The notes under the pieces were generated by a model. It ran no database searches and was not told where the DNA came from. It worked only from the letters and a program-made list of their open reading frames with translations. DNA of 64,000 nucleotides from NCBI RefSeq assembly GCF_001307805.1, contig NZ_CP013862.1:2418001-2482000 (forward strand), read 5' to 3'. The stretch comes from Lentibacillus amyloliquefaciens (GTDB lineage Bacteria; Bacillota; Bacilli; Bacillales; Amphibacillaceae). Both the position numbers and the translations under genes were made by a program. Within the stretch, counting starts at the first letter, position 1; the number at the start of each line of letters is the position of its first letter. Positions 1 through 64,000 of the stretch are shown here, one piece after another.

Positions 1-382
1 TACACCCATTGGCACATGTGTGGCTGTCAGAACCAAGCAGCGTTTTCCCGGGCTTAGCCAGCCGCTGCATATGTACGGGATGACTAACCCCATTTCCCGG
101 TCTGGAATAATACAGGCCAAACCGTTCTGTTGCACTTTGCAGAAACAGATGGTCATCAGGGTTCTTATTGTCTTCCTGAATTAGATTGTGATCGACATAC
201 TGTGCTGAAGCCTCAGTCTTTGCCCTGTCCAATTCCATTGCCTCAAGCTCCAGCATGACCAGCGTTCCGGTTGCATCCTGTGTCAATGTTTGATCAATTT
301 TCAGCCCAACTTCTTCACCAGGGGTCATTTCACCGGTGACAAGATGGTCCTTTATCAATTTCTGGGTGATATTCAGTGGCAT
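1..382 (-). CDS. Aconitate hydratase (N-terminal part, runs off the window)
   Basis: The first 127 residues of a TCA-cycle aconitase (citrate to isocitrate, 4Fe-4S enzyme) are encoded here; the rest lies beyond position 1. Visible family motifs are QDATGT near residue 36, YVDHN near residue 65 and GSDSHT near the edge. The opening (MPLNITQKLI) matches, from memory, the shorter single-chain mitochondrial-type aconitases found in halophilic Bacillaceae rather than the ~900-residue CitB. The ATG at 382 follows an AGGAGG box at a normal distance. It is transcribed divergently from the AIM24-family gene. The iron-sulfur cysteines are outside the window, so the subfamily assignment is inferred from the N-terminus only. 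Confidence 0.85.
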   Translation of the reverse strand, partial: MPLNITQKLIKDHLVTGEMTPGEEVGLKIDQTLTQDATGTLVMLELEAMELDRAKTEASAQYVDHNLIQEDNKNPDDHLFLQSATERFGLYYSRPGNGVSHPVHMQRLAKPGKTLLGSDSHTCANGC

Positions 383-428
383 CGAAATCCTCCTGTCAAG
401 TTCTTTTCCATTAAAGTTTATACATAAG

Positions 429-445
429 TATACTTTCGTAGTATA
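429..445. promoter_or_regulatory. Palindrome in the aconitase/AIM24 divergent spacer
   Basis: TATACT and AGTATA arms separated by TTCGT lie in the AT-rich spacer between two divergent genes. It could be an operator or simply overlapping -10 elements; no regulator is implied by the sequence. Confidence 0.3.
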
Positions 446-537
446 TGAAAAAGACATATAATTATTTCATACATAGGTGAATCTTTTCAGGATTTTCCAC
501 GTATTAGTTATTAACACTGTAAAAGGGGATGGAAAAC

Positions 538-1338
538 GTGAATAACCATGAAATTGATTACGAACTCCACGGGGATGACATGCAATTCGTCGAAGTTGAA
601 CTCGACCCGCAGGAAACGGTGATTGCCGAGGCGGGCAGTCTTATGATGATGGATGAAGAAATCCAAATGGAAACGATATTTGGTGATGGAGCTTCCAACC
701 AGGGCAGCGGGATTATGGGAAAACTGCTCGGTGCCGGAAAACGTGTCATTACCGGGGAAAGTCTGTTTATGACCACATTCACAAATGATGGAACCGGCAA
801 AAAACACGTCTCCTTCGCTTCACCATTTCCGGGTAAAATTATGCCAATGGATTTAAGCGAGCTGAATGGCAAGCTGGTTTGCCAAAAAGATGCTTTTCTC
901 GCTGCTGCCAAAGGTGTATCGGTCGGGGTTGAATTTCAGAAAAAAGCAGGCGTCGGCTTCTTCGGCGGTGAAGGCTTTATTATGCAAAAGCTTGAAGGTG
1001 ATGGCATGGCATTTGTCCATGCCGGGGGAACCATGCATAAAAAACAACTCGCACCCGGCGAGACACTTCGGGTTGATACAGGCTGCCTCGTTGCGATGAC
1101 ACAGGATATCAATTATGATGTCGCATTTGTCGGCGGTGTCAAAACAGCTTTATTCGGTGGAGAAGGACTGTTTTTTGCAACATTGCGCGGCCCTGGTACA
1201 GTTTGGGTGCAATCACTGCCGTTCAGCCGTCTCGCCAGCAGAGTGTTTGCTTCAGCCCCTCAGGAGGGCGGTTCTGACAAAGGTGAAGGAAGCATTGCCG
1301 GCGGATTATATAACCTGTTTGGCGGTGACCGGCGCTAA
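538..1338 (+). CDS. TIGR00266 / AIM24 family protein
   Basis: A 266-residue soluble protein of the AIM24 (DUF124) family, whose fold resembles the TRAP RNA-binding protein; the bacterial role is unknown. The glycine-rich repeats typical of the family are visible ([19 protein letters not shown] mid-protein, [17 protein letters not shown] near the end), as is the acidic N-terminal segment ending in [15 protein letters not shown] at 538 is preferred because AAGGGG at 523-528 lies 9 bases upstream; the in-frame ATG at 529 would sit directly against that box. Two copies of a structured dispersed repeat begin right at the stop codon. Confidence 0.85.
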
Positions 1339-1461
1339 TAAAGTGAAACTTCATTCAGATAAATTGGTTTTTATTTCTTTAAATGATTAGATGAACAGAA
1401 TCAGGCATTAAAGGACAGTTAACCACTGTTCTCAGACGGGTTACCGTTCTTTACATGCGGG
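1338..1461 (+). repeat. Structured dispersed element, copy A
   Basis: First of two tandem copies. It starts ATAAAGTGAAAC and ends TTACATGCGGG. Hairpin I is decayed here, but the linker (GAATCAGGCATTAAAGG) and the GGACAGT...ACCGTTC hairpin II remnants remain. Compare copies at 1462, 5643, 18738 and 42667. Confidence 0.75.
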
Positions 1462-1585
1462 ATAAAGCGAAACTTTATTCAGTGGGATGCTCTTTCCCAC
1501 TGAATATTAGTAGAGCAGAATCGGACATTTAGGGACAGTTAACCGCCGTTCTCAGGCGGGTTACTGTCCTTTACATGCGGGATAA
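1462..1585 (+). repeat. Structured dispersed element, copy B (best preserved)
   Basis: A unit of about 124 bp directly abutting copy A. Hairpin I pairs ATTCAGTGGG with CCCACTGAAT (10 bp). A conserved linker (GCAGAATCGGACATTTA) follows, then hairpin II pairs GGACAGTTAACCGCC with GGCGGGTTACTGTCC, then the tail TTACATGCGGGATAA. No open reading frame is conserved, so this is a structured repeat and not a gene. Confidence 0.85.
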
Positions 1586-1641
1586 TATCGGTGTTTTTCG
1601 CACATACTATCCGCGAAGCCATTTTGATTGAGGTGGATTGT

Positions 1642-1824
1642 ATGGGAAGAGATGAACATCGCACGAATCGCAGAGGAAGAGCTCGTCTGGCACAAACGCC
1701 GCAATATGCGAAAACGGACAGCAAAGCAGTTGAGTTTTCCGAGGAATTTGGTGATCACAACGACAAAATAGCTCAAGTCAGAAGACGTGCAGCTGAAAAA
1801 CGCGTAAAAAACAATAGATCCTGA
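1642..1824 (+). CDS. yfhD: YfhD family small protein
   Basis: A 60-residue, highly charged protein resembling Bacillus YfhD. It has a basic N-terminus (GRDEHRTNRRGR), a LAQTPQ segment, and the EFSEEF...AQVRRRAAEKR C-terminal helix typical of this sporulation-associated small-protein group, whose function is unknown. ATG at 1642 is chosen because AGGTGG at 1631-1636 precedes it at good spacing; an upstream in-frame ATG at 1591 has no ribosome site and lies just beyond a repeat. A hairpin pair follows the stop. Confidence 0.75.
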   Translation: MGRDEHRTNRRGRARLAQTPQYAKTDSKAVEFSEEFGDHNDKIAQVRRRAAEKRVKNNRS

Positions 1825-1830
1825 TAAAAA

Positions 1831-1870
1831 CCCGGCTGCCACCTCGTCTTTTCAGAGGTCAGAAGCCGGG
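1831..1870. terminator. GC-rich hairpin after yfhD
   Basis: CCCGGCT (1831-1837) pairs with AGCCGGG (1864-1870), with an inner ACCTC/GAGGT pair. There is an A-run before it and no T-run after it, so it would terminate leftward rather than rightward transcription. Confidence 0.4.
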
Positions 1871-1884
1871 AAGTCAGACTTGAG

Positions 1885-1925
1885 GAAAGTGCCCCCGACC
1901 CCCTGGGGCACTTTCTTTCATTTTA
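1885..1925 (+). terminator. Terminator between yfhD and yueI
   Basis: GAAAGTGCCCC (1885-1895) pairs perfectly with GGGGCACTTTC (1905-1915), followed by TTTCATTTT. This is a rightward intrinsic terminator. Confidence 0.7.
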
Positions 1926-1999
1926 AAACCGCAATTTTGCCTAAGAGTCAGTCATCGTTTAAAATATCATATGAATACCTAAAAAAGAAGGTGGCAAGC

Positions 2000-2443
2000 A
2001 TGGCGAAAAAGAATGTTGATGACTATTTGACGGAAGGGATGTACGGATCCCGGCAAACGAAACGATCTGAACGGAAACAATTCCTGGGAACAATCAGAGA
2101 ACGCATTGTGATCGCGCTTACAAAAGGACAGGTCATGTCAGATAAAGGACTGGCACACCTCGATCAGGCAATGAAAGAAAACAAAGATGCCAAACTGTTT
2201 ATGAACGGTGATGTGTCACATAAATTTTTGAAGGAAGAAAAAGATCTGGCCAATAAATACAATATTCCTTATACAGAAGTCACCAATGAGGATGCCGATA
2301 CAGACATCGGCGCCGTCCTTGCGTATGATTATGCGATTGAGAAAGAAGATATTTTTATTGATGATAGTACAGATAACCAAACGAAAGAAAACACTGAAAC
2401 AAATGAATCCTTCTTCGGAAAAATCAAGCGATTGCTCTCATAG
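2000..2443 (+). CDS. yueI: YueI family protein (DUF1694)
   Basis: A 147-residue cytoplasmic protein resembling B. subtilis YueI. The N-terminal MYGSRQTKRSERKQFLGTIRERI, the LTKGQV segment and the KDAKLFMNGDVSH region fit DUF1694, an Rossmann-like family of unknown function. ATG at 2000 follows AAGAAGGTGG; the frame is open upstream to 1880, but that stretch is the terminator hairpin. A strong terminator follows, so it appears monocistronic. Confidence 0.8.
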   Translation: MAKKNVDDYLTEGMYGSRQTKRSERKQFLGTIRERIVIALTKGQVMSDKGLAHLDQAMKENKDAKLFMNGDVSHKFLKEEKDLANKYNIPYTEVTNEDADTDIGAVLAYDYAIEKEDIFIDDSTDNQTKENTETNESFFGKIKRLLS

Positions 2444-2480
2444 CTTGCATAATGCGTTTGACTCAACCAAATTTTTCCTT

Positions 2481-2516
2481 AATCATCACTCATTATTATG
2501 GGTGATGATTTTTTAT
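2481..2516 (+). terminator. Terminator of yueI
   Basis: AATCATCAC pairs with GTGATGATT and is followed by TTTTTATTT. Confidence 0.85.
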
Positions 2517-2633
2517 TTACATACGGCATTTATGTTATTTCAAACATAAAATCCAATGTGTTATACAAATTCCGGCGACATTAATGCGGTTTTTTGCCAT
2601 AATCAAGAAAACAACGAAAGGCAGGTGCTTGTA

Positions 2634-3515
2634 TTGCTGACTATAAACAATATTAATAAATCCTATGCTGGCAATCATGCATTGTCAAATGTCTCATTAC
2701 ACATCCCTGAAGGAATTTGTTACGGGCTTGTCGGTCCAAACGGGGCAGGTAAATCAACATTGATCAAAATTATCGCATCGGTCATTCATAATTTTGATGG
2801 GCATGTTCAGTTTTCCAATAACAAACTCCAAATCGGCTATGTCCCGCAAGAGATTTCTTTGGAGGAAACGGTAACAGCATACGATAATCTGTATTTTTTT
2901 GGCAAACTTTACGGCTTGTACGGAAAAGTATTAAATAGGCGGGCGAATCAGGTCTTATCGGAAATAGGTCTTGAGAACCGCGGAAAAGACAAGGTGCTGA
3001 CCTTCTCAGGTGGAATGAAGCGGCGATTAAATATAGGGTGTGCGCTCATGCACAAGCCTAGGCTGATCATCACGGATGAACCAACTGTTGGTATCGACCC
3101 GCAATCACGCCAGTACATTTTTCAAATGATTGAGCAGCTTAAAGCAAACGGCTGTACCATTATATATGCCAGCCACTACATGGAAGAAATCGAGCAAATA
3201 TGTGATGAAGCAGCATTTATGGATCATGGACAAATTGTGGAAAACGGCCCGGTTGAAAGTCTGCTGCAAAAATATGCTATTCCTGCTGTTTATGTTAAAG
3301 GGCAACATGGTCTCCCTGATGATATTGATCAATATGGTTCAGTCACAAGCAAAGATAATGGCTATTTAATAACAACAAGCAACCCACTTAAAGTAATGGA
3401 AAAACTGATCGATTTCAGCAGGATGAAGGATTGCAGGCTAGAGCGGCTGGAACTTTCCAAGCCGAGTCTGGAAGAGGTTTTCTTTGCATTAACAGGAACC
3501 CAACTGAGGGATTAG
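2634..3515 (+). CDS. ABC-2 type exporter, ATP-binding protein
   Basis: A 293-residue ATPase powering the membrane protein encoded next. Visible motifs are Walker A GPNGAGKS (about 34-41), signature FSGGMKRRL, Walker B LIITDEP with TVGIDPQ as D-loop, and the H-loop ASHYMEE, with the C-terminal extension usual for drug/antibiotic exporters. Start TTG at 2634 lies 7 bases after AGGTG; GTG at 2625 is possible. It leads a four-gene unit (ATPase, permease, LytTR regulator, DUF3021 protein). In related LytTR-DUF3021 loci the regulator controls its own transporter; here that is inferred from gene order. The substrate is unknown. Confidence 0.88.
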   Translation: MLTINNINKSYAGNHALSNVSLHIPEGICYGLVGPNGAGKSTLIKIIASVIHNFDGHVQFSNNKLQIGYVPQEISLEETVTAYDNLYFFGKLYGLYGKVLNRRANQVLSEIGLENRGKDKVLTFSGGMKRRLNIGCALMHKPRLIITDEPTVGIDPQSRQYIFQMIEQLKANGCTIIYASHYMEEIEQICDEAAFMDHGQIVENGPVESLLQKYAIPAVYVKGQHGLPDDIDQYGSVTSKDNGYLITTSNPLKVMEKLIDFSRMKDCRLERLELSKPSLEEVFFALTGTQLRD

Positions 3516-3539
3516 CCACCAAATAAAGGAGGATATCAG

Positions 3540-4286
3540 ATGAATGCCATTGCGAGTTTGGAATTGAAAAAAAATCTCCAGGATCGCGGCCTATTATTTT
3601 GGACGTTGATACTGCCGATTGTATTTACTGTATTATTTATTGCTGTCTTCACATCCGGGGCAGGCGAAACAGAAAGCCGGCAAGTCATTTCATCTATAGT
3701 CCCGGGGTATACAATTATGTTTGTTTTCTTTATTATGATATCAATGACAGAATCGTTTATTAAAGACCGGGACAAAGGCATGGTTGCCAGAATCGCCAGC
3801 ACACCGCTGTCACCGTATTTATATATATTGGGAAAATGGATCCCTTTCATATATATAGTGATGATACAAATTATGATATTGCTTTTATTTGGAAAAACAG
3901 TATATGATATTCCACTGGAGCAGCCGGTATATTTATTGTTTTTATCCGTACTGTTAACTTTTACGGTCACAGGAATTGGATTGGCGCTTGCTGTGATTGT
4001 CAAAACCAATAATATGGGGATTGCCTTGACACAAGTCATCGCTCTGGGCGGGGCAATGCTTGGCGGACTCTGGATGCCGGTGGACATGATGCCGGATATC
4101 CTCCAGACAATCAGCGCATTTCTACCACAGTACTGGGGACACCAGGCTTTTCAGGATGCTATGGCAGGCACGCTGCAATTTGCTGACTTTTTACAGATAT
4201 CCCTTATTCTCTCAGGATTTGGCCTGTCAGGATTTATAGCAGCCTTGTTAGGCTACCCGAACTTTTTAAAACGGGCAAAGGGATAG
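3540..4286 (+). CDS. ABC-2 type exporter, permease
   Basis: A 248-residue integral membrane protein with about six hydrophobic segments, starting with a short cytoplasmic helix (MNAIASLELKKNLQDRG) and a first membrane span LLFWTLILPIVFTVLF. The layout and the late LGGAMLGGLWMPVDMMPDILQTISAFLPQ pattern are those of ABC-2 permeases. AAAGGAGGA lies 7 bases upstream of the ATG. It is 24 bases downstream of the ATPase and would dimerise to form its transport channel. Substrate not deducible. Confidence 0.85.
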   Translation: MNAIASLELKKNLQDRGLLFWTLILPIVFTVLFIAVFTSGAGETESRQVISSIVPGYTIMFVFFIMISMTESFIKDRDKGMVARIASTPLSPYLYILGKWIPFIYIVMIQIMILLLFGKTVYDIPLEQPVYLLFLSVLLTFTVTGIGLALAVIVKTNNMGIALTQVIALGGAMLGGLWMPVDMMPDILQTISAFLPQYWGHQAFQDAMAGTLQFADFLQISLILSGFGLSGFIAALLGYPNFLKRAKG

Positions 4287-4306
4287 AGAAAACAGGGGGG
4301 TTGATG

Positions 4307-4768
4307 ATGAAAGTAAACATCGATATCGATGATAAGCACACGGAACCATCCATCTCCATTCAAACGAATGAATGGTCTGAGGAACTGGAAGAAATCGTTG
4401 CTATCATTAAACGAAAAAACCGGCAGCGGTTATTCGGGGTTGAATCCGATCAAACCGTTCTGCTTGACCCTAACAATATTGATTTTGTGTATGCTGAAAA
4501 AAGGAGAATTTTTGCGTGTATTAGTAATCGAAAAGTGGAGATACGAATGAAACTTTTTGAAGTGGAAGATATGTTAGCCCCCTATGACTTCATGCGCTTT
4601 TCCAAATCTGTAATTGGCAACCTTAATCAAATTGAGCGCTTTGAATTGTCATTTAACGGAAACCTTTGTGTTTACTTCCACTCCGGAAATAAAGAATATA
4701 TTACACGAAAATATGTGGCACCAATCAAAAACAGGTTGGCGATGGGAGGGCAGTCAGATGATCGTTGA
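4307..4768 (+). CDS. LytTR-type DNA-binding regulator
   Basis: A 153-residue protein whose C-terminal ~100 residues form a LytTR DNA-binding domain (AEKRRIFACISNRKVEIRM, then FMRFSKSVIGNLNQIERFE and the NKEYITRKYVAPIK end). There is no receiver domain, so it is a stand-alone regulator, as in LytTR/DUF3021 modules. ATG at 4307 is 6 bases after AGGGGGG; TTG 4301 and ATG 4304 lie too close to that box. It overlaps the DUF3021 gene by 11 bases, suggesting translational coupling. The DUF3021 partner is expected to modulate it at the membrane (known for such pairs, inferred here). Confidence 0.85.
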   Translation: MKVNIDIDDKHTEPSISIQTNEWSEELEEIVAIIKRKNRQRLFGVESDQTVLLDPNNIDFVYAEKRRIFACISNRKVEIRMKLFEVEDMLAPYDFMRFSKSVIGNLNQIERFELSFNGNLCVYFHSGNKEYITRKYVAPIKNRLAMGGQSDDR

Positions 4769-5171
4769 AGCAATCAGGAGAAGCTTAATGGGGATAGCTT
4801 TTGGTGGTATTATTACATTCATTGCACTTACGATTGTGAATTTTACTGATACAGATGTTTCCGTTTCGCAAATATGGATTTATATGCTCTGTTCCTTTAT
4901 TCTTGGTATCTATTTTGGTTTGGCATCGTTCATCTTTGAGGATAACGGGTGGAGTGAATTGAAAGCAACGGTCATCCACTTCATCATGTCGATTGCCGTT
5001 TACTTTATCATCGCGCTGTTTATTGCCAAATGGATTCCATTTACCTTATCAGCTATTCTATTGAGCTTCTTAGTTTTTATCGTCATTTACGTCCTGTTTT
5101 GGATCGGTTATTATCTGTATTACAAAAAAGTGGAAGAATCGATGAACACCAATCTCCGAAAAGACGACTGA
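4758..5171 (+). CDS. DUF3021 family membrane protein
   Basis: A 137-residue protein with four predicted membrane helices and a positively charged, then acidic C-terminus (YYKKVEESMNTNLRKDD). This is the DUF3021 layout and the usual partner of LytTR regulators. ATG at 4758 has GGGAGG 7 bases upstream; the upstream in-frame ATG at 4614 lies inside the LytTR gene and has no site. It probably acts as a membrane-bound sensor or anti-regulator of the LytTR protein. Confidence 0.8.
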   Translation: MIVEAIRRSLMGIAFGGIITFIALTIVNFTDTDVSVSQIWIYMLCSFILGIYFGLASFIFEDNGWSELKATVIHFIMSIAVYFIIALFIAKWIPFTLSAILLSFLVFIVIYVLFWIGYYLYYKKVEESMNTNLRKDD

Positions 5172-5243
5172 CAACTCCGGCTGCGATGATTTCGAATAAC
5201 AATTTACAGTTTTGGAATAATAAGGGCTGGAGGTGTCTCTGAT

Positions 5244-5501
5244 ATGACGCATCAATACCTTTGCCCGAATTGCAAAACAAATCGTTCCCGGTTTAACATT
5301 ATCGAACAAGTGGCAAAGTCGGTGAAATTGGACCCGCAAACCGGGGAACTATTAAATGATTATACAGAGGGCCAGCCGGAAGTTTTTCATATTACCTACT
5401 CTGGCCCGGAGTATAAAATACAATGCGGTTCATGCGGGCTGGTTGAAGATGAGCTGACCTTTGTGAAGTTTGCTGAACATGATCGCAATAGCCGGCAGTA
5501 G
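5244..5501 (+). CDS. Small zinc-ribbon protein
   Basis: An 85-residue protein with two CxxC knuckles, CPNC at residues 7-10 and CGSC at 61-64, fitting a four-cysteine zinc ribbon. The middle is polar with no membrane segment. GGAGGTG precedes the ATG. It stands alone, with its own terminator after the stop. I do not recognise a named family; a nucleic-acid-binding or metal-storage role would be a guess. Confidence 0.7.
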
Positions 5502-5542
5502 TGTCATATGCGATATATCGTTATAACACATTGCATCAAATG

Positions 5543-5575
5543 CGCTTCGGGTAATACTCATATCGGAGCGTTTTT
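5543..5575 (+). terminator. Terminator after the zinc-ribbon gene
   Basis: CGCTTCG (5543-5549) pairs with CGGAGCG (5564-5570, one G-T pair) and is followed by TTTTT. Confidence 0.6.
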
Positions 5576-5642
5576 GTACGTACGGATTACACTCTGACAG
5601 CGTAACCCACAAAATCATTTTCCGGATTCTCATCGCTTGCAC

Positions 5643-5893
5643 ATAAAGTGAATCTTCAATCAGTGGGGGTTTTCTTTCCCCTCTGATTGTTAGATGAACG
5701 AATCGGACATTTACTGGCAATTGAACCCCCTCCTAAGCTTCATCGTATACGCGCACATTTGAGGTGAAGGTCTTACTCCCATGAAAATCCACTGTTAGTT
5801 AGCACGAAAAATGTCCAGTATAGACAATATAAAACCATTTTCATCCTAATTGGTGAATCTTTGATTCATGGATGGCTGCCAGTTACATGTGGG
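5643..5893 (+). repeat. Structured dispersed element, copy D (long variant)
   Basis: About 251 bp, starting ATAAAGTGAATC and ending TTACATGTGGG. Hairpin I pairs AATCAG..GGGG with CCCC..CTGATT. The linker ATGAACGAATCGGACATTTA is the same as in copy E. The second half is expanded by about 100 bp relative to copy E and its hairpin II is partly degraded. The rest of the 5502-6131 spacer holds a terminator and AT-rich sequence with no other gene. Confidence 0.75.
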
Positions 5894-6131
5894 ATAATAC
5901 GTATGTCCCAAATTAAAAATATAATGCAAAAAATTCTTGGATATAACATAATTATTTGATTTTGCATTCCTTTAACAATAAATTCTATTGACAATATCTT
6001 TTATAATTATGATTTCGTCTCACAAACGGCATTTTTCTTTGGTTTAATTCCGCTTAATTTAAAGTTGCGCCCTGTAATATAGCGTGATATAGTTTAAACA
6101 AGTTTCACCGCAATAAGAGGAGGTGAGAAAA

Positions 6132-6467
6132 TTGGAAACGATTTTACAGCAGTTAGTCAATGATATCAAAGACATCAAGATTAACATGGCGACGAAAGAT
6201 GACTTATCGGGGATGGCGACAAAAGATGACATCCAACGTCTTGAAGAGAGACTTAAAGAAAAAATAGATGACAATGCGGCAAAGATAGATGATAATGCAG
6301 CAAAAATAGATCGTAATTACAGCCAAATCAATCGAAATTTCAATCAGGTTGCAATAAATTCAGAAAAACTGCAGGCGTTATCAGAAAGCAGTCAAAGACA
6401 GGATAAATCGATGGAAACCCTCGCCTTACGCTCCATTGAACATGAAACAAAGCTAAGAAATTTATAG
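6132..6467 (+). CDS. Coiled-coil protein with internal repeats
   Basis: A 111-residue, wholly hydrophilic, probably all-helical protein. It has a doubled MATKDDL(S/I) motif followed by heptad-like repeats built on IDDNAAKID and NRNF/NYSQI units. Such ATKDDL-repeat proteins are common in Firmicutes genomes and some phages; no function is established. TTG at 6132 is preferred, lying 7 bases after AGGAGGTGA; GTG at 6123 overlaps that box. No partner gene is linked. Confidence 0.7.
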   Translation: METILQQLVNDIKDIKINMATKDDLSGMATKDDIQRLEERLKEKIDDNAAKIDDNAAKIDRNYSQINRNFNQVAINSEKLQALSESSQRQDKSMETLALRSIEHETKLRNL

Positions 6468-6698
6468 GATGCACTACGAAAAATTAATGTAAATAATTGG
6501 AAAAATCAACAAATCTGAATACCTATTAGAGCAAAATAAGTTTCTCCGCATCTGACAAAAGTAATTGCTCTACAAAAAGTCACCCCAGCTTCCGAACTTC
6601 TTTAAAGATTCCAATTCAACAGCCACCTAAAGCGTGATTAACATTCATTCTAATCCTTATTCATCATGTTCATCCCGGTATAAAAGCATCTCCCACCC

Positions 6699-6727
6699 TT
6701 TACATACAGAAAACGGTTTCATATAAT
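6699..6727 (+). promoter_or_regulatory. Sigma-A promoter of the acetoacetyl-CoA synthetase gene
   Basis: TTTACA (6699-6704), a 17-bp spacer and a perfect TATAAT (6722-6727), 34 bases before the TTG start. The 6468-6698 stretch upstream shows nothing else recognisable. Confidence 0.75.
6708..6721. promoter_or_regulatory. Putative cre site (CcpA operator)
   Basis: AGAAAACGGTTTCA differs from the usual cre pattern (TGNAANCGNTNNCA) at the first base only and lies wholly inside the promoter spacer. CcpA binding there would block transcription when glucose is available, as known for acyl-CoA synthetase genes in Bacillus. Inferred from sequence only. Confidence 0.55.
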
Positions 6728-6761
6728 AGGTATAAGTGTTACAAGTGAAGGAGGCAGCAAT

Positions 6762-8750
6762 TTGGGTGATATAAAAGAAGGCACCCTATTATGGGAGCCG
6801 GATGAAAAACGAAAACAGCAATCTAAAATCTATGATTATATGAATTGGTTAAGCGAACATAAAAACTTGCAATTTAACGACTATCATTCACTGTGGAAAT
6901 GGTCTGTCAACGAATTGGAGAACTTCTGGACATCAATCTGGGAATATTTTGATATCCAGGCGAAAAACCCGTATGAAACGGTTCTGACATCACATCAGAT
7001 GCCCGGGGCTAAATGGTTCCCGGAAGCAACCGTCAACTACACCGAACATATTTTCAAAGACCGGGACAATGATAAGCCGGCCATCATCCATTCGTCAGAA
7101 TTGCGCGGAACAGAAGAAATAACATGGCAGAAGCTGTACCAGGACACAGCCGCTATGCAGCAAACTTTTAAAAATCTTGGAGTTGCAAAAGGTGACCGTG
7201 TCGTGGCCTATGTTGCTAACATCTATGAAACTGTTGTGGCTTTCCTCGCGACTGCAAGCCTTGGCGCGATTTGGTCGAGTGCATCGCCGGATTTTGGCAC
7301 ACAAAGCGTGATTGACCGGTTTAAACAAATCGAACCGAAAGTGATGGTAACCGTTGATGGCTATCGTTACGGGGGAAAAGATTTTGACCGGATTGATGTT
7401 GTGGAAAATATCCAGTCAAAACTGCCGACTTTGGAAGCAACTATTGCTGTTCCATATTTGAACAAACAACCGGATACCAGCAGAATGAAAAATGTCACGC
7501 TATGGGAAGATGCGGTTGCTGAGTCAGGAACTCTGACTTACGAGCACGTTAACTTCAATGACCCGCTTTGGGTGTTGTTTTCCTCCGGTACGACCGGCAG
7601 ACCGAAGCCGATTGTTCAAAGCCAGGGCGGTATTTTACTGGAACACCTGAAGGCATTGACATTCCACACAGACCTTGGAAAAGACGATCGCTTCTTCTGG
7701 TATACGACAACAGGCTGGATGATGTGGAACTTCCTTGTTGGCGGACTGCTGACCGGCAGTGCAATTATTTTATACGATGGCAACCCGGCCTACCCGGATA
7801 AACGGATGCTCTGGAAATTTGCCCAGGATACGAAGATGACGGTCTTTGGTACCAGTGCGAGCTATATTACCGCCTGCATGAAAGACGAAAAACTGAAGCC
7901 AGCTGAGGAATACGACTTGAGTCATCTCAAGAGTATCAGCTCAACCGGATCCCCACTGCCGCCGGAAGGATTCCAATGGTGCTATGACAATGTGAAAGAG
8001 GATCTTTGGATTGCCTCAGCAAGCGGCGGAACCGATGTCTGCACAGCATTTATATTAGGGGCTCCTATTTTGCCGGTGCATGCAGGGGAACTGCAGTGCC
8101 GTGGTCTCGGTGCAAAAATAGAAAGCTTTGATGATGATGCCAATCCGCACATTGAAGAAGTCGGTGAACTCGTCCTGACTGAGCCATTCCCATCTATGCC
8201 GATTTATTTCTGGAATGACCCGGACGGCAGCAGACTGCATGACAGTTATTTCGATATGTTCCCGGGTATTTGGCGACACGGGGATTACTTGAAAATCACT
8301 GACCGGCATACATGCGTCATCTATGGGCGTTCTGATGCCACGATCAACCGGGGAGGAATCCGAATCGGAACAAGTGAAATTTATCGTGCGGTTGACCATG
8401 TGAACGAAGTCAGTGACAGTCTGATCGTGGATGTTCCAAAAGGCGAGGGAGACTCTTATACACCATTATTCGTCCTGATGAAAGATGGCGAGGAATTGAC
8501 CGAGGATGTAAAGAAAACAATCAAAAGTCAGATCCGGACTCACTGTTCACCTCGACATGTTCCAAGCGGGATTTACGAAGCGCCGGATCTTCCAAAAACA
8601 TTGAACGGCAAAAAACTGGAAATACCAATTAAAAAGATTTTGATGGGCAAACCGGTAAGTGAAGTGGTCAATAAAGGGTCACTGAGCAATCAGGATTCAC
8701 TTGATTATTTTATCCAGTTTGCAAATGATCAAGCCAAAGCAAGCTTCTAG
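6762..8750 (+). CDS. Acetoacetate-CoA ligase (acetoacetyl-CoA synthetase)
   Basis: A 662-residue ANL-superfamily enzyme activating acetoacetate (ketone body/PHB breakdown product) to acetoacetyl-CoA with ATP. The long N-terminal region (LLWEPDEKRKQQSKIYDYMNWL) and overall length distinguish it from acetate-CoA ligase. Motifs: ATP loop LFSSGTTGRPKP around residue 275, TTTGWMMWN, GRSDATINRGGIRIG near 530, and the catalytic-lysine segment LPKTLNGKKLEIP near the C-terminus. The TTG start is preceded by GAAGGAGG. It is a single-gene unit between a consensus promoter with a cre-like site and a strong terminator, indicating carbon catabolite control. Confidence 0.93.
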   Translation: MGDIKEGTLLWEPDEKRKQQSKIYDYMNWLSEHKNLQFNDYHSLWKWSVNELENFWTSIWEYFDIQAKNPYETVLTSHQMPGAKWFPEATVNYTEHIFKDRDNDKPAIIHSSELRGTEEITWQKLYQDTAAMQQTFKNLGVAKGDRVVAYVANIYETVVAFLATASLGAIWSSASPDFGTQSVIDRFKQIEPKVMVTVDGYRYGGKDFDRIDVVENIQSKLPTLEATIAVPYLNKQPDTSRMKNVTLWEDAVAESGTLTYEHVNFNDPLWVLFSSGTTGRPKPIVQSQGGILLEHLKALTFHTDLGKDDRFFWYTTTGWMMWNFLVGGLLTGSAIILYDGNPAYPDKRMLWKFAQDTKMTVFGTSASYITACMKDEKLKPAEEYDLSHLKSISSTGSPLPPEGFQWCYDNVKEDLWIASASGGTDVCTAFILGAPILPVHAGELQCRGLGAKIESFDDDANPHIEEVGELVLTEPFPSMPIYFWNDPDGSRLHDSYFDMFPGIWRHGDYLKITDRHTCVIYGRSDATINRGGIRIGTSEIYRAVDHVNEVSDSLIVDVPKGEGDSYTPLFVLMKDGEELTEDVKKTIKSQIRTHCSPRHVPSGIYEAPDLPKTLNGKKLEIPIKKILMGKPVSEVVNKGSLSNQDSLDYFIQFANDQAKASF

Positions 8751-8775
8751 AAAAAAACCAGTCTTTTATGTGATT

Positions 8776-8812
8776 AAAGAGGATGCCGGATTTTCGGCAT
8801 CCTCTTTTCTAA
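8776..8812 (+). terminator. Terminator of the acetoacetyl-CoA synthetase gene
   Basis: AAAGAGGATGCCG pairs with CGGCATCCTCTTT over 13 bp; AAAG before and TTTTCT after allow use in both directions. Confidence 0.9.
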
Positions 8813-8843
8813 TAAGCTGGTCGCTATGAAATTTTAAAACCAA

Positions 8844-9053
8844 CTATCTGATTGTTTGTTTAACAATGGACCAGATGGACATAAAAAATAAAATTATCAA
8901 AAGTGCTGCAGAAATCATTGCTATCGTTGTCGTAACAATTGATTTGTGATTTATAATCATATAAAAATTCACAAACAACAGCACTGTAACTAGCAATGGG
9001 AATACATATAAGCCACGTTTCCCGTTCATTTTATTCCGCAGTTTCAGTTCCAT
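8844..9053 (-). CDS. Small two-helix membrane protein
   Basis: A 69-residue protein: a basic N-terminus (MELKLRNKMNGKRG), a first membrane span (LYVFPLLVTVLLFVNFYMII), a short polar turn, a second span and a basic tail. AAGAGGTGAG precedes the ATG. The family is not recognised. It converges on the acetoacetyl-CoA synthetase gene and has no obvious operon partner. Confidence 0.6.
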   Translation of the reverse strand: MELKLRNKMNGKRGLYVFPLLVTVLLFVNFYMIINHKSIVTTTIAMISAALLIILFFMSIWSIVKQTIR

Positions 9054-9278
9054 TGAGGCTCACCTCTTAATAACAGGGATGTCAGGAAATTTCAGGTGTA
9101 TATAAGGTATTATCATATGGGCGGCATGATGCCCTTTAACCACCGTAAACCATAATCGTTCATTCCTAGTCTGGGCCATTCCCTGTTTACAGCTATCATA
9201 CACATCCCCTAATGCGATTTTGGGACAGGAAACTGCGAACGGGATTTAATCCAAACAACTATTTATAAGTAAGGTGCC

Positions 9279-9887
9279 TTACTTTGATGGACTTGCCCAA
9301 ATCAGACTTATAATACCTGTCCAATAACTATTCTTGTAATCAATCTTCAAATCAGATTCTTCAACGATTTTCATCATGTTCCGGTCACAATGGCATCCGG
9401 CTGCCTTTTTGAACAACGGATCCGCTATTCTTTGAGCAAACGACAATGCCGAATTTGAGCTGATGCCGTGTTCCATCAACAGGATGGTGCCATCTTTTCG
9501 GCACCAACGGTTAAATTGATTCAATATCCTCGTTGGATGAGGATAGCCGCACATCGTCAACGTGGAAACAATGCAATCAAATGAATTCGCTTCAAAATCC
9601 AGCTCCTCGGCGTCCTTTTGCAGAAATTCCGCATCAATTTGGTAATCTGCAGCAGTTTGCTTGGCACTTTTAATCATCTCAGGGCTGAAATCAACTGCTG
9701 TAACGTGAACATTTTCCTTGTTGTAATGGGGAAAGTTAGCGCCAATGCCAACACCAACTTCCAGGATGTTTCCGTTGGCATTTGCTAAAAGAAGCCTTCT
9801 CCAGCGTTCCAAGTGACGATTGTTGCAGATATTCTTATACATTTTGACATGTTTATCGTATTTTCTGATCAGCTTTTCTTTTTTCAT
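9279..9887 (-). CDS. Class I SAM-dependent methyltransferase
   Basis: A 202-residue methyltransferase with the class I Rossmann motifs: motif I NILEVGVGIGANF (about 40-52), the acidic loop VTAVDFSPEMI, motif II FDCIVSTLTMCGYP and motif III LLMEHGI. The N-terminal helix (LIRKYDKHVKMYK) resembles UbiE/phospholipid N-methyltransferase-like proteins; the substrate is unknown. The ATG at 9887 matches typical family N-termini, although its GAAGGG box abuts it; a TTG at 9908 lacks a site. Followed, 68 bases upstream on the same strand, by the GNAT gene. Confidence 0.8.
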   Translation of the reverse strand: MKKEKLIRKYDKHVKMYKNICNNRHLERWRRLLLANANGNILEVGVGIGANFPHYNKENVHVTAVDFSPEMIKSAKQTAADYQIDAEFLQKDAEELDFEANSFDCIVSTLTMCGYPHPTRILNQFNRWCRKDGTILLMEHGISSNSALSFAQRIADPLFKKAAGCHCDRNMMKIVEESDLKIDYKNSYWTGIISLIWASPSK

Positions 9888-9955
9888 CCCTTCACATCCA
9901 TTCGACAACTGGACGTCCAGTCATTTCAATTAGGCTTTTAGACTAGTGCCGCTTG

Positions 9956-10480
9956 TCATTCCCGGCGCAAAATACCGAACATAAGCATGTCCTCAGGCTC
10001 ACCGTCGCGTGTTAAATATTCCCGTTGACCGCCTTCATGCTTAAAACCGCTCTTTTCATAAGCAGCAATCGCCCGCTTATTGCTCTCAAACACCGTCAGT
10101 TGCACACGATGCAGATTGAGCTCCCTGAACGAAAAGGCCAACCCCAACCTGAGAATTTCCTGACCATATCCTTTGTTCCAATTTGATTGGTCTCCTATTC
10201 CAAGTGACAGCCACGCGTTCCGATTCACCCAATCAATTGAATCCAGCTCCAGAAAGCCGATTAAATCATCCGATTCCAATGTTCGTACAGCAAATAAAAA
10301 TTCATTCGTCTTGAGCTTTTTCAAATACCATTCTTTTAATTCCTCTTCGGTTTTCGGAAAAGCGGGAGACGAATCCATCAATCGGATAAATTCCTCGTCC
10401 TGATGCCACTGTTCTAATATAGATATATCATGTTCTTTAAACCTGGTCAGTTTGATTTTGTCTCCTGTCAGTAATTTCAC
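9956..10480 (-). CDS. GNAT N-acetyltransferase, RimJ/RimL type
   Basis: A 174-residue acetyl-CoA-dependent transferase. The acetyl-CoA loop NWNKGYGQEILRLGLAF (motif A) and NLHRVQLTVFESNKRAIAAYEKSGFKHEG (motif B) are characteristic of the RimJ/RimL-like branch, which modifies protein N-termini or small molecules. The ATG is preceded by GAGAGGGTAAAG. The substrate cannot be told from sequence. It is one of a run of leftward single-domain enzymes. Confidence 0.85.
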   Translation of the reverse strand: MKLLTGDKIKLTRFKEHDISILEQWHQDEEFIRLMDSSPAFPKTEEELKEWYLKKLKTNEFLFAVRTLESDDLIGFLELDSIDWVNRNAWLSLGIGDQSNWNKGYGQEILRLGLAFSFRELNLHRVQLTVFESNKRAIAAYEKSGFKHEGGQREYLTRDGEPEDMLMFGILRRE

Positions 10481-10581
10481 TTTACCCTCTCCCCACCTTC
10501 ATTCTAAAATGCCACATCAAAACGGAGTGGCGTTCTTCTTTGAAACAATACTCGCATCAACGGCCTGAAATTTTTGCACGT

Positions 10582-11175
10582 TTACATTTTAAGTGAATCG
10601 CCCTCCAATAAATGTTCCGTCCTATTATAGAGTTCACAGTTCCAGCTGCGCCCGCATTTTATCAGGGAAGTTAGTGACGTATTCTTCAAGGATTCATCCA
10701 TATTTGAACCGGGACAAAGTGCTTTTAAAAGCGTCTTAATGAATGCTCCGTGGCTGACGATCAATACATTTTGGTTCACATGTTTTTCACTAATCTCATC
10801 AATAAACGCGTTCCCTCTGGAAATAATACTGTCATGTGATTCGAATTGCATATCCAGTTCACGCCAGTTGGGGCCCCATCTCTGGATCCTTTCTTCCTCT
10901 GTTGTTCCTTCAGTAAGCCCTCCGCCTCTTTCACGGAGCCTGGAATCCAAGTTCAGTTGTGTTCCAAGCTTAGCATTCAGAATTTCAGCCGTCTGCTTCG
11001 CCCGCAATAGATCACTGGAATAGACGACATCCCATTCACTTGCTTCCAATCGGTATGCCAAAAGACGAGCCTGACTTAGGCCTTCTTCATCCAAGGGGAT
11101 ATCTGAGCTCCCTTGTGCTCTTCCTTCCTTATTCCATTGTGTAACACCATGACGGACAAATCCGATCGTCGTCAT
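10582..11175 (-). CDS. Histidine phosphatase (phosphoglycerate mutase-like)
   Basis: A 197-residue branch-1 histidine phosphatase. The catalytic RHG is at residues 8-10 (GFVRHGVTQWN), the second-histidine motif VSHGAFIK lies near residue 140, and the acidic loop SDLLRAKQTAE is intact. It resembles YhfR/PhoE-type broad phosphatases more than true glycolytic mutases. The ATG at 11175 follows GGGGGGAG. No linked pathway genes identify the substrate. Confidence 0.85.
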   Translation of the reverse strand: MTTIGFVRHGVTQWNKEGRAQGSSDIPLDEEGLSQARLLAYRLEASEWDVVYSSDLLRAKQTAEILNAKLGTQLNLDSRLRERGGGLTEGTTEEERIQRWGPNWRELDMQFESHDSIISRGNAFIDEISEKHVNQNVLIVSHGAFIKTLLKALCPGSNMDESLKNTSLTSLIKCGRSWNCELYNRTEHLLEGDSLKM

Positions 11176-11371
11176 TTAAGCAGCACTCCCCCCAAAAATA
11201 TTTATTACAAACACTATGACGATGTTAATGCGAATTACATATCTATTTTCCTATTAACTTTCTAAGACTTGGAACCTGTTCAGCCAGTGAATAGTTTACT
11301 GCGCCTTCCCAAAATATTTCTGCAAGCCGCTTTCAGATTTCAAATCCCTTTGGAGGATTATTTAAACGAAT

Positions 11372-11908
11372 CTATTTGGATGCAGGCATATTATTCAGTG
11401 TTTCAAGATAAGTCCGGATTCTATTTTTATTCTTAAGCATAATAACATTCTTTTCCGGCCCCATTTCCTGAAAAGCCTGAAGCCTCTCTCGCATCTTTTT
11501 CTTACGTGAACGATAGGTGGTACAGATAAACTTCAGAAACGTATAGTCTAACTTTTCCTTACATCCATTCCCCATATCAGGCCTGGTTTTGCCGATATGT
11601 GTCAGCCAACGTTTAGTTACTCTATAGAGGCACACAATCAAAGGCAGCTCAAGGTATATAATGGTATCGGCCTTTTCAGCACGAATATCATACGTGCTGC
11701 TGTAGTTGCCTTCGATAATCCACTGCTTGCGGGTGACAATCTCTTTTTGTGCGCTCTTAAAATCTTCTTTTGGTGCTTCCACCCAATTTGGCCGCCAGTG
11801 TAATGCATCGAGATGAAAGACTTCTACATTCAGCCGTTCACCCAATTCACGGGCAAACGTGGACTTCCCCACACCTGCTGAAACGCCCACCACCATGATT
11901 CGGTCCAT
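11372..11908 (-). CDS. P-loop kinase, FlaR/adenylate-kinase-like
   Basis: A 178-residue P-loop NTPase of the type often annotated as topology modulation protein FlaR. Walker A is GVSAGVGKST (8-17), followed by FHLDALHWRPNW, the RKQWIIEGNYSS segment and IYLELPLIVCLYRVTKRW, all typical of this small-kinase group. The substrate is unknown. ATG at 11908 has GGGGAGATG upstream. The gene lies next to a 21-bp tandem repeat. Confidence 0.8.
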   Translation of the reverse strand: MDRIMVVGVSAGVGKSTFARELGERLNVEVFHLDALHWRPNWVEAPKEDFKSAQKEIVTRKQWIIEGNYSSTYDIRAEKADTIIYLELPLIVCLYRVTKRWLTHIGKTRPDMGNGCKEKLDYTFLKFICTTYRSRKKKMRERLQAFQEMGPEKNVIMLKNKNRIRTYLETLNNMPASK

Positions 11909-11957
11909 TATACATCTCCCCGCTATTTACTAAATTCTTTCTGTTGATTCGTGGCAG

Positions 11958-12012
11958 ATCTATAGCGATTCCCGCTCCATCTACAGCGATTTTCGAACAA
12001 TCTACAGCGATT
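11958..12012. repeat. Short 21-bp tandem repeat
   Basis: ATCT(A/T)(C/T)AGCGATT occurs at 11958, 11979 and 12000, exactly 21 bases apart, with variable filler between. It lies between the P-loop kinase and panF. Too short and irregular for CRISPR. Confidence 0.7.
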
Positions 12013-12029
12013 ATCCACTCAATCCGGAA

Positions 12030-13469
12030 TCACGTCTTCTGTCCAACCACTTTTTCCTGAGTGCCCAGGCTTACGAATACATAGGCAAAGAACGACACTA
12101 CAACCGGCATGACGACTGAATGCAGACCGAACGGCTGCGGGAAAAAGCTATCCGATAGAATGTACAGGCCGACCCCGGTAATCATTGAAGCAAGCGCCCC
12201 GTATTTATTGCCTTTTTGCCAATAGAGACCCATCACAATCGGCCAAATAAAAGCTGCTTCAAGTCCGCCAAAGGCAAACAGGTTCAGCCAGATAATCAGA
12301 TCAGGTGGATTCAGTGCCATAAGAAATACGATGACACCGAGAACTGCGGTGACACCGATACTCAGTCCTTTCACGCGCTGATGTGATGCTTTTGGCTCAA
12401 CATAATTCAAATAAACATCCTTTACGATGGATGAACTCACCAGCAAGAGGAGTGAATCGACCGTTGACATGATAGCCGCCATCGGAGCTGCCAGCACGAT
12501 GCCTGCCAGCCAGTTTGGGAGCACTTCCAGGGCAATCAGCGGCATAACTTTATCACCAACTTCAATCCCCGGCAAAATCGGACGGGCGAATACACCGATC
12601 AAATGCATGTTTAACATAATCACACCGACGACAATGGTACCAATAATAATCGCACGGTGCATCGAACGGGAATCTTTATAAGACATCGCTCTCACCGTGA
12701 TCTGCGGCAAAGCTACAACGCCGACACCGACCAAAATCCAGAATGACGACACAAATGCCGGTGTCAGTGTCCCTTCTGCGCCATACGGTGTAATCAAATT
12801 CGGATTTTCCGCACTTAGATCCGAAACAATATTGGAAATACCGCCGCCTGCTATAATCGTCGCAATCAGTAATACAAGTGTTCCAACAAACATGATTGAT
12901 CCCTGAATCGAATCAGTGAGTGCCACTGCCCGAAAACCGCCAATAACAACATAGATAAGCACTAATACTGCAAAAATGAATAGTGCCGTTGTATAAGGGA
13001 TTCCGATCAGAGATTCAATCAAACGGGCTCCGCCAATCCACTGGGCTGCCATCGCTGAAAATAAAAAGATAATGATACTGAATGCCGAAATCAGGACAAC
13101 CCATTTCGATTTGTATCGTTCCTTCAAAAAATCGACCATTGTCAGTGCATTATATTTACGGGTGACAATCGCAAATTTTTTACCAAGGACCATTAACACA
13201 AAGTAGCCGGTTGACACTTGAGTCATTGCCAAGAGCACCCAGCCAAGACCTTCCGTGTAAGCAGTGCCCGGCCCGCCGATAAAACTGCTGGCACTGCCAT
13301 ATGTAGCCGTCATTGTCATTGCCAGGACAAACCCGCCAAGACTTCTTCCGCCCAGAAAATAATCCTGCATAAATGTGTTGGACGATTTTATATATTTACC
13401 TGCCCACACACCTGTGCCAAATATAATTAATATAACACCAATTAATGGAACTAATGCCTGCCAATTCAT
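12030..13469 (-). CDS. panF: Sodium/pantothenate symporter
   Basis: A 479-residue sodium:solute symporter with about 13 membrane helices. The family signature is visible in FLGGRSLGGFVLAMTMTATYGSASSFIGGPG near the N-terminus, with YKSKWVV and the SSFWILVGVGVVALPQITVRAMSYKD loop. Assignment to PanF (Na+-driven uptake of pantothenate, the coenzyme A precursor) rests on overall sequence character and on the preceding YhdT-family gene, a pairing known from PanF loci. Its ATG overlaps the yhdT stop (TAATG), so the two are translationally coupled. Confidence 0.88.
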   Translation of the reverse strand: MNWQALVPLIGVILIIFGTGVWAGKYIKSSNTFMQDYFLGGRSLGGFVLAMTMTATYGSASSFIGGPGTAYTEGLGWVLLAMTQVSTGYFVLMVLGKKFAIVTRKYNALTMVDFLKERYKSKWVVLISAFSIIIFLFSAMAAQWIGGARLIESLIGIPYTTALFIFAVLVLIYVVIGGFRAVALTDSIQGSIMFVGTLVLLIATIIAGGGISNIVSDLSAENPNLITPYGAEGTLTPAFVSSFWILVGVGVVALPQITVRAMSYKDSRSMHRAIIIGTIVVGVIMLNMHLIGVFARPILPGIEVGDKVMPLIALEVLPNWLAGIVLAAPMAAIMSTVDSLLLLVSSSIVKDVYLNYVEPKASHQRVKGLSIGVTAVLGVIVFLMALNPPDLIIWLNLFAFGGLEAAFIWPIVMGLYWQKGNKYGALASMITGVGLYILSDSFFPQPFGLHSVVMPVVVSFFAYVFVSLGTQEKVVGQKT

Positions 13470-13750
13470 TATTCCTCTCCCTCTTCATCAAACGGAACTT
13501 CCACAAACCATTTTTTCACTGCAATAATCACAAGTACTGCCATGACCACAAAACCAAGCACACAACTGTAAAAAAACCATGCCGGCAGCCCAAAGACATA
13601 AGTGTACTCTGAAGGATCCTTTCCTCCAAGACCATATGCAAACGCAAACCACCAGATGAAGTTAAAAACAACCAGTCCAACGCCGATCAGTGCTTCCCGG
13701 TTGGCTGTTTTATAGCGTGGATCACTTTTAGCCGTATTTTCTTCCTGCAT
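13469..13750 (-). CDS. yhdT: YhdT family membrane protein
   Basis: A 93-residue protein with two membrane helices (ALIGVGLVVFNFIWWFAFAYGLG and FFYSCVLGFVVMAVLVIIAV) and a conserved GLPAWFFYSC turn. It matches the YhdT family encoded upstream of panF in many bacteria; by analogy with other symporters it may be a small accessory subunit. AAGGGGATGATAG precedes the ATG, and AT-rich promoter sequence with a TATATT/TATAAT-type box lies about 60 bases upstream. Confidence 0.82.
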   Translation of the reverse strand: MQEENTAKSDPRYKTANREALIGVGLVVFNFIWWFAFAYGLGGKDPSEYTYVFGLPAWFFYSCVLGFVVMAVLVIIAVKKWFVEVPFDEEGEE

Positions 13751-13880
13751 ACTATCATCCCCTTGTTACATCAAAATTCCACGACCAGACTTTTTACGAC
13801 CTTTTTCTCTATATAATATAACATAATACAGCGCATTGTAAATATTCGAAAAATTAAACCGGGATTTTTGAGACAAATTA

Positions 13881-13912
13881 AAAAAGAGCAACCTCTTACG
13901 TTGCTCTTTTTA
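13881..13912. terminator. Terminator of the DUF4064 gene
   Basis: AAAAAGAGCAAC pairs with GTTGCTCTTTTT around a 7-base loop; A-run and T-run make it usable on both strands. It serves the leftward DUF4064 gene. Confidence 0.88.
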
Positions 13913-13919
13913 AAGCATC

Positions 13920-14357
13920 CTATTCGACTGTTTCATGGGTTGCCGGTGCCGGTGCTTTTCGTACCAAACACATAATTCCGGCAATCAGATAGAATAAACC
14001 GCCGAATATCAGCCCTCCAAATGTCGCAAGGGTGCTTACAGCTGCCACTACAATCAAAATAATTCCAGCTGCTTTCGGCTTTTTATCACCTGTCATGAAT
14101 ACGATTGAAAGAATACCGAGAACGACGGCAATTAGCGAAAGAACAATTAAAAACCAGCCGCCTCCCTGGAAAAAACTGAGAACAGTTTCCATGTCAGCTT
14201 GTGCTAATTCCGGCTGCTGCTGCTGGATTTCCTGGCTCGCATCATTCCAAAGCGCTTCATTATTAAAAAACCATACCATCGTGGCTCCCATTAGTGCGAA
14301 AAAACCATAAATAAGTGCGCCAATAATGCTTAATACAACTTCACCTGTTCTGCTCAT
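13920..14357 (-). CDS. DUF4064 domain membrane protein
   Basis: A 145-residue protein with an N-terminal helix (VVLSIIGALIYGFFALMGATMVW), a polar extracytoplasmic stretch rich in glutamine, then three further hydrophobic helices with a glycine-rich GGLIFGGLFYLIAGIMCL end. This is the DUF4064 pattern; the role is unknown. AGGGAGGAG precedes the ATG. Single-gene unit. Confidence 0.8.
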   Translation of the reverse strand: MSRTGEVVLSIIGALIYGFFALMGATMVWFFNNEALWNDASQEIQQQQPELAQADMETVLSFFQGGGWFLIVLSLIAVVLGILSIVFMTGDKKPKAAGIILIVVAAVSTLATFGGLIFGGLFYLIAGIMCLVRKAPAPATHETVE

Positions 14358-14487
14358 TAAAATTTCTCCTCCCTTGCATCTTCGTTATCTTATGCGACGT
14401 TTTCAATGAATTATTCAACGTCTCTATATTTTACTAATTGTACCACATACGCGTCCAATCTTTCCTCAATTAATGAGCGAGTCAATC

Positions 14488-14660
14488 CTCTCACACCCAA
14501 AGCCTCCCACCTAGGATAAACCTCCGGGGGCCGTCCAGAAAATTAATCAGTGCTATTATGTCCCAATACTGATTATACGGCACTCCGGCATAGCGCTGGT
14601 AGGCTTGTACAAAGATTTTGGCTGTAAGGGATCCATAAAGCATTGCCAGATTTTCATTCG
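14488..14660 (-). pseudogene. Possible remnant of an aminoglycoside-phosphotransferase-like gene
   Basis: On the minus strand about 52 codons read NLAMLYGSLTAKIFVQAY then QRYAGVPYNQYWDIIALI and NFLDGPRRFILGGRL before a stop. This resembles the C-terminal end of phosphotransferase (APH/choline-kinase fold) proteins, where a YWDLLALL-like helix is common. There is no start, ribosome site or upstream kinase domain, so it would be a decayed tail. Assigned from memory of the family only. Confidence 0.35.
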
Positions 14661-14717
14661 CTCATTTCTTTTCTGACTGTCATTCTATCAAAGTCAATTT
14701 GGAATTTTAATAAAATC

Positions 14718-14746
14718 CTGACAAAATCGTATCCGTTTGTTACACT
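14718..14746 (+). promoter_or_regulatory. Promoter of the thiamine salvage operon
   Basis: CTGACA (14718-14723), a 17-bp spacer and TACACT (14741-14746), about 30 bases before the riboswitch. Confidence 0.65.
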
Positions 14747-14773
14747 TAGAATGAATAAAACAATATTTTATAA

Positions 14774-14876
14774 CTACTAGGGGTGCCCAAAAAACGCGGG
14801 CTGAGAGGAAAGGCGTCTACAAGCTTTCCGACTCTTACGGACCTGATCTGGCTAACACCAGCGTAGGGAAGTAGTC
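14774..14876 (+). ncRNA. TPP riboswitch (THI element)
   Basis: All conserved blocks of the thiamine pyrophosphate aptamer are present in order: GGGGTGCC, GGCTGAGA, the variable P3 arm, GACCTGATCTGG, then AACACCAGCGTAGGGAAGT. It precedes thiW-thiD-thiM-thiE and is followed by an intrinsic terminator, so binding of TPP would stop transcription before thiW. Confidence 0.96.
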
Positions 14877-14907
14877 TGACAGCAATTTTGATATCAGCTA
14901 TTTCAGG

Positions 14908-14938
14908 AGCCAGGTCCAGACTATGGATCTGGCTTTTT
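14908..14938 (+). terminator. Riboswitch-controlled terminator
   Basis: AGCCAGGTCC pairs with GGATCTGGCT and is followed by TTTTT, 36 bases before the thiW start. This is the expression platform of the TPP riboswitch. Confidence 0.88.
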
Positions 14939-14974
14939 AAATTTCCTTCCGCCCCTAATGAGAGGAGGACTGAA

Positions 14975-15466
14975 TTGAACCGGACACGTTTACTGACAAC
15001 AATGGCCGTTTTTGTGGCGATTGGAACACTGGGCGCACAGCTTCTATGGTTCCCGGCAGGCGTTGCCAAGGCCTATCCTGTACAGCACGCGGTCAACGTC
15101 ATGGCTGCAGTTACACTTGGCCCCGGACCGGCAGTCATCATTGCTTTTATGATCGGTCTTCTCCGCAATATGCTTGGCCTTGGAACATTGCTGGCGTTTC
15201 CCGGGGGCATGATCGGCGCTTTATTGGCTGGTTATCTCTATCGTCTGACTGACAAAAAAGGGTTGGCTGCATTCGGTGAAGCAATAGGCACCGGGATTTT
15301 CGGTTCATTGTTCGCCGTTCCATTCGCCCGTATTCTGCTGGGCAGTTCAGCCGGCGCGCTCTTCTTTATGCCATCGTTTCTCGTCAGCAGTATATCGGGT
15401 GCATTAATCGGCTGGTTTATCGTTTCGAAAGTGAAACAGGCGAATTTACTGGAAAATCACGTATAA
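14975..15466 (+). CDS. thiW: ThiW, ECF transporter substrate-binding subunit
   Basis: A 163-residue membrane protein of five to six helices, the S component that captures the thiazole precursor of thiamine for an energy-coupling-factor transporter; the shared ECF ATPases are not in this window. The PAGVAKAYPVQHAVNVMAAVTLGPGPAV segment and the GLLRNMLGLGTLLAFPGGMIGALLAG stretch are characteristic of ThiW. TTG at 14975 is chosen because AGAGGAGG (14961-14968) precedes it; no ATG fits. First gene of the riboswitch-controlled operon. Confidence 0.92.
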   Translation: MNRTRLLTTMAVFVAIGTLGAQLLWFPAGVAKAYPVQHAVNVMAAVTLGPGPAVIIAFMIGLLRNMLGLGTLLAFPGGMIGALLAGYLYRLTDKKGLAAFGEAIGTGIFGSLFAVPFARILLGSSAGALFFMPSFLVSSISGALIGWFIVSKVKQANLLENHV

Positions 15467-15478
15467 GGAGGTTTTATT

Positions 15479-16282
15479 ATGAACCAAGTACCTGCAGCCC
15501 TAACAATCGCCGGTACCGATCCAAGCGGCGGCGCCGGCGTTCAGGCTGATCTTAAAACATTTCAGGAATTAAAAACGTATGGCATGTCGGTCATTACATC
15601 TGTTGTTGCCCAGAATACAACAGGCGTTCAGGATGCAGAGCATATGTCGGTACCAATGATTAAGCAGCAGTTGGGATCGGTTATTTCCGATATTCCGTTC
15701 CAGGCATTCAAAACCGGCATGCTGGCTAACATCGAGATTATGGACGCTGTTGCAGAAAAAATTTCCGGATTGGATATTCCTTATATTATGGACCCGGTTA
15801 TGGTAACGACAAGCGGACATACGTTAATCGCAGAGGATTCCCGCGCGTACCTGCGTAAGAATCTGTTGCCAATGACAGCGTTGGTTACACCGAATATCCT
15901 GGAGACAGAGGTGATTACCGGAGAAACAATAAAAACACCCGAAGACATGCAGCAGGCGGCCAAGCAAATTGTTCATCAATTCGGCGCAGGTGCTGCGCTC
16001 GTGAAAGGCGGTCATATGGCGGATGAAGCAGTCGACTTTTTATACGATGGTGAAAAGTTGCATACGTTCTCAACCGAGCGCATCGATACGACAAACACAC
16101 ACGGAACGGGATGTACCTATTCAGCAGCCATTGCGGCTTATGTAAGCCACGGTTACAAGCTGCCGGATGCCGTCCGAAAGGCAAAAGATTTTATAACGGC
16201 AGCTATCCGCCATTCATTTTCCGTCGGACAAGGGAGCGGTCCGACCAATCAGTGGGCACATCGAATAGAAAGGGTGAAGTAA
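15479..16282 (+). CDS. thiD: Hydroxymethylpyrimidine/phosphomethylpyrimidine kinase
   Basis: A 267-residue ribokinase-fold enzyme that phosphorylates HMP and HMP-P to HMP-PP, the pyrimidine half of thiamine. Motifs: GTDPSGGAGVQADLKTF at 12-28, the MDPVMVTTSGHTLI substrate loop, and the anion-hole motif NTHGTGCTYSAAIAA near residue 206. The length is normal. AAGGAGG precedes the ATG, 12 bases after thiW. Together with ThiM and ThiE it completes salvage of both thiamine moieties. Confidence 0.95.
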   Translation: MNQVPAALTIAGTDPSGGAGVQADLKTFQELKTYGMSVITSVVAQNTTGVQDAEHMSVPMIKQQLGSVISDIPFQAFKTGMLANIEIMDAVAEKISGLDIPYIMDPVMVTTSGHTLIAEDSRAYLRKNLLPMTALVTPNILETEVITGETIKTPEDMQQAAKQIVHQFGAGAALVKGGHMADEAVDFLYDGEKLHTFSTERIDTTNTHGTGCTYSAAIAAYVSHGYKLPDAVRKAKDFITAAIRHSFSVGQGSGPTNQWAHRIERVK

Positions 16283-17053
16283 ATGAAACAAACCATTATT
16301 CAAGAAGCACGCGAAACGATGCCGCTCATCCATCATCTGACCAATCAAGTTGTCATGAATTTTTCAGCTAACGGGCTGTTGGCGTTCGGTGCTGCACCGG
16401 TCATGGCCAAAGCTGAAAAAGAAGCAGCTGATATGGCTTCCAATGCCGATGCTGTCCTGCTCAATATCGGGACGCTGACAGCCGATGAACTTTCGGCGAT
16501 GATCCATGCAGGAGTCGCCGCCAACGAAAAAAGTATTCCGGTTGTACTTGATCCTGTAGGTGTTGCCGCAACCCCGTTCCGAACAAAAGCTGTGAAAAAT
16601 ATTCTGGAACAAGTGAAACCGACTGTGATTAAAGGAAACGCAGGGGAACTTGCACACCTGGTAGAAATTCCCTGGGAAACAAAGGGTGTCGAATCAGTCG
16701 GTGACGGCAATGCCGATGAGATTGCGACTAAAGTGGCTGAAACATATCAAACGGCTGCTGTTGTCACCGGAAAAACGGATGTGATTTGCACTGGCAACAA
16801 GGTTTTGCAGAATCAAACAGGCCACCCGATATTAGGTCAAATTACCGGCGCCGGCTGTCTGCTCGGATCAATTTTAACAGCTTGCCTGACAACAAACGAG
16901 TCCATCGGGGAACAGGCATTAACCGCACTTAAATTTTACGGGTGCGCCGCAGAACATGCTGCCGGGCGAACAGATGTCAATGGTCCGGGAACGTTCCTCC
17001 CCCATTTCATCGATGCGCTGTCACTTGACCCCTCCGAACTGGAAAGAACATAA
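16283..17053 (+). CDS. thiM: Hydroxyethylthiazole kinase
   Basis: A 256-residue enzyme phosphorylating hydroxyethylthiazole, the compound brought in by ThiW. The N-terminal substrate segment PLIHHLTNQVVMNFSANGLLAFGAAPVMA, VVLDPVGVAATPFR, the VIKGNAGEL region and the catalytic GQITGAGCLLGS loop are all present. The ATG directly follows the thiD stop codon, and AAAGGGTGA, within the end of thiD, serves as its ribosome site, so the two are translationally linked. Confidence 0.95.
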   Translation: MKQTIIQEARETMPLIHHLTNQVVMNFSANGLLAFGAAPVMAKAEKEAADMASNADAVLLNIGTLTADELSAMIHAGVAANEKSIPVVLDPVGVAATPFRTKAVKNILEQVKPTVIKGNAGELAHLVEIPWETKGVESVGDGNADEIATKVAETYQTAAVVTGKTDVICTGNKVLQNQTGHPILGQITGAGCLLGSILTACLTTNESIGEQALTALKFYGCAAEHAAGRTDVNGPGTFLPHFIDALSLDPSELERT

Positions 17054-17056
17054 CTT

Positions 17057-17662
17057 ATGAATCTCAGAAAATACTTTATCATGGGGAGTCAGAATTGTGA
17101 CCGAAAACCTGAAGATATTCTCGAAGAAGCGGCAAAATCCGGCATTACCGCTTTCCAGTACCGGGAAAAAGGGACGGGCGCTTTAACCGGACAAGAAAAG
17201 CTGACACTGGGACAGAGGCTGCGTGACATTTGCACCCGTCATCATGTCCTATTTTTCGTAAATGATGATACTGACCTGGTCGAACCGCTGGAAGCTGATG
17301 GCATCCATCTTGGACAGGATGACATGCCTCTTGAAAAAGCGCGGGAGATGTATCCTGATAAACTAATTGGATTATCTGTGTCAAATCAATCCGAAGTCGA
17401 CAATAGCTCCATTCAGCTGGCTGACTATCTCGGGGCCGGTTCGGTATTCGAAACACCATCCAAGGACGATGCCGAACAAACAGTCGGACTGGAATGGATC
17501 AGAACATTGAGGCGTCAATATCCCAACATGCCGATTGTCGGGATCGGCGGGATTACTGAAGAAAATGCGGTCTCCGTCATTGACGTCGGAGCGGATGGCG
17601 TTGCTGTCATTTCAGCCATCACCCTGGCCGGCAATGTGACGGAAGCTGTTAGGAAGCTTTGA
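17057..17662 (+). CDS. thiE: Thiamine-phosphate synthase
   Basis: A 201-residue TIM-barrel enzyme joining HMP-PP and thiazole phosphate into thiamine monophosphate. Family motifs: the QYREKGTG pyrophosphate region, FFVNDDTDLVEPLEADGIHLGQDD with the metal-binding aspartates, LIGLSVSNQSEV, and the phosphate-binding VGIGGITEENA and GADGVAVISAI loops. It starts 4 bases after thiM with only a weak GGAAAG site, consistent with coupling. ThiC, ThiG and ThiS are not in this operon, so it is a salvage unit. Confidence 0.95.
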   Translation: MNLRKYFIMGSQNCDRKPEDILEEAAKSGITAFQYREKGTGALTGQEKLTLGQRLRDICTRHHVLFFVNDDTDLVEPLEADGIHLGQDDMPLEKAREMYPDKLIGLSVSNQSEVDNSSIQLADYLGAGSVFETPSKDDAEQTVGLEWIRTLRRQYPNMPIVGIGGITEENAVSVIDVGADGVAVISAITLAGNVTEAVRKL

Positions 17663-17697
17663 ATGGGAAAAGAAAACGTCTTTTCCCATTCTGCTTT
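17662..17697 (+). terminator. Terminator of the thi operon
   Basis: AATGGGAAAAGA pairs perfectly with TCTTTTCCCATT (12 bp, 5-base loop), followed by CTGCTTT. Confidence 0.8.
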
Positions 17698-17895
17698 ACT
17701 CCATTTAAGCAAACTGTTTAATAACCCATCATATCGGCTCACTCACATTTTACCGAACAAATTGTGAACTTAAGCAGATTCTGTGAAAACTTCAGCCAAA
17801 TTCGGTTTGATGAAACTTTTATGCCATTTTTTCGTAATTTATTATAGATGGTGCCACACCAAAGATTGTGATCCCCTTTTGTTAACTTTAATCAT

Positions 17896-18636
17896 TTAGT
17901 TTGTATTCCGCTCTGCATACTCAGCCATCGCATCCCGCATGAACACAGCCAGACCGTCACCATATTTGTCGATGTTTTTCGTGAAGCGCTCGTCATCGAC
18001 ATACATCTGTCCGAGTCCTTTAAAAGCATCAAGTGAGTAGTTGCCAATTTTATTCAGGTAATCATACCAGACTTTTATGGCAGCTTGTGCTTCATCCGAG
18101 TCAGGTGTTTGATGTCGGACAGCTGCAATATCCCGATAAATTCGATCAAATTCTTCGCCCATTCTTTTCTGTTCATCTTTTGACATCTGCTTGATTTTAG
18201 CATTTGATTCATCAATTGCCTCATCACCCCAGCGTTCGCGTGCTTCCTGTTCATATGGGTTGTGACTGAAGTCAATTCCTTCAAATTTTTCCTTATCACT
18301 CATTTCAATCTCTCCTTTCGCATGCCGGATCGTCTTATCAATTGTCGCAATCATGTTATCGAGACGGGAACGTTCCTCCAGCAGCATCTTACGCTGGACC
18401 CGAAGTGCCTCTTCCCTGTCAAATGATCGACTATTGATAATCTCCTTTATTTTTTTCAAAGGGAAGCCCAGCTGTTTAAAAAACAGTATCTGCTGTAATG
18501 TTTCGAGATCCTTCTCTGAATAGATCCGGTAGCCTGATTCTGTTGTCTGCTCCGGCTTCAGAAGACCGATCTCATCATAATGATGCAGTGTGCGCACACT
18601 GATGCCGACTAATCCGGCCACTTCTTTTACTTTCAT
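17896..18636 (-). CDS. MerR-family regulator with TipAS effector domain
   Basis: A 246-residue transcription activator. Residues 1-70 form the MerR winged helix (VKEVAGLVGISVRTLHHYDEIGLLKPEQTTESGYRIYS), a coiled-coil dimerisation helix follows, and the C-terminal ~130 residues match the TipAS/Mta effector domain (HNPYEQEARERWGDEAIDESNAKI...). Mta/TipA proteins bind hydrophobic drugs and activate efflux genes. ATG at 18636 follows GGGAGGTCAT; the TTG just before it is too close. No efflux gene adjoins, so the targets may be distant. The gene has its own MerR-type promoter. Confidence 0.9.
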   Translation of the reverse strand: MKVKEVAGLVGISVRTLHHYDEIGLLKPEQTTESGYRIYSEKDLETLQQILFFKQLGFPLKKIKEIINSRSFDREEALRVQRKMLLEERSRLDNMIATIDKTIRHAKGEIEMSDKEKFEGIDFSHNPYEQEARERWGDEAIDESNAKIKQMSKDEQKRMGEEFDRIYRDIAAVRHQTPDSDEAQAAIKVWYDYLNKIGNYSLDAFKGLGQMYVDDERFTKNIDKYGDGLAVFMRDAMAEYAERNTN

Positions 18637-18660
18637 CAATATGACCTCCCTTCAATTGTT

Positions 18661-18691
18661 ACTGTAAAGTATAACGTAACGTTAGAGTCAA
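18661..18691 (-). promoter_or_regulatory. MerR-type promoter with 19-bp spacer
   Basis: Read leftward: TTGACT at 18686-18691, TACAGT at 18661-18666, separated by 19 bp. The overlong spacer carries the two-fold symmetric CTAACGTTACGTTATAC, the classic arrangement that MerR/Mta activators untwist. This indicates autoregulation. Confidence 0.75.
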
Positions 18692-18726
18692 TAGGGGATG
18701 ACTGAAATTAAATCCGTATTAGTGTT

Positions 18727-19053
18727 TGTTCAAAAAGGAGGATAAAGTGAAGCTTCATTCAGCGGAATGATTTTTTCCGTTGAATGTTAATTGAACAGAA
18801 TCGGGCATTTATGGTCAGTTAGCCGCCGTTGTTTGGCGGGTTACTGATTCATTATATGCGGAAAAAAAAGACCGAGAAGTTCGAGGCGGCGCAGTTTCGA
18901 GCAGTGGAATGTATGCCTATAGATACATGAGCACAAGGAATGCTTCCCTGAATCCGCATCGCAAGCGAGCATTAGTAGTTTTCTTTTCCAAGGAGCGGAG
19001 AAACCAGCCAACTAGAAACACCGACGTGTCATTGTTACCGAACTTTTTGAACA
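18727..19053. mobile_element. TIR element (copy G2) interrupted by another repeat
   Basis: The ends are TGTTCAAAAAG (18727-18737) and its exact complement CTTTTTGAACA (19043-19053). Inside, GACCGAGAAGTTCGAGGCGGCG and, near the right end, GAAACACCGACGTGTCATT are shared with the copy at 33751. Eleven bases from the left end it is split by a copy of the structured dispersed element (18738-18864). No protein is encoded. MITE-like by structure. Confidence 0.75.
18738..18864 (+). repeat. Structured dispersed element, copy C (nested)
   Basis: About 127 bp. Hairpin I pairs ATTCAGCGGAA with TTCCGTTGAAT; linker CAGAATCGGGCATTTA; hairpin II pairs GGTCAGTTAGCCGCC with GGCGGGTTACTGATT. AAAAAG occurs on both flanks (18732-18737 and 18865-18870), as expected of a target-site duplication made on insertion into the surrounding TIR element. 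Confidence 0.8.
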
Positions 19054-19158
19054 ACCTCTATTATTTAAAAAGACAAAATCACCAGCATCATACGCCCATA
19101 CAACAATAGACGAATAGCCATATGCTAAAGAGAAAGAAAAATAAGGAGGAAATTGAAT

Positions 19159-19623
19159 ATGAATCATAACCAGCCACCATATGACGATGCAAGAATATTT
19201 AATCTGCCATGGTTTCAAGATGGCGGTCCCGGGTCAGGGCCTCCATTCGGCGGACCACCCGGACAATCAGGAGGCGGTCCTCCATTCAGTGGGCCACCCG
19301 GACAGTCTGGTGGAGGACCACCGTCAGGATTTCCGGGTGGACAGCAGCAAGTCAGTGCACCCTCATCCCCGCCTCCGTCATTCACACCACAACAGCCACA
19401 AACACAGCAGGTACAAGGTGACTTCGGTGTATTTGCAGTCGATCCGGGGGCAATCCAGAGATGCTTATTTCGATTCACGTATATCTGGCTAAGATGGGAT
19501 TCATTCTGGTTTTTCCCGGTCTTTATCGGCAGACAGTCGATTGCAGGCTTTAGGTGGCAGCAGAACAGATGGGTCTACTATGGTGTCGACTTAAATAATA
19601 TACAGTCATTCCAGTGCTATTAG
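19159..19623 (+). CDS. Gly/Pro-rich protein with conserved aromatic C-terminal domain
   Basis: A 154-residue protein. After IFNLPWFQ come about 45 residues of collagen-like GGPP/GQSGGG repeats, then a Pro/Gln-rich linker, then a ~55-residue aromatic domain (RCLFRFTYIWLRWDSFWFFPVFIG, FRWQQNRWVYYGVDLNNI). The C-terminal domain resembles conserved hypothetical proteins of Bacillaceae, often on spore surfaces, but I cannot name a family. There is no signal peptide. ATG at 19159 follows AAGGAGGA. Single gene with a terminator; a spore-coat role is only a guess. Confidence 0.72.
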   Translation: MNHNQPPYDDARIFNLPWFQDGGPGSGPPFGGPPGQSGGGPPFSGPPGQSGGGPPSGFPGGQQQVSAPSSPPPSFTPQQPQTQQVQGDFGVFAVDPGAIQRCLFRFTYIWLRWDSFWFFPVFIGRQSIAGFRWQQNRWVYYGVDLNNIQSFQCY

Positions 19624-19683
19624 ATCCAATTGCCAGGAACGGTCTCGTTTTCCTGTTATTGATAGCCTCGGAGAAGATATAAC

Positions 19684-19716
19684 AAAAGCCACCATTCGAT
19701 GCGAACGGTGGCTTTT
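19684..19716. terminator. Bidirectional terminator
   Basis: AAAAGCCACC and GGTGGCTTTT pair around a short inner CG/CG step, between the Gly/Pro-rich gene and the oppositely oriented squalene/phytoene synthase gene. Confidence 0.82.
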
Positions 19717-19718
19717 CT

Positions 19719-20540
19719 TCAGTCATTTTTAATATCTTCAACAATAGTCTCAACTTCATTCCTGGAAATCTTTTCACGGCCTTCTTTTAATGCCTTTAAA
19801 GTACGCTTAGCTAATGCAAGCGGAATCCGGCAAAACAGCTTTATCGTCCGGGTATTGATATCCTTCAGGTATTCATCCGCCTTGGTCAGATTTTTTTCAG
19901 TATAGGCGAACAAATCATCACGCGTCCATCCGTCCGGAACAAAACTGACACCGCGTTCTTTGTCTTCATCCTGATTCCGTAAAACATTAACAGCCTGAAG
20001 ACCGCGGCCATAGCCAATCGCAAGCCCCCGGTCGGTCTGTGTCCCGTCATACCATTGCCAAATATCAGACAGCATAACCCCGACAAGACCGGCTACATAA
20101 TAGGTATAATCATCCAGATCATTCTCGTTTTTGATATGCCATTCTTTTTCGGCCCAGTCTGCCATACCGGAAGCCATAACGCCCGTTGACTCTTTTACCT
20201 TACCGGCAATCCCATCCGGGCAAAGGCGAACCCAGTCGCCAAGCCGTAACGACACCTCAGGCAAAATCGTTTCATAAGGCTGTACTAATTCGTGAAAAGC
20301 TTCTTCATCAAAGGTGTCACGTTTCAATAATTCACTTATCGCGCGGAGCAAATATTGTTTTGTTTCTGATTCCAATTCTTCATGATCTTCTATTTCATCA
20401 ACAGCACGCATGCATAAATAGGCTGAGCCCACCGTCTGATCCAGCGGAGACTTCAGCAGCGTAATCGGTATGTAAAATGTGCGGCTTGTCTGTTTCAATA
20501 TGTTATTTGCATCTTTTTGCAACTTTTTCGCTTCACTCAA
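19719..20540 (-). CDS. Squalene/phytoene synthase family protein
   Basis: A 273-residue trans-isoprenyl-diphosphate synthase of the head-to-head (squalene/phytoene) family. Seen: SRTFYIP (19-25), the first Asp-rich motif DEIED (48-52), and the second motif region NVLRNQDED (185-193). In the second motif the usual first aspartate of DxxED is Asn, so activity may differ, as suggested for the B. subtilis paralogue YisP. TTG at 20540 follows AAGGGAGGCG; the upstream ATGs lack a site. No carotenoid or hopanoid genes adjoin, so the product is uncertain. Confidence 0.8.
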   Translation of the reverse strand: MSEAKKLQKDANNILKQTSRTFYIPITLLKSPLDQTVGSAYLCMRAVDEIEDHEELESETKQYLLRAISELLKRDTFDEEAFHELVQPYETILPEVSLRLGDWVRLCPDGIAGKVKESTGVMASGMADWAEKEWHIKNENDLDDYTYYVAGLVGVMLSDIWQWYDGTQTDRGLAIGYGRGLQAVNVLRNQDEDKERGVSFVPDGWTRDDLFAYTEKNLTKADEYLKDINTRTIKLFCRIPLALAKRTLKALKEGREKISRNEVETIVEDIKND

Positions 20541-20612
20541 CGGTGACGCCTCCCTTAATAGCATTTCCATTATAACAAAAATGACCCGTAAATTATACGA
20601 AAATCATCAAAC

Positions 20613-20640
20613 AAAAAAAGGGAGTACCCTGAAGTACCCC
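20613..20640 (-). terminator. Terminator of the BCCT gene
   Basis: Read leftward, GGGGTAC pairs with GTACTCCC (one bulged base) and is followed by TTTTTTT. Confidence 0.75.
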
Positions 20641-20642
20641 AT

Positions 20643-22205
20643 CTACTTTCTATGGTCGATTTTAATTGGTCTGCCTTTCCTCGGTCTCTCCCACATAAGC
20701 CCTTGTTCAAGCGCCATTTTCCTGGCGATCTGCGGGGCATTCCATAACGGCGGCAACAGCAGGAACGAAACCGGAACAGCCGTTATGACAATTGAGTTTT
20801 GGATAGCCGTGATACTGCCCTCGCCAATCGTGAGGATCATCATTGTTGTTCCGCCAAATATCAGCGCCCAGAAGACACGCAGCCAGCGGGCAGGATGATC
20901 ATTCCCCGTCAAGGTCACAGATACAGTATATGACATGGTATCAGTTGTTGTTGCCACGAACACAATTGAAATAGCAAGAAATAGAACAGCCATCACAGTA
21001 CCCAACGGCAACTGGTCCATAATCGCCATGACAGCGGCAGGCATTCCCGCCTCATTCAACGCGCCTGAAATCGACCCCGGGTTCTCCATTTCATAGAATA
21101 CGCCTGTCCCGCCTATAACGGAAAACCAGAAATTGGTTACAAGCGGCGCGACAATCGATACAGCAATAATCAATTCACGGATTGTTCTGCCGCGGGAGAT
21201 TCGGCTTATAAAAATAATCAGCATCGGGCCATAGCCGATGAACCAGCCCCAGAAAAAGATGGTCCAAGACCCAAGCCACGCATTATCACCGCGGTAAAAA
21301 TTCATCGCAAAGAAATTCTGTAAATACGTACCTGTTCCGCCGATAAATGCATCAATAATAAACAGCGTCGGCCCAATCAGGAGTATAACCCCGCCTAATA
21401 CAAACGTCATACCGACATTGACGCGGCTCAGCAAAAGAATTCCGCGGTCCACCCCTGTTGCAGCGGAAATCGCAGCAATGACCGACAGAACAACAACGAC
21501 CAGAATACTGACAGTTACCGTATTTGGAATATCAAACAAATGATTGAGCCCATAAGATATCTGCAGACCTAGAAAGCCTAACGGTCCCAATGTTCCGGCA
21601 GCTGTTGCAATGATAGAGAAAATATCAGCGGTAGACCCGAGTACACTTTTATGAAAGATTTTCTCTCCAAACATCGGATATAATAGTGCCCGAGGCCGCA
21701 TTGGGTAGCCTTTGCTGTAATGCACATACATCATCACAATGGTAGCCAGTGTCCCAAGGATCGCCCAAGCCAGAAAGCCCCAATGCATAAAACCTTGCGC
21801 AAAAGCAGCCCATATATTATTGAATTCACCGCCGCCAAACAGAGGAGGCGTTGTCATGTAGTGATACATCGGCTCTGAAGCTGCCCAGAAGACACCACCG
21901 CTCGCCAGAAGTGTCACGAGTATCATCGCAACCCAGCGATAATAGCTATATTTCGGTTTATCCATTTTCCCCAATCGAACCCTCCCATATCGGGAGAAAG
22001 CCAAATAAATGCCAATTGCAAAATTACCAAACAGCAATACTTGCCAATACGCTCCAAACAAATCAGCAGAGTAATCAAATAATCGCGTGATCCACTCACT
22101 AACCGCTTCACTGTTTAAGAACGATAATACAATAAATAAAATTAAAAACCCGCCGCTGACGGCAAAAACGGTCCAATCCGTTTTAATTTTTTCTTTTTCC
22201 TGCAA
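20643..22205 (-). CDS. BCCT family transporter (betaine/carnitine/choline type)
   Basis: A 520-residue, 12-helix secondary transporter probably importing a quaternary-amine osmolyte or related compound, apt for a halophile. Seen: GVFWAASEPMYHY in helix 3, the family signature GSWTIFFWGWF, and FISRISRGRTIRE at the cytoplasmic face. The aromatic cage segment reads WFIGYGP where betaine carriers have WWISWSP, so the substrate may not be glycine betaine. TTG at 22205 follows TGGAGGC. A single-gene unit. Confidence 0.88.
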   Translation of the reverse strand: MQEKEKIKTDWTVFAVSGGFLILFIVLSFLNSEAVSEWITRLFDYSADLFGAYWQVLLFGNFAIGIYLAFSRYGRVRLGKMDKPKYSYYRWVAMILVTLLASGGVFWAASEPMYHYMTTPPLFGGGEFNNIWAAFAQGFMHWGFLAWAILGTLATIVMMYVHYSKGYPMRPRALLYPMFGEKIFHKSVLGSTADIFSIIATAAGTLGPLGFLGLQISYGLNHLFDIPNTVTVSILVVVVLSVIAAISAATGVDRGILLLSRVNVGMTFVLGGVILLIGPTLFIIDAFIGGTGTYLQNFFAMNFYRGDNAWLGSWTIFFWGWFIGYGPMLIIFISRISRGRTIRELIIAVSIVAPLVTNFWFSVIGGTGVFYEMENPGSISGALNEAGMPAAVMAIMDQLPLGTVMAVLFLAISIVFVATTTDTMSYTVSVTLTGNDHPARWLRVFWALIFGGTTMMILTIGEGSITAIQNSIVITAVPVSFLLLPPLWNAPQIARKMALEQGLMWERPRKGRPIKIDHRK

Positions 22206-22635
22206 AGTTTGCCTCCATTTTTTAGGAGCAAGTGTCTTAAGCTGTTATGAATGACCGTTGGATGGAAAATGATTATCCTTTGCCCGAACCATTTATCTGC
22301 TCTATCTCTCTAAAAACCATCAGCTTGCTCGTGTTATTTCAAACATAGTGTTTAATTATAGTTTCGTTGAAGAGAATCGTCAATAGAAAAAATGGCCTGC
22401 TATGCAAGTCGCACTCCCGGGCCATCATTTAAGTTAGCCTGCCCAAAAAACCTCGATTGGAAGGCCTGCCCATGCCAAGAATTGTACCGATAAGCGGCAT
22501 TCCCGATTCATGACGCTGCGTTTATAATTTAAGTTCCCCGTTTCCGCTTCTATTTATTAAATTTTTACACGCAACCAGAACATCCAGCTATCGGTGACTC
22601 TCCTTTTCAACATGGCACCGTGCCAATTACCATAC
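22206..22635. other. Intergenic spacer upstream of the BCCT gene
   Basis: About 430 bp without a convincing gene. A six-bp GGCCAT/ATGGCC stem followed leftward by TTTTTT at 22386-22425 may terminate the leftward ytrA-like operon, and GGCACCGTGCC near 22613 is a short palindrome. It should also hold the BCCT promoter, which I could not fix. Confidence 0.4.
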
Positions 22636-23346
22636 CTAATTATCTGCATCAACATGATTCAAATGTACGCCGCTGTCAGAGCTCAATTCTATATTTTCAG
22701 GCACCTTCAAATATACTAGCCCGTTACTGTTTGTTGTATCAACATTGGCAATCCTGCGTTCTCCCGTAAATTGCGCGGTTGGAATTTCCTGTTGAAACAT
22801 GGTAAGGTTTATCCTTGCCGGAACAGGCGGACGGATCGTCATTGAATCAGTGGAAAAATTAATTTTCAATGGGTTCAACCTGTGTGTCATATCATTTCCT
22901 TTGACTATAAATGGCGTACGGTAATGGATCACTTCTACCTTATTTCCTTGCTTATTTACGTTTTCAACATAAAGAGAAGGGGATGGGCCATTTGTGTTTG
23001 CTGTACGCACATGAATCTCCTGATTTTCCATCGTCTCTTCCCATGTTTTCTGTTGAAAGTCGCTCCCGGATTCTTCGATGTTACCACTTGCAGCAAGCTC
23101 ATGTAATGACGGATAGTCTGACGCCTTATGCGCCGAATCAACAACGAAATCAGCATCTTTCGGCAGCAGCATCACCAACGGCACAGACACGATCAGCACT
23201 GCTATGTAAATGCCAAGCATCCACTTCATTAACTTGACATAACTGTTGTTCTTACTTTTCTTTGGCGTGAATTTTAAGGCTGCAAATACAACGGCGCCAA
23301 GGATAAGCATCGTCAATATCATCGGCACAAAGTTTACAAAATTCAT
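22636..23346 (-). CDS. Two-helix membrane protein of the YtrA-like ABC operon
   Basis: A 236-residue protein with two N-terminal membrane helices (FVPMILTMLILGAVVFAALKF and YVKLMKWMLGIYIAVLIVSVPLVML) and a ~170-residue soluble part, predicted outside, rich in beta-strand (RIANVDTTNSNGLVYLKVPENIEL). Unrecognised as a family. Its ATG immediately follows the permease stop (they share one base), so it is the last gene of the GntR-ATPase-permease unit and likely an accessory of that transporter. Confidence 0.7.
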   Translation of the reverse strand: MNFVNFVPMILTMLILGAVVFAALKFTPKKSKNNSYVKLMKWMLGIYIAVLIVSVPLVMLLPKDADFVVDSAHKASDYPSLHELAASGNIEESGSDFQQKTWEETMENQEIHVRTANTNGPSPSLYVENVNKQGNKVEVIHYRTPFIVKGNDMTHRLNPLKINFSTDSMTIRPPVPARINLTMFQQEIPTAQFTGERRIANVDTTNSNGLVYLKVPENIELSSDSGVHLNHVDADN

Positions 23347-24098
23347 TATGTCCTTACCTCCAATCGTTGAGAAACCACGAACGAACCGGCTAGCAGCAGG
23401 CCGGCTGTGATGAGAATTTTACACGCGAATAGCCAAAATGAGGTCTCGTTAAAATAGAAATTCCCTGCTTCTATTAACAAGTGGCCACTGCTTCCCCGGT
23501 CGCCTATTATAAGCAACCCAATGACAGCCACAGGTGTAATATAAGCAAAAGACTTATGAAGATGCACTAATGTTCCAATCAAATACCCAGCGCTGGCAAA
23601 CAGGAAAATAAAGAGTGACGCCGAAAGCATCCCGGTCAGCAATTCCATCGGCGTATCAACTAAACCGGTTTGAATAATGGGCGTGAAATTAAAGAAAAAA
23701 TAGGCAATCACTTTCAGTAAATAGCCTGATAGTATAGCTGTCACACCGCCGACGATACTGGCCGAGAACAGAAAAGCAATATTGGATAAATTGCTGCTGA
23801 GACGATTTGTCACAAAAGCAAAATCATCTTCTCGGTAAGCTTTTGTTTTCATAAGAACAGCACTGATAAAACCCCATAGTATTGTAAATACGAAAACGAT
23901 GTCAGCGGAATAATAACTTATTTCCAGATCAACAATAGCTCCCCCACTATAAAAGTTGCTCGTTGCCCCAAGGGAGAACAGAAGTCCAATCAACTGCAGC
24001 GTGATTAAGGTACTGAACATGCCGGAGAAATTTTTCAGCTTGAAGCGGAATTGCTTCTGCACCAGTTTGACCAGGCTAGGCTTTGTCAAAGACATCAT
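23346..24098 (-). CDS. ABC transporter permease-like membrane protein
   Basis: A 250-residue protein with six hydrophobic helices after a basic N-terminus (PSLVKLVQKQFRFKLKNFSG). It lies directly downstream of, and overlaps by 23 bases, the ATPase gene, so it is taken as the membrane subunit of that ABC system. AAGGAGGG precedes two adjacent ATGs; the second (24095) has better spacing. It resembles the membrane proteins of Bacillus YtrA-type operons, which respond to cell-envelope stress. Substrate unknown. Confidence 0.75.
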   Translation of the reverse strand: MMSLTKPSLVKLVQKQFRFKLKNFSGMFSTLITLQLIGLLFSLGATSNFYSGGAIVDLEISYYSADIVFVFTILWGFISAVLMKTKAYREDDFAFVTNRLSSNLSNIAFLFSASIVGGVTAILSGYLLKVIAYFFFNFTPIIQTGLVDTPMELLTGMLSASLFIFLFASAGYLIGTLVHLHKSFAYITPVAVIGLLIIGDRGSSGHLLIEAGNFYFNETSFWLFACKILITAGLLLAGSFVVSQRLEVRT

Positions 24099-24978
24099 CG
24101 ATCCCTCCTTGTCGTCTGCCTGTCAGATAAACACATACATCAGCCGGTGAAACAGATGATATATCGATGCCCGACAGCCTGATCTGATCCAATTCATTTT
24201 CCTTAAAATCATTGGTCACGACAGCATATGTGTTATGAGTGCCAATCATTTTCGTATGAAGCACTTCCCGATTCAGCGTCCATTTTTGTATTTCTTCAGA
24301 TGACCCGCTTAAACCAACCGCATATTCTTTTAACTCCTCAACCGGCATATGCAAATAATTTTGACCGCCCTCAATCAAGAGCACATCCTCCAGCACTTCC
24401 TCTATTTCATCCAAAAGGTGGCTTGATACGATAATCGAGCGGGGGTGCGCCAAATAGTCTTTCAGCAGTGCGCGGTAAAAATCTTTTCGTGCCGCTGCGT
24501 CCATCCCTGTTGTCGGTTCATCGAAAATCGTCAGCGCACATCGTGAACATAGCCCGACAATCATATTAAACGTGCTTTTTTTCCCTTTGGAAAGGCTATG
24601 ATAATTCTGACCGGGGCGAAATGAAAAGTAATCAAACAGTCGATCTGCCAGTTCAGCATCCCATTTTTCATAAAACCGTTCAGCCTCTTCAAAGATTTCT
24701 TTAAGCGTCAGAACCATTGGAAAGTTCATTTGGTCATCTATAAACATTGTGTTGGCCGAAACAAACAGACTATCAAATGGCCGGCGGAAAAAAACGTTCA
24801 CTTCCCCGGCTGACTCACGCCAAAATCCCGCAAGTATTTTCAGGAGTGTCGTCTTTCCAGCGCCGTTTCGCCCAACCAGGCCAGTTATCTTATTTTCTTC
24901 AATCGAAACGGACAGATCATTCAATGCCTTCTGACGTCCATATGATTTGGTCAAGTTCTTACACTCAATCACTTTCAT
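24076..24978 (-). CDS. ABC transporter ATP-binding protein (YtrB-like)
   Basis: A 300-residue ATPase. Walker A GRNGAGKTT lies at about 36-44, Walker B is LTIFDEPTTGMD, and the H-loop is VSSHLLDE. The signature reads SLSKGKKSTFN instead of LSGGQ, a departure often seen in YtrB/EcsA-like exporters of the YtrA operons. The C-terminal ~90 residues form an extra domain of unknown role. It overlaps the GntR regulator gene by 4 bases (ATGA) and the permease gene by 23, marking a tightly coupled operon. Confidence 0.85.
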   Translation of the reverse strand: MKVIECKNLTKSYGRQKALNDLSVSIEENKITGLVGRNGAGKTTLLKILAGFWRESAGEVNVFFRRPFDSLFVSANTMFIDDQMNFPMVLTLKEIFEEAERFYEKWDAELADRLFDYFSFRPGQNYHSLSKGKKSTFNMIVGLCSRCALTIFDEPTTGMDAAARKDFYRALLKDYLAHPRSIIVSSHLLDEIEEVLEDVLLIEGGQNYLHMPVEELKEYAVGLSGSSEEIQKWTLNREVLHTKMIGTHNTYAVVTNDFKENELDQIRLSGIDISSVSPADVCVYLTGRRQGGIDDVFDKA

Positions 24979-25358
24979 GTTGCATCCCCCTTACGTTCAT
25001 TGATCGTTTTCTTCATCATGTTCATTAATTCTTTTTCATCCACATGTAATCGTTCGGCTTCCAGCACAGCCTCTTGAATAAGCCGCTTTAAAGTCTTGTC
25101 TTTTCGTTTTTCGGTAATGATGGCCTTGGCATCAGACGAAACAAATTTACCGAGTCCGCGCTTGTTATAAAGAATTTTCTCCTCAGACAATAACGTCAAC
25201 CCTTTTGCCGCTGTAGCAGGATTAATGTTGAACATATCGGCAAGCTTGTATTGGGAATGTACTTTTTCGTCCGGTTTGAAGTTCTCATTGAGGATTTCGT
25301 TCTCAATCCATTCCGAAATCTGTATGTAAATCGGTTTGGCGCTATCCGGATTGATCAT
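24975..25358 (-). CDS. GntR-family regulator, YtrA subfamily
   Basis: A 127-residue repressor: N-terminal GntR winged helix (PIYIQISEWIENEIL...VHSQYKLADMFNINPATAAKGLTLLSEEKILYNKRGLGKFV) and the short helical C-terminal domain of the YtrA subfamily, lacking a large effector pocket. ATG at 25358 follows AAAGGAGG; codons upstream run through the operator. It heads the ABC operon and likely represses it through the palindrome at 25396-25416. Confidence 0.88.
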   Translation of the reverse strand: MINPDSAKPIYIQISEWIENEILNENFKPDEKVHSQYKLADMFNINPATAAKGLTLLSEEKILYNKRGLGKFVSSDAKAIITEKRKDKTLKRLIQEAVLEAERLHVDEKELMNMMKKTINERKGDAT

Positions 25359-25395
25359 CAAGCTTGCCTCCTTTATGCAGATTAGTGCATTAGTT

Positions 25396-25430
25396 ATGTA
25401 ATGTAGTATATTACATATGTGCTGAAAAAA
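25396..25430 (-). promoter_or_regulatory. Promoter with YtrA-type operator
   Basis: Leftward TTGTTT and TATACT boxes are separated by 17 bp. The palindrome ATGTAAT-N7-ATTACAT (25396-25416) covers the -10 region, where a bound GntR repressor would block polymerase. Confidence 0.65.
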
Positions 25431-25445
25431 CAAGAGGTTAAAAAA

Positions 25446-25665
25446 GGCTGGGACATAACTAAAACGAGTGATGTTAAAGACGAACTAAACGCAGCTTTTA
25501 GCGAAGGCAATATACGGAGACTTCTGCGGGACGGGAGGCATAGATGAGACCGCTTATTGCTTAGCCCGAGGAGGCTCACCAGCTGCCCGCGAAACGCGAA
25601 GTATATTTCCGAGCGGCCGTCGTTAGTTCGGGTTTTTCTTCAATGAAAACGCTGTTGTACCAGCC
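25446..25665. mobile_element. Non-coding TIR element (copy H)
   Basis: About 220 bp bounded by GGCTGGGACATAAC and, inverted, GTTGTACCAGCC. The interior carries ACGGAGACTTCTGCGGGACG, GAGGCATAGATGAGAC and CCCGCGAAACGCGAAGTATA, sequences I recall as a frequent intergenic repeat in Bacillaceae. No protein is conserved. It lies upstream of the ytrA-like promoter and of the yqxD-like gene. Confidence 0.65.
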
Positions 25666-25805
25666 TCAAGGTTGACTTTTCTGTTTTTGCTTTTTGGCAG
25701 GGGAGATTTTCTATAAACGCGTTAGCCATTTTTCACGATATGTGAGTGGTCCCATAGCACAACTTCTGCTAGAATTATGGTATATACAATACGGAGGAAT
25801 TTCTG

Positions 25806-26252
25806 ATGAATGTTTACGTGGATGCGGATGCCTGTCCGGTTAAAAAAACAATCACATCTGTTGCTCGTGAATTCAATGTACCGGTCATACTTGTGAAAAG
25901 TTTTTCCCATTTTTCGCATGATAACGAACAGCCCGGTGTCGAGACAATTTATGTGGATACAGGTGCCGAAGCTGCAGATTACCGGATTATGAAACTGGCA
26001 AACCAGGGAGATATCATCGTCACGCAGGATTACGGTCTTGCCTCGCTGGGACTTTCCAAAGGGTGTACCGTGTTGCATCATAAAGGGTTCACCTACACGA
26101 ATCAGAATATCGATCATCTGCTGCAAACACGGCACATGAATGCAATGGCACGTAAAAGCGGAAAGCGGACAAAGGGGCCTAAAGCGTTCAGCCACGAGGA
26201 TGAATTGAAATTCCACGACCTGTTCCGGAAAACACTTGAAGAAACACGCTAA
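25806..26252 (+). CDS. yqxD: YaiI/YqxD family protein (DUF188)
   Basis: A 148-residue PIN-like-fold protein of the YaiI/YqxD group. It has the N-terminal [13 protein letters not shown] with paired aspartates, [11 protein letters not shown], and the [16 protein letters not shown] acidic-site motif, all consistent with a metal-dependent nuclease, though none is proven. ACGGAGGAATT precedes the ATG. Its stop overlaps the stop of the opposite GNAT gene by 4 bases. Confidence 0.88.
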
Positions 26253-26752
26253 TCCATGCCAACAACATCACTCCGTCTTTCCAGAATGACCACGTCACGC
26301 CATACACCGTTTAACTTTCCGAGACGGCGTCTAGTACCAACTTCTCTGAACCCGCATTTTTTATGTAAGAGAATGCTGCTTTCATTTTCCTTAAAAATAT
26401 CCGCTTCCAATGACCAGAATCCGCATTCTTCACTGACATCCACCAAACGCTCAAGCAGCTTGGTTCCAACCCCATTTCCCGTACTCGTGCTGCTGATATA
26501 AATGCTTACCTCAGCCGCTCCACAATGCGCCTCACGTTTTGAAATCGGGGTCAGTGCCGCCCAGCCGACAACTTCTTGACCTTTCTGTGCTACCAGCCTG
26601 CAAACCGAGAAATAATCACGATCCCACGACTCCCAGGTCGGAGCTTCCGTCTCGAATGTTGCATTTCCTGTTTGAATGCCTTCGTTGAAAATATGATAAA
26701 CCTGATTCCAATCTGTTTTTTTCATGTCATCCAATACAATTTGATTGTTCAT
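26249..26752 (-). CDS. GNAT N-acetyltransferase (phosphinothricin-acetyltransferase-like)
   Basis: A 167-residue acetyltransferase. [25 protein letters not shown] at the N-terminus, [11 protein letters not shown], then [24 protein letters not shown] (acetyl-CoA loop) match the Pat/Bar-like branch, often acting on methionine derivatives or other amino-acid analogues. ATG at 26752 follows AAGGGTGA; the frame runs further upstream without a site. It converges on yqxD with a 4-base overlap. Confidence 0.85.
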
Positions 26753-26812
26753 AGCGATAGTCACCCTTCCATTTATGATCGTTATACTCAAAATATAAAG
26801 GACAATTATAGC

Positions 26813-26840
26813 ATAAAGTGAATTTTCAATCAGTGGGGGT
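26813..26840 (+). repeat. Structured dispersed element, fragment F
   Basis: Only the 5' part remains: ATAAAGTGAATTTTC then AATCAGTGGGGGT, identical in pattern to copies D and E, then unrelated sequence. It lies just upstream of the GNAT gene. Confidence 0.6.
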
Positions 26841-26868
26841 CTTCGAAGGGGACTTGTTGCCGAGCACG

Positions 26869-26908
26869 TTAAAAACCCTTTGAAACGGCCACCGCCATCT
26901 CAAAGGGC
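26869..26908 (-). terminator. Terminator of the SleL-like gene
   Basis: CCCTTTGA and TCAAAGGG pair and are followed leftward by TTTTTAAC. Confidence 0.75.
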
Positions 26909-26913
26909 TCCAA

Positions 26914-28326
26914 TTAATATTTCCTGATATTGAAATTATCCTGAAGCACCGGCCAATTTTGCGGGAATGGCGTTCCCAGTGCCCAATAACTGACACCTCT
27001 CAGGCCATATTCCTTTACGGCATCATATTTGGCCTGCATACTACGCGCGTCTTCAAACCATACTTCATGTTCCTGTCCGGTTTCATCCGTATATCGGAAA
27101 AATGGGGACTGGTACGTTTCATCATATTGAATGGCTACCCCGTTTACTGCTGCCAGCTGCACCGCTTCTTTCGGACTCACGGTACTTGCAATGGTACCCT
27201 CTGTCCACGGGATTTCCCAGTCACGGCCATATAAAGGAACGCCCATAAGAATTTTATCGCGGGGCATAACGGTGACAGCATAATCGAGTATATCCCTTAC
27301 TTTATTCACAGGCGCAATCGCCCATGGTTCACCGCCTGCCCATCCCCATTCATATGTCATCAACGCCACAAAATCAGCAATTTCCCCATGTGCCTGGTAG
27401 TCATGTGCTTCATACAGCAAACCCTCCTGGCCGGCAGTTTCTTTTGGTGCCAAAGCTGTTGAAACGAGAAAACCTTCCGGGTGAAGACGCGCCACCACAC
27501 GCCTTAGAAATTGATTATAGTTCTCGCGGTCCTCCGGGTAAACATATTCAAAATTAAAATTAACGCCCGCATAGCCTTTTGCACGCATAACCTCCAAAAG
27601 TTCACTGATAAGCTGCTCCTGTGCTTCAGTATTACGAAGGACAGCTGCCGCTAAATCCGAGTTAAACTCACTCTGTGTGAAATTAGTCACCACCAATAAC
27701 GGTGCCACGTTATTAGCCTTCGCTGCTTGAAGAACCGGTTCTTCTGAAAGTATTGTAAGCGATCCATCTTCCGTTATGCTATACATGAATGGGGACAGAT
27801 AAGTCAAATATCTTCCCACACGTAATACATCAGGGACACCCTGTTCATCCACCCGCGTCGTATAAGCATTCACTTCGGTTACAGGCTTTGCTGTAGCAGG
27901 AATTCTTAGCGTCTGACCCGGAAATATAAGGCCTGGCGGTTCAATATCATTGGCTGCAATAATTTGTTCAGGACTGGCACCATACTGTTGCGCAATCAAC
28001 CAAATGTACTCCCCAGCTCTTACAATATGCGTGAAATAAGGATTCTTCAGCATTTGCCCGGCATATATCAACGACGGGTCTGTAATATTATTGGCCGCCG
28101 TAAGTTCCTGAACCGTCACCTCAAGCATTTGGGCTATTTGCCATAACGTATCGCCAGGCTGGATAACATGTTCAAGACCAGGCTCCGGGATAACCAATGT
28201 CTGGCCGACAACCAGCACATCCGGGTTATCCAATTCATTCAACAAAACAATCTGATTAACAGCTGACCCATAATTTTGTGCTATCTGCCATAGCGAATCA
28301 CCGTTTCGTGCGACATGTATCCGCAT
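26914..28326 (-). CDS. LysM/GH18 spore cortex-lytic type hydrolase (SleL/YaaH-like)
   Basis: A 470-residue enzyme with three consecutive LysM peptidoglycan-binding repeats (residues ~2-46, 49-92, 95-140) and a GH18 barrel. This is the architecture of SleL/YaaH N-acetylglucosaminidases that degrade spore cortex fragments during germination. The catalytic strand reads GVNFNFEYVYPEDR: the glutamate is kept, but two usual aspartates are Asn in NFNFE. There is no signal peptide, normal for spore-internal members. ATG at 28326 follows GGGGAGAGG. Single gene. Confidence 0.88.
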   Translation of the reverse strand: MRIHVARNGDSLWQIAQNYGSAVNQIVLLNELDNPDVLVVGQTLVIPEPGLEHVIQPGDTLWQIAQMLEVTVQELTAANNITDPSLIYAGQMLKNPYFTHIVRAGEYIWLIAQQYGASPEQIIAANDIEPPGLIFPGQTLRIPATAKPVTEVNAYTTRVDEQGVPDVLRVGRYLTYLSPFMYSITEDGSLTILSEEPVLQAAKANNVAPLLVVTNFTQSEFNSDLAAAVLRNTEAQEQLISELLEVMRAKGYAGVNFNFEYVYPEDRENYNQFLRRVVARLHPEGFLVSTALAPKETAGQEGLLYEAHDYQAHGEIADFVALMTYEWGWAGGEPWAIAPVNKVRDILDYAVTVMPRDKILMGVPLYGRDWEIPWTEGTIASTVSPKEAVQLAAVNGVAIQYDETYQSPFFRYTDETGQEHEVWFEDARSMQAKYDAVKEYGLRGVSYWALGTPFPQNWPVLQDNFNIRKY

Positions 28327-28403
28327 ATCCTCTCCCCCCAATTTGCATGCTCTCACATACCATTCTATTCATTGGGTGGTTGTCTCAGTAACCACTCAAG
28401 AAC

Positions 28404-28466
28404 AGAAACATGGGCCGGAGAGCGGAAACATCGGCCCGAGCAAGGAACATACTGAGCCCATGGAAA
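28404..28466. repeat. Degenerate 20-bp tandem repeat (array 1)
   Basis: Three units of about 20 bp on the pattern ATGGGCCGGAGAGCGGAAAC. The same unit family occurs at 48321-48404. The remainder of the 28327-28673 spacer holds no recognisable gene. Confidence 0.6.
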
Positions 28467-28652
28467 GTGACGAGCAAACCTTCTGCCAAATCAGCTGCGT
28501 TGCCAGAGAGCTCACGTAATATCTATGTCGCAGTTTATATCAACTGCAAGTTACCAAAATTCACAAAAAGAGCCTTACAAATATATTGTGGCTTATGAAA
28601 TACCGGAACCGACATTATTTTGCCGCTGCCTATTTCGTGAAGACTGTAAATT

Positions 28653-28680
28653 CAAAAACCGCTGATCAAATCTCTAGCGG
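28653..28680 (-). terminator. Terminator of the P450 gene
   Basis: CCGCT and AGCGG arms followed leftward by TTTTTGAATT, overlapping the end of the gene. Confidence 0.5.
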
Positions 28681-29918
28681 GGTGTAACCCGACTTATCAT
28701 AAACCGGCTTTTCGGCAATGTTGGCATCCGCACCATGCTGTAATACAAATGTTGCTTTGGTACTTCATAGTCAATGTGATTCGCCAGATATTCGAGGCTG
28801 ACTTGCATCACATCAACGGTTACCCATTCACCGGCACAGCGATGTCCCATATCATAGTCACCGCCGCCTTGCGGGATAAAATCAAACGGACTGCCGCCCC
28901 ACTCCTTAAAGCGCTCCGGTCTGAATTCATCGGGGTTCTCCCATAAATCCAGGTCGTGATTTGTGCCATACACATCGAGCAAGACCAATGTTCCTTTATT
29001 GAAATGATGACCGCTCCAATTGAAATTATGACGGACTTTTGCACCTAAAAACGGCCCAAATGGATAGTAGCGGCGTACTTCCTGAACAAACATCCTGTTG
29101 TATGTTTCATCACCACTCCGAAGTTTTTCACTTGTTTCCGGAAAATCATGCATTGCCAAGGCTCCAAATGTCACATATCTTCCAATTGCTGTAATCGGGC
29201 GCAGGATATTCAGCAATTCAACTGCTGCTGTCTGCAGGCTCAGCAGCTTGCCATTTAAATCACGATGCCATGCGATCGCATTTAAAGCTGTGCCTTCACG
29301 CGGACTGCGCTTTCCTTCCCGGACCTGCTGCACAAGACTTCGTGCCCACTTTTCAGATCGGTTGCGTGCTGTTCGCCCTTTCCAATGCCGCGGACCGATT
29401 GCCCCGAAAGCATCAATCATGGCTGCAAGATCCCGTGTGCGCTGATTCAGCTCACTCGCAAACAACGGAACCCCGGCCCATTCACAGGCAACACGACACA
29501 TCAGTTTTTCAGATTCATGAAACAGTGACATCTCCCGTTTTTGCTGCCAGTTATCACGTGCCACTTGCCATTGCCATCGCGTGATTTCTCTCAGTTCACG
29601 AAGACGTTCGGAGGTCATAAGCGACATAAACAGCTGTTTGCGATGTCTATGAGGGGTATCATCCATTCCCTGGACGCCCTTTTTGCCAAACAGCGTTTCC
29701 TTAACACGGTTTGGTGCAGCTCCTTTTCGCTTAAATTTTCCCTCGTCATAAAAAACTTCTGCCGCTTCTTCTCCCCCTATGCATATGACTTTTTGCCCGA
29801 GCAGCCTTGTCTGGAAAATATTCGACTGAAACTTCCGGCGTCTTTCCGGTATATAATGAAAACCTTCCATTAATAATCGATGTGTGTTATCCATGCCCTT
29901 TTCGCGCGTAATTGCCAT
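28674..29918 (-). CDS. Cytochrome P450, CYP152 fatty-acid peroxygenase type
   Basis: A 414-residue heme enzyme resembling B. subtilis P450 BS-beta (YbdT), which uses hydrogen peroxide to hydroxylate fatty acids. Subfamily marks: NILRPITAIGRYVTF in helix I, with Arg-Pro replacing the usual acid/Thr pair, the EVRRYYPFGPF K-helix region, and the heme loop PQGGGDYDMGHRCAGEW with its cysteine thiolate. No redox partner gene is nearby, fitting the peroxygenase mechanism. The ATG follows AAAGGAGAAAG. Single gene. Confidence 0.9.
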   Translation of the reverse strand: MAITREKGMDNTHRLLMEGFHYIPERRRKFQSNIFQTRLLGQKVICIGGEEAAEVFYDEGKFKRKGAAPNRVKETLFGKKGVQGMDDTPHRHRKQLFMSLMTSERLRELREITRWQWQVARDNWQQKREMSLFHESEKLMCRVACEWAGVPLFASELNQRTRDLAAMIDAFGAIGPRHWKGRTARNRSEKWARSLVQQVREGKRSPREGTALNAIAWHRDLNGKLLSLQTAAVELLNILRPITAIGRYVTFGALAMHDFPETSEKLRSGDETYNRMFVQEVRRYYPFGPFLGAKVRHNFNWSGHHFNKGTLVLLDVYGTNHDLDLWENPDEFRPERFKEWGGSPFDFIPQGGGDYDMGHRCAGEWVTVDVMQVSLEYLANHIDYEVPKQHLYYSMVRMPTLPKSRFMISRVTPR

Positions 29919-30125
29919 GAATGCTTTCTCCTTTCCTGACTAAATCAACTAATAATTCATTTTCCCCCTCACGCTCATGATTTATTCCACTTGCAACCGC
30001 TATTGCCGGCTGATAACGAACCCAAACATGGCAGAACATAATCAAACCTGTTACGATTAAATTTGTAGGAAGCTTAAACGATGAACCCACAAACTCCGGA
30101 AAATTAAACTACAGAAGGTGAGAAC

Positions 30126-30422
30126 ATGAATCAAACAATTTTTATTAATGATATGGAATTTAACGCATCTAATGTACAGATAGATTCAGTCACACGACAT
30201 GGAAAAACGTTAACCAGGATAAGTTTCGAGTTTAAAGTCACACATGAAGAGTCTCATGATGTCACAACACTGCTTTATGAGAATGATTTTACTGTAAAAG
30301 TCCCCGGGGAGAACCTCGAATTTCCGGCAGCAATCAGCAATTATTCGACTTCCATCACCAATTTATATGTGGAAGGGACAGTTGGCGATTTCAAACTTGA
30401 GCTGACTGAAAAAGAGACTTAG
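30126..30422 (+). CDS. ykvR: YkvR family protein (DUF3219)
   Basis: A 98-residue beta-rich soluble protein matching DUF3219/YkvR (INDMEFNASNVQIDS, RISFEFKVTHEESHDVTTLLYENDFTVKVP, ending in a short EKET tail). Function unknown. AGAAGGTGAG precedes the ATG. It converges on thrB across a shared terminator. Confidence 0.82.
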   Translation: MNQTIFINDMEFNASNVQIDSVTRHGKTLTRISFEFKVTHEESHDVTTLLYENDFTVKVPGENLEFPAAISNYSTSITNLYVEGTVGDFKLELTEKET

Positions 30423-30434
30423 CTTCATACAATT

Positions 30435-30469
30435 AAAACCACACAGCTGAACGAGCGCTGTGTGGTTAA
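30435..30469. terminator. Shared terminator of ykvR and thrB
   Basis: AACCACACAGC pairs with GCTGTGTGGTT; A-run before and TTAAAA after. The thrB stop lies inside the right arm. Confidence 0.8.
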
Positions 30470-31362
30470 AAGTTGCTTATGATTGATGATCCTGTATGAT
30501 CCGCCTGCAGCAAGACCACCTGATAGTCAGGCAGGAATTCCTGAAAATGTGCGACAATCATTTGACCCTTATCTTTTGGAACAAACGACATCATGGTCGG
30601 GCCGGCTCCGCTGATAACTGTTCCATACGCCCCCTGCTGCTTAGCTTCACGGCGAATGTCGTGATAATTTGGAATCATTGACGCTCTATATGGTTCATGG
30701 AACACATCCTGCTCCATCATTTTGCCTGCCAGCGAGTAATCACCGGCAGCAAGTGACGCAATCAGCACATTGCTGATTGCACTGGCCGATGCAGCATGTT
30801 CCCTGGTGTAGTTTTCAGGCAAAACGCTTCTCGCTTCTTCCGTCTTCAAGTCACTCCCCGGAATATAAAGGATCACCTCCAAATCAGGGTCCTGCAGTGA
30901 TGCCCAATCCACGTCGTCATTGACAACAGTGGAAATGATAAATCCGCCTACCAATGCCGGCGCAACATTATCGGGATGACCCTCTATCTCAGTCCCTATT
31001 TCCAGTTTTTGCTCTTGTGTCAGATTCAGATTGCATGCCTGATCAGCCAGTTCTATACCGGCAACAATGGCAGAGGCACTGCTCCCCAGACCTCGCGCCA
31101 GAGGAATCTCGCTTTCAATCGTTATACTGCATGCCGGAAGTTCCTGATTCCAGTTTGCCGCCACACTGCGAGCCACTTGTATAATATAATGATTATCATA
31201 GTCCGTCTGTTCAGGGAGATTCGGTGAATGCTGTGTAATCTCCCATTTATCTGAAGGGGAGACCTTCAGCGTTAAGTATAAATTAAGCGCAAGCCCCATG
31301 GAATCAAAGCCCGGCCCGATGTTTGCCGAGCTTGCCGGAACTCGTATTCCAAATGACTTCAT
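30466..31362 (-). CDS. thrB: Homoserine kinase
   Basis: A 298-residue GHMP kinase that phosphorylates homoserine before threonine synthase. GHMP motif 1 is [14 protein letters not shown] (10-23), the ATP loop [16 protein letters not shown] lies near residue 90, and motif 3 is [15 protein letters not shown]. The ATG overlaps the thrC stop by 4 bases (ATGA). Third gene of hom-thrC-thrB, the standard Bacillus order. Confidence 0.95.
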
Positions 31363-32420
31363 ACGTTCACCAGCTTCCCGATATAATCGGTCACAACTGC
31401 TTCATCATTAGGTAAAACAACTGGATCTTCATCGATTTGATCGATTGCCGTTTGCGGATCCTTCAGCCCATTTCCGGTCAGAACCGTTACAACCTTTGAC
31501 CCTTCAGCGATTGTTCCATTGCGGCACTGCTGAATGACACCGGCTAAAGAAGCACACGATCCCGGCTCGGCAAAAACACCTTCTTTCCTTGCCAGGAGCC
31601 TCTGGGCATCAGCTATTTCCGTATCCGTAACCGACCCAATTCGACCGTTCGATTCATCACGTGCTTTAACGGCCAGCTCCCAGCTAGCCGGGTTGCCGAT
31701 TCGGATGGCTGTTGCGATTGTTTCCGGATCCGCCACCACTTCATTCCGGACGATAGCCGCTGCGCCTTGGGCTTCAAAACCGAACATCTGCGGAAGACCT
31801 GCCTGCTGCTTTTCGTCATATTCTTTAAAGCCTTTCCAGTAGGCACTGATGTTGCCGGCGTTGCCAACCGGTATTGCCAGAATATCAGGAGCTGACCCTA
31901 GCACATCACAGACTTCAAATGCCGCCGTTTTTTGGCCTTCAAGACGATATGGATTAACCGAGTTAACTAGTGTGACAGGCTCATTTTCGCTGATCTTCCG
32001 GACTATTTTCAGGGCGTCGTCAAAATTGCCGTCAATTTCCACAATATCAGCGCCATACATAACGGCTTGCGCAAGCTTTCCAAGTGCAATCTTTCCCTTA
32101 GGAATAACAATAATCGCCCGGATGCCTGCTCTGGCTGCGTAAGCGGCAGCTGAAGCGGATGTGTTTCCGGTCGAAGCACAAATGACAGCGTTACTTCCTT
32201 CCTCAACTGCTTTGGCGACCGCAAGAGCCATCCCTCTGTCTTTAAATGAACCGGTCGGGTTGATTCCTTCAACCTTGCCGTGTAATTCAATTCCGAGCTG
32301 TTTTGACAGTGTCGAAAAATGGATAAGCGGTGTATTGCCCTCCTGCAGCGAGAGATTGGGTGTTTTTTCTGTAACCGGCAAATAGTGCCCGTAGTGGTCG
32401 ATTAAACCTTTCCACGTCAT
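31359..32420 (-). CDS. thrC: Threonine synthase
   Basis: A 353-residue PLP enzyme converting O-phosphohomoserine to threonine. PLP lysine is in PTGSFKDRG (Lys60); [17 protein letters not shown] binds the phosphate, and [14 protein letters not shown] and LTGNGLKD are the other cofactor loops. It belongs to the short bacterial class without the long N-terminal domain. It overlaps hom and thrB by 4 bases each, so the three proteins are translated in a coupled fashion. Confidence 0.96.
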
Positions 32421-33724
32421 GCGTCAGCATCTCCTTCTACTTTATAAAAGCTGTTTATATCAATCACTTCATCCAATTTTTCGAGCTCACTCAAAGCCTC
32501 ATTCATATTTTGAAGTGATGCCGTGTGTGTGATAACGACAATTTCAGCTGTATCAGGGTTTTGTGATGGATTTTGCAGAATCTGTTTAAAGCTGATATCC
32601 AGCTTGTTGAACAATGACGAAATCTTTGAGAACACACCAGCCTCGTCTTTAGCATGAAAACGGACATAATACTGGCTGAACCGCTGGCTTTCTGATTTTA
32701 ATTCCTTTTTGAAGCGCGGTTCGACAAATTGGCTGCCTGTTACGCCCCTGTGCATATTTTTAATGACAGTAACAACGTCCGAGATGACAGCTGCAGCAGT
32801 TGGCATGCTTCCCGCACCGGCGCCGTAGAACATGGCTTCTCCGACTGCCTCACCGTAAACATAAACAGCGTTGTATTCGTTTTTGACATCTGCCAATGGG
32901 TGCTCTTGGGATATTAAAGCCGGCTGGACATTCACTTCAACTTCCTTGCCGTCAAATTTTGCAAAACCAATCAGCTTCATCGTCAGTCCCAGTTTATCAC
33001 CATATTGCAAATCAGTCAGTTCAATATCCTTAATGCCGGTAACTTCAACATCATCCAGGGCAATATAGGTGGAAAAAGCAAGCCGTCCGAGAATGGCCAT
33101 TTTCCTGGCAGCATCAAGCCCATCAACATCAGCTGCCGGATCAGCCTCAGCAAACCCAAGCTGCTGCGCCTCTTTCAGCGCGTCTTCATAGCTGACACCT
33201 TCATTATTCATTTTCGTTAATATGTAGTTCGTCGTGCCATTCACGATACCCATTACCTGTTCAATATGATCTGAAGCAAATCCATCGGTAATCCCGCGTA
33301 GAATTGGAATTCCGCCTGCAACACTTGCTTCATAATAGAAATCACATTTGTTTCTTGCTGCTGCTTCATGCAGTTCAGCACCATGCAGGGCAACCAAATC
33401 CTTATTGGCTGTGACCACATGCTTTTTCGCTTCAAACGCTTTTAAAATGGATTCGCGAGCTTCCTCAATGCCCCCCATAACTTCCACCACAACATCTATA
33501 TCAGGGTCATTTAATACATCCTCCCGATTTGTTGTGAGCGCTGTTCCATTAATGCCGGCATCCACCTCACGTACTTTATTGGGATTACGGACAAGCGCGC
33601 TTTTAACATGTACATTGCATCCCAGCTGATGAGCAAGCTTGGCCTGATGCTTCTCAATCAGACTTATGACACCCGAGCCGACAACTCCAACACCTAATAA
33701 ACCGACAGATACATTATCTTCCAT
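32417..33724 (-). CDS. hom: Homoserine dehydrogenase with ACT domain
   Basis: A 435-residue enzyme reducing aspartate semialdehyde to homoserine. N-terminal Rossmann motif [12 protein letters not shown] (8-19), catalytic-domain segments [12 protein letters not shown] and [28 protein letters not shown], and a C-terminal ACT domain (about 350-435: [21 protein letters not shown]) for feedback by threonine. ATG at 33724 follows AAGGGGTGA. Codons upstream of it belong to a TIR element lying in the leader. No T-box seen. Confidence 0.95.
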
Positions 33725-33750
33725 GTGATCACCCCTTCTATTAAAATGCG

Positions 33751-33882
33751 TGTTCAAAAAGACCGAGAAGTTCGAGGCGGCGAAGCTCCCGGTACCGGAA
33801 CGTATGCGGTTAATCCGTGAGGAACGGAAAAGCAAGCCAACCAGAAACACCGACGTGTCATTTTTACCGGACTTTTTGAACA
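33751..33882. mobile_element. TIR element (copy G1) in the hom leader
   Basis: 132 bp with perfect 11-bp terminal inverted repeats TGTTCAAAAAG / CTTTTTGAACA. The interior is shared with 18727-19053. It sits only 26 bases upstream of the hom start, between the ribosome site and the AT-rich sequence (TATAAT near 33890) likely to hold the promoter, so transcripts of hom-thrC-thrB would carry it. Confidence 0.75.
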
Positions 33883-34093
33883 ACCTCTTTAATTATATTT
33901 TATACATTTAAACATGAATATGAAAGTATGGCAATAGCGAATTTTTGAACGATTCCTTCTTACTTGCAGGCTGTCTTAGATAATCATATTATAAAAATCG
34001 GGAAAACTTACAGCAGTACTGCTGTTTATAGTATATCAACTGCCGTCGTAAAGCAACAAAGCATTTGACGAAATCTATTAAAGTTCGATTCAA

Positions 34094-34152
34094 TTGACAC
34101 TCCTCTGCAGGCATATTACAATTAGTTTGAATTCAAATTAATTAAATTCAAA
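34094..34152 (+). promoter_or_regulatory. Promoter and MhqR-like operator of the MarR gene
   Basis: Consensus TTGACA (34094-34099), a 17-bp spacer, TACAAT (34117-34122). Four bases later is the perfect palindrome TTTGAATTCAAA (34126-34137), and another AATTCAAA half-site at 34145-34152. The CGAATTCG-centred MhqR site of B. subtilis has the same core, supporting autorepression. The 33890-34090 part upstream contains only CAGCAGTACTGCTG, a 14-bp palindrome, of unknown meaning. Confidence 0.65.
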
Positions 34153-34169
34153 GTAAAGGCGCGATTACT

Positions 34170-34631
34170 ATGGAAGAAAATTTATCACTAAAAGCATTTG
34201 TCGTGCTGATGAAAGCTTCTAAATCAGTCACCGACCACGTCAAAAAAGATATTAACCGCTACAATATGAAAACAACTGACTTTGCAGTGCTTGAGGCGCT
34301 ATACCACAAAGGCAGCCTGACTGTGAAGCAGATATCGGAAGCAGTTCTGATTAATAGCGGATCGATGACATATGTGATTGACAAACTTGAGTCGAAAGGG
34401 TTAACCGAACGGCGTGCCTGCTCCGATGACCGGCGTGTTGTCTATATCCATATCACTGAAAAAGGAACAGAGCTGATGGATAACATTTTCCCACAGCATC
34501 AGGAAGCCATCGAAGAGATTTTTCAGGATATAACAGATGAGGAAAAAAGAACAGTCATCGATATTATGAAACAACTCGGCAAAACGCAAACCTCGGAAAA
34601 AGAACTCAGAAACAGAGAAGGAGACTTATGA
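34170..34631 (+). CDS. mhqR: MarR-family repressor, MhqR-like
   Basis: A 153-residue winged-helix regulator. The N-terminal LKAFVVLMKASKSVTDHVKKDI and the HTH/wing QISEAVLINSGSMTYVIDKLESKGLTERRACSDDRRVVYIHITEKG closely fit MhqR, which represses quinone-detoxifying enzymes in Bacillus and lacks a redox cysteine in its sensing region. It overlaps the downstream esterase gene, and a CatE-like dioxygenase adjoins, reproducing the MhqR regulon content. Palindromic operator over its own transcription start. Confidence 0.78.
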   Translation: MEENLSLKAFVVLMKASKSVTDHVKKDINRYNMKTTDFAVLEALYHKGSLTVKQISEAVLINSGSMTYVIDKLESKGLTERRACSDDRRVVYIHITEKGTELMDNIFPQHQEAIEEIFQDITDEEKRTVIDIMKQLGKTQTSEKELRNREGDL

Positions 34632-35233
34632 TGAAACATATTTTTCAAAAAGGAAATGATCAGACAAAACCAACACTATTGCTGCTTCACGGGACAGGAG
34701 GCACGGAACAGAATCTATTGCCGCTCGCACGCGAAATTGATCCGGATGCTAATGTGCTGAGTGTGCGCGGGAACGTTTCCGAAAACGGCATGCCCCGCTT
34801 TTTCAAACGACTGGCAGAAGGTGTTTTTGACGAAGACGATTTAATCGCCCGCACTGAAGAACTTAACGCATTCCTTGATGAAGCAGCCGAAGAACACGGC
34901 TTTGACCGGGATAATATTGTAGCCGTCGGTTATTCCAACGGCGCCAATATCGCAGGCAGCCTGCTATTCCATTACAAAGATGCTTTAAAATCCGCGATTC
35001 TGCATCATCCGATGGTTCCAAGACGAGGTATTGAACTGCCGGATCTTTCCGGCAAAAAAGTCTTTATCGGGGCAGGAACCAACGATCCAATATGTTCAGC
35101 TGAAGAATCAGAGGATCTTAAATCATTGCTGGAAAATGCCGGCGCAACGGTTGAACTGCACTGGGAAAACATGGGCCATCAATTGTCGATGGGCGAAGTA
35201 AAAGCTGCCGCAGAATGGTATAATAACCTGTAG
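34628..35233 (+). CDS. mhqD: Alpha/beta hydrolase (carboxylesterase, MhqD-like)
   Basis: A 201-residue hydrolase with oxyanion loop LLLHGTGGTEQNL (about 17-29), nucleophile elbow VGYSNGANIA (Ser near 101), an Asp in GAGTNDPIC and the terminal His in WENMGHQLS. It matches the phospholipase/carboxylesterase group that includes MhqD, induced by quinones in B. subtilis. Two adjacent ATGs (34628, 34631) follow AAGGAGA; both overlap the regulator's end, so it is translationally coupled to it. Confidence 0.85.
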   Translation: MMKHIFQKGNDQTKPTLLLLHGTGGTEQNLLPLAREIDPDANVLSVRGNVSENGMPRFFKRLAEGVFDEDDLIARTEELNAFLDEAAEEHGFDRDNIVAVGYSNGANIAGSLLFHYKDALKSAILHHPMVPRRGIELPDLSGKKVFIGAGTNDPICSAEESEDLKSLLENAGATVELHWENMGHQLSMGEVKAAAEWYNNL

Positions 35234-35291
35234 GTCAAAGATAATTGTGGCAGGCTTAGACATTCCAGCAGGCGTTAATTTTTCACAAGCA

Positions 35292-35322
35292 AAAATCGTT
35301 CGGAACTTATCCGAACGATTTT
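35292..35322. terminator. Bidirectional terminator
   Basis: AAAATCGTTCGG pairs with CCGAACGATTTT and is followed by TTT; placed between the mhqD-like and catE-like genes. Confidence 0.9.
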
Positions 35323-35323
35323 T

Positions 35324-36178
35324 TTAACGTGCAAGCTGCATATGAATTTCATTTTCAGATGGATCCTTGACGATATAAGCATCATGTTCCTTTCTGACAG
35401 TTACACCTTGATTTTCAAGATTTTTGACTTTCTCCCCCCTGCTTTGTTCATCAGGAAAGACAAGTGAATACCAGTTAAGACCTACACTGTTTTCGGAAGG
35501 TGCCGGCACATTTTCACCGTTCCATATATTCAAGCCGATATGGTGATGATAATCGGCTGTCGACGTAAATAGCGCTCCGGGGTAGTTTGTTACAACCTGG
35601 AAGCCAAGTCCGTCTATATAAAAGCTTTTCGTACTTTTTAAATTGGCCACGTGAAGGTGAATGTGCCCCATCACCGTCCCATTCGGCAAACCGTTCCATG
35701 CTTTATCGCTTTCAGCAACCAGACTGTCAGCATCAAGCGGTTCAGTCGACATGGCAACCTGACCATCCGACCAGCTCCATTCATTGGACGGCCGGTCATG
35801 ATACACTTCAATCCCGTTGCCATCAGGATCATTCAAATATAATGCTTCACTGACTAAATGATCAGACGCCCCAAGACGCGCCCCTGCCCTTGCAACGTGT
35901 TTAATAAAGCTTGAAAGATCAGCTCTTGAAGGAAGCAGGATTGCAAAGTGAAATAACCCTGTCGTCCGACCCTCTTTCGGCACAACATCTTTCGGCTGCA
36001 TCAGTGTTAGTAAAGGTGTTTTGCCATCTGCGGTCAACACTGCTTTGTCACCGGTTTTTTCCAGCACACTGAAACCAATAACTTGCTCATAAAATGATAA
36101 TGAAGATTCAAGGTCCGTGACGTTTATATTAACTTCCCCGACGTATGTGGCGGGTTTTTCAAAAAATTTATTTTCCAA
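35324..36178 (-). CDS. catE: Catechol-2,3-dioxygenase-like VOC protein (CatE-like)
   Basis: A 284-residue protein of two tandem vicinal-oxygen-chelate domains. Metal ligands expected for extradiol dioxygenases are present: His in GTVMGHIHLHV, His in DYHHHIGLN and Glu in NEIHMQL. It matches B. subtilis CatE (285 aa), which opens catechol rings and is induced by catechol and quinones. TTG at 36178, after GGAAGGAT, gives the family length; ATG at 36205 is the alternative. It converges on the mhqR-mhqD pair, completing a quinone-stress cluster. Confidence 0.83.
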   Translation of the reverse strand: MENKFFEKPATYVGEVNINVTDLESSLSFYEQVIGFSVLEKTGDKAVLTADGKTPLLTLMQPKDVVPKEGRTTGLFHFAILLPSRADLSSFIKHVARAGARLGASDHLVSEALYLNDPDGNGIEVYHDRPSNEWSWSDGQVAMSTEPLDADSLVAESDKAWNGLPNGTVMGHIHLHVANLKSTKSFYIDGLGFQVVTNYPGALFTSTADYHHHIGLNIWNGENVPAPSENSVGLNWYSLVFPDEQSRGEKVKNLENQGVTVRKEHDAYIVKDPSENEIHMQLAR

Positions 36179-36343
36179 TTTACACAATCCTTCCAATCGA
36201 ATCATTTAATTATTATATTACACTAACTTACTTTATGTAACCTATTATACATAATTGATACACATTTAGCAAGGTTCTATTTTGAACAGCACCCATTATT
36301 TAGTATACTGAACTAAAATAATATTCAGAAAGGATGTTGTTAA

Positions 36344-37105
36344 ATGATTGTGCGGGAACAACAGGATTCATATATTATGATTGAACAACATCACCATGCC
36401 CAGGTTTCCGGCCAGCTGGCAGCTAACCTGAAAGATTCGTTCTTTTTGGAGGAAGACTTTAAGCCGTCCGTTCTGTATGCTATTACAAACCATGACTTTG
36501 CATGGAAAATGATCGATAAACAGCCATTTTGGAATGATGAAAAGAACACGCCTTATACATTTACCGATTTTCCCAATCCGGCTAAAACCGTTTTTTATAA
36601 ACACGGCGTCGATGAAGTTGAAAAACATGATCGGTATGCTGCATTGCTGTGCAGTGAACATTATGCACGCTTTCTGCTGGATGATGCGGCGGAAGAATCT
36701 CAATTGTTTGTTCAAAAAGAACGCGAACGGCAAAAGCGGCTGATTCAGTTTATAGATGGTTATGAAGAGAATATATTTAATGTCCATAGAGACTTGCTGC
36801 GGCTGTTTGACAGTCTTTCTTTGTATGTTTGCATGAACAATCCCGGTGTTTCAAAGCAAAATGAGCATCCTTTTTTCAAAGATGGCCTGCCTGTTCCGAA
36901 GTCGCTTACGTTTTTCCACACCAATAAAATTGACATGCATTGGAAAGATGAACAATCAATCGAAATGGGTGTATTTCCATTCAGCAGTCCGGTAGACATA
37001 ACCATCTACCAGAAATCCGTTCCTAAAAAAGCAATAGAAGAATATGGATTAATCAACAGTTATGAGTATACCGAAGCAGAAACCTTGTCAGTCCAATTGC
37101 TGTAA
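36344..37105 (+). CDS. DUF3891 family protein
   Basis: A 253-residue soluble protein matching DUF3891. The conserved N-terminal histidines (IEQHHHAQVSGQLA, AITNHDFAW) and later HDRYAALLCSEHYARFL suggest a metal-binding helical, HD-like fold, but no activity is known. AGAAAGGATG precedes the ATG. It is divergent from the catE-like gene, with AT-rich promoter sequence (TATACT-like boxes) in the 165-bp spacer. Confidence 0.8.
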   Translation: MIVREQQDSYIMIEQHHHAQVSGQLAANLKDSFFLEEDFKPSVLYAITNHDFAWKMIDKQPFWNDEKNTPYTFTDFPNPAKTVFYKHGVDEVEKHDRYAALLCSEHYARFLLDDAAEESQLFVQKERERQKRLIQFIDGYEENIFNVHRDLLRLFDSLSLYVCMNNPGVSKQNEHPFFKDGLPVPKSLTFFHTNKIDMHWKDEQSIEMGVFPFSSPVDITIYQKSVPKKAIEEYGLINSYEYTEAETLSVQLL

Positions 37106-37113
37106 AACGGTAC

Positions 37114-37146
37114 TAAAAAGCCGCATTAATATGCAGAATGCGGCTG
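37114..37146 (-). terminator. Terminator of the EcsC gene
   Basis: Leftward AGCCGCATT pairs with AATGCGGCT, followed by TTTTTAG. Confidence 0.78.
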
Positions 37147-37269
37147 CCTGCATAATAAATTCACCCAGAAGTTGGTTATGGCGTTCGGTCATACCCCATA
37201 TTGCATTTACCGACCATGAAATGCTGATGTGAAAATTTTCCTCTATCGCAAACGGACCGCATAAGCCCT

Positions 37270-37995
37270 TTAGTAATCCCATGGCTGTGTCGTCAACAAA
37301 CGCATCCGATATACGTTCATAGCTGTTTCACCCAAAGTATCAAGCAAATTATGATTCGCATAAGCTCCAACAATAGCGCCAAAGCCTGGAACAAGCTGCA
37401 GCAGTTTAATCAAATCAATATAATCCCTGTATTCCTGCTGAAAAGTTCGCCAATCCATGTCAGTGAGATTCTCCTTTTCAGTTTCCCAATTTTCAAGTAT
37501 ATAAAAGGTTTCCTTTCGTTTGTTATCACTTGAAAAGGCAAGTTGAAATACATAAAGAATAAATAGACGTTCCTCATATTGACTTGTGTCATATCCGTAA
37601 ACTGCTGCTGCTTCAAACAAAAACTTCATTTTAATGGATAAAAGCATCGGAAAATCAGCGATCCCCAAGAAAAAACCGCCGGCACCTGTTCCAGCCCCTT
37701 CTATCACAGCTGTTTTTCGATAAGACGTAAGTTTTTCCTTCAGAAGCTGATCCTTTTCAAAAAGACTCAGACCCGCTGATTGCTGCTTATTTGTTGTAAT
37801 ATTAGATCCAAACAGCGTTGCCTTTACCATATTTTTGATACTTTCCGTTATAACTTTATGTGCCTTTTCAGGAATCATCCCATTTAATTTTGTCTGGGTC
37901 TGTTTTGACAGTTGGGAAATGAGGCCTGACTTTTTTAATACATGTCGGCGCCATGATTTCAGTTCCTTATACACCTTTTGTTCATAACCATTCAT
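37270..37995 (-). CDS. ecsC: EcsC family protein
   Basis: A 241-residue protein resembling EcsC, the third product of the B. subtilis ecs locus, here without EcsA/EcsB. Seen: KAHKVITESIKNMVKATLFGS, the glycine-rich GAGTGAGGFFLGIADFPMLLSIKMKFLFEAAAVYGYD core and VPGFGAIVGAYANHNLLDTLGETAMNVYRMR near the end. EcsC is suspected to be a hydrolase or membrane-associated factor; the role is unproven. Single gene with its own terminator. Confidence 0.85.
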   Translation of the reverse strand: MNGYEQKVYKELKSWRRHVLKKSGLISQLSKQTQTKLNGMIPEKAHKVITESIKNMVKATLFGSNITTNKQQSAGLSLFEKDQLLKEKLTSYRKTAVIEGAGTGAGGFFLGIADFPMLLSIKMKFLFEAAAVYGYDTSQYEERLFILYVFQLAFSSDNKRKETFYILENWETEKENLTDMDWRTFQQEYRDYIDLIKLLQLVPGFGAIVGAYANHNLLDTLGETAMNVYRMRLLTTQPWDY

Positions 37996-38318
37996 GTTTA
38001 TAACATCCTCTTTTATCCTACTTTACATACGATTTTTCCCCGGAAAAAGATTCAAGTATATTGCGTTACTCTGCCGTTTCATTTAATGCGTTCTAAGTAC
38101 TAACGACACGCACAGTTTTTTAGCCTTTTCATTGTTCTTCAGACTTTCGACCTTCATCTCCCCGCCTCCGTTTCGTCAATTAATTCTCTTTCTTTAGTAT
38201 AGCGCACTTTCAGAACCTTCACTTCTTTCCTGCTTTCTCCTCAAAAAGATGGATTAATTTGCCTGCCATTGGACAAAATGTATAAGGTAATTAAATAAAT
38301 TGATGGAGGTTGATAGGG
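37996..38318. other. Spacer between ecsC and the catalase gene
   Basis: About 320 bp, AT-rich, without a supported gene. It must hold the divergent promoters; I saw no clear PerR box or sigma-B pattern. TTGGACA at about 38269 followed by TATAAGG may belong to the catalase promoter. Confidence 0.35.
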
Positions 38319-39932
38319 ATGGCTGGAAAGCAAAACAAAAACCATCAGACCAATATTGAAAATAGCGATACGATGACAAACAGACAGGGGCATCCTGTCA
38401 CAAATAACCAAAACATCCGGACAGTCGGAAACCGCGGTCCTGCTACACTTGAAAACTATGATTTTATTGAAAAAATCAGCCACTTCGACCGTGAAAAAGT
38501 GCCTGAGCGCATTGTCCATGCTCGCGGTGCAGGAGCCCATGGTTACTTTGAAGCCTATGGCACAGCAGGAGACGAGCCTGTCAGCAAATATACACGGGCA
38601 AAAGTTTTTCAGGAAAAAGGAAAGCAGACACCGGTCTTTGTCAGGTTTTCGACTGTTGTGCACGGAAAACATTCACCTGAGACACTCCGCGACCCGCGCG
38701 GAATGGCTGTTAAACTTTATACAGAAGATGGAAACTGGGATTTAGTCGGGAACAATATCAAAATCTTTTTCATCCGTGATGCGATGAAATTCCCGGATAT
38801 GATTCATGCTTTCAGACCCGACCCCATCACCAACATCCAGGACAGCCAGCGTTTCTTTGATTTTTGTGCCAATTCACCTGAATCGTTCCATATGGTAACG
38901 TTTATCTATTCACCGTGGGGGATACCGGCCAATTACCGCATGATGCAGGGGTCCGGTGTCAATACGTATAAATGGGTGAACAATGATGGCGAAGCAGTAC
39001 TCGTCAAATATCACTGGGAACCAAAACAAGGCATCAAAAATCTAACTGTCAAAGAAGCAAATGAAATTCAGGGCGAAAATTTCAACCATGCAACCCAGGA
39101 TTTATATGACGCCATTGAACACGGGGATTATCCCGAATGGGAGCTTTATGTACAGATTATGAGTGATGATGAGCACCCGGAACTGGATTTTGACCCGCTT
39201 GATGATACAAAAATCTGGCCTGAGGATCAATTCCCGTGGCTGCCGGTCGGACGGATGGTGTTAGACAAAAATCCGGAAGATTATTTTACAGAAGTCGAGC
39301 AATCAGCATTCGGCACGGGGGTTCTTGTTGATGGACTGGATTTTTCCGATGACAAAATGCTGCAGGGCCGCACATTCTCCTATTCTGATACCCAACGTTA
39401 CCGGGTAGGCGCCAATTACTTGCAAGTCCCCATCAACGCTGCCCAAAAACGGGTTGCAACCAATCAGGAAGGCGGGTCGATGCGGCATGAACCTGAACGT
39501 TCTGCAAAAAAGAACCCGCACATCAATTATGAACCATCCTCCTTAGGTAATTACACAGAAGCCGAACAAACCGGAAAAGAGCACAGCCCGAAAATTGAAG
39601 GCAACCTTGTGCGCGAATCAATCGACCGGAACGACAATACCAAACAGGCCGGCGAGACATTTCGCTGGTTTGATGACTGGGAAAAGGATGAACTGATTTC
39701 AAATCTCGTCGGCGACATTTCCGAATGCACCCAGGTAATTCAAGATAAAATGATGGCACTGGCCGACGAAGCAGATGAGGAATACGGACGGCGCCTGCGT
39801 GAGGGACTGGAAGAAGCAGCCAAAATGATGAAGGATGATGGCAGTTCAAGCAGAAATCCGCTCGGCAACAAAGATGCAGAAAAAGCACCGGATAAGGCAG
39901 AAAAGAAAGGAAAAGATGCTGACCCGTATTAG
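38319..39932 (+). CDS. Monofunctional heme catalase
   Basis: A 537-residue catalase dismutating hydrogen peroxide. Active-site His is in [13 protein letters not shown]; the Asn segment [20 protein letters not shown], and the heme-tyrosine motif [19 protein letters not shown] near 355 are intact. The usual GSADTxRDPRG stretch reads [13 protein letters not shown], a small family deviation. The C-terminus ends in a charged [13 protein letters not shown] tail. ATG at 38319 follows TGGAGG. It is closest in pattern to the KatX/KatE-like group; single gene. Confidence 0.93.
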
Positions 39933-39994
39933 TTAAAGGCTCAGCAATCCAATTCCGGAGTTTCAGAAGTAAAGGAAATGTTTGAAGCTATTCG

Positions 39995-40036
39995 AAAAAT
40001 AATGAGTCTGTTTGGTATAGCAGACTCATTATTTTT
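39995..40036. terminator. Terminator after catalase
   Basis: A 16-bp perfect stem: AAAAATAATGAGTCTG with CAGACTCATTATTTTT, 10-base loop. Confidence 0.93.
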
Positions 40037-40141
40037 CATGTCTGATGGGCCTAAAACGTTCGCTATTTTAGATCGGTTAAATCAATCGATTTTCCTACCT
40101 GAATCAGCTAATCCTTCGGTAAATCTAATGGATGAATTGAC

Positions 40142-41749
40142 TCATTGCCCCTGTATATCCCGTTTTCGATAACCAAACATACCCACAATCGCAAGTCCTA
40201 TCGCGATAACAGTCAAGATGATAACAGGCATCCATTCCATTTCATCGACCGGCAACTCCGGTATATACCCAAATGGCGACAGCTTGCTGACCCAAGCCGG
40301 GAATTGGAACATATTACCGAAATACAGGACGATAAATGAGTAAAACAGATAAAGCCAGACAAGACTGCTTAATTTGGGTGCAAACCCGATGAGAAATACA
40401 GCCAATCCAATCATAACAAGCAGTGCCGGATAAAAGGCGAGCCCGGCGCCGATTATTTTTCCGAATTCAAACGGCTCTTCTGTCACACTTGCGCCTGCCA
40501 CCCAAAGCCCTGCAACAGCCAGAAAAAGCATGACCACACCATTGATGACGGCAATGGTTAAGTATCCTGAAACGAGACGTGTACGCGACACAGCCCTTCC
40601 CAGAAGATGATCGAGCCGGTTCTGCTTTTCTTCTCCATTTAATTTCAGTAATGCCATAACGGCTGGGAGCGTTGCAATTAAGGCCATCACAAACATCAAT
40701 ACCGAAACAAATTGCATAGTGAACGACGACGTGCCCGCGTCCGTTGAAAATACTTGTCTTAAGGCTTCGTTACTTTCGAAAAACGACTCCAAGTCACCCA
40801 TTACCGATCCGTAAGAGACACCAACCAGTATCATGGCGACTGCCCACGAGATAATTCCGGTACGCTGCAGCCTAAGAGCCAACCCAATCGGACTGAGCAG
40901 TGACTGTGAAGCATGCTTTCTTCCCGGCCTTGACGGTAAAAACCCGGCTTCTAAATCGCGTATGGTGTTCAAATAAAATGCGAGTGCCATTAAAAGAATC
41001 GCACCAATTGCCAGGAGCAACAAGACCCACCAGTGATTGTCACTGTATACCTGACCCGCTGTAGCCCATCCTAGCGGTGAAACCCAGGATAATGCTTCAT
41101 TGCTGATATCCCCTACCGCCCGTATCAGGTATGCTATTAACAGCAGTGCTAATGTTAAACCAAACGTTGTTCGGGCGTTTTCGGTTATTTGTGCCATCAA
41201 TGCGGTCAGACCCGCGAAAAATATACCTGTCGCACCTAATATCAAGCCATATAATAGTGACCCTGACAGCCCCATGCTCTCAATGCCTAAAGCATATAAA
41301 CCAAACCCTGTAATCAGCGCAAGCAAACCATTTACTACAGCCAGCATGATAAAGGATGCATTCAGATTAGCGAGTTTTCCAACCGGTAAAGCACGGACCA
41401 GTTCCTGCCGGCCGTCTTCTTCATCAACTCGTGTATGCCGGTTCATCAGCAGAATATTCATTAAGCCAACGACAACCGCGGTTAAAAGCAACATTTGATG
41501 TGCTGTCATGGCCCCTACTGTGTAATTGTCCAAATTGCCCGGACCAACCATCGCGGTCATTGCAGGATTTTCCATCGTTTGAGCCATCGTATTGCTTTCT
41601 TCTTGTGTTGGATACAAATCAGAAAAAGCTAGCGGAACCACCAAAGTGAAAAAGGATAGCGCCGCAAGCCAGATCACAATACGCAAACGATCAAGCCGCA
41701 GCATAAATCCCATCAATTTTCCGGTCTTAGCTAACGACTGTTGAAGCAT
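40142..41749 (-). CDS. ABC-2 exporter permease, large form (polyketide-antibiotic exporter type)
   Basis: A 535-residue, about 12-helix permease made of two repeated halves, as in the COG3559 group of putative antibiotic exporters. The first half has FMLRLDRLRIVIWLAALSFFTLVVPLAFSDLYP and the NRHTRVDEEDGRQELVRALPVG cytoplasmic loop; the second repeats it with GEEKQNRLDHLLGRAVSRTRLVSGYL. Its start overlaps the ATPase stop by one base (TGATG), so they form one unit under the TetR regulator. Confidence 0.88.
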   Translation of the reverse strand: MLQQSLAKTGKLMGFMLRLDRLRIVIWLAALSFFTLVVPLAFSDLYPTQEESNTMAQTMENPAMTAMVGPGNLDNYTVGAMTAHQMLLLTAVVVGLMNILLMNRHTRVDEEDGRQELVRALPVGKLANLNASFIMLAVVNGLLALITGFGLYALGIESMGLSGSLLYGLILGATGIFFAGLTALMAQITENARTTFGLTLALLLIAYLIRAVGDISNEALSWVSPLGWATAGQVYSDNHWWVLLLLAIGAILLMALAFYLNTIRDLEAGFLPSRPGRKHASQSLLSPIGLALRLQRTGIISWAVAMILVGVSYGSVMGDLESFFESNEALRQVFSTDAGTSSFTMQFVSVLMFVMALIATLPAVMALLKLNGEEKQNRLDHLLGRAVSRTRLVSGYLTIAVINGVVMLFLAVAGLWVAGASVTEEPFEFGKIIGAGLAFYPALLVMIGLAVFLIGFAPKLSSLVWLYLFYSFIVLYFGNMFQFPAWVSKLSPFGYIPELPVDEMEWMPVIILTVIAIGLAIVGMFGYRKRDIQGQ

Positions 41750-42648
41750 CAGGACTCACCTCCTGAATCCCCTTCATAATGGCGCATAAATAAATCTTCC
41801 AAAGTCGGCGGGGCACTTTCCAGTTTCACAACACCGAACTGACTGATATGCCGAATGACGTCATCCAATTCTTCCGTATTAACTTGCAGCGAAATCGTTT
41901 CATCGTTTATGTCAACATCATGCACACCTTCCATGTCTTCCAGTCCACTCACCTGCTGTTTCGTCTCAACTGTTATGTGCGTCCGTGTTAGATGGCGCAA
42001 TTCATCCAATGAACCCGACTCAATGATCTGACCTTCGCGGATAATGCCGATCCGGTCACAAAGCCGCTCCACTTCTGACAAAATATGACTGGACAGCAAA
42101 ATGCTTTTCCCTTCATGACGCGCCTCTTCCACACATTCCTGGAATGTACGCTCCATCAGCGGATCAAGTCCGGAAGTTGGCTCATCCAGAATATACAGAT
42201 CAGCATCAGATGCAAATGCTGCAATGAGTGAAACTTTTTGCCGGTTACCTTTGGAATAGGTTCTGCATTTTTTTGAAGGATCGAATTTGAACCGCTCAAT
42301 CAATTCCTCTCGCCGCTTTTTGTTCACAGCACCGCCGCGAAGTTTCATAAACAAATCGATCACTTCGCCTCCGGTCAGATTTGGCCATAAATTCACATCT
42401 CCCGGAACATAGGCGATATGCTTATGAATATCCACGGCATCCTTCCAAACGTCTTTTCCAAAAATGGAAGCCTCACCGCTTGTGGCCTTCAGCATGCCAA
42501 GCAAAACTCGGATGGTCGTGGACTTGCCTGCACCGTTGGGACCAATAAAGCCATAAACCTCTCCCTTTTGAACTTCGATATTAATATTGTCCACGGCTTT
42601 AAAGTTCCCGAACTTTTTCGTAAGATTTTCTGTTTTAAGAAGCGCCAT
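41749..42648 (-). CDS. ABC exporter ATP-binding protein
   Basis: A 299-residue ATPase with Walker A GPNGAGKST (36-44), signature YSKGNRQKV in place of LSGGQ, Walker B LYILDEPTSGLDP and H-loop LLSSHILSE. The Q-loop is AYVPGDVNLWP. A C-terminal domain of ~90 residues is typical of drug exporters. AGGGGGTT precedes the ATG. It lies 150 bases after the TetR gene, with the structured repeat copy E between them. Confidence 0.9.
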   Translation of the reverse strand: MALLKTENLTKKFGNFKAVDNINIEVQKGEVYGFIGPNGAGKSTTIRVLLGMLKATSGEASIFGKDVWKDAVDIHKHIAYVPGDVNLWPNLTGGEVIDLFMKLRGGAVNKKRREELIERFKFDPSKKCRTYSKGNRQKVSLIAAFASDADLYILDEPTSGLDPLMERTFQECVEEARHEGKSILLSSHILSEVERLCDRIGIIREGQIIESGSLDELRHLTRTHITVETKQQVSGLEDMEGVHDVDINDETISLQVNTEELDDVIRHISQFGVVKLESAPPTLEDLFMRHYEGDSGGES

Positions 42649-42666
42649 TTACACAACCCCCTACTT

Positions 42667-42813
42667 ATAAAGTGAATCTTCAATCAGTGGGGGTTTTTTC
42701 CACTGATTGTTAGATGAACGAATCGGGCATTTACTGGCAGTTGATCCCCCACCTAATCCCCATCGTTTACTCGAACACTGGAGGTGGGGGTCTTACTGCT
42801 AGTAATATGCGGG
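42667..42813 (+). repeat. Structured dispersed element, copy E
   Basis: 147 bp, lying against the direction of the surrounding operon. Hairpin I pairs AATCAGTGG with CCACTGATT. The linker is GATGAACGAATCGGGCATTT. Hairpin II is a long stem, ACTGGCAGTTGATCCCCCAC against GTGGGGGTCTTACTGCTAGT. It ends ATATGCGGG. The TetR stop codon lies inside it. Confidence 0.85.
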
Positions 42814-43431
42814 ATAAAAACTTTTCTTCAAAATGTCCAGATATTCATAAAATTCCTGCAAATAGGGCTCAAAATCGATATTAGCCAATTGGTGATCTTT
42901 CAAGCTGCTTATGATGTCATTCTGATATCCATCCATTGACCATTGAATCAGCTTAAACACTTTATCAACATCAACATCATGCCTGAAAAGGGACTTATCG
43001 ATATTCTCATACATTATGGCATGCCCTTCTTTCAGCAATTGCTGGTATTCTTGTTCAAGATGGGACGGCAGATCAGGGCTGCTTGCCAGAAAAAACGTTC
43101 CAAGGAAATTAAACACATTCGGATTTTCGGCAAAGCATATCATTTTTATCTGCGCTGCCTGTCTCATCCGTTCTATAAAGTCCGTTTCCTGCATGTCGAT
43201 TAAATTGATATATTGATGGCGTACGATTTTTAGCGAATCTTCAACCAAATAATAATACAAGTCTTGTTTACTTTGAAAATAATAAAACAGCATGCCTTTT
43301 CCGATTCCGGCACTTTTGACAATTTGATTGGTGGAAGCCCGCTCATAGCCGTTTGCGGCGAATTCCTGAAGCGCTGCGTCCATAATTCGCTGTTGCTTAT
43401 TTTCATCAAGGTTTAGAAACTTTTCTGTGAT
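42799..43431 (-). CDS. TetR-family repressor (apparent ATC start)
   Basis: A regulator of 210 residues if started at ATC 43431, or 194 from ATG 43383. The TetR helix-turn-helix is FAANGYERASTNQIVKSAGIGKGMLFYYFQSKQDLYYYL. Upstream of ATG 43383 the frame reads TEKFLNLDENKQQRI, the usual N-terminus of this family, and AAGGGGTGA lies 6 bases before ATC 43429-43431; no ATG/GTG/TTG lies in frame and no site precedes ATG 43383. Its last four residues (PAYY) and stop come from repeat copy E. It precedes and probably represses the ABC exporter. Confidence 0.85.
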   Translation of the reverse strand: MTEKFLNLDENKQQRIMDAALQEFAANGYERASTNQIVKSAGIGKGMLFYYFQSKQDLYYYLVEDSLKIVRHQYINLIDMQETDFIERMRQAAQIKMICFAENPNVFNFLGTFFLASSPDLPSHLEQEYQQLLKEGHAIMYENIDKSLFRHDVDVDKVFKLIQWSMDGYQNDIISSLKDHQLANIDFEPYLQEFYEYLDILKKSFYPAYY

Positions 43432-43478
43432 TGCTTCTCACCCCTTTTTCACATGATATGTATCTATATTTTACGATA

Positions 43479-43525
43479 GACCATGTCGGTCGATTTCATC
43501 ATACTACGATTAGACCACTATGGTC
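43479..43525. promoter_or_regulatory. Paired TetR operators
   Basis: Two palindromes GACC-N5-GGTC, at 43479-43491 and 43513-43525, centres 34 bp apart, lie upstream of the TetR gene in an AT-rich promoter region. They are typical TetR autoregulatory sites. Confidence 0.65.
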
Positions 43526-43634
43526 AATATTTTACTTTTTTAAATCAAAAACACAATCTTCAGAATATAAGTTATGATTAATTTACAAACCTTAAGGGTA
43601 TTGTCTTCAAGTGCAATAAGAAAGGAGACCTTCG

Positions 43635-44633
43635 TTGCTTCCTGTTTATATCTCCCTATTTGTAGCTGCTGCTGTAGTATCTGTGTTTGCAGCCATCAAG
43701 CTCGCCTCCTATGCTGATGTCATCAGCAAGGAAACCAAAATAAGCGGGCTGGTTATCGGATCTGCTCTTTTGGCTACAGGCACTTCCCTGCCTGAATTAA
43801 CGTCTACCGTATCAGCAGCGGTCATCAACAGTCCCGATATCGCTGTCGGAAACGGGCTGGGGAGTATTACCTTCAATTTTTTCGTATTATTTTTAATTGA
43901 TATGCATTACCGTAGAAAAAGATTATTCCTAAAGGTATCAGATAACCATATTTTCACAGGCCTATTGGGTATGCTTCTGTGTGTGATTGCTGCTTTCTCT
44001 CTCTATTTCGATGCTGACTGGACAGTAATGACATTAAGCCTGTCGAGCATGCTGATGATTACGGTTTATATAGGTGGTTTATTACTGATTTCAGCCAAAG
44101 ACCAGCAAGATCTTCAAGCACAGCAGAACGCTTTCTCTTCCAGCGATAAAAATTCTGATTCACGACCTATTCGTAAAATAATCTTAAGGTTTATTCTGTT
44201 TGTCATGATTATTTTTGTTTCCGGAAGTGCTCTTTCGGTTACCGGTGACCTCTTGGCACAAAACAGCGGCATCAGTGCAAGTGCTGTCGGAAGCCTTTTT
44301 ATTGCTGCAGCTAGTTCATTACCTGACGCGGTCAGTGTCTGGGTTGCTTTGCGAGCGGCTAATATCAATTTGGCTATCGGCACCATACTCGGAAGCAACA
44401 TATTTAATATTTTCGTGATCCCGGTTGCCGATATCTTTTATAGAAAGGGGAGCATCTGGGCAGAAGTATCGGATCAGCATATTGCCACCGCTGCAGCTGG
44501 TTTCATACTGACGTCGCTGGTGCTTTTGATTATTAAGCGGGATAAAACCCGAAACACATTCACATACGTTATTCCGTCTTTTACCATCGTAGTCGGTTAT
44601 CTTATTTTTTCGATATTTTATGTTCTTAATTAA
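43635..44633 (+). CDS. CaCA-family cation exchanger (Na+/Ca2+ type)
   Basis: A 332-residue membrane protein of about 10 helices with the two inverted alpha-repeats of sodium/calcium exchangers: GSALLATGTSLPELTSTVSAAV (about 48-69) and GSLFIAAASSLPDAVSVWVALR plus GTILGSNIFNIFVIP in the second half. It would extrude Ca2+ (or exchange another cation) using the Na+ or H+ gradient. TTG start at 43635 follows AAAGGAGA. Single gene, ended by a strong terminator. Confidence 0.88.
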   Translation: MLPVYISLFVAAAVVSVFAAIKLASYADVISKETKISGLVIGSALLATGTSLPELTSTVSAAVINSPDIAVGNGLGSITFNFFVLFLIDMHYRRKRLFLKVSDNHIFTGLLGMLLCVIAAFSLYFDADWTVMTLSLSSMLMITVYIGGLLLISAKDQQDLQAQQNAFSSSDKNSDSRPIRKIILRFILFVMIIFVSGSALSVTGDLLAQNSGISASAVGSLFIAAASSLPDAVSVWVALRAANINLAIGTILGSNIFNIFVIPVADIFYRKGSIWAEVSDQHIATAAAGFILTSLVLLIIKRDKTRNTFTYVIPSFTIVVGYLIFSIFYVLN

Positions 44634-44635
44634 CG

Positions 44636-44674
44636 AAAAAAATCGGGATCGCTTTACACGCGTCCCGATTTTTT
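44636..44674. terminator. Bidirectional terminator
   Basis: AAAAAATCGGGA pairs with TCCCGATTTTTT; shared by the exchanger and UPF0182 genes, which converge. Confidence 0.9.
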
Positions 44675-44688
44675 AATCCGTTGTTTAA

Positions 44689-47565
44689 TTATTCTTCCGG
44701 ATTATCCGGTGTTTCGGTGTTATCTTCAGGCGGCTGGGAATTACTTCCCTGGGAATCTTCAGGGGGTTCCGCGCCACTGTTTCCATCAGATCCATTGGAT
44801 GATTCCATCTCATCAAGGAGACCTTCAAGTTCACTCATGATTGATGCAGCTTCTTCCCAATTGCCTTGGGATAATTCCTGCTGATAGGACTCAAACAGAT
44901 CAGAGAACTCCTGCAATTGGTCCTCAGCACCCATAAGCGGATCTTCAGGCTCTTGCTGGTCCCCTTGCTCAGCATCATCCTGGCCTTCTTCTTGATCTTC
45001 ATCCTGCTGACCATCCTGACTATCCGAATCAACGGTGTTCAGCATTTCTTCCAGAGCTGTGTCAAAATCAGCTTCCATGACAATTTCATCTTCATAGGCT
45101 ACAACAACACGTTTAACTTCCGGCAAGGATGTTTCATTGTTTGATTCGATATAAATCGGTTCAACATAAATCATCGTATCTTCAATTGGTATGGCCAGAA
45201 GGTTACCGCGGATAACATCTGATCCGCCCTGCGCCCATAAGTTCAATTCCTGTGAAATCTCACTATCCTGATTAATCCGGTTTTCAATTTGCTGCGGTCC
45301 ATAAACATTCCGCTGTTTAGGGAATTCATAGACCATCATGTCGCCATAATTCTCTCCGTCATTTCTGACACCAATCCAGGCAATCATGTTTTGCCTGTTT
45401 TTCGGTGTATATGGCAGCATCTGGATAAATTCCTCTTCGTCTTCTCCAGGCAGCTTCATCGTAATATAGTATGGTTCCATTTCAATATCTTCATCGAAGT
45501 AGCGTTCAGTCGGGAACTGCCAGGTATCTTCCCGGTTATAGAACACTTCGAGATTTGTCATATGGTATGTGCCATACATTGATGCCTGAATCGAGAAAAG
45601 GTCTGTCGGATATCGGAAGTGAGCCCGGATATCATCAGGCACCTCTTCGGTTATCAAACCAGGGAATATGTTCTGGAATGTCTGCAATAATGGCTCTTCA
45701 AGATCGGCTGCATAAAAGTTCACTTCACCCGTATAAGCGTCAACCATTACTTTAATCGAGTTCCGGATATAATTCATATCACCCTGAAATGCTTCCGAGT
45801 AAGGATAATTTTCTGCTGTCAGATAAGCATCAATCATCCACACAAGACTGCCATCGTCCCGTACTACTAAGTAAGGGTCCTGGTCATAATTAAAAAATGG
45901 TGCAATACGATTAATACGATCCATAATGTTTCGTGTCGCCAAGAGCTGGCTGTCCTCTGTTAGCTGATCGGACAGAAGCATTCGGAAATTCCCTTCATCG
46001 ATGGTAAATAATAACCTGTTAATGCCTGTCAGAGGAATACCGGTTTCAGCCTTATACCGGTTACTGGCATTCGAATCGCCGTCAGGGTAATCAAATTCAT
46101 CGACTTCACTGTTGGTAATAACATTTGGTGCATTATTTTCACCAAAATAGATCTGAGGGCGATTAACGTCCATAACACCTTCAGGCGGCACATCCTGGAG
46201 CATATATTCCGGTTGCCCCTGTGCTGTTACTTGGTTAACATGACTCATAGCGACACCATAGCCGTGAGTATACCTTAAGTTTTGGTTAACCCATGTCTGG
46301 GCTTGGTCCGGCAAGCTTGATGTATCAAGCTCCCTTGCGCCCAAAAACACTTGTTCATAATTGCCATCGACTTGATAACGATCGACATCCACATCATTAA
46401 ATTCGTAATAGGTCCGGAATGTCTGAACCTGATTATAAACATCAAGCAATGGCCGGACATCATTCATCCGGACATTATCAATTGTCCCTTGATTTCGCTC
46501 AACCATGTCCGCAGTCAGTGTCCCATCAGCCGGGTGCTCCTGTTGATTGATATCATCAAGGTCATAGGCGGCCCTGGTATATTCCAAATTATCTTCAAGG
46601 TAAGGTTCTTCCATAGCAAATTCATTTGGTGAAACCACAAAATTTTGAACCGCTACTGAGACGCCCTGACCAACAACGACCAGTCCAATATAAACAACAA
46701 TAGGTGTAAGCATCGTCTGGATGTTGCCCCTGACGAGCTTTATGATCATCCAGATTGTCATCAATAGGGCTACAGCCGCTAAGATATAGGCTTTTGGAAT
46801 ATTGATAACATCATCCGTATAGCTTAACCCTTCCACGACACTTTCCTGAAATATACTGACCTGATTTGAAGCCAATGTCCCAAAAGGCTGCAACAGATGA
46901 TAACTTGCCATCATCAAACCGATAAACCCAAGTGTCAAGCCAAGGTGCAGCTGAGCTGACCGGCTCATCCGGTACATATGAAATACTGAGTAAGCCCCGA
47001 TTTCCACCAAAAGGAAGAAGATGGCCAGACCCAACAGCACAAAGACGACCAGATTAAGCATCGGCAACACATAAACATAAAAGGAAATGTCCAAGCCAAA
47101 ATACGGATCTGCCTGATTAAAGGAAGCATGGTTAATCAATTTAAGTGCGCTTTCCCAGCCGACACCCTGGATAATACTGCTTCCAAACAGCCCCACAACA
47201 GCTGAGATGGCAAGCATTATCCCCATCATGGTTTTCCGTTTTTCAAGTAACGGCGGCAATTGACTTGATGTGAAATGCTTTAAGTACGATCGACGAATCC
47301 AGAAAATAGTAAAAAATGTGGTGACGGCAAACAAGATAAAACCTGCCACACCAAGCAACACTTTACTTGTCAAAATCGTCGTGAACACATTACCGTAATT
47401 CAATGAATCCATCCATATGTAATCAGTGATCAATTGCAGCGCAAACAAGCCTATAATCACTGCCAAAATGATTCCAAGCACAATATAGCCAATCCAGTTA
47501 TACTTTTTGTTCCACGTTATATTAGGCCGTTTGGAACCGTTTGAACCTCCATCAAAAACATCCAA
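44689..47565 (-). CDS. UPF0182 family large membrane protein
   Basis: A 958-residue protein: seven N-terminal membrane helices (to about residue 310), then a large extracytoplasmic domain (NLRYTHGYGVAMSHVN, NYIRNSIKVMVDAYTGEVNFYA), then an unstructured Glu/Asp/Gln/Ser-rich tail of over 100 residues ending PDNPEE. This is the UPF0182 (COG1615) layout; function unknown. TTG at 47565 follows GAGGGGGAGA at normal spacing; a further TTG at 47589 lacks a site. The acidic tail fits a halophilic lifestyle. Single gene. Confidence 0.9.
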   Translation of the reverse strand: MDVFDGGSNGSKRPNITWNKKYNWIGYIVLGIILAVIIGLFALQLITDYIWMDSLNYGNVFTTILTSKVLLGVAGFILFAVTTFFTIFWIRRSYLKHFTSSQLPPLLEKRKTMMGIMLAISAVVGLFGSSIIQGVGWESALKLINHASFNQADPYFGLDISFYVYVLPMLNLVVFVLLGLAIFFLLVEIGAYSVFHMYRMSRSAQLHLGLTLGFIGLMMASYHLLQPFGTLASNQVSIFQESVVEGLSYTDDVINIPKAYILAAVALLMTIWMIIKLVRGNIQTMLTPIVVYIGLVVVGQGVSVAVQNFVVSPNEFAMEEPYLEDNLEYTRAAYDLDDINQQEHPADGTLTADMVERNQGTIDNVRMNDVRPLLDVYNQVQTFRTYYEFNDVDVDRYQVDGNYEQVFLGARELDTSSLPDQAQTWVNQNLRYTHGYGVAMSHVNQVTAQGQPEYMLQDVPPEGVMDVNRPQIYFGENNAPNVITNSEVDEFDYPDGDSNASNRYKAETGIPLTGINRLLFTIDEGNFRMLLSDQLTEDSQLLATRNIMDRINRIAPFFNYDQDPYLVVRDDGSLVWMIDAYLTAENYPYSEAFQGDMNYIRNSIKVMVDAYTGEVNFYAADLEEPLLQTFQNIFPGLITEEVPDDIRAHFRYPTDLFSIQASMYGTYHMTNLEVFYNREDTWQFPTERYFDEDIEMEPYYITMKLPGEDEEEFIQMLPYTPKNRQNMIAWIGVRNDGENYGDMMVYEFPKQRNVYGPQQIENRINQDSEISQELNLWAQGGSDVIRGNLLAIPIEDTMIYVEPIYIESNNETSLPEVKRVVVAYEDEIVMEADFDTALEEMLNTVDSDSQDGQQDEDQEEGQDDAEQGDQQEPEDPLMGAEDQLQEFSDLFESYQQELSQGNWEEAASIMSELEGLLDEMESSNGSDGNSGAEPPEDSQGSNSQPPEDNTETPDNPEE

Positions 47566-47756
47566 TTTAAAAATCTCCCCCTCAATCAATCGAAGAAATT
47601 AACAGATTACCAATCCACATGAAACGTCATGTGTGATATCATTTCTTACTTATAATCATACATGACTCAAAGCTGAAAAGAAAATGATAGTTATTCATTT
47701 CATACGATTAGTTAAGGAGTAAGGTTTCAAAAAGTCACCGTTCAATATTATTCAAC

Positions 47757-48215
47757 TCATTTATCTGGATCCTTCTTCTTATCCTCCAATCTGTCTGAAT
47801 CAAATTCCTCAGAAAACTCCGTCTGCAGACGCCCGGCTTCCGGTTCTCTCTTTCGCTCTTCAAACCGCTCCGCTTCAAGATTTTCATTCAAGTACGTATG
47901 AATGAAAGGCTCGCAGCATGTTATGAAAAATGCAGCTATCAACGCTACTGATATAACGGGAAAACTGGCTTCAATAAACATGCCGCAAAGCAGCCAAATG
48001 GTCAGAAACGCAAGTGGAAAATCAACAACAGATGCCGTCAAATTTCCAAATCTGCGCAGGACAAACAAATCACCAATAAGAAACGTCAGCCCTGTTGTCA
48101 GCACACTCACCCAAAATAAATTAGTCAAATTCGCATTATAAAAAATACCGAACAACGAAAAAATCGTAATACCAATGGCTATCGCTTTAATGCCCAATGC
48201 TTTTAAATGAATCAT
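47757..48215 (-). CDS. yndM: YndM family membrane protein (DUF2512)
   Basis: A 152-residue protein with four hydrophobic helices in the first ~110 residues and a strongly charged cytoplasmic tail (AERFEERKREPEAGRLQTEFSEEFDSDRLEDKKKDPDK), the DUF2512/YndM pattern. In Bacillus this family is sporulation-associated. The ATG is preceded by AAAGGGTGGG. Single gene. Confidence 0.83.
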   Translation of the reverse strand: MIHLKALGIKAIAIGITIFSLFGIFYNANLTNLFWVSVLTTGLTFLIGDLFVLRRFGNLTASVVDFPLAFLTIWLLCGMFIEASFPVISVALIAAFFITCCEPFIHTYLNENLEAERFEERKREPEAGRLQTEFSEEFDSDRLEDKKKDPDK

Positions 48216-48320
48216 ATATAAAGCCCACCCTTTCCTGTTTTTGTAGCATTCATAGTGTGGCTAAAAAGAGTGGGTTTATACATTCAGGGGTTTGTCTTGC
48301 AGGGTATCACTTGTTATGTC

Positions 48321-48404
48321 TTTTCTGCTCCGGATAAGATGTTTCCTTGCTCCGGAACTTGTTTTTGCTCTCGTGCCCATGTTTGCGACTTCCGGCACAT
48401 GTTC
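48321..48404. repeat. Degenerate 20-bp tandem repeat (array 2)
   Basis: Four units at exact 20-bp steps (48321, 48341, 48361, 48381). On the minus strand the units follow ATGGGCACGAGAGCAAAAAC and relatives, 17 of 20 bases shared with a unit at 28410-28429. Intergenic between yndM and ytxJ. Confidence 0.75.
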
Positions 48405-48471
48405 TAATACCCGGGCTGTCACTGCCACATTAAAAAACTGCTTCAAAGTAAAATTTGCAACAGTTTATTCG

Positions 48472-48816
48472 CTATGATTGCTTTAGTGCGTCACTTATTG
48501 AATCTGTCGTGATTTTGGAATGCGAGGTGTGCCAGGTCACTTTTTCATCCTGAATGAGAAAAACTTGCGGTGATTCGTGTTTTACCCCGGTCTCTTCTGC
48601 AATCTGATTGGACATAGCTCTATCTTCAATAACTTTCACCATATAAGCATCAAGCTCGTCCCCGATTTTTTCCAGAAAGGATTGATACTGTTCAAACGCT
48701 CCGGCGCTGATTGGACACGTTGTACTATGCTTGAACAATAGTACAGGCTTTTCCATTGAAGATTCCCACGCCTGATTCAAATCCTCACTTGATTTCAAAT
48801 CTTGTAATTCTGCCAT
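48472..48816 (-). CDS. ytxJ: Bacilliredoxin-type protein YtxJ (BrxC)
   Basis: A 114-residue thioredoxin-fold protein with the single active cysteine in TCPIS (Cys34), the hallmark of YtxJ/BrxC, which removes bacillithiol from mixed disulfides on proteins after oxidative stress. The cis-proline loop SPQVFLI is present. GAGGGAC precedes the ATG. Its presence implies bacillithiol chemistry in the host. It lies 17 bases after the yjbQ-like gene on the same strand, so probably co-transcribed. Confidence 0.93.
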   Translation of the reverse strand: MAELQDLKSSEDLNQAWESSMEKPVLLFKHSTTCPISAGAFEQYQSFLEKIGDELDAYMVKVIEDRAMSNQIAEETGVKHESPQVFLIQDEKVTWHTSHSKITTDSISDALKQS

Positions 48817-48833
48817 GATAGTCCCTCCTTAAA

Positions 48834-49241
48834 TTATCCTTCAATAATCTTCACATGTATCTTCCGTGTTCTCGGGCCATCAAATTCACAAAAATAAACG
48901 CTTTGCCAGGTTCCCAGTACAGGCTGGCCGTTTGAAATAATTAATGTCTCACTCGCACCGACAACTGATGACTTCATATGGCCATCAGAATTGCCTTCCA
49001 TATGCACATATTCCGGCTTATTCGGAAAGGTCTCGTCCAATCCCCATTTCAAATCGGTCTTCACATCCGGGTCAGCATTTTCATTGATAGTAATCGCCCC
49101 GGTCGTATGCGGACAGTAGACCACCATAATCCCGTTGCGAACATCACTCTCGGATAAAGCCTCTTCCAAATAATCATCCAAATTTATAAATGACTGCTTC
49201 TCATCAGTTGAGATCCTGAATGTATGCAACGTTTTGGCCAC
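48834..49241 (-). CDS. yjbQ: YjbQ family protein (UPF0047)
   Basis: A 135-residue protein of the YjbQ/UPF0047 family, trimeric beta-rich enzymes some of which show low thiamine-phosphate synthase activity. Conserved VVYCPHTTGAITINENADPDVKTDL, the HMKSSVVGASETLII stretch and SVYFCEFDGPRTRK are intact, including metal-site histidines. GTG at 49241 follows AAAGGAG; the ribosome site overlaps the end of the pseudouridine synthase gene, so the two are coupled. Confidence 0.88.
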   Translation of the reverse strand: MAKTLHTFRISTDEKQSFINLDDYLEEALSESDVRNGIMVVYCPHTTGAITINENADPDVKTDLKWGLDETFPNKPEYVHMEGNSDGHMKSSVVGASETLIISNGQPVLGTWQSVYFCEFDGPRTRKIHVKIIEG

Positions 49242-49246
49242 AGCTA

Positions 49247-49942
49247 TCAGCTCCTTTTGCAAAATTCCGGCCAGAGTTGCCATGGGTAGGTCTCAGGCGG
49301 TAGCGACTCATTTTCTGTCATATCTTTCTTTGTCGGATGTTCGAATGCTAACAAGTGCGACCATAAAGCAATTTGCTGCCCCGGTTTGTTTACATGTTGG
49401 CCATATTTCTGATCGCCATAGATTGGACACCCGATATTCGCCAATTGAACGCGTATCTGGTGCGGCCTGCCGGTGTGGAGGTTAACTTTGATCAGGTTTA
49501 GATCATTGTTATTTCCAATTTTTTCATAATCCAAGACCGCTTTTTTTGCGTCTTTCGTATTTGCTGAGGCGATGTGTACTTTATTTTCACGATGGTCTTT
49601 CACTAAAAAGTCCTCCAGCGTGCCCTGATTTTGCGGCGGATTGCCCCGGACAACAGCCAGATAATGCTTCTCAAATGCGCCTCTGCGTATCGCGTCCGAC
49701 AGACGTGAAGCAGCTTTCGACGTTTTAGCAAATACCATTGCACCGCCAACCGGCCGGTCTAGCCGGTGGACGAGCGCCAAATAGACATTGCCGGGCTTCT
49801 CATGACGGACTTTAATATCACTTTTTAGCATTGTCAGCAAATCGTTGTCCTTCGTTCTGTCTTCCTGAACAGGTATATTAACCGGTTTTTCAACCACAAG
49901 CACATGATTGTCTTCATATAGAATAGGAATGTCCACCAGCAC
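49247..49942 (-). CDS. RluA-family pseudouridine synthase
   Basis: A 231-residue RNA pseudouridine synthase. Catalytic aspartate lies in ALVHRLDRPVGGAMVFAKT; VVEKPVNIPVQ at the N-terminus and GRPHQIRVQLANIGCPIYGDQKYG at the C-terminal half are the other family motifs. There is no S4 domain, as in the short YlyB-unlike members; the target uridine is unknown. GTG 49942 lies 6 bases after GAGGGAG; GTG 49957 and ATG 49948 are alternatives. First gene of an rluA-yjbQ-ytxJ run. Confidence 0.88.
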   Translation of the reverse strand: MLVDIPILYEDNHVLVVEKPVNIPVQEDRTKDNDLLTMLKSDIKVRHEKPGNVYLALVHRLDRPVGGAMVFAKTSKAASRLSDAIRRGAFEKHYLAVVRGNPPQNQGTLEDFLVKDHRENKVHIASANTKDAKKAVLDYEKIGNNNDLNLIKVNLHTGRPHQIRVQLANIGCPIYGDQKYGQHVNKPGQQIALWSHLLAFEHPTKKDMTENESLPPETYPWQLWPEFCKRS

Positions 49943-50066
49943 CCACATCTCCCTCACTCTTGGTAGTTACAGCATAACATATCTGCCATGCTTTTCTCAG
50001 GCTCATATGCATACGTAACATTGCCCCGACTGAACTTGAGTTGGGACCCTTAGCATTAAGCCGGCC

Positions 50067-50102
50067 AAAAAAAGAGACGCGCTAATCGCACATCTCTTCT
50101 TT
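50067..50102 (-). terminator. Terminator of the first FMN-reductase gene
   Basis: Leftward AGAGATGTGCG and CGCGTCTCT pair imperfectly and are followed by TTTTTTT. Confidence 0.75.
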
Positions 50103-50118
50103 ATCAGTTCAAATAAAA

Positions 50119-50700
50119 TTAGCTCGTGACAGCTTGTGCATTTTCACGGACTTGTTTCAATGCGCCGCTCCATGCAAGCAGCTGATCCAGCATTTTGTTG
50201 GCATTGTCTGCGTGATAATCAGCCGGTTTGAAGACACTGAAGTTTTCAAAGTCAGTCATCAGTGAGAATGTGACAGCAGTCTGCACGTCTGCAACCTGCA
50301 GTTCTCCAAAGATCAAACGCAGATTTTCATGTGCACGTGTGCCGCCAAGACTGCCATAACCGACGAGTCCTGCTGCTTTATCAGCAACTTCCGGTTTCAG
50401 GTGGTCGAGAGCGTTTTTAAGTGCGCCGCCTACAGAATGATTGTATTCCGGTGCTATAATGATATAGCCATCAAATGAAGCCATTTTTTCCGACCAGGCA
50501 CTAATTGCTGCTTCTGCTTCCTGTTTCTGTGCTTCAGGAACCGCAGCTCCCAGCAATGGCAGCTGGTAATCAGCAAGGTCCACGATTTCGTATGTGGCTT
50601 CATCACCGCGCTTTGCCGCGAAGTCATGAATCCAGTTTGTAACAGCCTCTGCGTTACGCCCTTCACGGACGCTGCCTAAAATAATTCCTATGTTTAACAT
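50119..50700 (-). CDS. NADPH-dependent FMN reductase family oxidoreductase
   Basis: A 193-residue flavodoxin-fold reductase. The phosphate loop is GSVREGRNAEAV (9-20), the flavin-binding IIIAPEYNHSVGGALKNALDHL lies mid-protein, and GYGSLGGTRAHENLRLIFGEL follows. Members reduce quinones, azo dyes or chromate. ATG at 50700 follows GGAGGAAAAG. Its promoter carries GAATTC-centred palindromes like those at the mhqR-like gene, suggesting joint control. Confidence 0.88.
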   Translation of the reverse strand: MLNIGIILGSVREGRNAEAVTNWIHDFAAKRGDEATYEIVDLADYQLPLLGAAVPEAQKQEAEAAISAWSEKMASFDGYIIIAPEYNHSVGGALKNALDHLKPEVADKAAGLVGYGSLGGTRAHENLRLIFGELQVADVQTAVTFSLMTDFENFSVFKPADYHADNANKMLDQLLAWSGALKQVRENAQAVTS

Positions 50701-50730
50701 GCTACTTTTCCTCCCGTATTCCAATATATT

Positions 50731-50802
50731 TTGAATTCAATTAAAATGAATTCATTGTTTTATCAACAAGCGTATCATACCATCATTCAGATTGATGTTC
50801 AA
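50731..50802 (-). promoter_or_regulatory. Promoter with double MhqR-like palindromes
   Basis: Leftward TTGAAC (50797-50802), 17-bp spacer, TATGAT (50774-50779). Downstream of it are two perfect 10-bp palindromes, TTGAATTCAA (50731-50740) and ATGAATTCAT (50746-50755), centres 15 bp apart, placed where a repressor would stop polymerase. Confidence 0.65.
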
Positions 50803-50876
50803 TCTATGTGCTTATTTTTTATTACATGGTTATCAAAAGTAATTGACTGAACGTAAGGAACGTATTAGTACTCATA

Positions 50877-50925
50877 TACAAAAAGGTCATACGACAGCTT
50901 TAAACTGCCATCGCACAACCTCTTT
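50877..50925 (-). terminator. Terminator of the second FMN-reductase gene
   Basis: Leftward GGTTGTGCGA..CAG pairs with CTGTCGTATGACC through several G-T pairs and is followed by TTTTTGT. Confidence 0.55.
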
Positions 50926-50933
50926 CTCCTTCA

Positions 50934-51503
50934 TTAAAACGGGAACGCTGAATCTTTTTCTTTTTGAATTTCGCTGAACACATTAAAACCGTGCACAAGA
51001 TCTTCTGCCAGCCGGTTCAGCCGGAATATGGCATCATCATCCGCAATTTCTTTCTGGTAATAACTTTTCTCTTCCACAAATACATATTTCGGTATGATAA
51101 CAGCTTTCATATACGAAAGAATTGGCTTAAGCTGATGTTCCGGCACTAAATAATGCTTGGCAGAACCCGCTGTTGCGACAATCCCGACAACCTTCTCTCT
51201 GAAAGCTTCATTTGGAAGCAAATCAAACAGATTTTTCAATGCGCCTGGAATTGAAGCCTGAAAAATCGGTGTGCCGACAATATAAGCATCTGCTGACATG
51301 ATTTTTTCCAACACCGCTTTCGTATCACCGCTGTAATCCCGATAATCCCGGCCATCGCTGAAGACAAGGTCATAATCGCTTAAATTTACTAATTCCGTTT
51401 CTATTTCTGCATGCTGTTTTTTAATATTATTTAAAATCTGTTCGACGGCAATCCGTGTTTTCGAGCCGACAACAGAGCCAGCTATCCCTATAACTTTCAA
51501 CAT
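50934..51503 (-). CDS. NADPH-dependent FMN reductase (SsuE/azoreductase-like)
   Basis: A 189-residue flavoprotein of the same superfamily as the gene at 50119 but a different branch: GIAGSVVGSKTRIAVEQIL phosphate loop, AYIVGTPIFQASIPGALKNLFDLLP flavin loop, and GIVATAGSAKHYL. Likely supplies reduced FMN or reduces quinones. GAGGCATT precedes the ATG. It is divergent from the HxlR redox-type regulator, a layout in which the regulator often controls the reductase (inferred). Confidence 0.86.
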   Translation of the reverse strand: MLKVIGIAGSVVGSKTRIAVEQILNNIKKQHAEIETELVNLSDYDLVFSDGRDYRDYSGDTKAVLEKIMSADAYIVGTPIFQASIPGALKNLFDLLPNEAFREKVVGIVATAGSAKHYLVPEHQLKPILSYMKAVIIPKYVFVEEKSYYQKEIADDDAIFRLNRLAEDLVHGFNVFSEIQKEKDSAFPF

Positions 51504-51661
51504 AATGCCTCCTCAACACTGCCATGTGCTAGTATCGTCATCGAATTTGAATTTCCTTTAATGCTATTTTACACAAAAAGCCAACGTAATACAGCAAATT
51601 GAACTGAGAGAGGTCGTTTAAATGAAAAACTCTGTAAAGCTATTTAACATTGTATAATTTT

Positions 51662-51694
51662 TATACTTGATTTATTTTATATACAAGATATACT
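51662..51694 (+). promoter_or_regulatory. Promoter and putative operator of the HxlR gene
   Basis: TTGATT (51667-51672), 16-bp spacer, TATACT (51689-51694). An imperfect inverted repeat, TATACTTG with CAAGATATA, overlaps both boxes, as expected for HxlR autorepression. Confidence 0.5.
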
Positions 51695-51714
51695 ATTAAT
51701 AAGAGGTGTTGTAT

Positions 51715-52050
51715 ATGAACACAAGGGTTTGTCCTTATATTGAGGCTTCCTTTGACATTATCGGCAAAAAGTGGAATGGGCGATTGATTCATTATTTATC
51801 ATTATGTGAAAATCAATCAGCACATTTCTCAGACATTAAACAGGAACTATCAGGCATTACATCCAGAGCATTGTCTATGAAACTGACCGAACTTGTGGAA
51901 TTTGGATTGATCAATAAAAATGTAACCAGCGATTCTTCCGTAATCATTACGTATTCATTGACAGAAAAAGGCGCAGAACTTGCGAAAAGCTTGAAGCCAA
52001 TTCAGGAATGGGCAAAAAGGTATGTCAATTTAGAAGAAAAAATTCACTAG
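51715..52050 (+). CDS. HxlR-family regulator, YodB-like with N-terminal cysteine
   Basis: A 111-residue winged-helix protein. The N-terminus MNTRVCPYIEASFDIIGKKWNG places a cysteine at position 6, the same place as the redox-sensing Cys6 of B. subtilis YodB and CatR, which sense quinones and diamide. HTH: FSDIKQELSGITSRALSMKLTELVEFGLI. ATG at 51715 follows AAGAGGTG. The next gene encodes a CxxC thiol protein and the divergent one an FMN reductase, supporting a thiol/electrophile-stress role. Confidence 0.85.
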   Translation: MNTRVCPYIEASFDIIGKKWNGRLIHYLSLCENQSAHFSDIKQELSGITSRALSMKLTELVEFGLINKNVTSDSSVIITYSLTEKGAELAKSLKPIQEWAKRYVNLEEKIH

Positions 52051-52067
52051 AAAGCGGGGATCACGAT

Positions 52068-52991
52068 ATGGAAAATCAGAATAACATGGTATGCAATCCG
52101 GAAACAGGCGTATGCGGGCCGGCAGGGGAGGATGATATACAGATGATTGATTTTAATAAGCCGCCGAAAACGATTGATCTGTATTATGTGACTGACCCGA
52201 TCTGCTCCCATTGCTGGGCACTGGAACCGGTGCTGAACCGTTTCACTGAACAGTATGGTGATTACTTTAACATCCATACGGTAATGGGCGGATTACTGGA
52301 AAAATGGGGTGATGGCCCGGTTGATCCGGCAAACGGCATCTCAGGCCCGGCCGATGTTGCCGGACATTGGCAGGAAGTGGGCGAGCAGACACGCATGCCG
52401 ATTGATGGAACACTCTGGTATGACAATCCGGTTCACTCATCATACCCGCCTTCCCGGGCGTTTAAAGTGATTCAAAAGCAAGACGAAGGTTTAGCCAACG
52501 TGTTCTTAAGGCATCTGAGAGAGGCAGTTTTTGCATTCAATCAAAATATCGCTGACAAGGAAGTCCTGGTTCCGATCATCAATAAACTTGGGCTTGATGG
52601 GGAGAAAATCTTTGAAGAAGCAGAGTCTGAACGGGGACAACAATTATTGAATGAAGATTTCGCGCTTGCAGCAAGCCTGGGTGCCAGAGGATTTCCGACC
52701 ATCATTTTGGTCAACGAAGAAAATAAAGGCGTCAAAATTGTTGGCGGCCGGCCACTTGAATTCTACGTTTCCGGGCTGAAGCAAGTCCTGGATACAGATG
52801 AGCCCGAATCGCAGCCGCAGCCCGCTCTTTCCAATCTGCTTAAAAAGAATAAACTTCTCTTTTCAAAGGAAATCGAAATCATGTACGACCTCGATAAATC
52901 AGACGTTGCTGCCTTTGTCGAAAAAGAACTGGAATCAGGCACATATGATGAAAATGAAATACTTGGTGAAAAATATTTTACACAACAATAG
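52068..52991 (+). CDS. DsbA-fold thiol protein (FrnE/SpxH-like)
   Basis: A 307-residue protein with a thioredoxin/DsbA domain: active site CSHC at 46-49 in DLYYVTDPICSHCWALEPVL, an all-helical insert, and cis-proline GFPTIIL near 220. Two further cysteines (9 and 16, in CNPETGVC) precede the domain. The architecture matches FrnE-type isomerases and the YjbH/SpxH adaptor that delivers the stress regulator Spx to ClpXP; which one it is cannot be settled. GGGGATC precedes the ATG, 17 bases after the HxlR gene. Confidence 0.8.
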   Translation: MENQNNMVCNPETGVCGPAGEDDIQMIDFNKPPKTIDLYYVTDPICSHCWALEPVLNRFTEQYGDYFNIHTVMGGLLEKWGDGPVDPANGISGPADVAGHWQEVGEQTRMPIDGTLWYDNPVHSSYPPSRAFKVIQKQDEGLANVFLRHLREAVFAFNQNIADKEVLVPIINKLGLDGEKIFEEAESERGQQLLNEDFALAASLGARGFPTIILVNEENKGVKIVGGRPLEFYVSGLKQVLDTDEPESQPQPALSNLLKKNKLLFSKEIEIMYDLDKSDVAAFVEKELESGTYDENEILGEKYFTQQ

Positions 52992-53020
52992 ATTAATTGA
53001 ATGAGAAATTTATAAGCGCT

Positions 53021-53057
53021 AAACCGCATTTCCCGCCATTAGAAATGCGGTTTTTAT
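53021..53057 (+). terminator. Terminator of the HxlR-DsbA unit
   Basis: AAACCGCATTTC pairs perfectly with GAAATGCGGTTT and is followed by TTATTTT. Confidence 0.9.
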
Positions 53058-53129
53058 TTTGGCCTTTTTCGTGAACTTTGTTGCTCTTAACCCCTCTAGT
53101 TGATGTAAATTGTGGCGTAAGTGCTATGT

Positions 53130-53195
53130 TGATTTCCGTTCCGGGCAGTCGCGCATCTTAGGGCAACGCTTCAGCCTCCTCGGAAGCAAAATCGC
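53130..53195. repeat. Truncated dispersed repeat at the end of a broken gene
   Basis: GTTGATTTCCGTTCCGGGCA and then GCTTCAGCCTCCTCGG with AAAATCGCCG are pieces of an intergenic repeat I recall as common in Bacillaceae; the far half is missing. It overlaps the 3' end of the small gene at 53158-53340. Confidence 0.45.
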
Positions 53196-53340
53196 CGTCA
53201 GGCACAATGATCTCCTTACTGCCATCATCAAGTGAATGCAAAACAAGCTGATCATGATCCCCGTATGCTTTATACATCAGCTGCTCGCCATCCGGGGACA
53301 CCTCAAGCGATGACATGTCGTAAGCTTCTTTGAATGTCAT
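53158..53340 (-). pseudogene. N-terminal fragment of a TolB/WD40-like beta-propeller gene
   Basis: A 60-codon frame with a strong ribosome site (GGGGAGGGGAGG). Residues 1-48 (SLEVSPDGEQLMYKAYGDHDQLVLHSLDDGSKEIIVPDG) form one propeller blade as in TolB or S9-peptidase N-terminal domains. The last ~12 codons are read from a dispersed repeat that has replaced the rest of the gene. One blade cannot fold alone, so this is probably a truncated gene. It could still be expressed. Confidence 0.55.
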
Positions 53341-53469
53341 CTGTTCAGCCTCCCCTCCCCAAGGGTGAGTGTAATGGTGGTGGGGGAATTAAGCGTGACA
53401 GGCGAGCAACGATTACACACATTGCAGATATTTGATATAATGAGGTCATCAATGGAAGGAGGCGACCAA

Positions 53470-53823
53470 ATGTACATCATTGTAGAAGATAAAATCAAGG
53501 AATCAATCGAGAATGGTGATTTTGACAACCTCCCGGGAAAAGGAAAAAAACTGAATGTGCGGGATGAACTGCCGGGACTGTCTCCAGAACTGAACCAGGC
53601 GTATAAAATTTTAAAGAATGCTGGCTTTGTCTCTGAAGATGATGGGAAAACGAAAGATAAAGACGTTACGCAAAATGAATTAATGACGTATGCAACCGGT
53701 CAGGAATATAAACACGACGCCAAGAAAGGCAAGCAGTTCGATGACATTGTCCAAAAGCGAAAACTGCATCGAAATAAGAAATTTCCATTTTATCGTAAAA
53801 AGATATTCAATAAGCTATCTTGA
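53470..53823 (+). CDS. DUF1992 family protein (DnaJ C28 domain)
   Basis: A 117-residue protein matching DUF1992, the domain of eukaryotic DNAJC28 and Bacillus YhdN-like proteins: MYIIVEDKIKESIENGDFDNLPGKGKKL is the diagnostic N-terminus, then a PELNQAYKILKNAGFV helix. Function unknown; no J domain. ATG at 53470 follows GGAAGGAGG. It is divergent from the truncated TolB-like gene. Confidence 0.82.
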   Translation: MYIIVEDKIKESIENGDFDNLPGKGKKLNVRDELPGLSPELNQAYKILKNAGFVSEDDGKTKDKDVTQNELMTYATGQEYKHDAKKGKQFDDIVQKRKLHRNKKFPFYRKKIFNKLS

Positions 53824-53884
53824 AACTATTTTTAGCAGGAAGTCCCGAAATATCTTAAAATCAATAAAAGCAGCTGGAAACATA

Positions 53885-53893
53885 TGCTATAAT
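53885..53893 (+). promoter_or_regulatory. Extended -10 promoter of the MNT/HEPN pair
   Basis: TGC followed by TATAAT (53888-53893); the -35 is poor, as usual for extended -10 promoters. It lies 23 bases before the ATG. Confidence 0.5.
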
Positions 53894-53915
53894 TTAGATA
53901 ATGGATGGTGTTAGA

Positions 53916-54254
53916 ATGTCAAGGAAATTAACAAAACGAAATATTCCCGAACGCTTTTTCCATGAACTGGTGAATTACTGTTCCTCCAATCCTGACATCT
54001 CAAAAGTTATTTTATTCGGATCCAGAGCACGCGGAGATTTTCGCCTGAATTCAGATCTTGACCTTGCTATTCGCACAAAAGATATAACCCATTCTGAACA
54101 GAACTTAATTAACGACCGTATACAAGAAATGCCGACCGCATTAAAAATAGATGTTGTTTTTTTGGATCGGCTAACCAAAAAGGGACTTATTAACAATATT
54201 AAACAAGAAGGCGTGATTATATATGAAGAAGGAAAGGCTTTACGAGAAGCTTGA
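53916..54254 (+). CDS. MNT-type minimal nucleotidyltransferase (antitoxin)
   Basis: A 112-residue minimal nucleotidyltransferase. The GSRARGDFRLNSDLDLAI signature (35-52) has the GS pair and the catalytic Asp47/Asp49, with a third acidic residue in KIDVVFLD. In type VII toxin-antitoxin systems MntA adenylylates and silences the HEPN partner. ATG at 53916 follows GGATGGTG; ATG 53901 lies within the promoter region. It overlaps the HEPN gene by 32 bases, so expression is coupled. Confidence 0.85.
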   Translation: MSRKLTKRNIPERFFHELVNYCSSNPDISKVILFGSRARGDFRLNSDLDLAIRTKDITHSEQNLINDRIQEMPTALKIDVVFLDRLTKKGLINNIKQEGVIIYEEGKALREA

Positions 54255-54630
54255 AAATTATAAGCGAGCAACCTCAAGACTTTATGAAGCAACAACGCTG
54301 CAAATAATGGATGATATTGTTTATGACGGCGTTATTCAACGTTTTGAGTTCACCTTCGAATTAAGCTGGAAACTAATGAAGGACTTTCTGGAATATACCG
54401 GCTTAACGGAACTAAGAAGCCCAAGGGGAGCGATTCGGGAAGCTTTTGCGTATGGATTAATTGATGATGGCGATCAATGGATAGATATGATGATCGATAG
54501 AAATAAAACGTCACATCTCTACGATGAAGAAGAAGCACGAGCAGTTTATGAAAAAATCAAACATCACTATGCAGGATTGCTAATAGCATTTGGCAATCAA
54601 ATGGAACAGGAATTAAAGACAATGAGATAA
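54223..54630 (+). CDS. HEPN-domain protein (HI0074 family, toxin partner)
   Basis: A 135-residue all-helical protein of the HI0074/HepT-like nucleotidyltransferase substrate-binding family. GVIQRFEFTFELSWKLMKDFLEY is the family core helix. RNKTSH at 93-98 gives the Rx4H motif required for HEPN ribonuclease activity, so the toxin site appears intact. GAAGGCGTG precedes the ATG inside the MNT gene. No mobile-element boundary seen around the pair. Confidence 0.85.
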   Translation: MKKERLYEKLENYKRATSRLYEATTLQIMDDIVYDGVIQRFEFTFELSWKLMKDFLEYTGLTELRSPRGAIREAFAYGLIDDGDQWIDMMIDRNKTSHLYDEEEARAVYEKIKHHYAGLLIAFGNQMEQELKTMR

Positions 54631-54946
54631 TATAGCATGTCTCTCTTTTCACCATGTTAATGTCCCGCAAATGTAAGACTTCACTTGGCAAGCGAGCAAT
54701 ATTCTCCAATTATAGTGTGCCTTCATACGTCAGCCGCCAGTCACATATCTTCAGCAACGGCCCATCCTCATATAGCGGTGTTTTTCGGTCCATTCCAGAA
54801 CATATTACACAAATCCGCATCATTCAAAAAATCAGACACTTACCTAATTATCAACACATACGGTCTTCATATCCCTCATGGGTATGTTAAAATATATCTG
54901 TATTCATAATATACAGAATTTATTCGCAAGCTTTGGGGGATATATG
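54631..54946. other. Spacer upstream of the fused permease
   Basis: About 315 bp without a supported gene. At 54658-54688, minus strand, AAGTGAAGTCTTACATTTGCGGGA resembles the two ends of the structured dispersed element joined together, perhaps an internal-deletion relic. Confidence 0.3.
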
Positions 54947-56971
54947 ATGAAGCTGCTCAGAATCGCTGTCTTTTATTTACTTGGGGTTTTCGCAATCATT
55001 TGTATCAGTGTTTTTCCAAATTTTTTCGCTGAGACAGGTCTGTCTGACCCATTTGGCTACTTTTCAGATCTCGGAGAATTTCTGTTAACCTTTATTCAGC
55101 CGGAATCATGGATTTATGAAACCTCCATGTCAAAAGGCGAGTTTTCATTAATCGGAACGTTATGGGAGCCGTTTGTTTACTCGCTGGAGATCCTGTTTAG
55201 TGCGCTTTTTATCGGGTTTTCACTGGCATTTGCATTTGCACTTGCGGCCAATTTTCTCCCACAGAAAATCCTCCAGATTCTCAAACGCGGACTGGATTTC
55301 CTTGAATCCATCCCGGATATTGTCGTTGCAGCATTGGTACAGATGCTGATGCTCTATTTGCTTAATACATATGGCCTTGAAGTCTTCCGGGTGGCCTCCT
55401 ATATGGAAAACAAGGCTTATGCCCTGCCGATTTTGACACTTTCGATTCTGCCGATGGTATCGCTGTTCAAAATCCTCCTGTTAATGATTGAAGATGAATT
55501 CGCGAAGGATTATGTCCTGTTTCTCAAGAGTAAAGGGATCCGAAAAATCGGCGTTTTGTTTATTCATGTGTTACGTAATATTATGCCGACAACATTCCAT
55601 CATACAAAGGTAATCATCTGGGCTACGCTCTCCAGCCAGTTTATCATCGAACGGATCTTTAACGTACATGGCATCAGTTTTTTTATTCTGGAAAGTTTTA
55701 CACCGATGACCATTGCTGCAGCATTAATCATGATGTTCACGCCGTTTTTCCTTATTTTCCAGCTGACAGACCTCTGGCTTGAGAAAAGCGAGAACTATGA
55801 TTTGCCTAATTTAAGTATTCGGCGGTCATACAACCCTAAAGCGATTATTGAAAACATGTGGCACAGTTTCAGACTAGTTGAATGGAAGCAGTTAAACCCC
55901 TGGAAACCGATAGCTGCCGTGTTTCGCACACTTCTCGATTATGTAAGTAACTGGAAAATTGCGGCTGGTGCATTATTTTTTCTTCTATTGATCAGTACTA
56001 GTCTTATTTACTCCGTTGCGACAGATGACCATGTTGATCAAGCGAGAATCGTTTATGAGGCGGATGGGGTTACAGTTAAAAGTACGCCGCCTCATCCGCC
56101 GCCTGAACCATTTCTTCTCGGATCTGACGGCCAGGGATTCAGCATGCTGGATATGCTGACCATCGGTGCGAAATACACCTTGTTTTTCGGGCTCCTGATT
56201 GCATTTCTACGTGTTATTACCGGGCTTTTCGGCGGAGTGGTCTTTGCATTCTGGTTCGGGACCAAACGGCAAAAATGGATTGAAAAAATGGCTGACTCCA
56301 TTCACTTTCTGCCATTGAGCCTGGTAGCTTATATTCTGCTTCGCCCGATTTTAACCGAACTGCAATCCGGATTCGCCTATTCACTGACCGAACGAATTGT
56401 ACTTGAAATCATTATTTTAACAATACTGGTCGTTCCGCTGACATCTGTCCTGCTTGGAAATGAAATGAAGCGCGTATTGAGCAATGAATTTATCAAAAGC
56501 GCTCAAGTGCTCGGCGGCAGCAGATGGCATATTTTTTGGCATCATGTTTTGCCGCATATCAGTGCTCGCACCACCATCCTTTTTGGACAACAGTTCATTC
56601 AGGTGCTGATCATTTTTATGCATCTGGGTATTTTCAGTTTATTTTTTGGAGGAACGGACCAGACTTTTGGGCTTGTCCAGGACCCGCCGCGTTCCATTTC
56701 GTATGAATGGTCAGGGCTGATCGGATCAACCACCCACGCCTTGTCGTCAGGCAATTACTGGCTGATCGCCTGGGTGCTTCTCGGATTCATGCTCAGCATC
56801 TTTGCCATGCAGTTCATCATTTATGGGGTCAAAGAAGTCCAACAGACGAAAGCCGGTGTTATCTATAATTCCAGGAAGCTGAAGCGTATTAAGGCGCCGC
56901 AGAAAACTACTTCCGACGATACGATGGACCGCCAAAGCTTCCGGTTTACCGGCAAGTCTGAAGCTGATTGA
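54947..56971 (+). CDS. Fused two-domain peptide/nickel-type ABC permease
   Basis: A 674-residue protein joining both permeases of an oligopeptide/nickel importer in one chain. The N-half has about six helices with an EAA-like loop EFAKDYVLFLKSKGIRKIGVLFIHVLRNIMP; a linker with ARIVYEADGVTVKSTPPHPPPEPFLLGSDGQG (DppC/OppC-type) follows; the C-half repeats the loop as EFIKSAQVLGGSRWHIFWHHVLPHI. DppB and DppC are normally separate. ATG at 54947 follows GGGGGA. No ATPase or binding protein adjoins, so partners must be elsewhere. Its stop abuts a TIR element. Confidence 0.83.
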   Translation: MKLLRIAVFYLLGVFAIICISVFPNFFAETGLSDPFGYFSDLGEFLLTFIQPESWIYETSMSKGEFSLIGTLWEPFVYSLEILFSALFIGFSLAFAFALAANFLPQKILQILKRGLDFLESIPDIVVAALVQMLMLYLLNTYGLEVFRVASYMENKAYALPILTLSILPMVSLFKILLLMIEDEFAKDYVLFLKSKGIRKIGVLFIHVLRNIMPTTFHHTKVIIWATLSSQFIIERIFNVHGISFFILESFTPMTIAAALIMMFTPFFLIFQLTDLWLEKSENYDLPNLSIRRSYNPKAIIENMWHSFRLVEWKQLNPWKPIAAVFRTLLDYVSNWKIAAGALFFLLLISTSLIYSVATDDHVDQARIVYEADGVTVKSTPPHPPPEPFLLGSDGQGFSMLDMLTIGAKYTLFFGLLIAFLRVITGLFGGVVFAFWFGTKRQKWIEKMADSIHFLPLSLVAYILLRPILTELQSGFAYSLTERIVLEIIILTILVVPLTSVLLGNEMKRVLSNEFIKSAQVLGGSRWHIFWHHVLPHISARTTILFGQQFIQVLIIFMHLGIFSLFFGGTDQTFGLVQDPPRSISYEWSGLIGSTTHALSSGNYWLIAWVLLGFMLSIFAMQFIIYGVKEVQQTKAGVIYNSRKLKRIKAPQKTTSDDTMDRQSFRFTGKSEAD

Positions 56972-57160
56972 TAAAAAGTTAGGTGAGAACGTCGATCGTG
57001 GTGCTGGCGTTGAACAAGCCAACGAGCTTCTCGCGTGTTGTGGTAACTTCTGCGCCCGCCACAGGACGTGAGCGGTTTTAGAAATCTTTTTTGTACCGAG
57101 TAATCGCAGGCACAGAAGGCCCTCTATTCAATGTGTCATTGTAACCGGATTTTTTGAACA
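56968..57160. mobile_element. TIR element (copy G3), degenerate
   Basis: The right end GTGTCATTGTAACCGGATTTTTTGAACA (read in two parts: GTGTCATTGTAACCGGA, TTTTTTGAACA) matches copies at 18727 and 33751. The left end TTGATAAAAAG is a degraded form of TGTTCAAAAAG and contains the permease stop codon. The interior (ACGTCGATCGTGGTGCTGGC, AGCTTCTCGCGTGTTGTGG) differs from the other copies, so it is another member of the family. Confidence 0.55.
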
Positions 57161-57221
57161 GCCTCGATAAGCAATTTTTAGCTTTTTTATTTCCAGCAAG
57201 TATAGAACGGTCATATCAAAA

Positions 57222-58121
57222 CTAACTATCTTTTGGATTGTATAGTTTAATATTATTTCGAAGCTGATCTAAAAATTTATTTGCTGCATTAGAAAATACT
57301 TGATGTTTTTTCCAGATAATATTTAAATTAGCCTCTAATCCGGGGTTTAAAGGTTTAAAGCATAGGTTGCTGTCAACTGATGTATTAATAAGTTTATCTA
57401 AGCATAAAGCGTATCCAATATTTTCTTCAACCATTAATGTAGCATTGTAGATCAGATTATATGTTGCGACAATATTAAAATCCTCAATATTCTGTCCTAA
57501 CCACCCTGTTAATTCATTATTGACAGCAGTTTGACGTGAAATTAACAACGGTTTATCTATCAGATCTATTGGCTGAATGAATGGCTTATCTGCCAAAGGA
57601 CTATCTCTCCGCATTAAAACGCCCCAAGCATCCGTAGCCGGCAATTGTACGTAATCGTATTTTTGCTTATCGGTTGGTTCTATAACAATACCAAAGTCTA
57701 ATAATCCACTGTCTAACTTATCAGTAATGTCATCCGCATTACCGCTGTATAAATGAAACTGGATACTTGGATAATCTTCCAATAATGATTTTAATGTTTT
57801 AGCGATAAGATGCATTGCTTCTGTTTCGCCACCGCCAATGTATATTTCGCCGCTAATAATTTCTGTGGATTGGTTAAAATTAGCTTCCGTTTTATCAACT
57901 AATTCAACAATCTCTTTCGCTTTTTTTAGTAAGAACACGCCTTCATCTGTCAAGGTGATTTTTCGATTTCCTCTAGTGAATAAAGGGGTACCTAATTCTT
58001 TTTCAAAGTCGCTTAATTGTCTCGATAACGACGGCTGTGATAAATGTAAATATTGTGCTGCAGCCGAAATACTCTGATGATTCGCTATCGCAATGAAATA
58101 TCGCAACAATCGGATTTCCAT
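57222..58121 (-). CDS. LysR-family regulator
   Basis: A 299-residue regulator: N-terminal winged HTH (LRYFIAIANHQSISAAAQYLHLSQPSLSRQLSDFEKELGTPLF) and a two-lobed effector domain (about 90-290; IYIGGGETEAMHLIAKTLKSL). ATG at 58121 follows GGAGGGGGTG. It is transcribed away from the sugar O-acetyltransferase gene, the usual place for a LysR target, with a palindrome between them. Confidence 0.9.
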   Translation of the reverse strand: MEIRLLRYFIAIANHQSISAAAQYLHLSQPSLSRQLSDFEKELGTPLFTRGNRKITLTDEGVFLLKKAKEIVELVDKTEANFNQSTEIISGEIYIGGGETEAMHLIAKTLKSLLEDYPSIQFHLYSGNADDITDKLDSGLLDFGIVIEPTDKQKYDYVQLPATDAWGVLMRRDSPLADKPFIQPIDLIDKPLLISRQTAVNNELTGWLGQNIEDFNIVATYNLIYNATLMVEENIGYALCLDKLINTSVDSNLCFKPLNPGLEANLNIIWKKHQVFSNAANKFLDQLRNNIKLYNPKDS

Positions 58122-58153
58122 ATATAATGCACCCCCTCCAATAACTAATAGGT

Positions 58154-58172
58154 ATATCAAGTTATTTGATAT
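58154..58172. promoter_or_regulatory. Probable LysR binding site
   Basis: ATATCAA (58154-58160) and TTGATAT (58166-58172) with a further TTGATATC just downstream, in the spacer between the LysR gene and the acetyltransferase gene. Confidence 0.5.
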
Positions 58173-58323
58173 AGGTATTTGATATCTGAATCTTATCATT
58201 TTATGATGTAATTGAAAAGATAAGACATTCAAGGGAGGAATTTACGTCACTTGGACAATGGATAATATTGAAGTAACGATTGGTATAAAATAAGACGAAA
58301 GAATATAGAAAGAGGGATATAAA

Positions 58324-58893
58324 ATGAATATGGAAGAATTTATTACATATTGCAAAGAAGGCAATCCGATTTCCGGAGAGGATAAGGAGCTTCATGGGCT
58401 GTTAACGCAATGCAGTTTTGAAGCACAAAAAATAACAATGGAATTAAATACATCCTATCATTCACAGGAAGAGATTGTAGAGATATTTCGAAAACTAACA
58501 GGTAGTAAAGTGGATTCCTCTTTTATGTGCTTCCCACCTTTTTTTACTGACTTTGGAAAAAATATCACTATTGGGAAAAACGTATTCTTTAATACAGGTT
58601 GCTCTTTTCAAGATAGAGGCGGCATTCATATCGGAGACAGCTTATTACTAGGCATGAATGTTACAATTGCAACACTTAATCATGGGATGTCTTTAGAAAC
58701 AAGAAATACAACATACCCCTCTCCGGTTATAATTGGAGATAATGTATGGATTGGATCAAACGCAACAATCCTGCCAGGGGTAACAATTGGGGACAACTCT
58801 GTTGTTGCGGCAGGAGCAGTTGTCACTAAAGATGTCCCGGAAGATACTGTTGTTGCAGGAGTGCCGGCAAAAGTTGCAAAAAAATTGATTTAA
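58324..58893 (+). CDS. Sugar O-acetyltransferase (maltose/galactoside type)
   Basis: A 189-residue hexapeptide-repeat enzyme of the LacA/Maa group. After an N-terminal helical region, the left-handed beta-helix is visible in repeated hexads ([49 protein letters not shown]). The catalytic His is in [18 protein letters not shown] precedes the ATG. Acetylates a sugar or related acceptor; probably controlled by the divergent LysR protein. Confidence 0.9.
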
Positions 58894-59151
58894 AGTAATT
58901 TTAGTCTTATTGGGTGAACGACCCGCCACTTGTAAAGAACTGTACTTAAGCTATCGACTGCTTTAGTGCAACAGCCAACCATAGAAAAACCCGGGCATCC
59001 CCCTCCTTGGGCATTTGTAACAAATGTAAAGAATTTAAAAACATCATGACATTTTTCAAATCCACTCGGAAAGCATCTGCTTAACAAACCATGAGACAAA
59101 CGGTTATAATAAGTCTATTATATTCAAATCATAAGGGGGAGACTTTATACA

Positions 59152-59931
59152 ATGACCGGGACAAATAATGAAATCGTCCAAACACTGAAGAAAGCATACG
59201 AGACGAAAGAGCCGATTGATTTTATCCGCAAGCATTACAATCTGGATGAACAAGCAGCTTACAAGATCCAGAATCAATTTGTAACAGAAAAATGCGAACG
59301 CACAAATGAAACCATTGCTGGATTTAAAATCAGCATGACCAGTCCTGACACGCAAGCATATGCCAATACTGATGAGCCGGCTTATGGCACATTTATTGAA
59401 GGCAATCTCATCCATTCAAACGAATCCGTCTTGCTGAATTCATTATTTGACCCACTTGTTGAACCGGAACTTGTATTTGTGCTTACGGGCGATTTAACTG
59501 CCGGAGCGTCCGAGGAAGAAATTATTTCAAAAAGCAAAATAGCGGCAGGGCTTGAAATTCCCGACTCCCGCTATAAAGACTGGTTCCCGAACTTCACCCT
59601 GGAGGATCTCCTCTGTGATAATGGGGCGGCCGGACTGGCAGTCATCTCAAATACTGTTGAAACACCATCATTTGAACAACTGGACAGCATCAATATGGAA
59701 CTGTTCCATAACGGAGAAAAAATTGGTGAAGGCTCCTCTTCAAATGTTCTCGAAAACCCCGCCTCAGCTGTTGCCTGGCTTTCAAAAAAGATGTCTGGTC
59801 ACGGCAAAACATTGAAAAAAGGCATGATTATTTCATCAGGCACATTTATTCCGCCATTACGTGTTGAGGAAGGAACATATCACGCCGTATACACTGGAAT
59901 TGGTGAAGTGAGCGTAACATTTAACCGCTGA
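59152..59931 (+). CDS. 2-keto-4-pentenoate hydratase family protein
   Basis: A 259-residue enzyme of the MhpD/fumarylacetoacetase-related family, hydrating 2-oxopent-4-enoate in aromatic meta-cleavage or acting on a similar 2-oxo acid. Motifs: YKIQNQFV, GFKISMTSP, the metal-binding DPLVEPELVFVL, AAGLEIPDSRY and KKGMIISSGTFIPP. AAGGGGGAG precedes the ATG. No other aromatic-degradation genes flank it, though a CatE-like dioxygenase is encoded 23 kb away. Confidence 0.85.
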   Translation: MTGTNNEIVQTLKKAYETKEPIDFIRKHYNLDEQAAYKIQNQFVTEKCERTNETIAGFKISMTSPDTQAYANTDEPAYGTFIEGNLIHSNESVLLNSLFDPLVEPELVFVLTGDLTAGASEEEIISKSKIAAGLEIPDSRYKDWFPNFTLEDLLCDNGAAGLAVISNTVETPSFEQLDSINMELFHNGEKIGEGSSSNVLENPASAVAWLSKKMSGHGKTLKKGMIISSGTFIPPLRVEEGTYHAVYTGIGEVSVTFNR

Positions 59932-59952
59932 TTATGACCGATAGACTCATAG

Positions 59953-59988
59953 AAAATCCCCGCACTCTCAAGAGTGCGGGGATTTTTA
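59953..59988. terminator. Bidirectional terminator
   Basis: AAAATCCCCGCACTCT pairs with AGAGTGCGGGGATTTT, then TTATT; shared by the hydratase and ltaS genes. Confidence 0.93.
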
Positions 59989-62031
59989 TTATGAGTTATT
60001 CTCATCGTTATTGTCAGTGTCTTCTGCCTCTTCTTTGTTGTTATCTTCTGTACTCTCTTTTTCAGTATTTTTCTCTTCTGTGCTTTCCTCATTGTCTTTT
60101 CCATACTGATATTCGTTCGGGTCAACAGGTTCCCAATCTTCACTAGGTTCATAGAAACGCAGCAGATCGCCATTTAGAACCTCATCATTCAGGCTCAGTT
60201 CATAAAGGACCTGATCGCGTTTTTCTTTCATTTCCTTAGTCGGTTCTTCGATAGGTTCGCCCGTGTCATTATCATAAAAGACTTCTTGAACATAACTGTA
60301 TTCTTCAGTCATAAAGCTGCCGTTTCGGAACGGCACAAAGTCTTTATGCTCATCGGAAAACATGTCAGTTCCAAACTGAATATATTTTTTTGAGTCGATT
60401 CCCAATAAATGCAACATCGTTGGCACCACATCAGTCATGCCTGAATATTCATGGTTGGTACCCTGTCCTTCCATACCCGGGACACGAATCATATACGGCA
60501 CACGCTGCAAGTTGGCATTTTTCAATGGCGTGATTTCCTCGCCCGTTATTTCACTCATGGCGCGGTTATGATTTTCAGAAATACCGTTATGGTCGCCATA
60601 AATCATAATGACTGAGTCTTCATACAGCCCTTTTTCCTTGAGGTCATCGAAAAACTGTTTCAGCGCTTCATCCAGATAGCGGGCTGTCTGAAAGTAACGG
60701 TCAACTGTGCCATCACCGGTTTCAGCCGGCTCAATTGACGCTTCACCCTCATCCAGAACAAACGGATAATGGTGGGTCAGCGTCATCATGTGCGCATAGA
60801 ACGGCTCATCCTTTTGAGCCAAATCTTCAAGCATTGGCATGGACTGTTTAAAGAATGGCTTATCTTTTAAGCCATAGTTGATGACTTTATCCTCGCTCAT
60901 ATCGTAATAACTGGATTCATAGAACTTATCAATGCCGAGTTGCTTGTAAACCTTGTCCCGATTCCAGAATGAGCCTTCATCACCATGGAATACAGCACTT
61001 GTATAGTCCTGTTTCTGGTCGAGAATCGCCGGCAATGCCTGATACGTGTTAGAGCCTTTCGTGACAAATGCAGAACCCTGTGGCAAGCCGTACAATGAAG
61101 TATCCAATAACAGCTCCGCATCCGCGGTTTTACCTTGTTCAGTCTGATGGAAGAAGTTATCGAAATACGTAAAATTCTTGCTATCATCGTGAACAAGCGA
61201 GTTAAGGAAAGGTGTCACTTCTTCGCCGTGCAATTTATAATCAATCAGGAATGACTGAAACGACTCAAGGTGAATCTTGATAATATTTTTGCCTTCTGCT
61301 TTTCCGAAGTACTTCTCATTTGGCTCAGCGTATTTCTTATCGGTGTAATTTTCCACCTCTGTTACATCCTCACTTGAGGCCATCGAACGTTTAGCATTGG
61401 CCTTAACGGACTGAACTGTGTTGAATACGGCAAAATTTGGCGCACCGAGGTATTTCACAATATAATTATTATCAAATACCCGTTCCAAAAGCTGTGGACG
61501 GTCTATCTCCGCCAAGCCTAAATTGCCGGCAAACACAAGCACACCGGTAGCCAGCACTGCAAATGGTTTTTTGAAACTTAAGCGTGCCGGGGACCAGACG
61601 GCTTTCCGTTTGAAGAACAGAACAGCCAGGATAATGAGGTCCAGCGCATAAAAGACATCATACCATTCAGCCAATCCCAGAAAACTTTTGCCGATACTGC
61701 CGGCGTTGTCCGTCTGCATCAGTGTTTGAATGGTAATAAAGCTGCTATATTCGCGATAGAATACAATGTTGGCGTACATAAACAAGGTCAACAAGGAATC
61801 AATAATCAAGAGCGCAATGCCGAATCGTTTCCCTTTAAAAAATAAAGCCAGACCCAGCAGAATCAAGCCGGAACTCAAAGGGTTGATAAACAGCAAAAAG
61901 TGCTGCAGCAAATTGGTGACGCCTAAATTAAACTCTGAAATATATATAATATAAGTTTTCATCCAAAACAGGACTAAAGCTAGCAGAAAAAATCCCATCT
62001 TAGTCGATTTTAAATTTGTTAACTTTTTCAC
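59989..62031 (-). CDS. ltaS: Lipoteichoic acid synthase family protein (LtaS)
   Basis: A 680-residue membrane enzyme: five N-terminal helices (to about 200), a linker with SMASSED that could be a signal-peptidase site, then the extracellular sulfatase-fold domain that polymerises glycerol phosphate from phosphatidylglycerol. The catalytic threonine is in HQTEQGKTADAELL; IKIHLESFQSF and IMIYGDHNGISENHN supply metal ligands. A ~45-residue Glu/Asn-rich tail after VDPNEYQYG is unusual for the family and suits an acidic, salt-adapted surface. Start ATG after GAGAAAACG; single gene. Confidence 0.92.
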   Translation of the reverse strand: MKKLTNLKSTKMGFFLLALVLFWMKTYIIYISEFNLGVTNLLQHFLLFINPLSSGLILLGLALFFKGKRFGIALLIIDSLLTLFMYANIVFYREYSSFITIQTLMQTDNAGSIGKSFLGLAEWYDVFYALDLIILAVLFFKRKAVWSPARLSFKKPFAVLATGVLVFAGNLGLAEIDRPQLLERVFDNNYIVKYLGAPNFAVFNTVQSVKANAKRSMASSEDVTEVENYTDKKYAEPNEKYFGKAEGKNIIKIHLESFQSFLIDYKLHGEEVTPFLNSLVHDDSKNFTYFDNFFHQTEQGKTADAELLLDTSLYGLPQGSAFVTKGSNTYQALPAILDQKQDYTSAVFHGDEGSFWNRDKVYKQLGIDKFYESSYYDMSEDKVINYGLKDKPFFKQSMPMLEDLAQKDEPFYAHMMTLTHHYPFVLDEGEASIEPAETGDGTVDRYFQTARYLDEALKQFFDDLKEKGLYEDSVIMIYGDHNGISENHNRAMSEITGEEITPLKNANLQRVPYMIRVPGMEGQGTNHEYSGMTDVVPTMLHLLGIDSKKYIQFGTDMFSDEHKDFVPFRNGSFMTEEYSYVQEVFYDNDTGEPIEEPTKEMKEKRDQVLYELSLNDEVLNGDLLRFYEPSEDWEPVDPNEYQYGKDNEESTEEKNTEKESTEDNNKEEAEDTDNNDENNS

Positions 62032-62292
62032 GTTTTCTCACTCCATAATTTTCATACTGACTTTTAGATTCATGTCAGCTGTGCTACCATGCTGTTAACC
62101 ACAATCTTAAAAAAGATTTTAATTACAGGCTGAGATACATTGTACACCTATATTGTCTTTTTGTTAAGACCCAATTTACGAAAATTTAACACGGAATTAT
62201 CAATACCCGTTATACTAGAAGTTAAACTACACCATACCAGCCATTATTTACCTGAAATAATTAAAGGGAATAGAAGAAAGGAGAAAAGACGC

Positions 62293-62661
62293 ATGGCTAA
62301 ACATATCGTGTTTTATGATGCTGAGTGCCCATTGTGCCGAACGGTAAAAGCTGTACTGATGAGGCTGGACAGGAATGAAACGATTACATGGTATCCGGTT
62401 CAGAACGTAAGAAAAGAACTGCAGGCGCGAATTAATATCTATAAAAATATGTATGATGAAATCTATATGTACACAAAAGACAGGAAGGTGCTAACGGGAT
62501 TTTATACAGTGCGCAAGATTCTTTCTGTATTGCCGGCCACCAAGCCCATCGGAATGCTTTTTTACCTTCCGCTTGTGGATTATATTGGAGACCCGGCATA
62601 CCGATTCGTATCGACCCGCCGCTATAAGTGGTTTGGGAGAGTGCCGTATGAGGGGCTATGA
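62293..62661 (+). CDS. DCC-family thiol-disulfide oxidoreductase (DUF393)
   Basis: A 122-residue protein with the D-x-x-C-x-x-C signature YDAECPLCRTVKAVL (cysteines 12 and 15), as in the DUF393 DCC family of thioredoxin-like predicted oxidoreductases. Physiological partner unknown. ATG at 62293 follows AAAGGAG; the frame extends further upstream but through promoter-like sequence. Divergent from ltaS. Confidence 0.83.
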   Translation: MAKHIVFYDAECPLCRTVKAVLMRLDRNETITWYPVQNVRKELQARINIYKNMYDEIYMYTKDRKVLTGFYTVRKILSVLPATKPIGMLFYLPLVDYIGDPAYRFVSTRRYKWFGRVPYEGL

Positions 62662-62715
62662 TGCGGCAGGATGCTAAAATGTGTTATAAAACGGGAAATA
62701 CCCACCCCCCACTAC

Positions 62716-62745
62716 AAAAGCCGCAGTCAGTATACTGCGGCTTTT
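62716..62745. terminator. Bidirectional terminator
   Basis: AAAAGCCGCAGT pairs with ACTGCGGCTTTT, 6-base loop, between the DCC and luciferase-like genes. Confidence 0.88.
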
Positions 62746-62845
62746 ATCTGCTTCATTTGCAGTTTTTGATTGTGCCGGAAATTTCCTCCTAATACAGCCA
62801 CAAAAGGTAGTACTTTTCTTTACTATACCGAACTTTTTAGAAACC

Positions 62846-63853
62846 CTAATTGAATGCTCCAGCCAATAATTCAATCGCTTTTTTACGGGCTTCCAACCCT
62901 GGCATAAGCGGTACTAACAGGACTTCATCAGCCTTAAATTGTGTAATCAACTCATTTAATTGTTCTGTGACACTTTCAATATCGCCCACTACCATGCGGA
63001 TTCGATTCGCTTGAATAATCGCCTTTTCCTCTTCTGTATAAGGATATTGCCGGGCTGTTTCAACTGATGGAAATTCTTTCAAATGGCCAAAATCATCCGT
63101 GCCGAGCAACCAAAAATCCAAGGCTTCTGCGTATTCCTCTGCTAACTCATTCGTTTCAGCAACGACAACAAACGGGGCAATGGACACTTTAGGTTCCGGC
63201 ATGAATGATGAAGGTTTAAATTCATTGCGATACGTCTCCGCTGCCTGGATACCAATATTTAATTTATCAATGCCTGCAAGTGGAAATAATCCAAACGTAT
63301 AGCCAATTCCCAGTTTAGCAGCCATCTTGGCATTTCTGACACTGGTTGACAACACCCACATCTGGGGAACGGTTGAAATAACAGGGTTAGCCGTAATCCC
63401 GGAAAAACGATGGTTTTCATCCACTTGATCGCTCAAATACTTGGTTAAATCAACAATACTCTGCTCGTAACCTGAGTTTACCTTTTTATTCTCATTCAAC
63501 GTCCGATTCACAATCGCCGTTCCTACCGTATTGCCTATCCCCAAATCAATTCGACCGGGATGAAACGCCTCGAGAATCCGAAAATTTTCAGCGACTTTAT
63601 AAGGGCTATAATGTGGAATCATCACACCGCCCGAGCCGATACGAATCCGCTCTGTCGCATCTGCTAAATGCATCATGATCAGTTCCGGTGAACTACTGGC
63701 AAAAGCAGGAACGTTATGATGTTCTGCCATCCAAAACCGCACGTAGCCTAAGACTTCAGCTAATTGAGCCAGCTCAATCGTATTCTGCAAAGCAGTTTGG
63801 GCACTCGAGCCTTCATCAATTTGAGCGTAATCCAAAATCCCTAATTTAACCAA
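62846..63853 (-). CDS. LLM-class flavin-dependent oxidoreductase
   Basis: A 335-residue bacterial-luciferase-like monooxygenase. Family features: LGILDYAQIDEG at the start, the RFWMAEHHNVPAFASSSPELIMMHLADATERIRIGSGGVMIPH flavin-site region, HPGRIDLGIG, and the late KADEVLLVPLMPG strand. It probably uses FMNH2 from a partner reductase; substrate unknown. TTG at 63853 lies 6 bases after AGAAGG and gives the common family start; GTG 63859 abuts that box. Confidence 0.88.
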   Translation of the reverse strand: MVKLGILDYAQIDEGSSAQTALQNTIELAQLAEVLGYVRFWMAEHHNVPAFASSSPELIMMHLADATERIRIGSGGVMIPHYSPYKVAENFRILEAFHPGRIDLGIGNTVGTAIVNRTLNENKKVNSGYEQSIVDLTKYLSDQVDENHRFSGITANPVISTVPQMWVLSTSVRNAKMAAKLGIGYTFGLFPLAGIDKLNIGIQAAETYRNEFKPSSFMPEPKVSIAPFVVVAETNELAEEYAEALDFWLLGTDDFGHLKEFPSVETARQYPYTEEEKAIIQANRIRMVVGDIESVTEQLNELITQFKADEVLLVPLMPGLEARKKAIELLAGAFN

Positions 63854-63883
63854 TGTCACCCTTCTTTCTAAGTCTGACGGGGC

Positions 63884-64000
63884 TTATGCTTTTTCACTTA
63901 AAATAAAGCTGACTAATTCTTCTTTCGTTAGCTTTCCGAAATAATTAGTTAAATCAAACGGCACTAACGCATTTAATAAGTCTTCTTTCCTTAACCGTAC
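63884..64000 (-). CDS. C-terminal end of an unidentified protein (partial)
   Basis: The final 38 codons of a leftward gene entering from beyond 64000: it reads VRLRKEDLLNALVPFDLTNY then FGKLTKEELVSFILSEKA and a TAA at 63884-63886. It lies 30 bases upstream of the luciferase-like gene on the same strand, so the two are probably co-transcribed. Too short to assign. Confidence 0.5.
   Translation of the reverse strand, partial: VRLRKEDLLNALVPFDLTNYFGKLTKEELVSFILSEKA

Follow-up and report, generated by a model that had tools for sequence, protein, structure and literature searches.

A gene-less two-hairpin repeat of Lentibacillus amyloliquefaciens and its relatives that may move as single-stranded DNA

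A short intergenic repeat with two hairpins, found in many copies in Lentibacillus amyloliquefaciens, is probably non-autonomous mobile DNA that travels in single-stranded form during replication, in the 'peel and paste' manner of the IS200/IS605 family. Read from sequence, its hallmarks are multiple copies, a conserved structure with covariation, empty sites, TAAA at both ends and an orientation that depends on the replichore. If this reading is true, the repeat would be among the more frequent small mobile elements in soil and halophilic relatives of Bacillus, and its orientation would be a natural record of ssDNA exposure during replication. We found no description of the element in the open-licence literature, searched with exact strings included and with most subscription journals outside its scope.

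The window, which is the whole 64-kb stretch of DNA analysed (contig 1 of the host genome, positions 2418001-2482000), contains five long copies and a left-end fragment, every one on the plus strand (Table 1). All six had been noticed in a sequence-only reading of the window, and the covariance model together with the left-end match confirmed them. The model matched 1338-1461, 1462-1586, 5643-5759, 18742-18867 and 42667-42816, all on the plus strand with E values of 3.6e-13 or lower, and the next match in the window (E 9e-4) is the antisense of copies A and B. The model was built on 39 copies from the host genome, and the three of these that come from the window match by construction. Some details of the sequence-only reading shifted. 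Copy D is real, with its true start at 18742 and not at 18738. The shared linker GAATCGG(A/G)CATTTA is exact in four of the five long copies and has two mismatches in copy A, and the supposedly common tail TACATGCGGG is exact in only two of the five. The linker alone is weak evidence within 64 kb, where six occurrences with up to two mismatches were seen versus 1.4 expected. The copies had also been described as lying in both orientations relative to genes; their relation to genes does differ, but their strand in the window is identical.

Table 1. Copies of the element and their parts in the window.
Feature	Position	Strand	Description
Copy A	1338..1466	+	First of a tandem pair; hairpin I decayed; E 2.4e-19; fold z -2.4
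3' ATAAA of copy A	1462-1466	+	Doubles as the 5' end of copy B
Copy B	1462..1586	+	Alpha form, about 120 bp: ATAAA, hairpin I, linker, hairpin II, GGGATAA; 143.6 bits; fold z -6.1
Hairpin I of copy B, foot included	1467..1516	+	Consensus fold, covariation, fold z
Linker of copy B	1518..1531	+	Conserved, GAATCGGACATTTA; in the consensus fold, some of it pairs with the tail
Hairpin II of copy B	1522..1581	+	Includes the conserved foot CGGACATTTA / TTACATGCGG
Copy C	5643..5898	+	Beta left half; hairpin II enlarged by an extra insert; tail TACATGTGGGATAAT
Copy D	18742..18867	+	Alpha form; divergent ORFs on either side
Fragment	26813..26839	+	Holds just the left end and the 5' arm of hairpin I
Copy E	42667..42818	+	Beta form; in the spacer between TetR-type and ABC-ATPase genes, opposing their direction
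Linker of copy E	42720..42733	+	Linker match

Two copies in the window are associated with further sequence. The extra insert of copy C, at 5760-5898 inside hairpin II, has relatives in other copies (L016, L044, L065 and L076); these inserts include pieces such as CATGAAAATCC and CCTAATTGGTGAATCTTTGATTCATG, inverted in L016, as if another module had been captured. One or both flanks of copy D (18720-18741 and 18870-18892) are common to L019, L023, L077 and L361 (GTTCAAAAAGG... and GACCGAGAAGTTCGAGG...), and because these flanks are shared, copy D and the others seem to be nested in, or co-amplified with, another repeat. The window also holds a TPP riboswitch (RF00059, 68 bits) at 14769-14886.

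The copies follow the plan (A)TAAA, hairpin I, AGAAT, hairpin II and GATAAA. RNAalifold and pair counts place the long, imperfect hairpin I from GTGAAACT to AGTTGAAC and hairpin II from CGGRCATTTA to TTACATGCGG. The conserved 5' string CCCGCATGTAA is exact in 96 of 149 cases, and tandem units have one ATAAA in common. There are two subtypes, alpha of about 120 bp and beta of about 157 bp, whose left and right halves are linked, not strictly: the 83 complete copies comprise 30 alpha-alpha, 30 beta-beta, 9 beta-alpha and 1 alpha-beta combinations, and 13 in which one side was not classed. Of 102 copies, 19 without a recognised end were dropped. The 39-copy alignment (A1) was taken from 45 alpha-length copies by dropping 4 as odd and leaving out 2 tandem neighbours (L045+1118 and L074-1014). 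In Virgibacillus proomii (L143, L144, L192 and L202), repeated units resembling GAAAAAG..CACTTTTTCTNCGTGCGATG lengthen the stretch that separates hairpin I from the linker.

Both hairpins vary in sequence while pairing is kept, as the sequence-only reading had proposed. In the alignment, 95.6% of cells pair, and both partners vary in 17 of the 35 pairs; between the subtypes, for example, the foot of hairpin I alternates between AACT/AGTT and ATCT/AGAT (columns 11/57: AU 28, UA 8). The covariation exceeds that of both kinds of control: none of 500 shuffles, which leave kinship in place, reached any of five measures, and slid controls paired at 31-41%. Fold z-scores were -7.5 for copy E and -4.8 for copy D (copies A and B, Table 1), and in copies B and E both DNA strands fold well.

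When copies were collected across the 3.86-Mb host genome, the covariance model gave at least 150 matches. The linker (up to one mismatch) occurs 147 times, 76 forward and 71 reverse, versus 1 and 0 for the reversed control; the tail occurs 113 times versus 0, and the left end 152 times versus 1. Copies at different loci are up to 96% identical, with flanks only about 50% alike. Of 78 host copies, none falls within a called ORF of at least 60 aa; 44 lie between co-directional, 17 between convergent and 17 between divergent ORFs. Relatives of the element are present in at least 92 of 146 genomes of the family and at least 93 of 299 genomes of the order, which are lower bounds from scoring 24 and 11 candidates per genome, respectively. 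Carriers named among the matches listed include Lentibacillus, Virgibacillus, Oceanobacillus, Ornithinibacillus, Cerasibacillus, Siminovitchia and Neobacillus, and the chromosome of Lentibacillus sp. CBA3610 also carries the element. Phages gave no element match, and viral contigs none by exact pattern. Plasmids gave partial or weak matches in Pseudalkalibacillus, Peribacillus and one Klebsiella record. The latter (CP079755.1, Klebsiella grimontii plasmid pNY3A, 300-395 of L420) is a recognisable copy with a shortened hairpin II, which may reflect either transfer or a mislabelled or contaminating sequence.

Empty sites were searched for 12 of 65 solitary host copies, chosen by flank ORF length, by comparing their joined flanks with 12 genomes of the genus, one of them the host's own. 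Eight of the 12 aligned across the junction; three of these were read at base level (copy E, L057 and L037), and the rest were gapped or ambiguous. The site of copy E is empty in two sister genomes (G136 and G115), where a single ATAAAA stands, and a third (G038) has an apparent tail remnant. The L057 site is empty in G108. The L037 site is empty in G101 and G129, with the target reading TAAC, and in G133 it has neither element nor TAAA. In the host, L037 has TAAA at its left end and TCAC at its right, and a remnant in G136 has TAAC on the right.

The orientation of the copies follows replication. GC skew of the fetched loci places the host origin at about 2.7 Mb and the terminus at about 0.9 Mb; for all three chromosomes compared, these points come from sparse skew data. 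After collapsing tandems, the 140 host copies divide by replichore into 48 plus and 28 minus versus 19 plus and 45 minus (p 9e-5). In a genome of another family (G381), 38 collapsed copies divide into 16 plus and 2 minus versus 1 plus and 19 minus (p 1.5e-7), and the bias is marginal for the 68 copies of G136 (17 plus and 15 minus versus 10 plus and 26 minus, p 0.047). Gene direction was considered as a cause and rejected for the host genome, on greedily called ORFs and not annotated genes. The bias keeps its sign whatever the direction of the neighbouring genes: copies oppose the leading direction in 25 of 34 cases between convergent or divergent ORFs (p 0.009), in 21 of 30 between leading-strand ORFs and in 8 of 14 between head-on ORFs. 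Such a bias suggests that the lagging-strand template exposes the strand with TTTA on its 5' side. Passages of PMC5371812 state that IS608 and ISDra2 prefer the lagging-strand template and that orientation in the IS200/IS605 family follows replication; a Halanaerobium study reports no preference, with 10 of 22 on the leading strand (PMC7290912).

One subtype also resembles IS605-type ends. The copies could not be traced to the decay of any known coding insertion sequence, yet hairpin II of the beta form, on the strand with TTTA at the 5' side, contains AAGACCCCCACCTCAA..TTAGGTGGGGG. The left-end hairpin of IS605-type loci in these hosts, AAG.C.CCC.CTTCAA, is close to AAGACCCCCACCTCAA and has the same polarity, and the TnpB-only host locus L090 has AAGACCCCCACTTCAA..AAGTGGGGG ahead of its gene. 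With a pattern derived from this motif, which had been spotted by eye, motif and hairpin were found together at 9 of 60 Y1 loci (some 170 bases ahead of the Y1 match in 8) and in none of 38 random 6-kb stretches. Only 20 of 89 host element loci have them, and the alpha hairpin II is without the motif. Seven of these eight left ends, as well as L090, come after TTTAA, and L287 has TTTAT. Of 14 loci examined for right ends of the IS605 type, 4 have AAGTGG..GTAGTTCA, and the element ends in GAAGTTTCAC-TTTA. Both hairpins of the element mostly follow TAA (GTAA, CTAA), but guide pairing of the IS608 kind, as deduced from passages of PMC5934647, was seen only in part, judged by eye.

These two observations bear on another origin for the repeat. 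It could be similar to bcr1 and move by site-specific recombination at the pentamer ATAAA/TTTAT, where the folded hairpin would be the substrate of an integron-like enzyme or a tyrosine recombinase, with no link to Y1 proteins. The ATAAA at both ends, its sharing in tandem arrays and the lack of a detected Y1 gene in the host genome would all fit, but a double-strand recombinase predicts neither the orientation bias nor the IS605-like hairpin II, and we regard this origin as unlikely.

The enzyme that would move the element is a testable question in a genome with no obvious transposase. Y1_Tnp gave no match in the host genome. Three TnpB genes and a fragment are present, none with close matches to the element ends. 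These genes (contig 1, 3071147, 9459 and 3856347) stand in a genome with no detected tnpA, and two of them have equal scores and are located near opposite contig ends. In the family, 110 of 146 genomes have Y1 genes, including 79 of 92 element-bearing versus 31 of 54 element-free genomes (p 2.6e-4, in a statistic that ignores kinship). Thirteen of the 92 element-bearing genomes are without Y1, and seven of these have at least 10 element matches. The model found the element at 1 of 60 Y1 loci, in truncated form; at L289 it missed another long, diverged form next to a Y1 gene, which was found by eye. No gene-carrying parent was seen among the 100 of 152 left ends and 100 of 113 tails listed, and among the matches listed no copy had a transposase in a long insert separating its left end from its tail. 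From the lack of a detected host Y1 gene, the association of Y1 with the element and the near absence of the element from Y1 loci, we conclude that mobilisation takes place, or once took place, in trans.

The mover may not be a Y1 enzyme at all. Because at least 150 copies stand in a genome without a detectable Y1 gene, a non-Y1 enzyme or host proteins might drive a replication-coupled single-strand element that is spread across the Bacillus order, captures modules and has part of the Bacillaceae-1 family as cargo; this we hold to be doubtful. Alternatively, as in RAYT/REPIN systems, the element might be dispersed by a longer Y1 protein that has been domesticated and whose gene lies at another chromosomal site. 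All 20 chosen element-rich genomes have a Y1 match, weak and partial only in G165 and G246, and four genomes (G381, G314, G210 and G231) have only low-scoring Y1 matches in open frames of 178-268 aa. REPs are described in passages of PMC8266576 as 20-50 nt long, most often with GTAG just before them, whereas the element has the conserved CCCGCATGTAA; with no Y1 match in this host and a single Y1 locus with the element by model, dispersal by such a protein appears quite improbable.

Junction pairs were counted for 149 of 239 copies from several species, with 90 tandem-like copies set aside. TAAA stands at the left in 138 of 149 and at the right in 114 of 149, and the two flanking 4-mers are identical in 107 of 149. 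Deviations occur at the left only in 8 and at the right only in 32 cases (p 2e-4), and the deviating flanks agree in one case only (L186). L055 and L057 have T and C, respectively, just before the left TAAA, unlike the A of GGGA on the right. Since the left TAAA is steadier than the right, the left reads as element-borne and the right as target-derived. The inferred insertion point is A^TAAA, or TTTA^T when read on the opposite strand, apparently with no true duplication, a qualified statement because target and element both have TAAA. A faithful target duplication is disfavoured by the unequal deviations. The identical 4-mers on both sides of many copies would suit a MITE of the classical kind, for which a DDE transposase duplicates 4-5 bp of target (TAAA/ATAAA); such an element is very improbable here, given that deviating flanks agree only in L186, that right ends deviate more often than left ones, and that there are no terminal inverted repeats (the ends, read inward, are ATAAAGTGAAAC and TTTATCCCGCATGT).

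The mispairs bear on whether the folded form is RNA, since selection on a plus-strand RNA should let G-U pass more readily than A-C. The copies contain 42 G-T and 31 A-C mispairs (p 0.24), and 15 pairs show G-T versus 19 A-C, counts that decay after insertion would likewise even out. With no excess of G-U over A-C, RNA on either strand is not indicated. A dispersed structured RNA, either an sRNA or a UTR element kept for regulation, would explain the strong covariation and the Rfam Bacillaceae-1 RNA within long variants, but has a very small chance against this mispair balance, the copies between ORFs of every arrangement and the empty sites in sister genomes. The view of the sequence-only reading, that a mobile or transposase-recognised element is preferable to a cis-regulator, is supported by the empty sites, the junctions, the replichore-dependent orientation and the near-equal mispair counts.

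In the preferred reading, an element moving as single-stranded DNA by an IS200/IS605-like route, the complementary strand would have the order host TTTA, TCCCGCATGTAA, hairpin II, TAAATGYCCGATTC, hairpin I, GAAGTTTCAC, TTTA, host. The upstream TTTA would belong to the target and the downstream TTTA to the element itself, and the two imperfect hairpins would be placed where transposase-binding ends are expected. The folded form may be ssDNA in the lagging-strand template, with putative cleavage at TTTA^T, on the CCCGCATG strand after TTTA. A Y1 (HUH) transposase would act in trans, or may have done so before its loss from the host genome.

The comparison with Rfam connects the element with an RNA family. 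In release 15, the window copies stayed below the gathering score everywhere. Sub-threshold matches to IS128 and mcrA (in a search of 1300-5950) and to miRNA and manganese families were taken as chance. Unlike the window copies, which are without it, long variants hold the Rfam family RF01690 (Bacillaceae-1) between hairpin I and the linker. A scan of 38 loci, 20 chosen for looking long and 18 not, a chosen sample that gives no family-wide share, returned 13 Bacillaceae-1 matches, 9 of them with the left end upstream and the linker downstream. The others were one with the left end only (L360), two inverted within the element (L289 and L142) and one alone (L174). A viral-contig scan with the Bacillaceae-1 core gave nine matches, and the only one that looked true by eye lies within a complete element (L414). 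In Bacillus safensis (NZ_CP154910.1, 401-470 of L417), a Bacillaceae-1-like sequence stands directly 5' of the 16S rRNA start, with no element; this small 'plasmid' record seems to hold rRNA operon sequence. Bacillaceae-1 has so far been filed as a free ncRNA of unexplained function, and some relatives of Bacillus carry it inside the element, which bears on the nature of that RNA. According to passages of PMC4333381, its reverse complement matches CsrA-binding motifs and its strand is uncertain; we take the strand with CsrA-like motifs for the presumed transposed strand of the element.

Among known systems, the element shares with the IS200/IS605 family and its PATE-like (palindrome-associated) derivatives the lack of terminal inverted repeats and of an evident target duplication. 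As in IS200/IS605, there is a hairpin towards each end, insertion appears to occur 3' of a short T-rich target, and orientation follows replication; the insertion polarity (3' of TTTA) and the coupling to replication match IS608 and ISDra2 as described in parts of PMC5371812 and PMC7290912. The likeness of the beta hairpin II to left-end hairpins of IS605-type loci in related hosts adds to this. Unlike autonomous members, the element has no gene, and no Y1 gene (tnpA) was detected in the host. It also differs from the family in apparently using TTTA at both ends, in an alpha hairpin II without the motif and in the Bacillaceae-1 module that may lie inside. The element resembles REP/REPIN sequences with their RAYTs as dispersed intergenic palindromes thought to be moved in trans by a Y1 protein, but it is much longer, with two dissimilar hairpins and no GTAG tag seen. 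By anatomy, the closest described repeat is bcr1, near 155 bp in size and compared here by description. Like bcr1 of the Bacillus cereus group, as portrayed in passages of PMC6542083, the element is short, high in copy number, mobile-looking and associated with TTTAT. It shares with bcr1 the character of a multi-copy intergenic repeat with TTTAT at its ends. Unlike bcr1, which PMC6542083 calls restricted to the B. cereus group, it occurs in many genera of the order.
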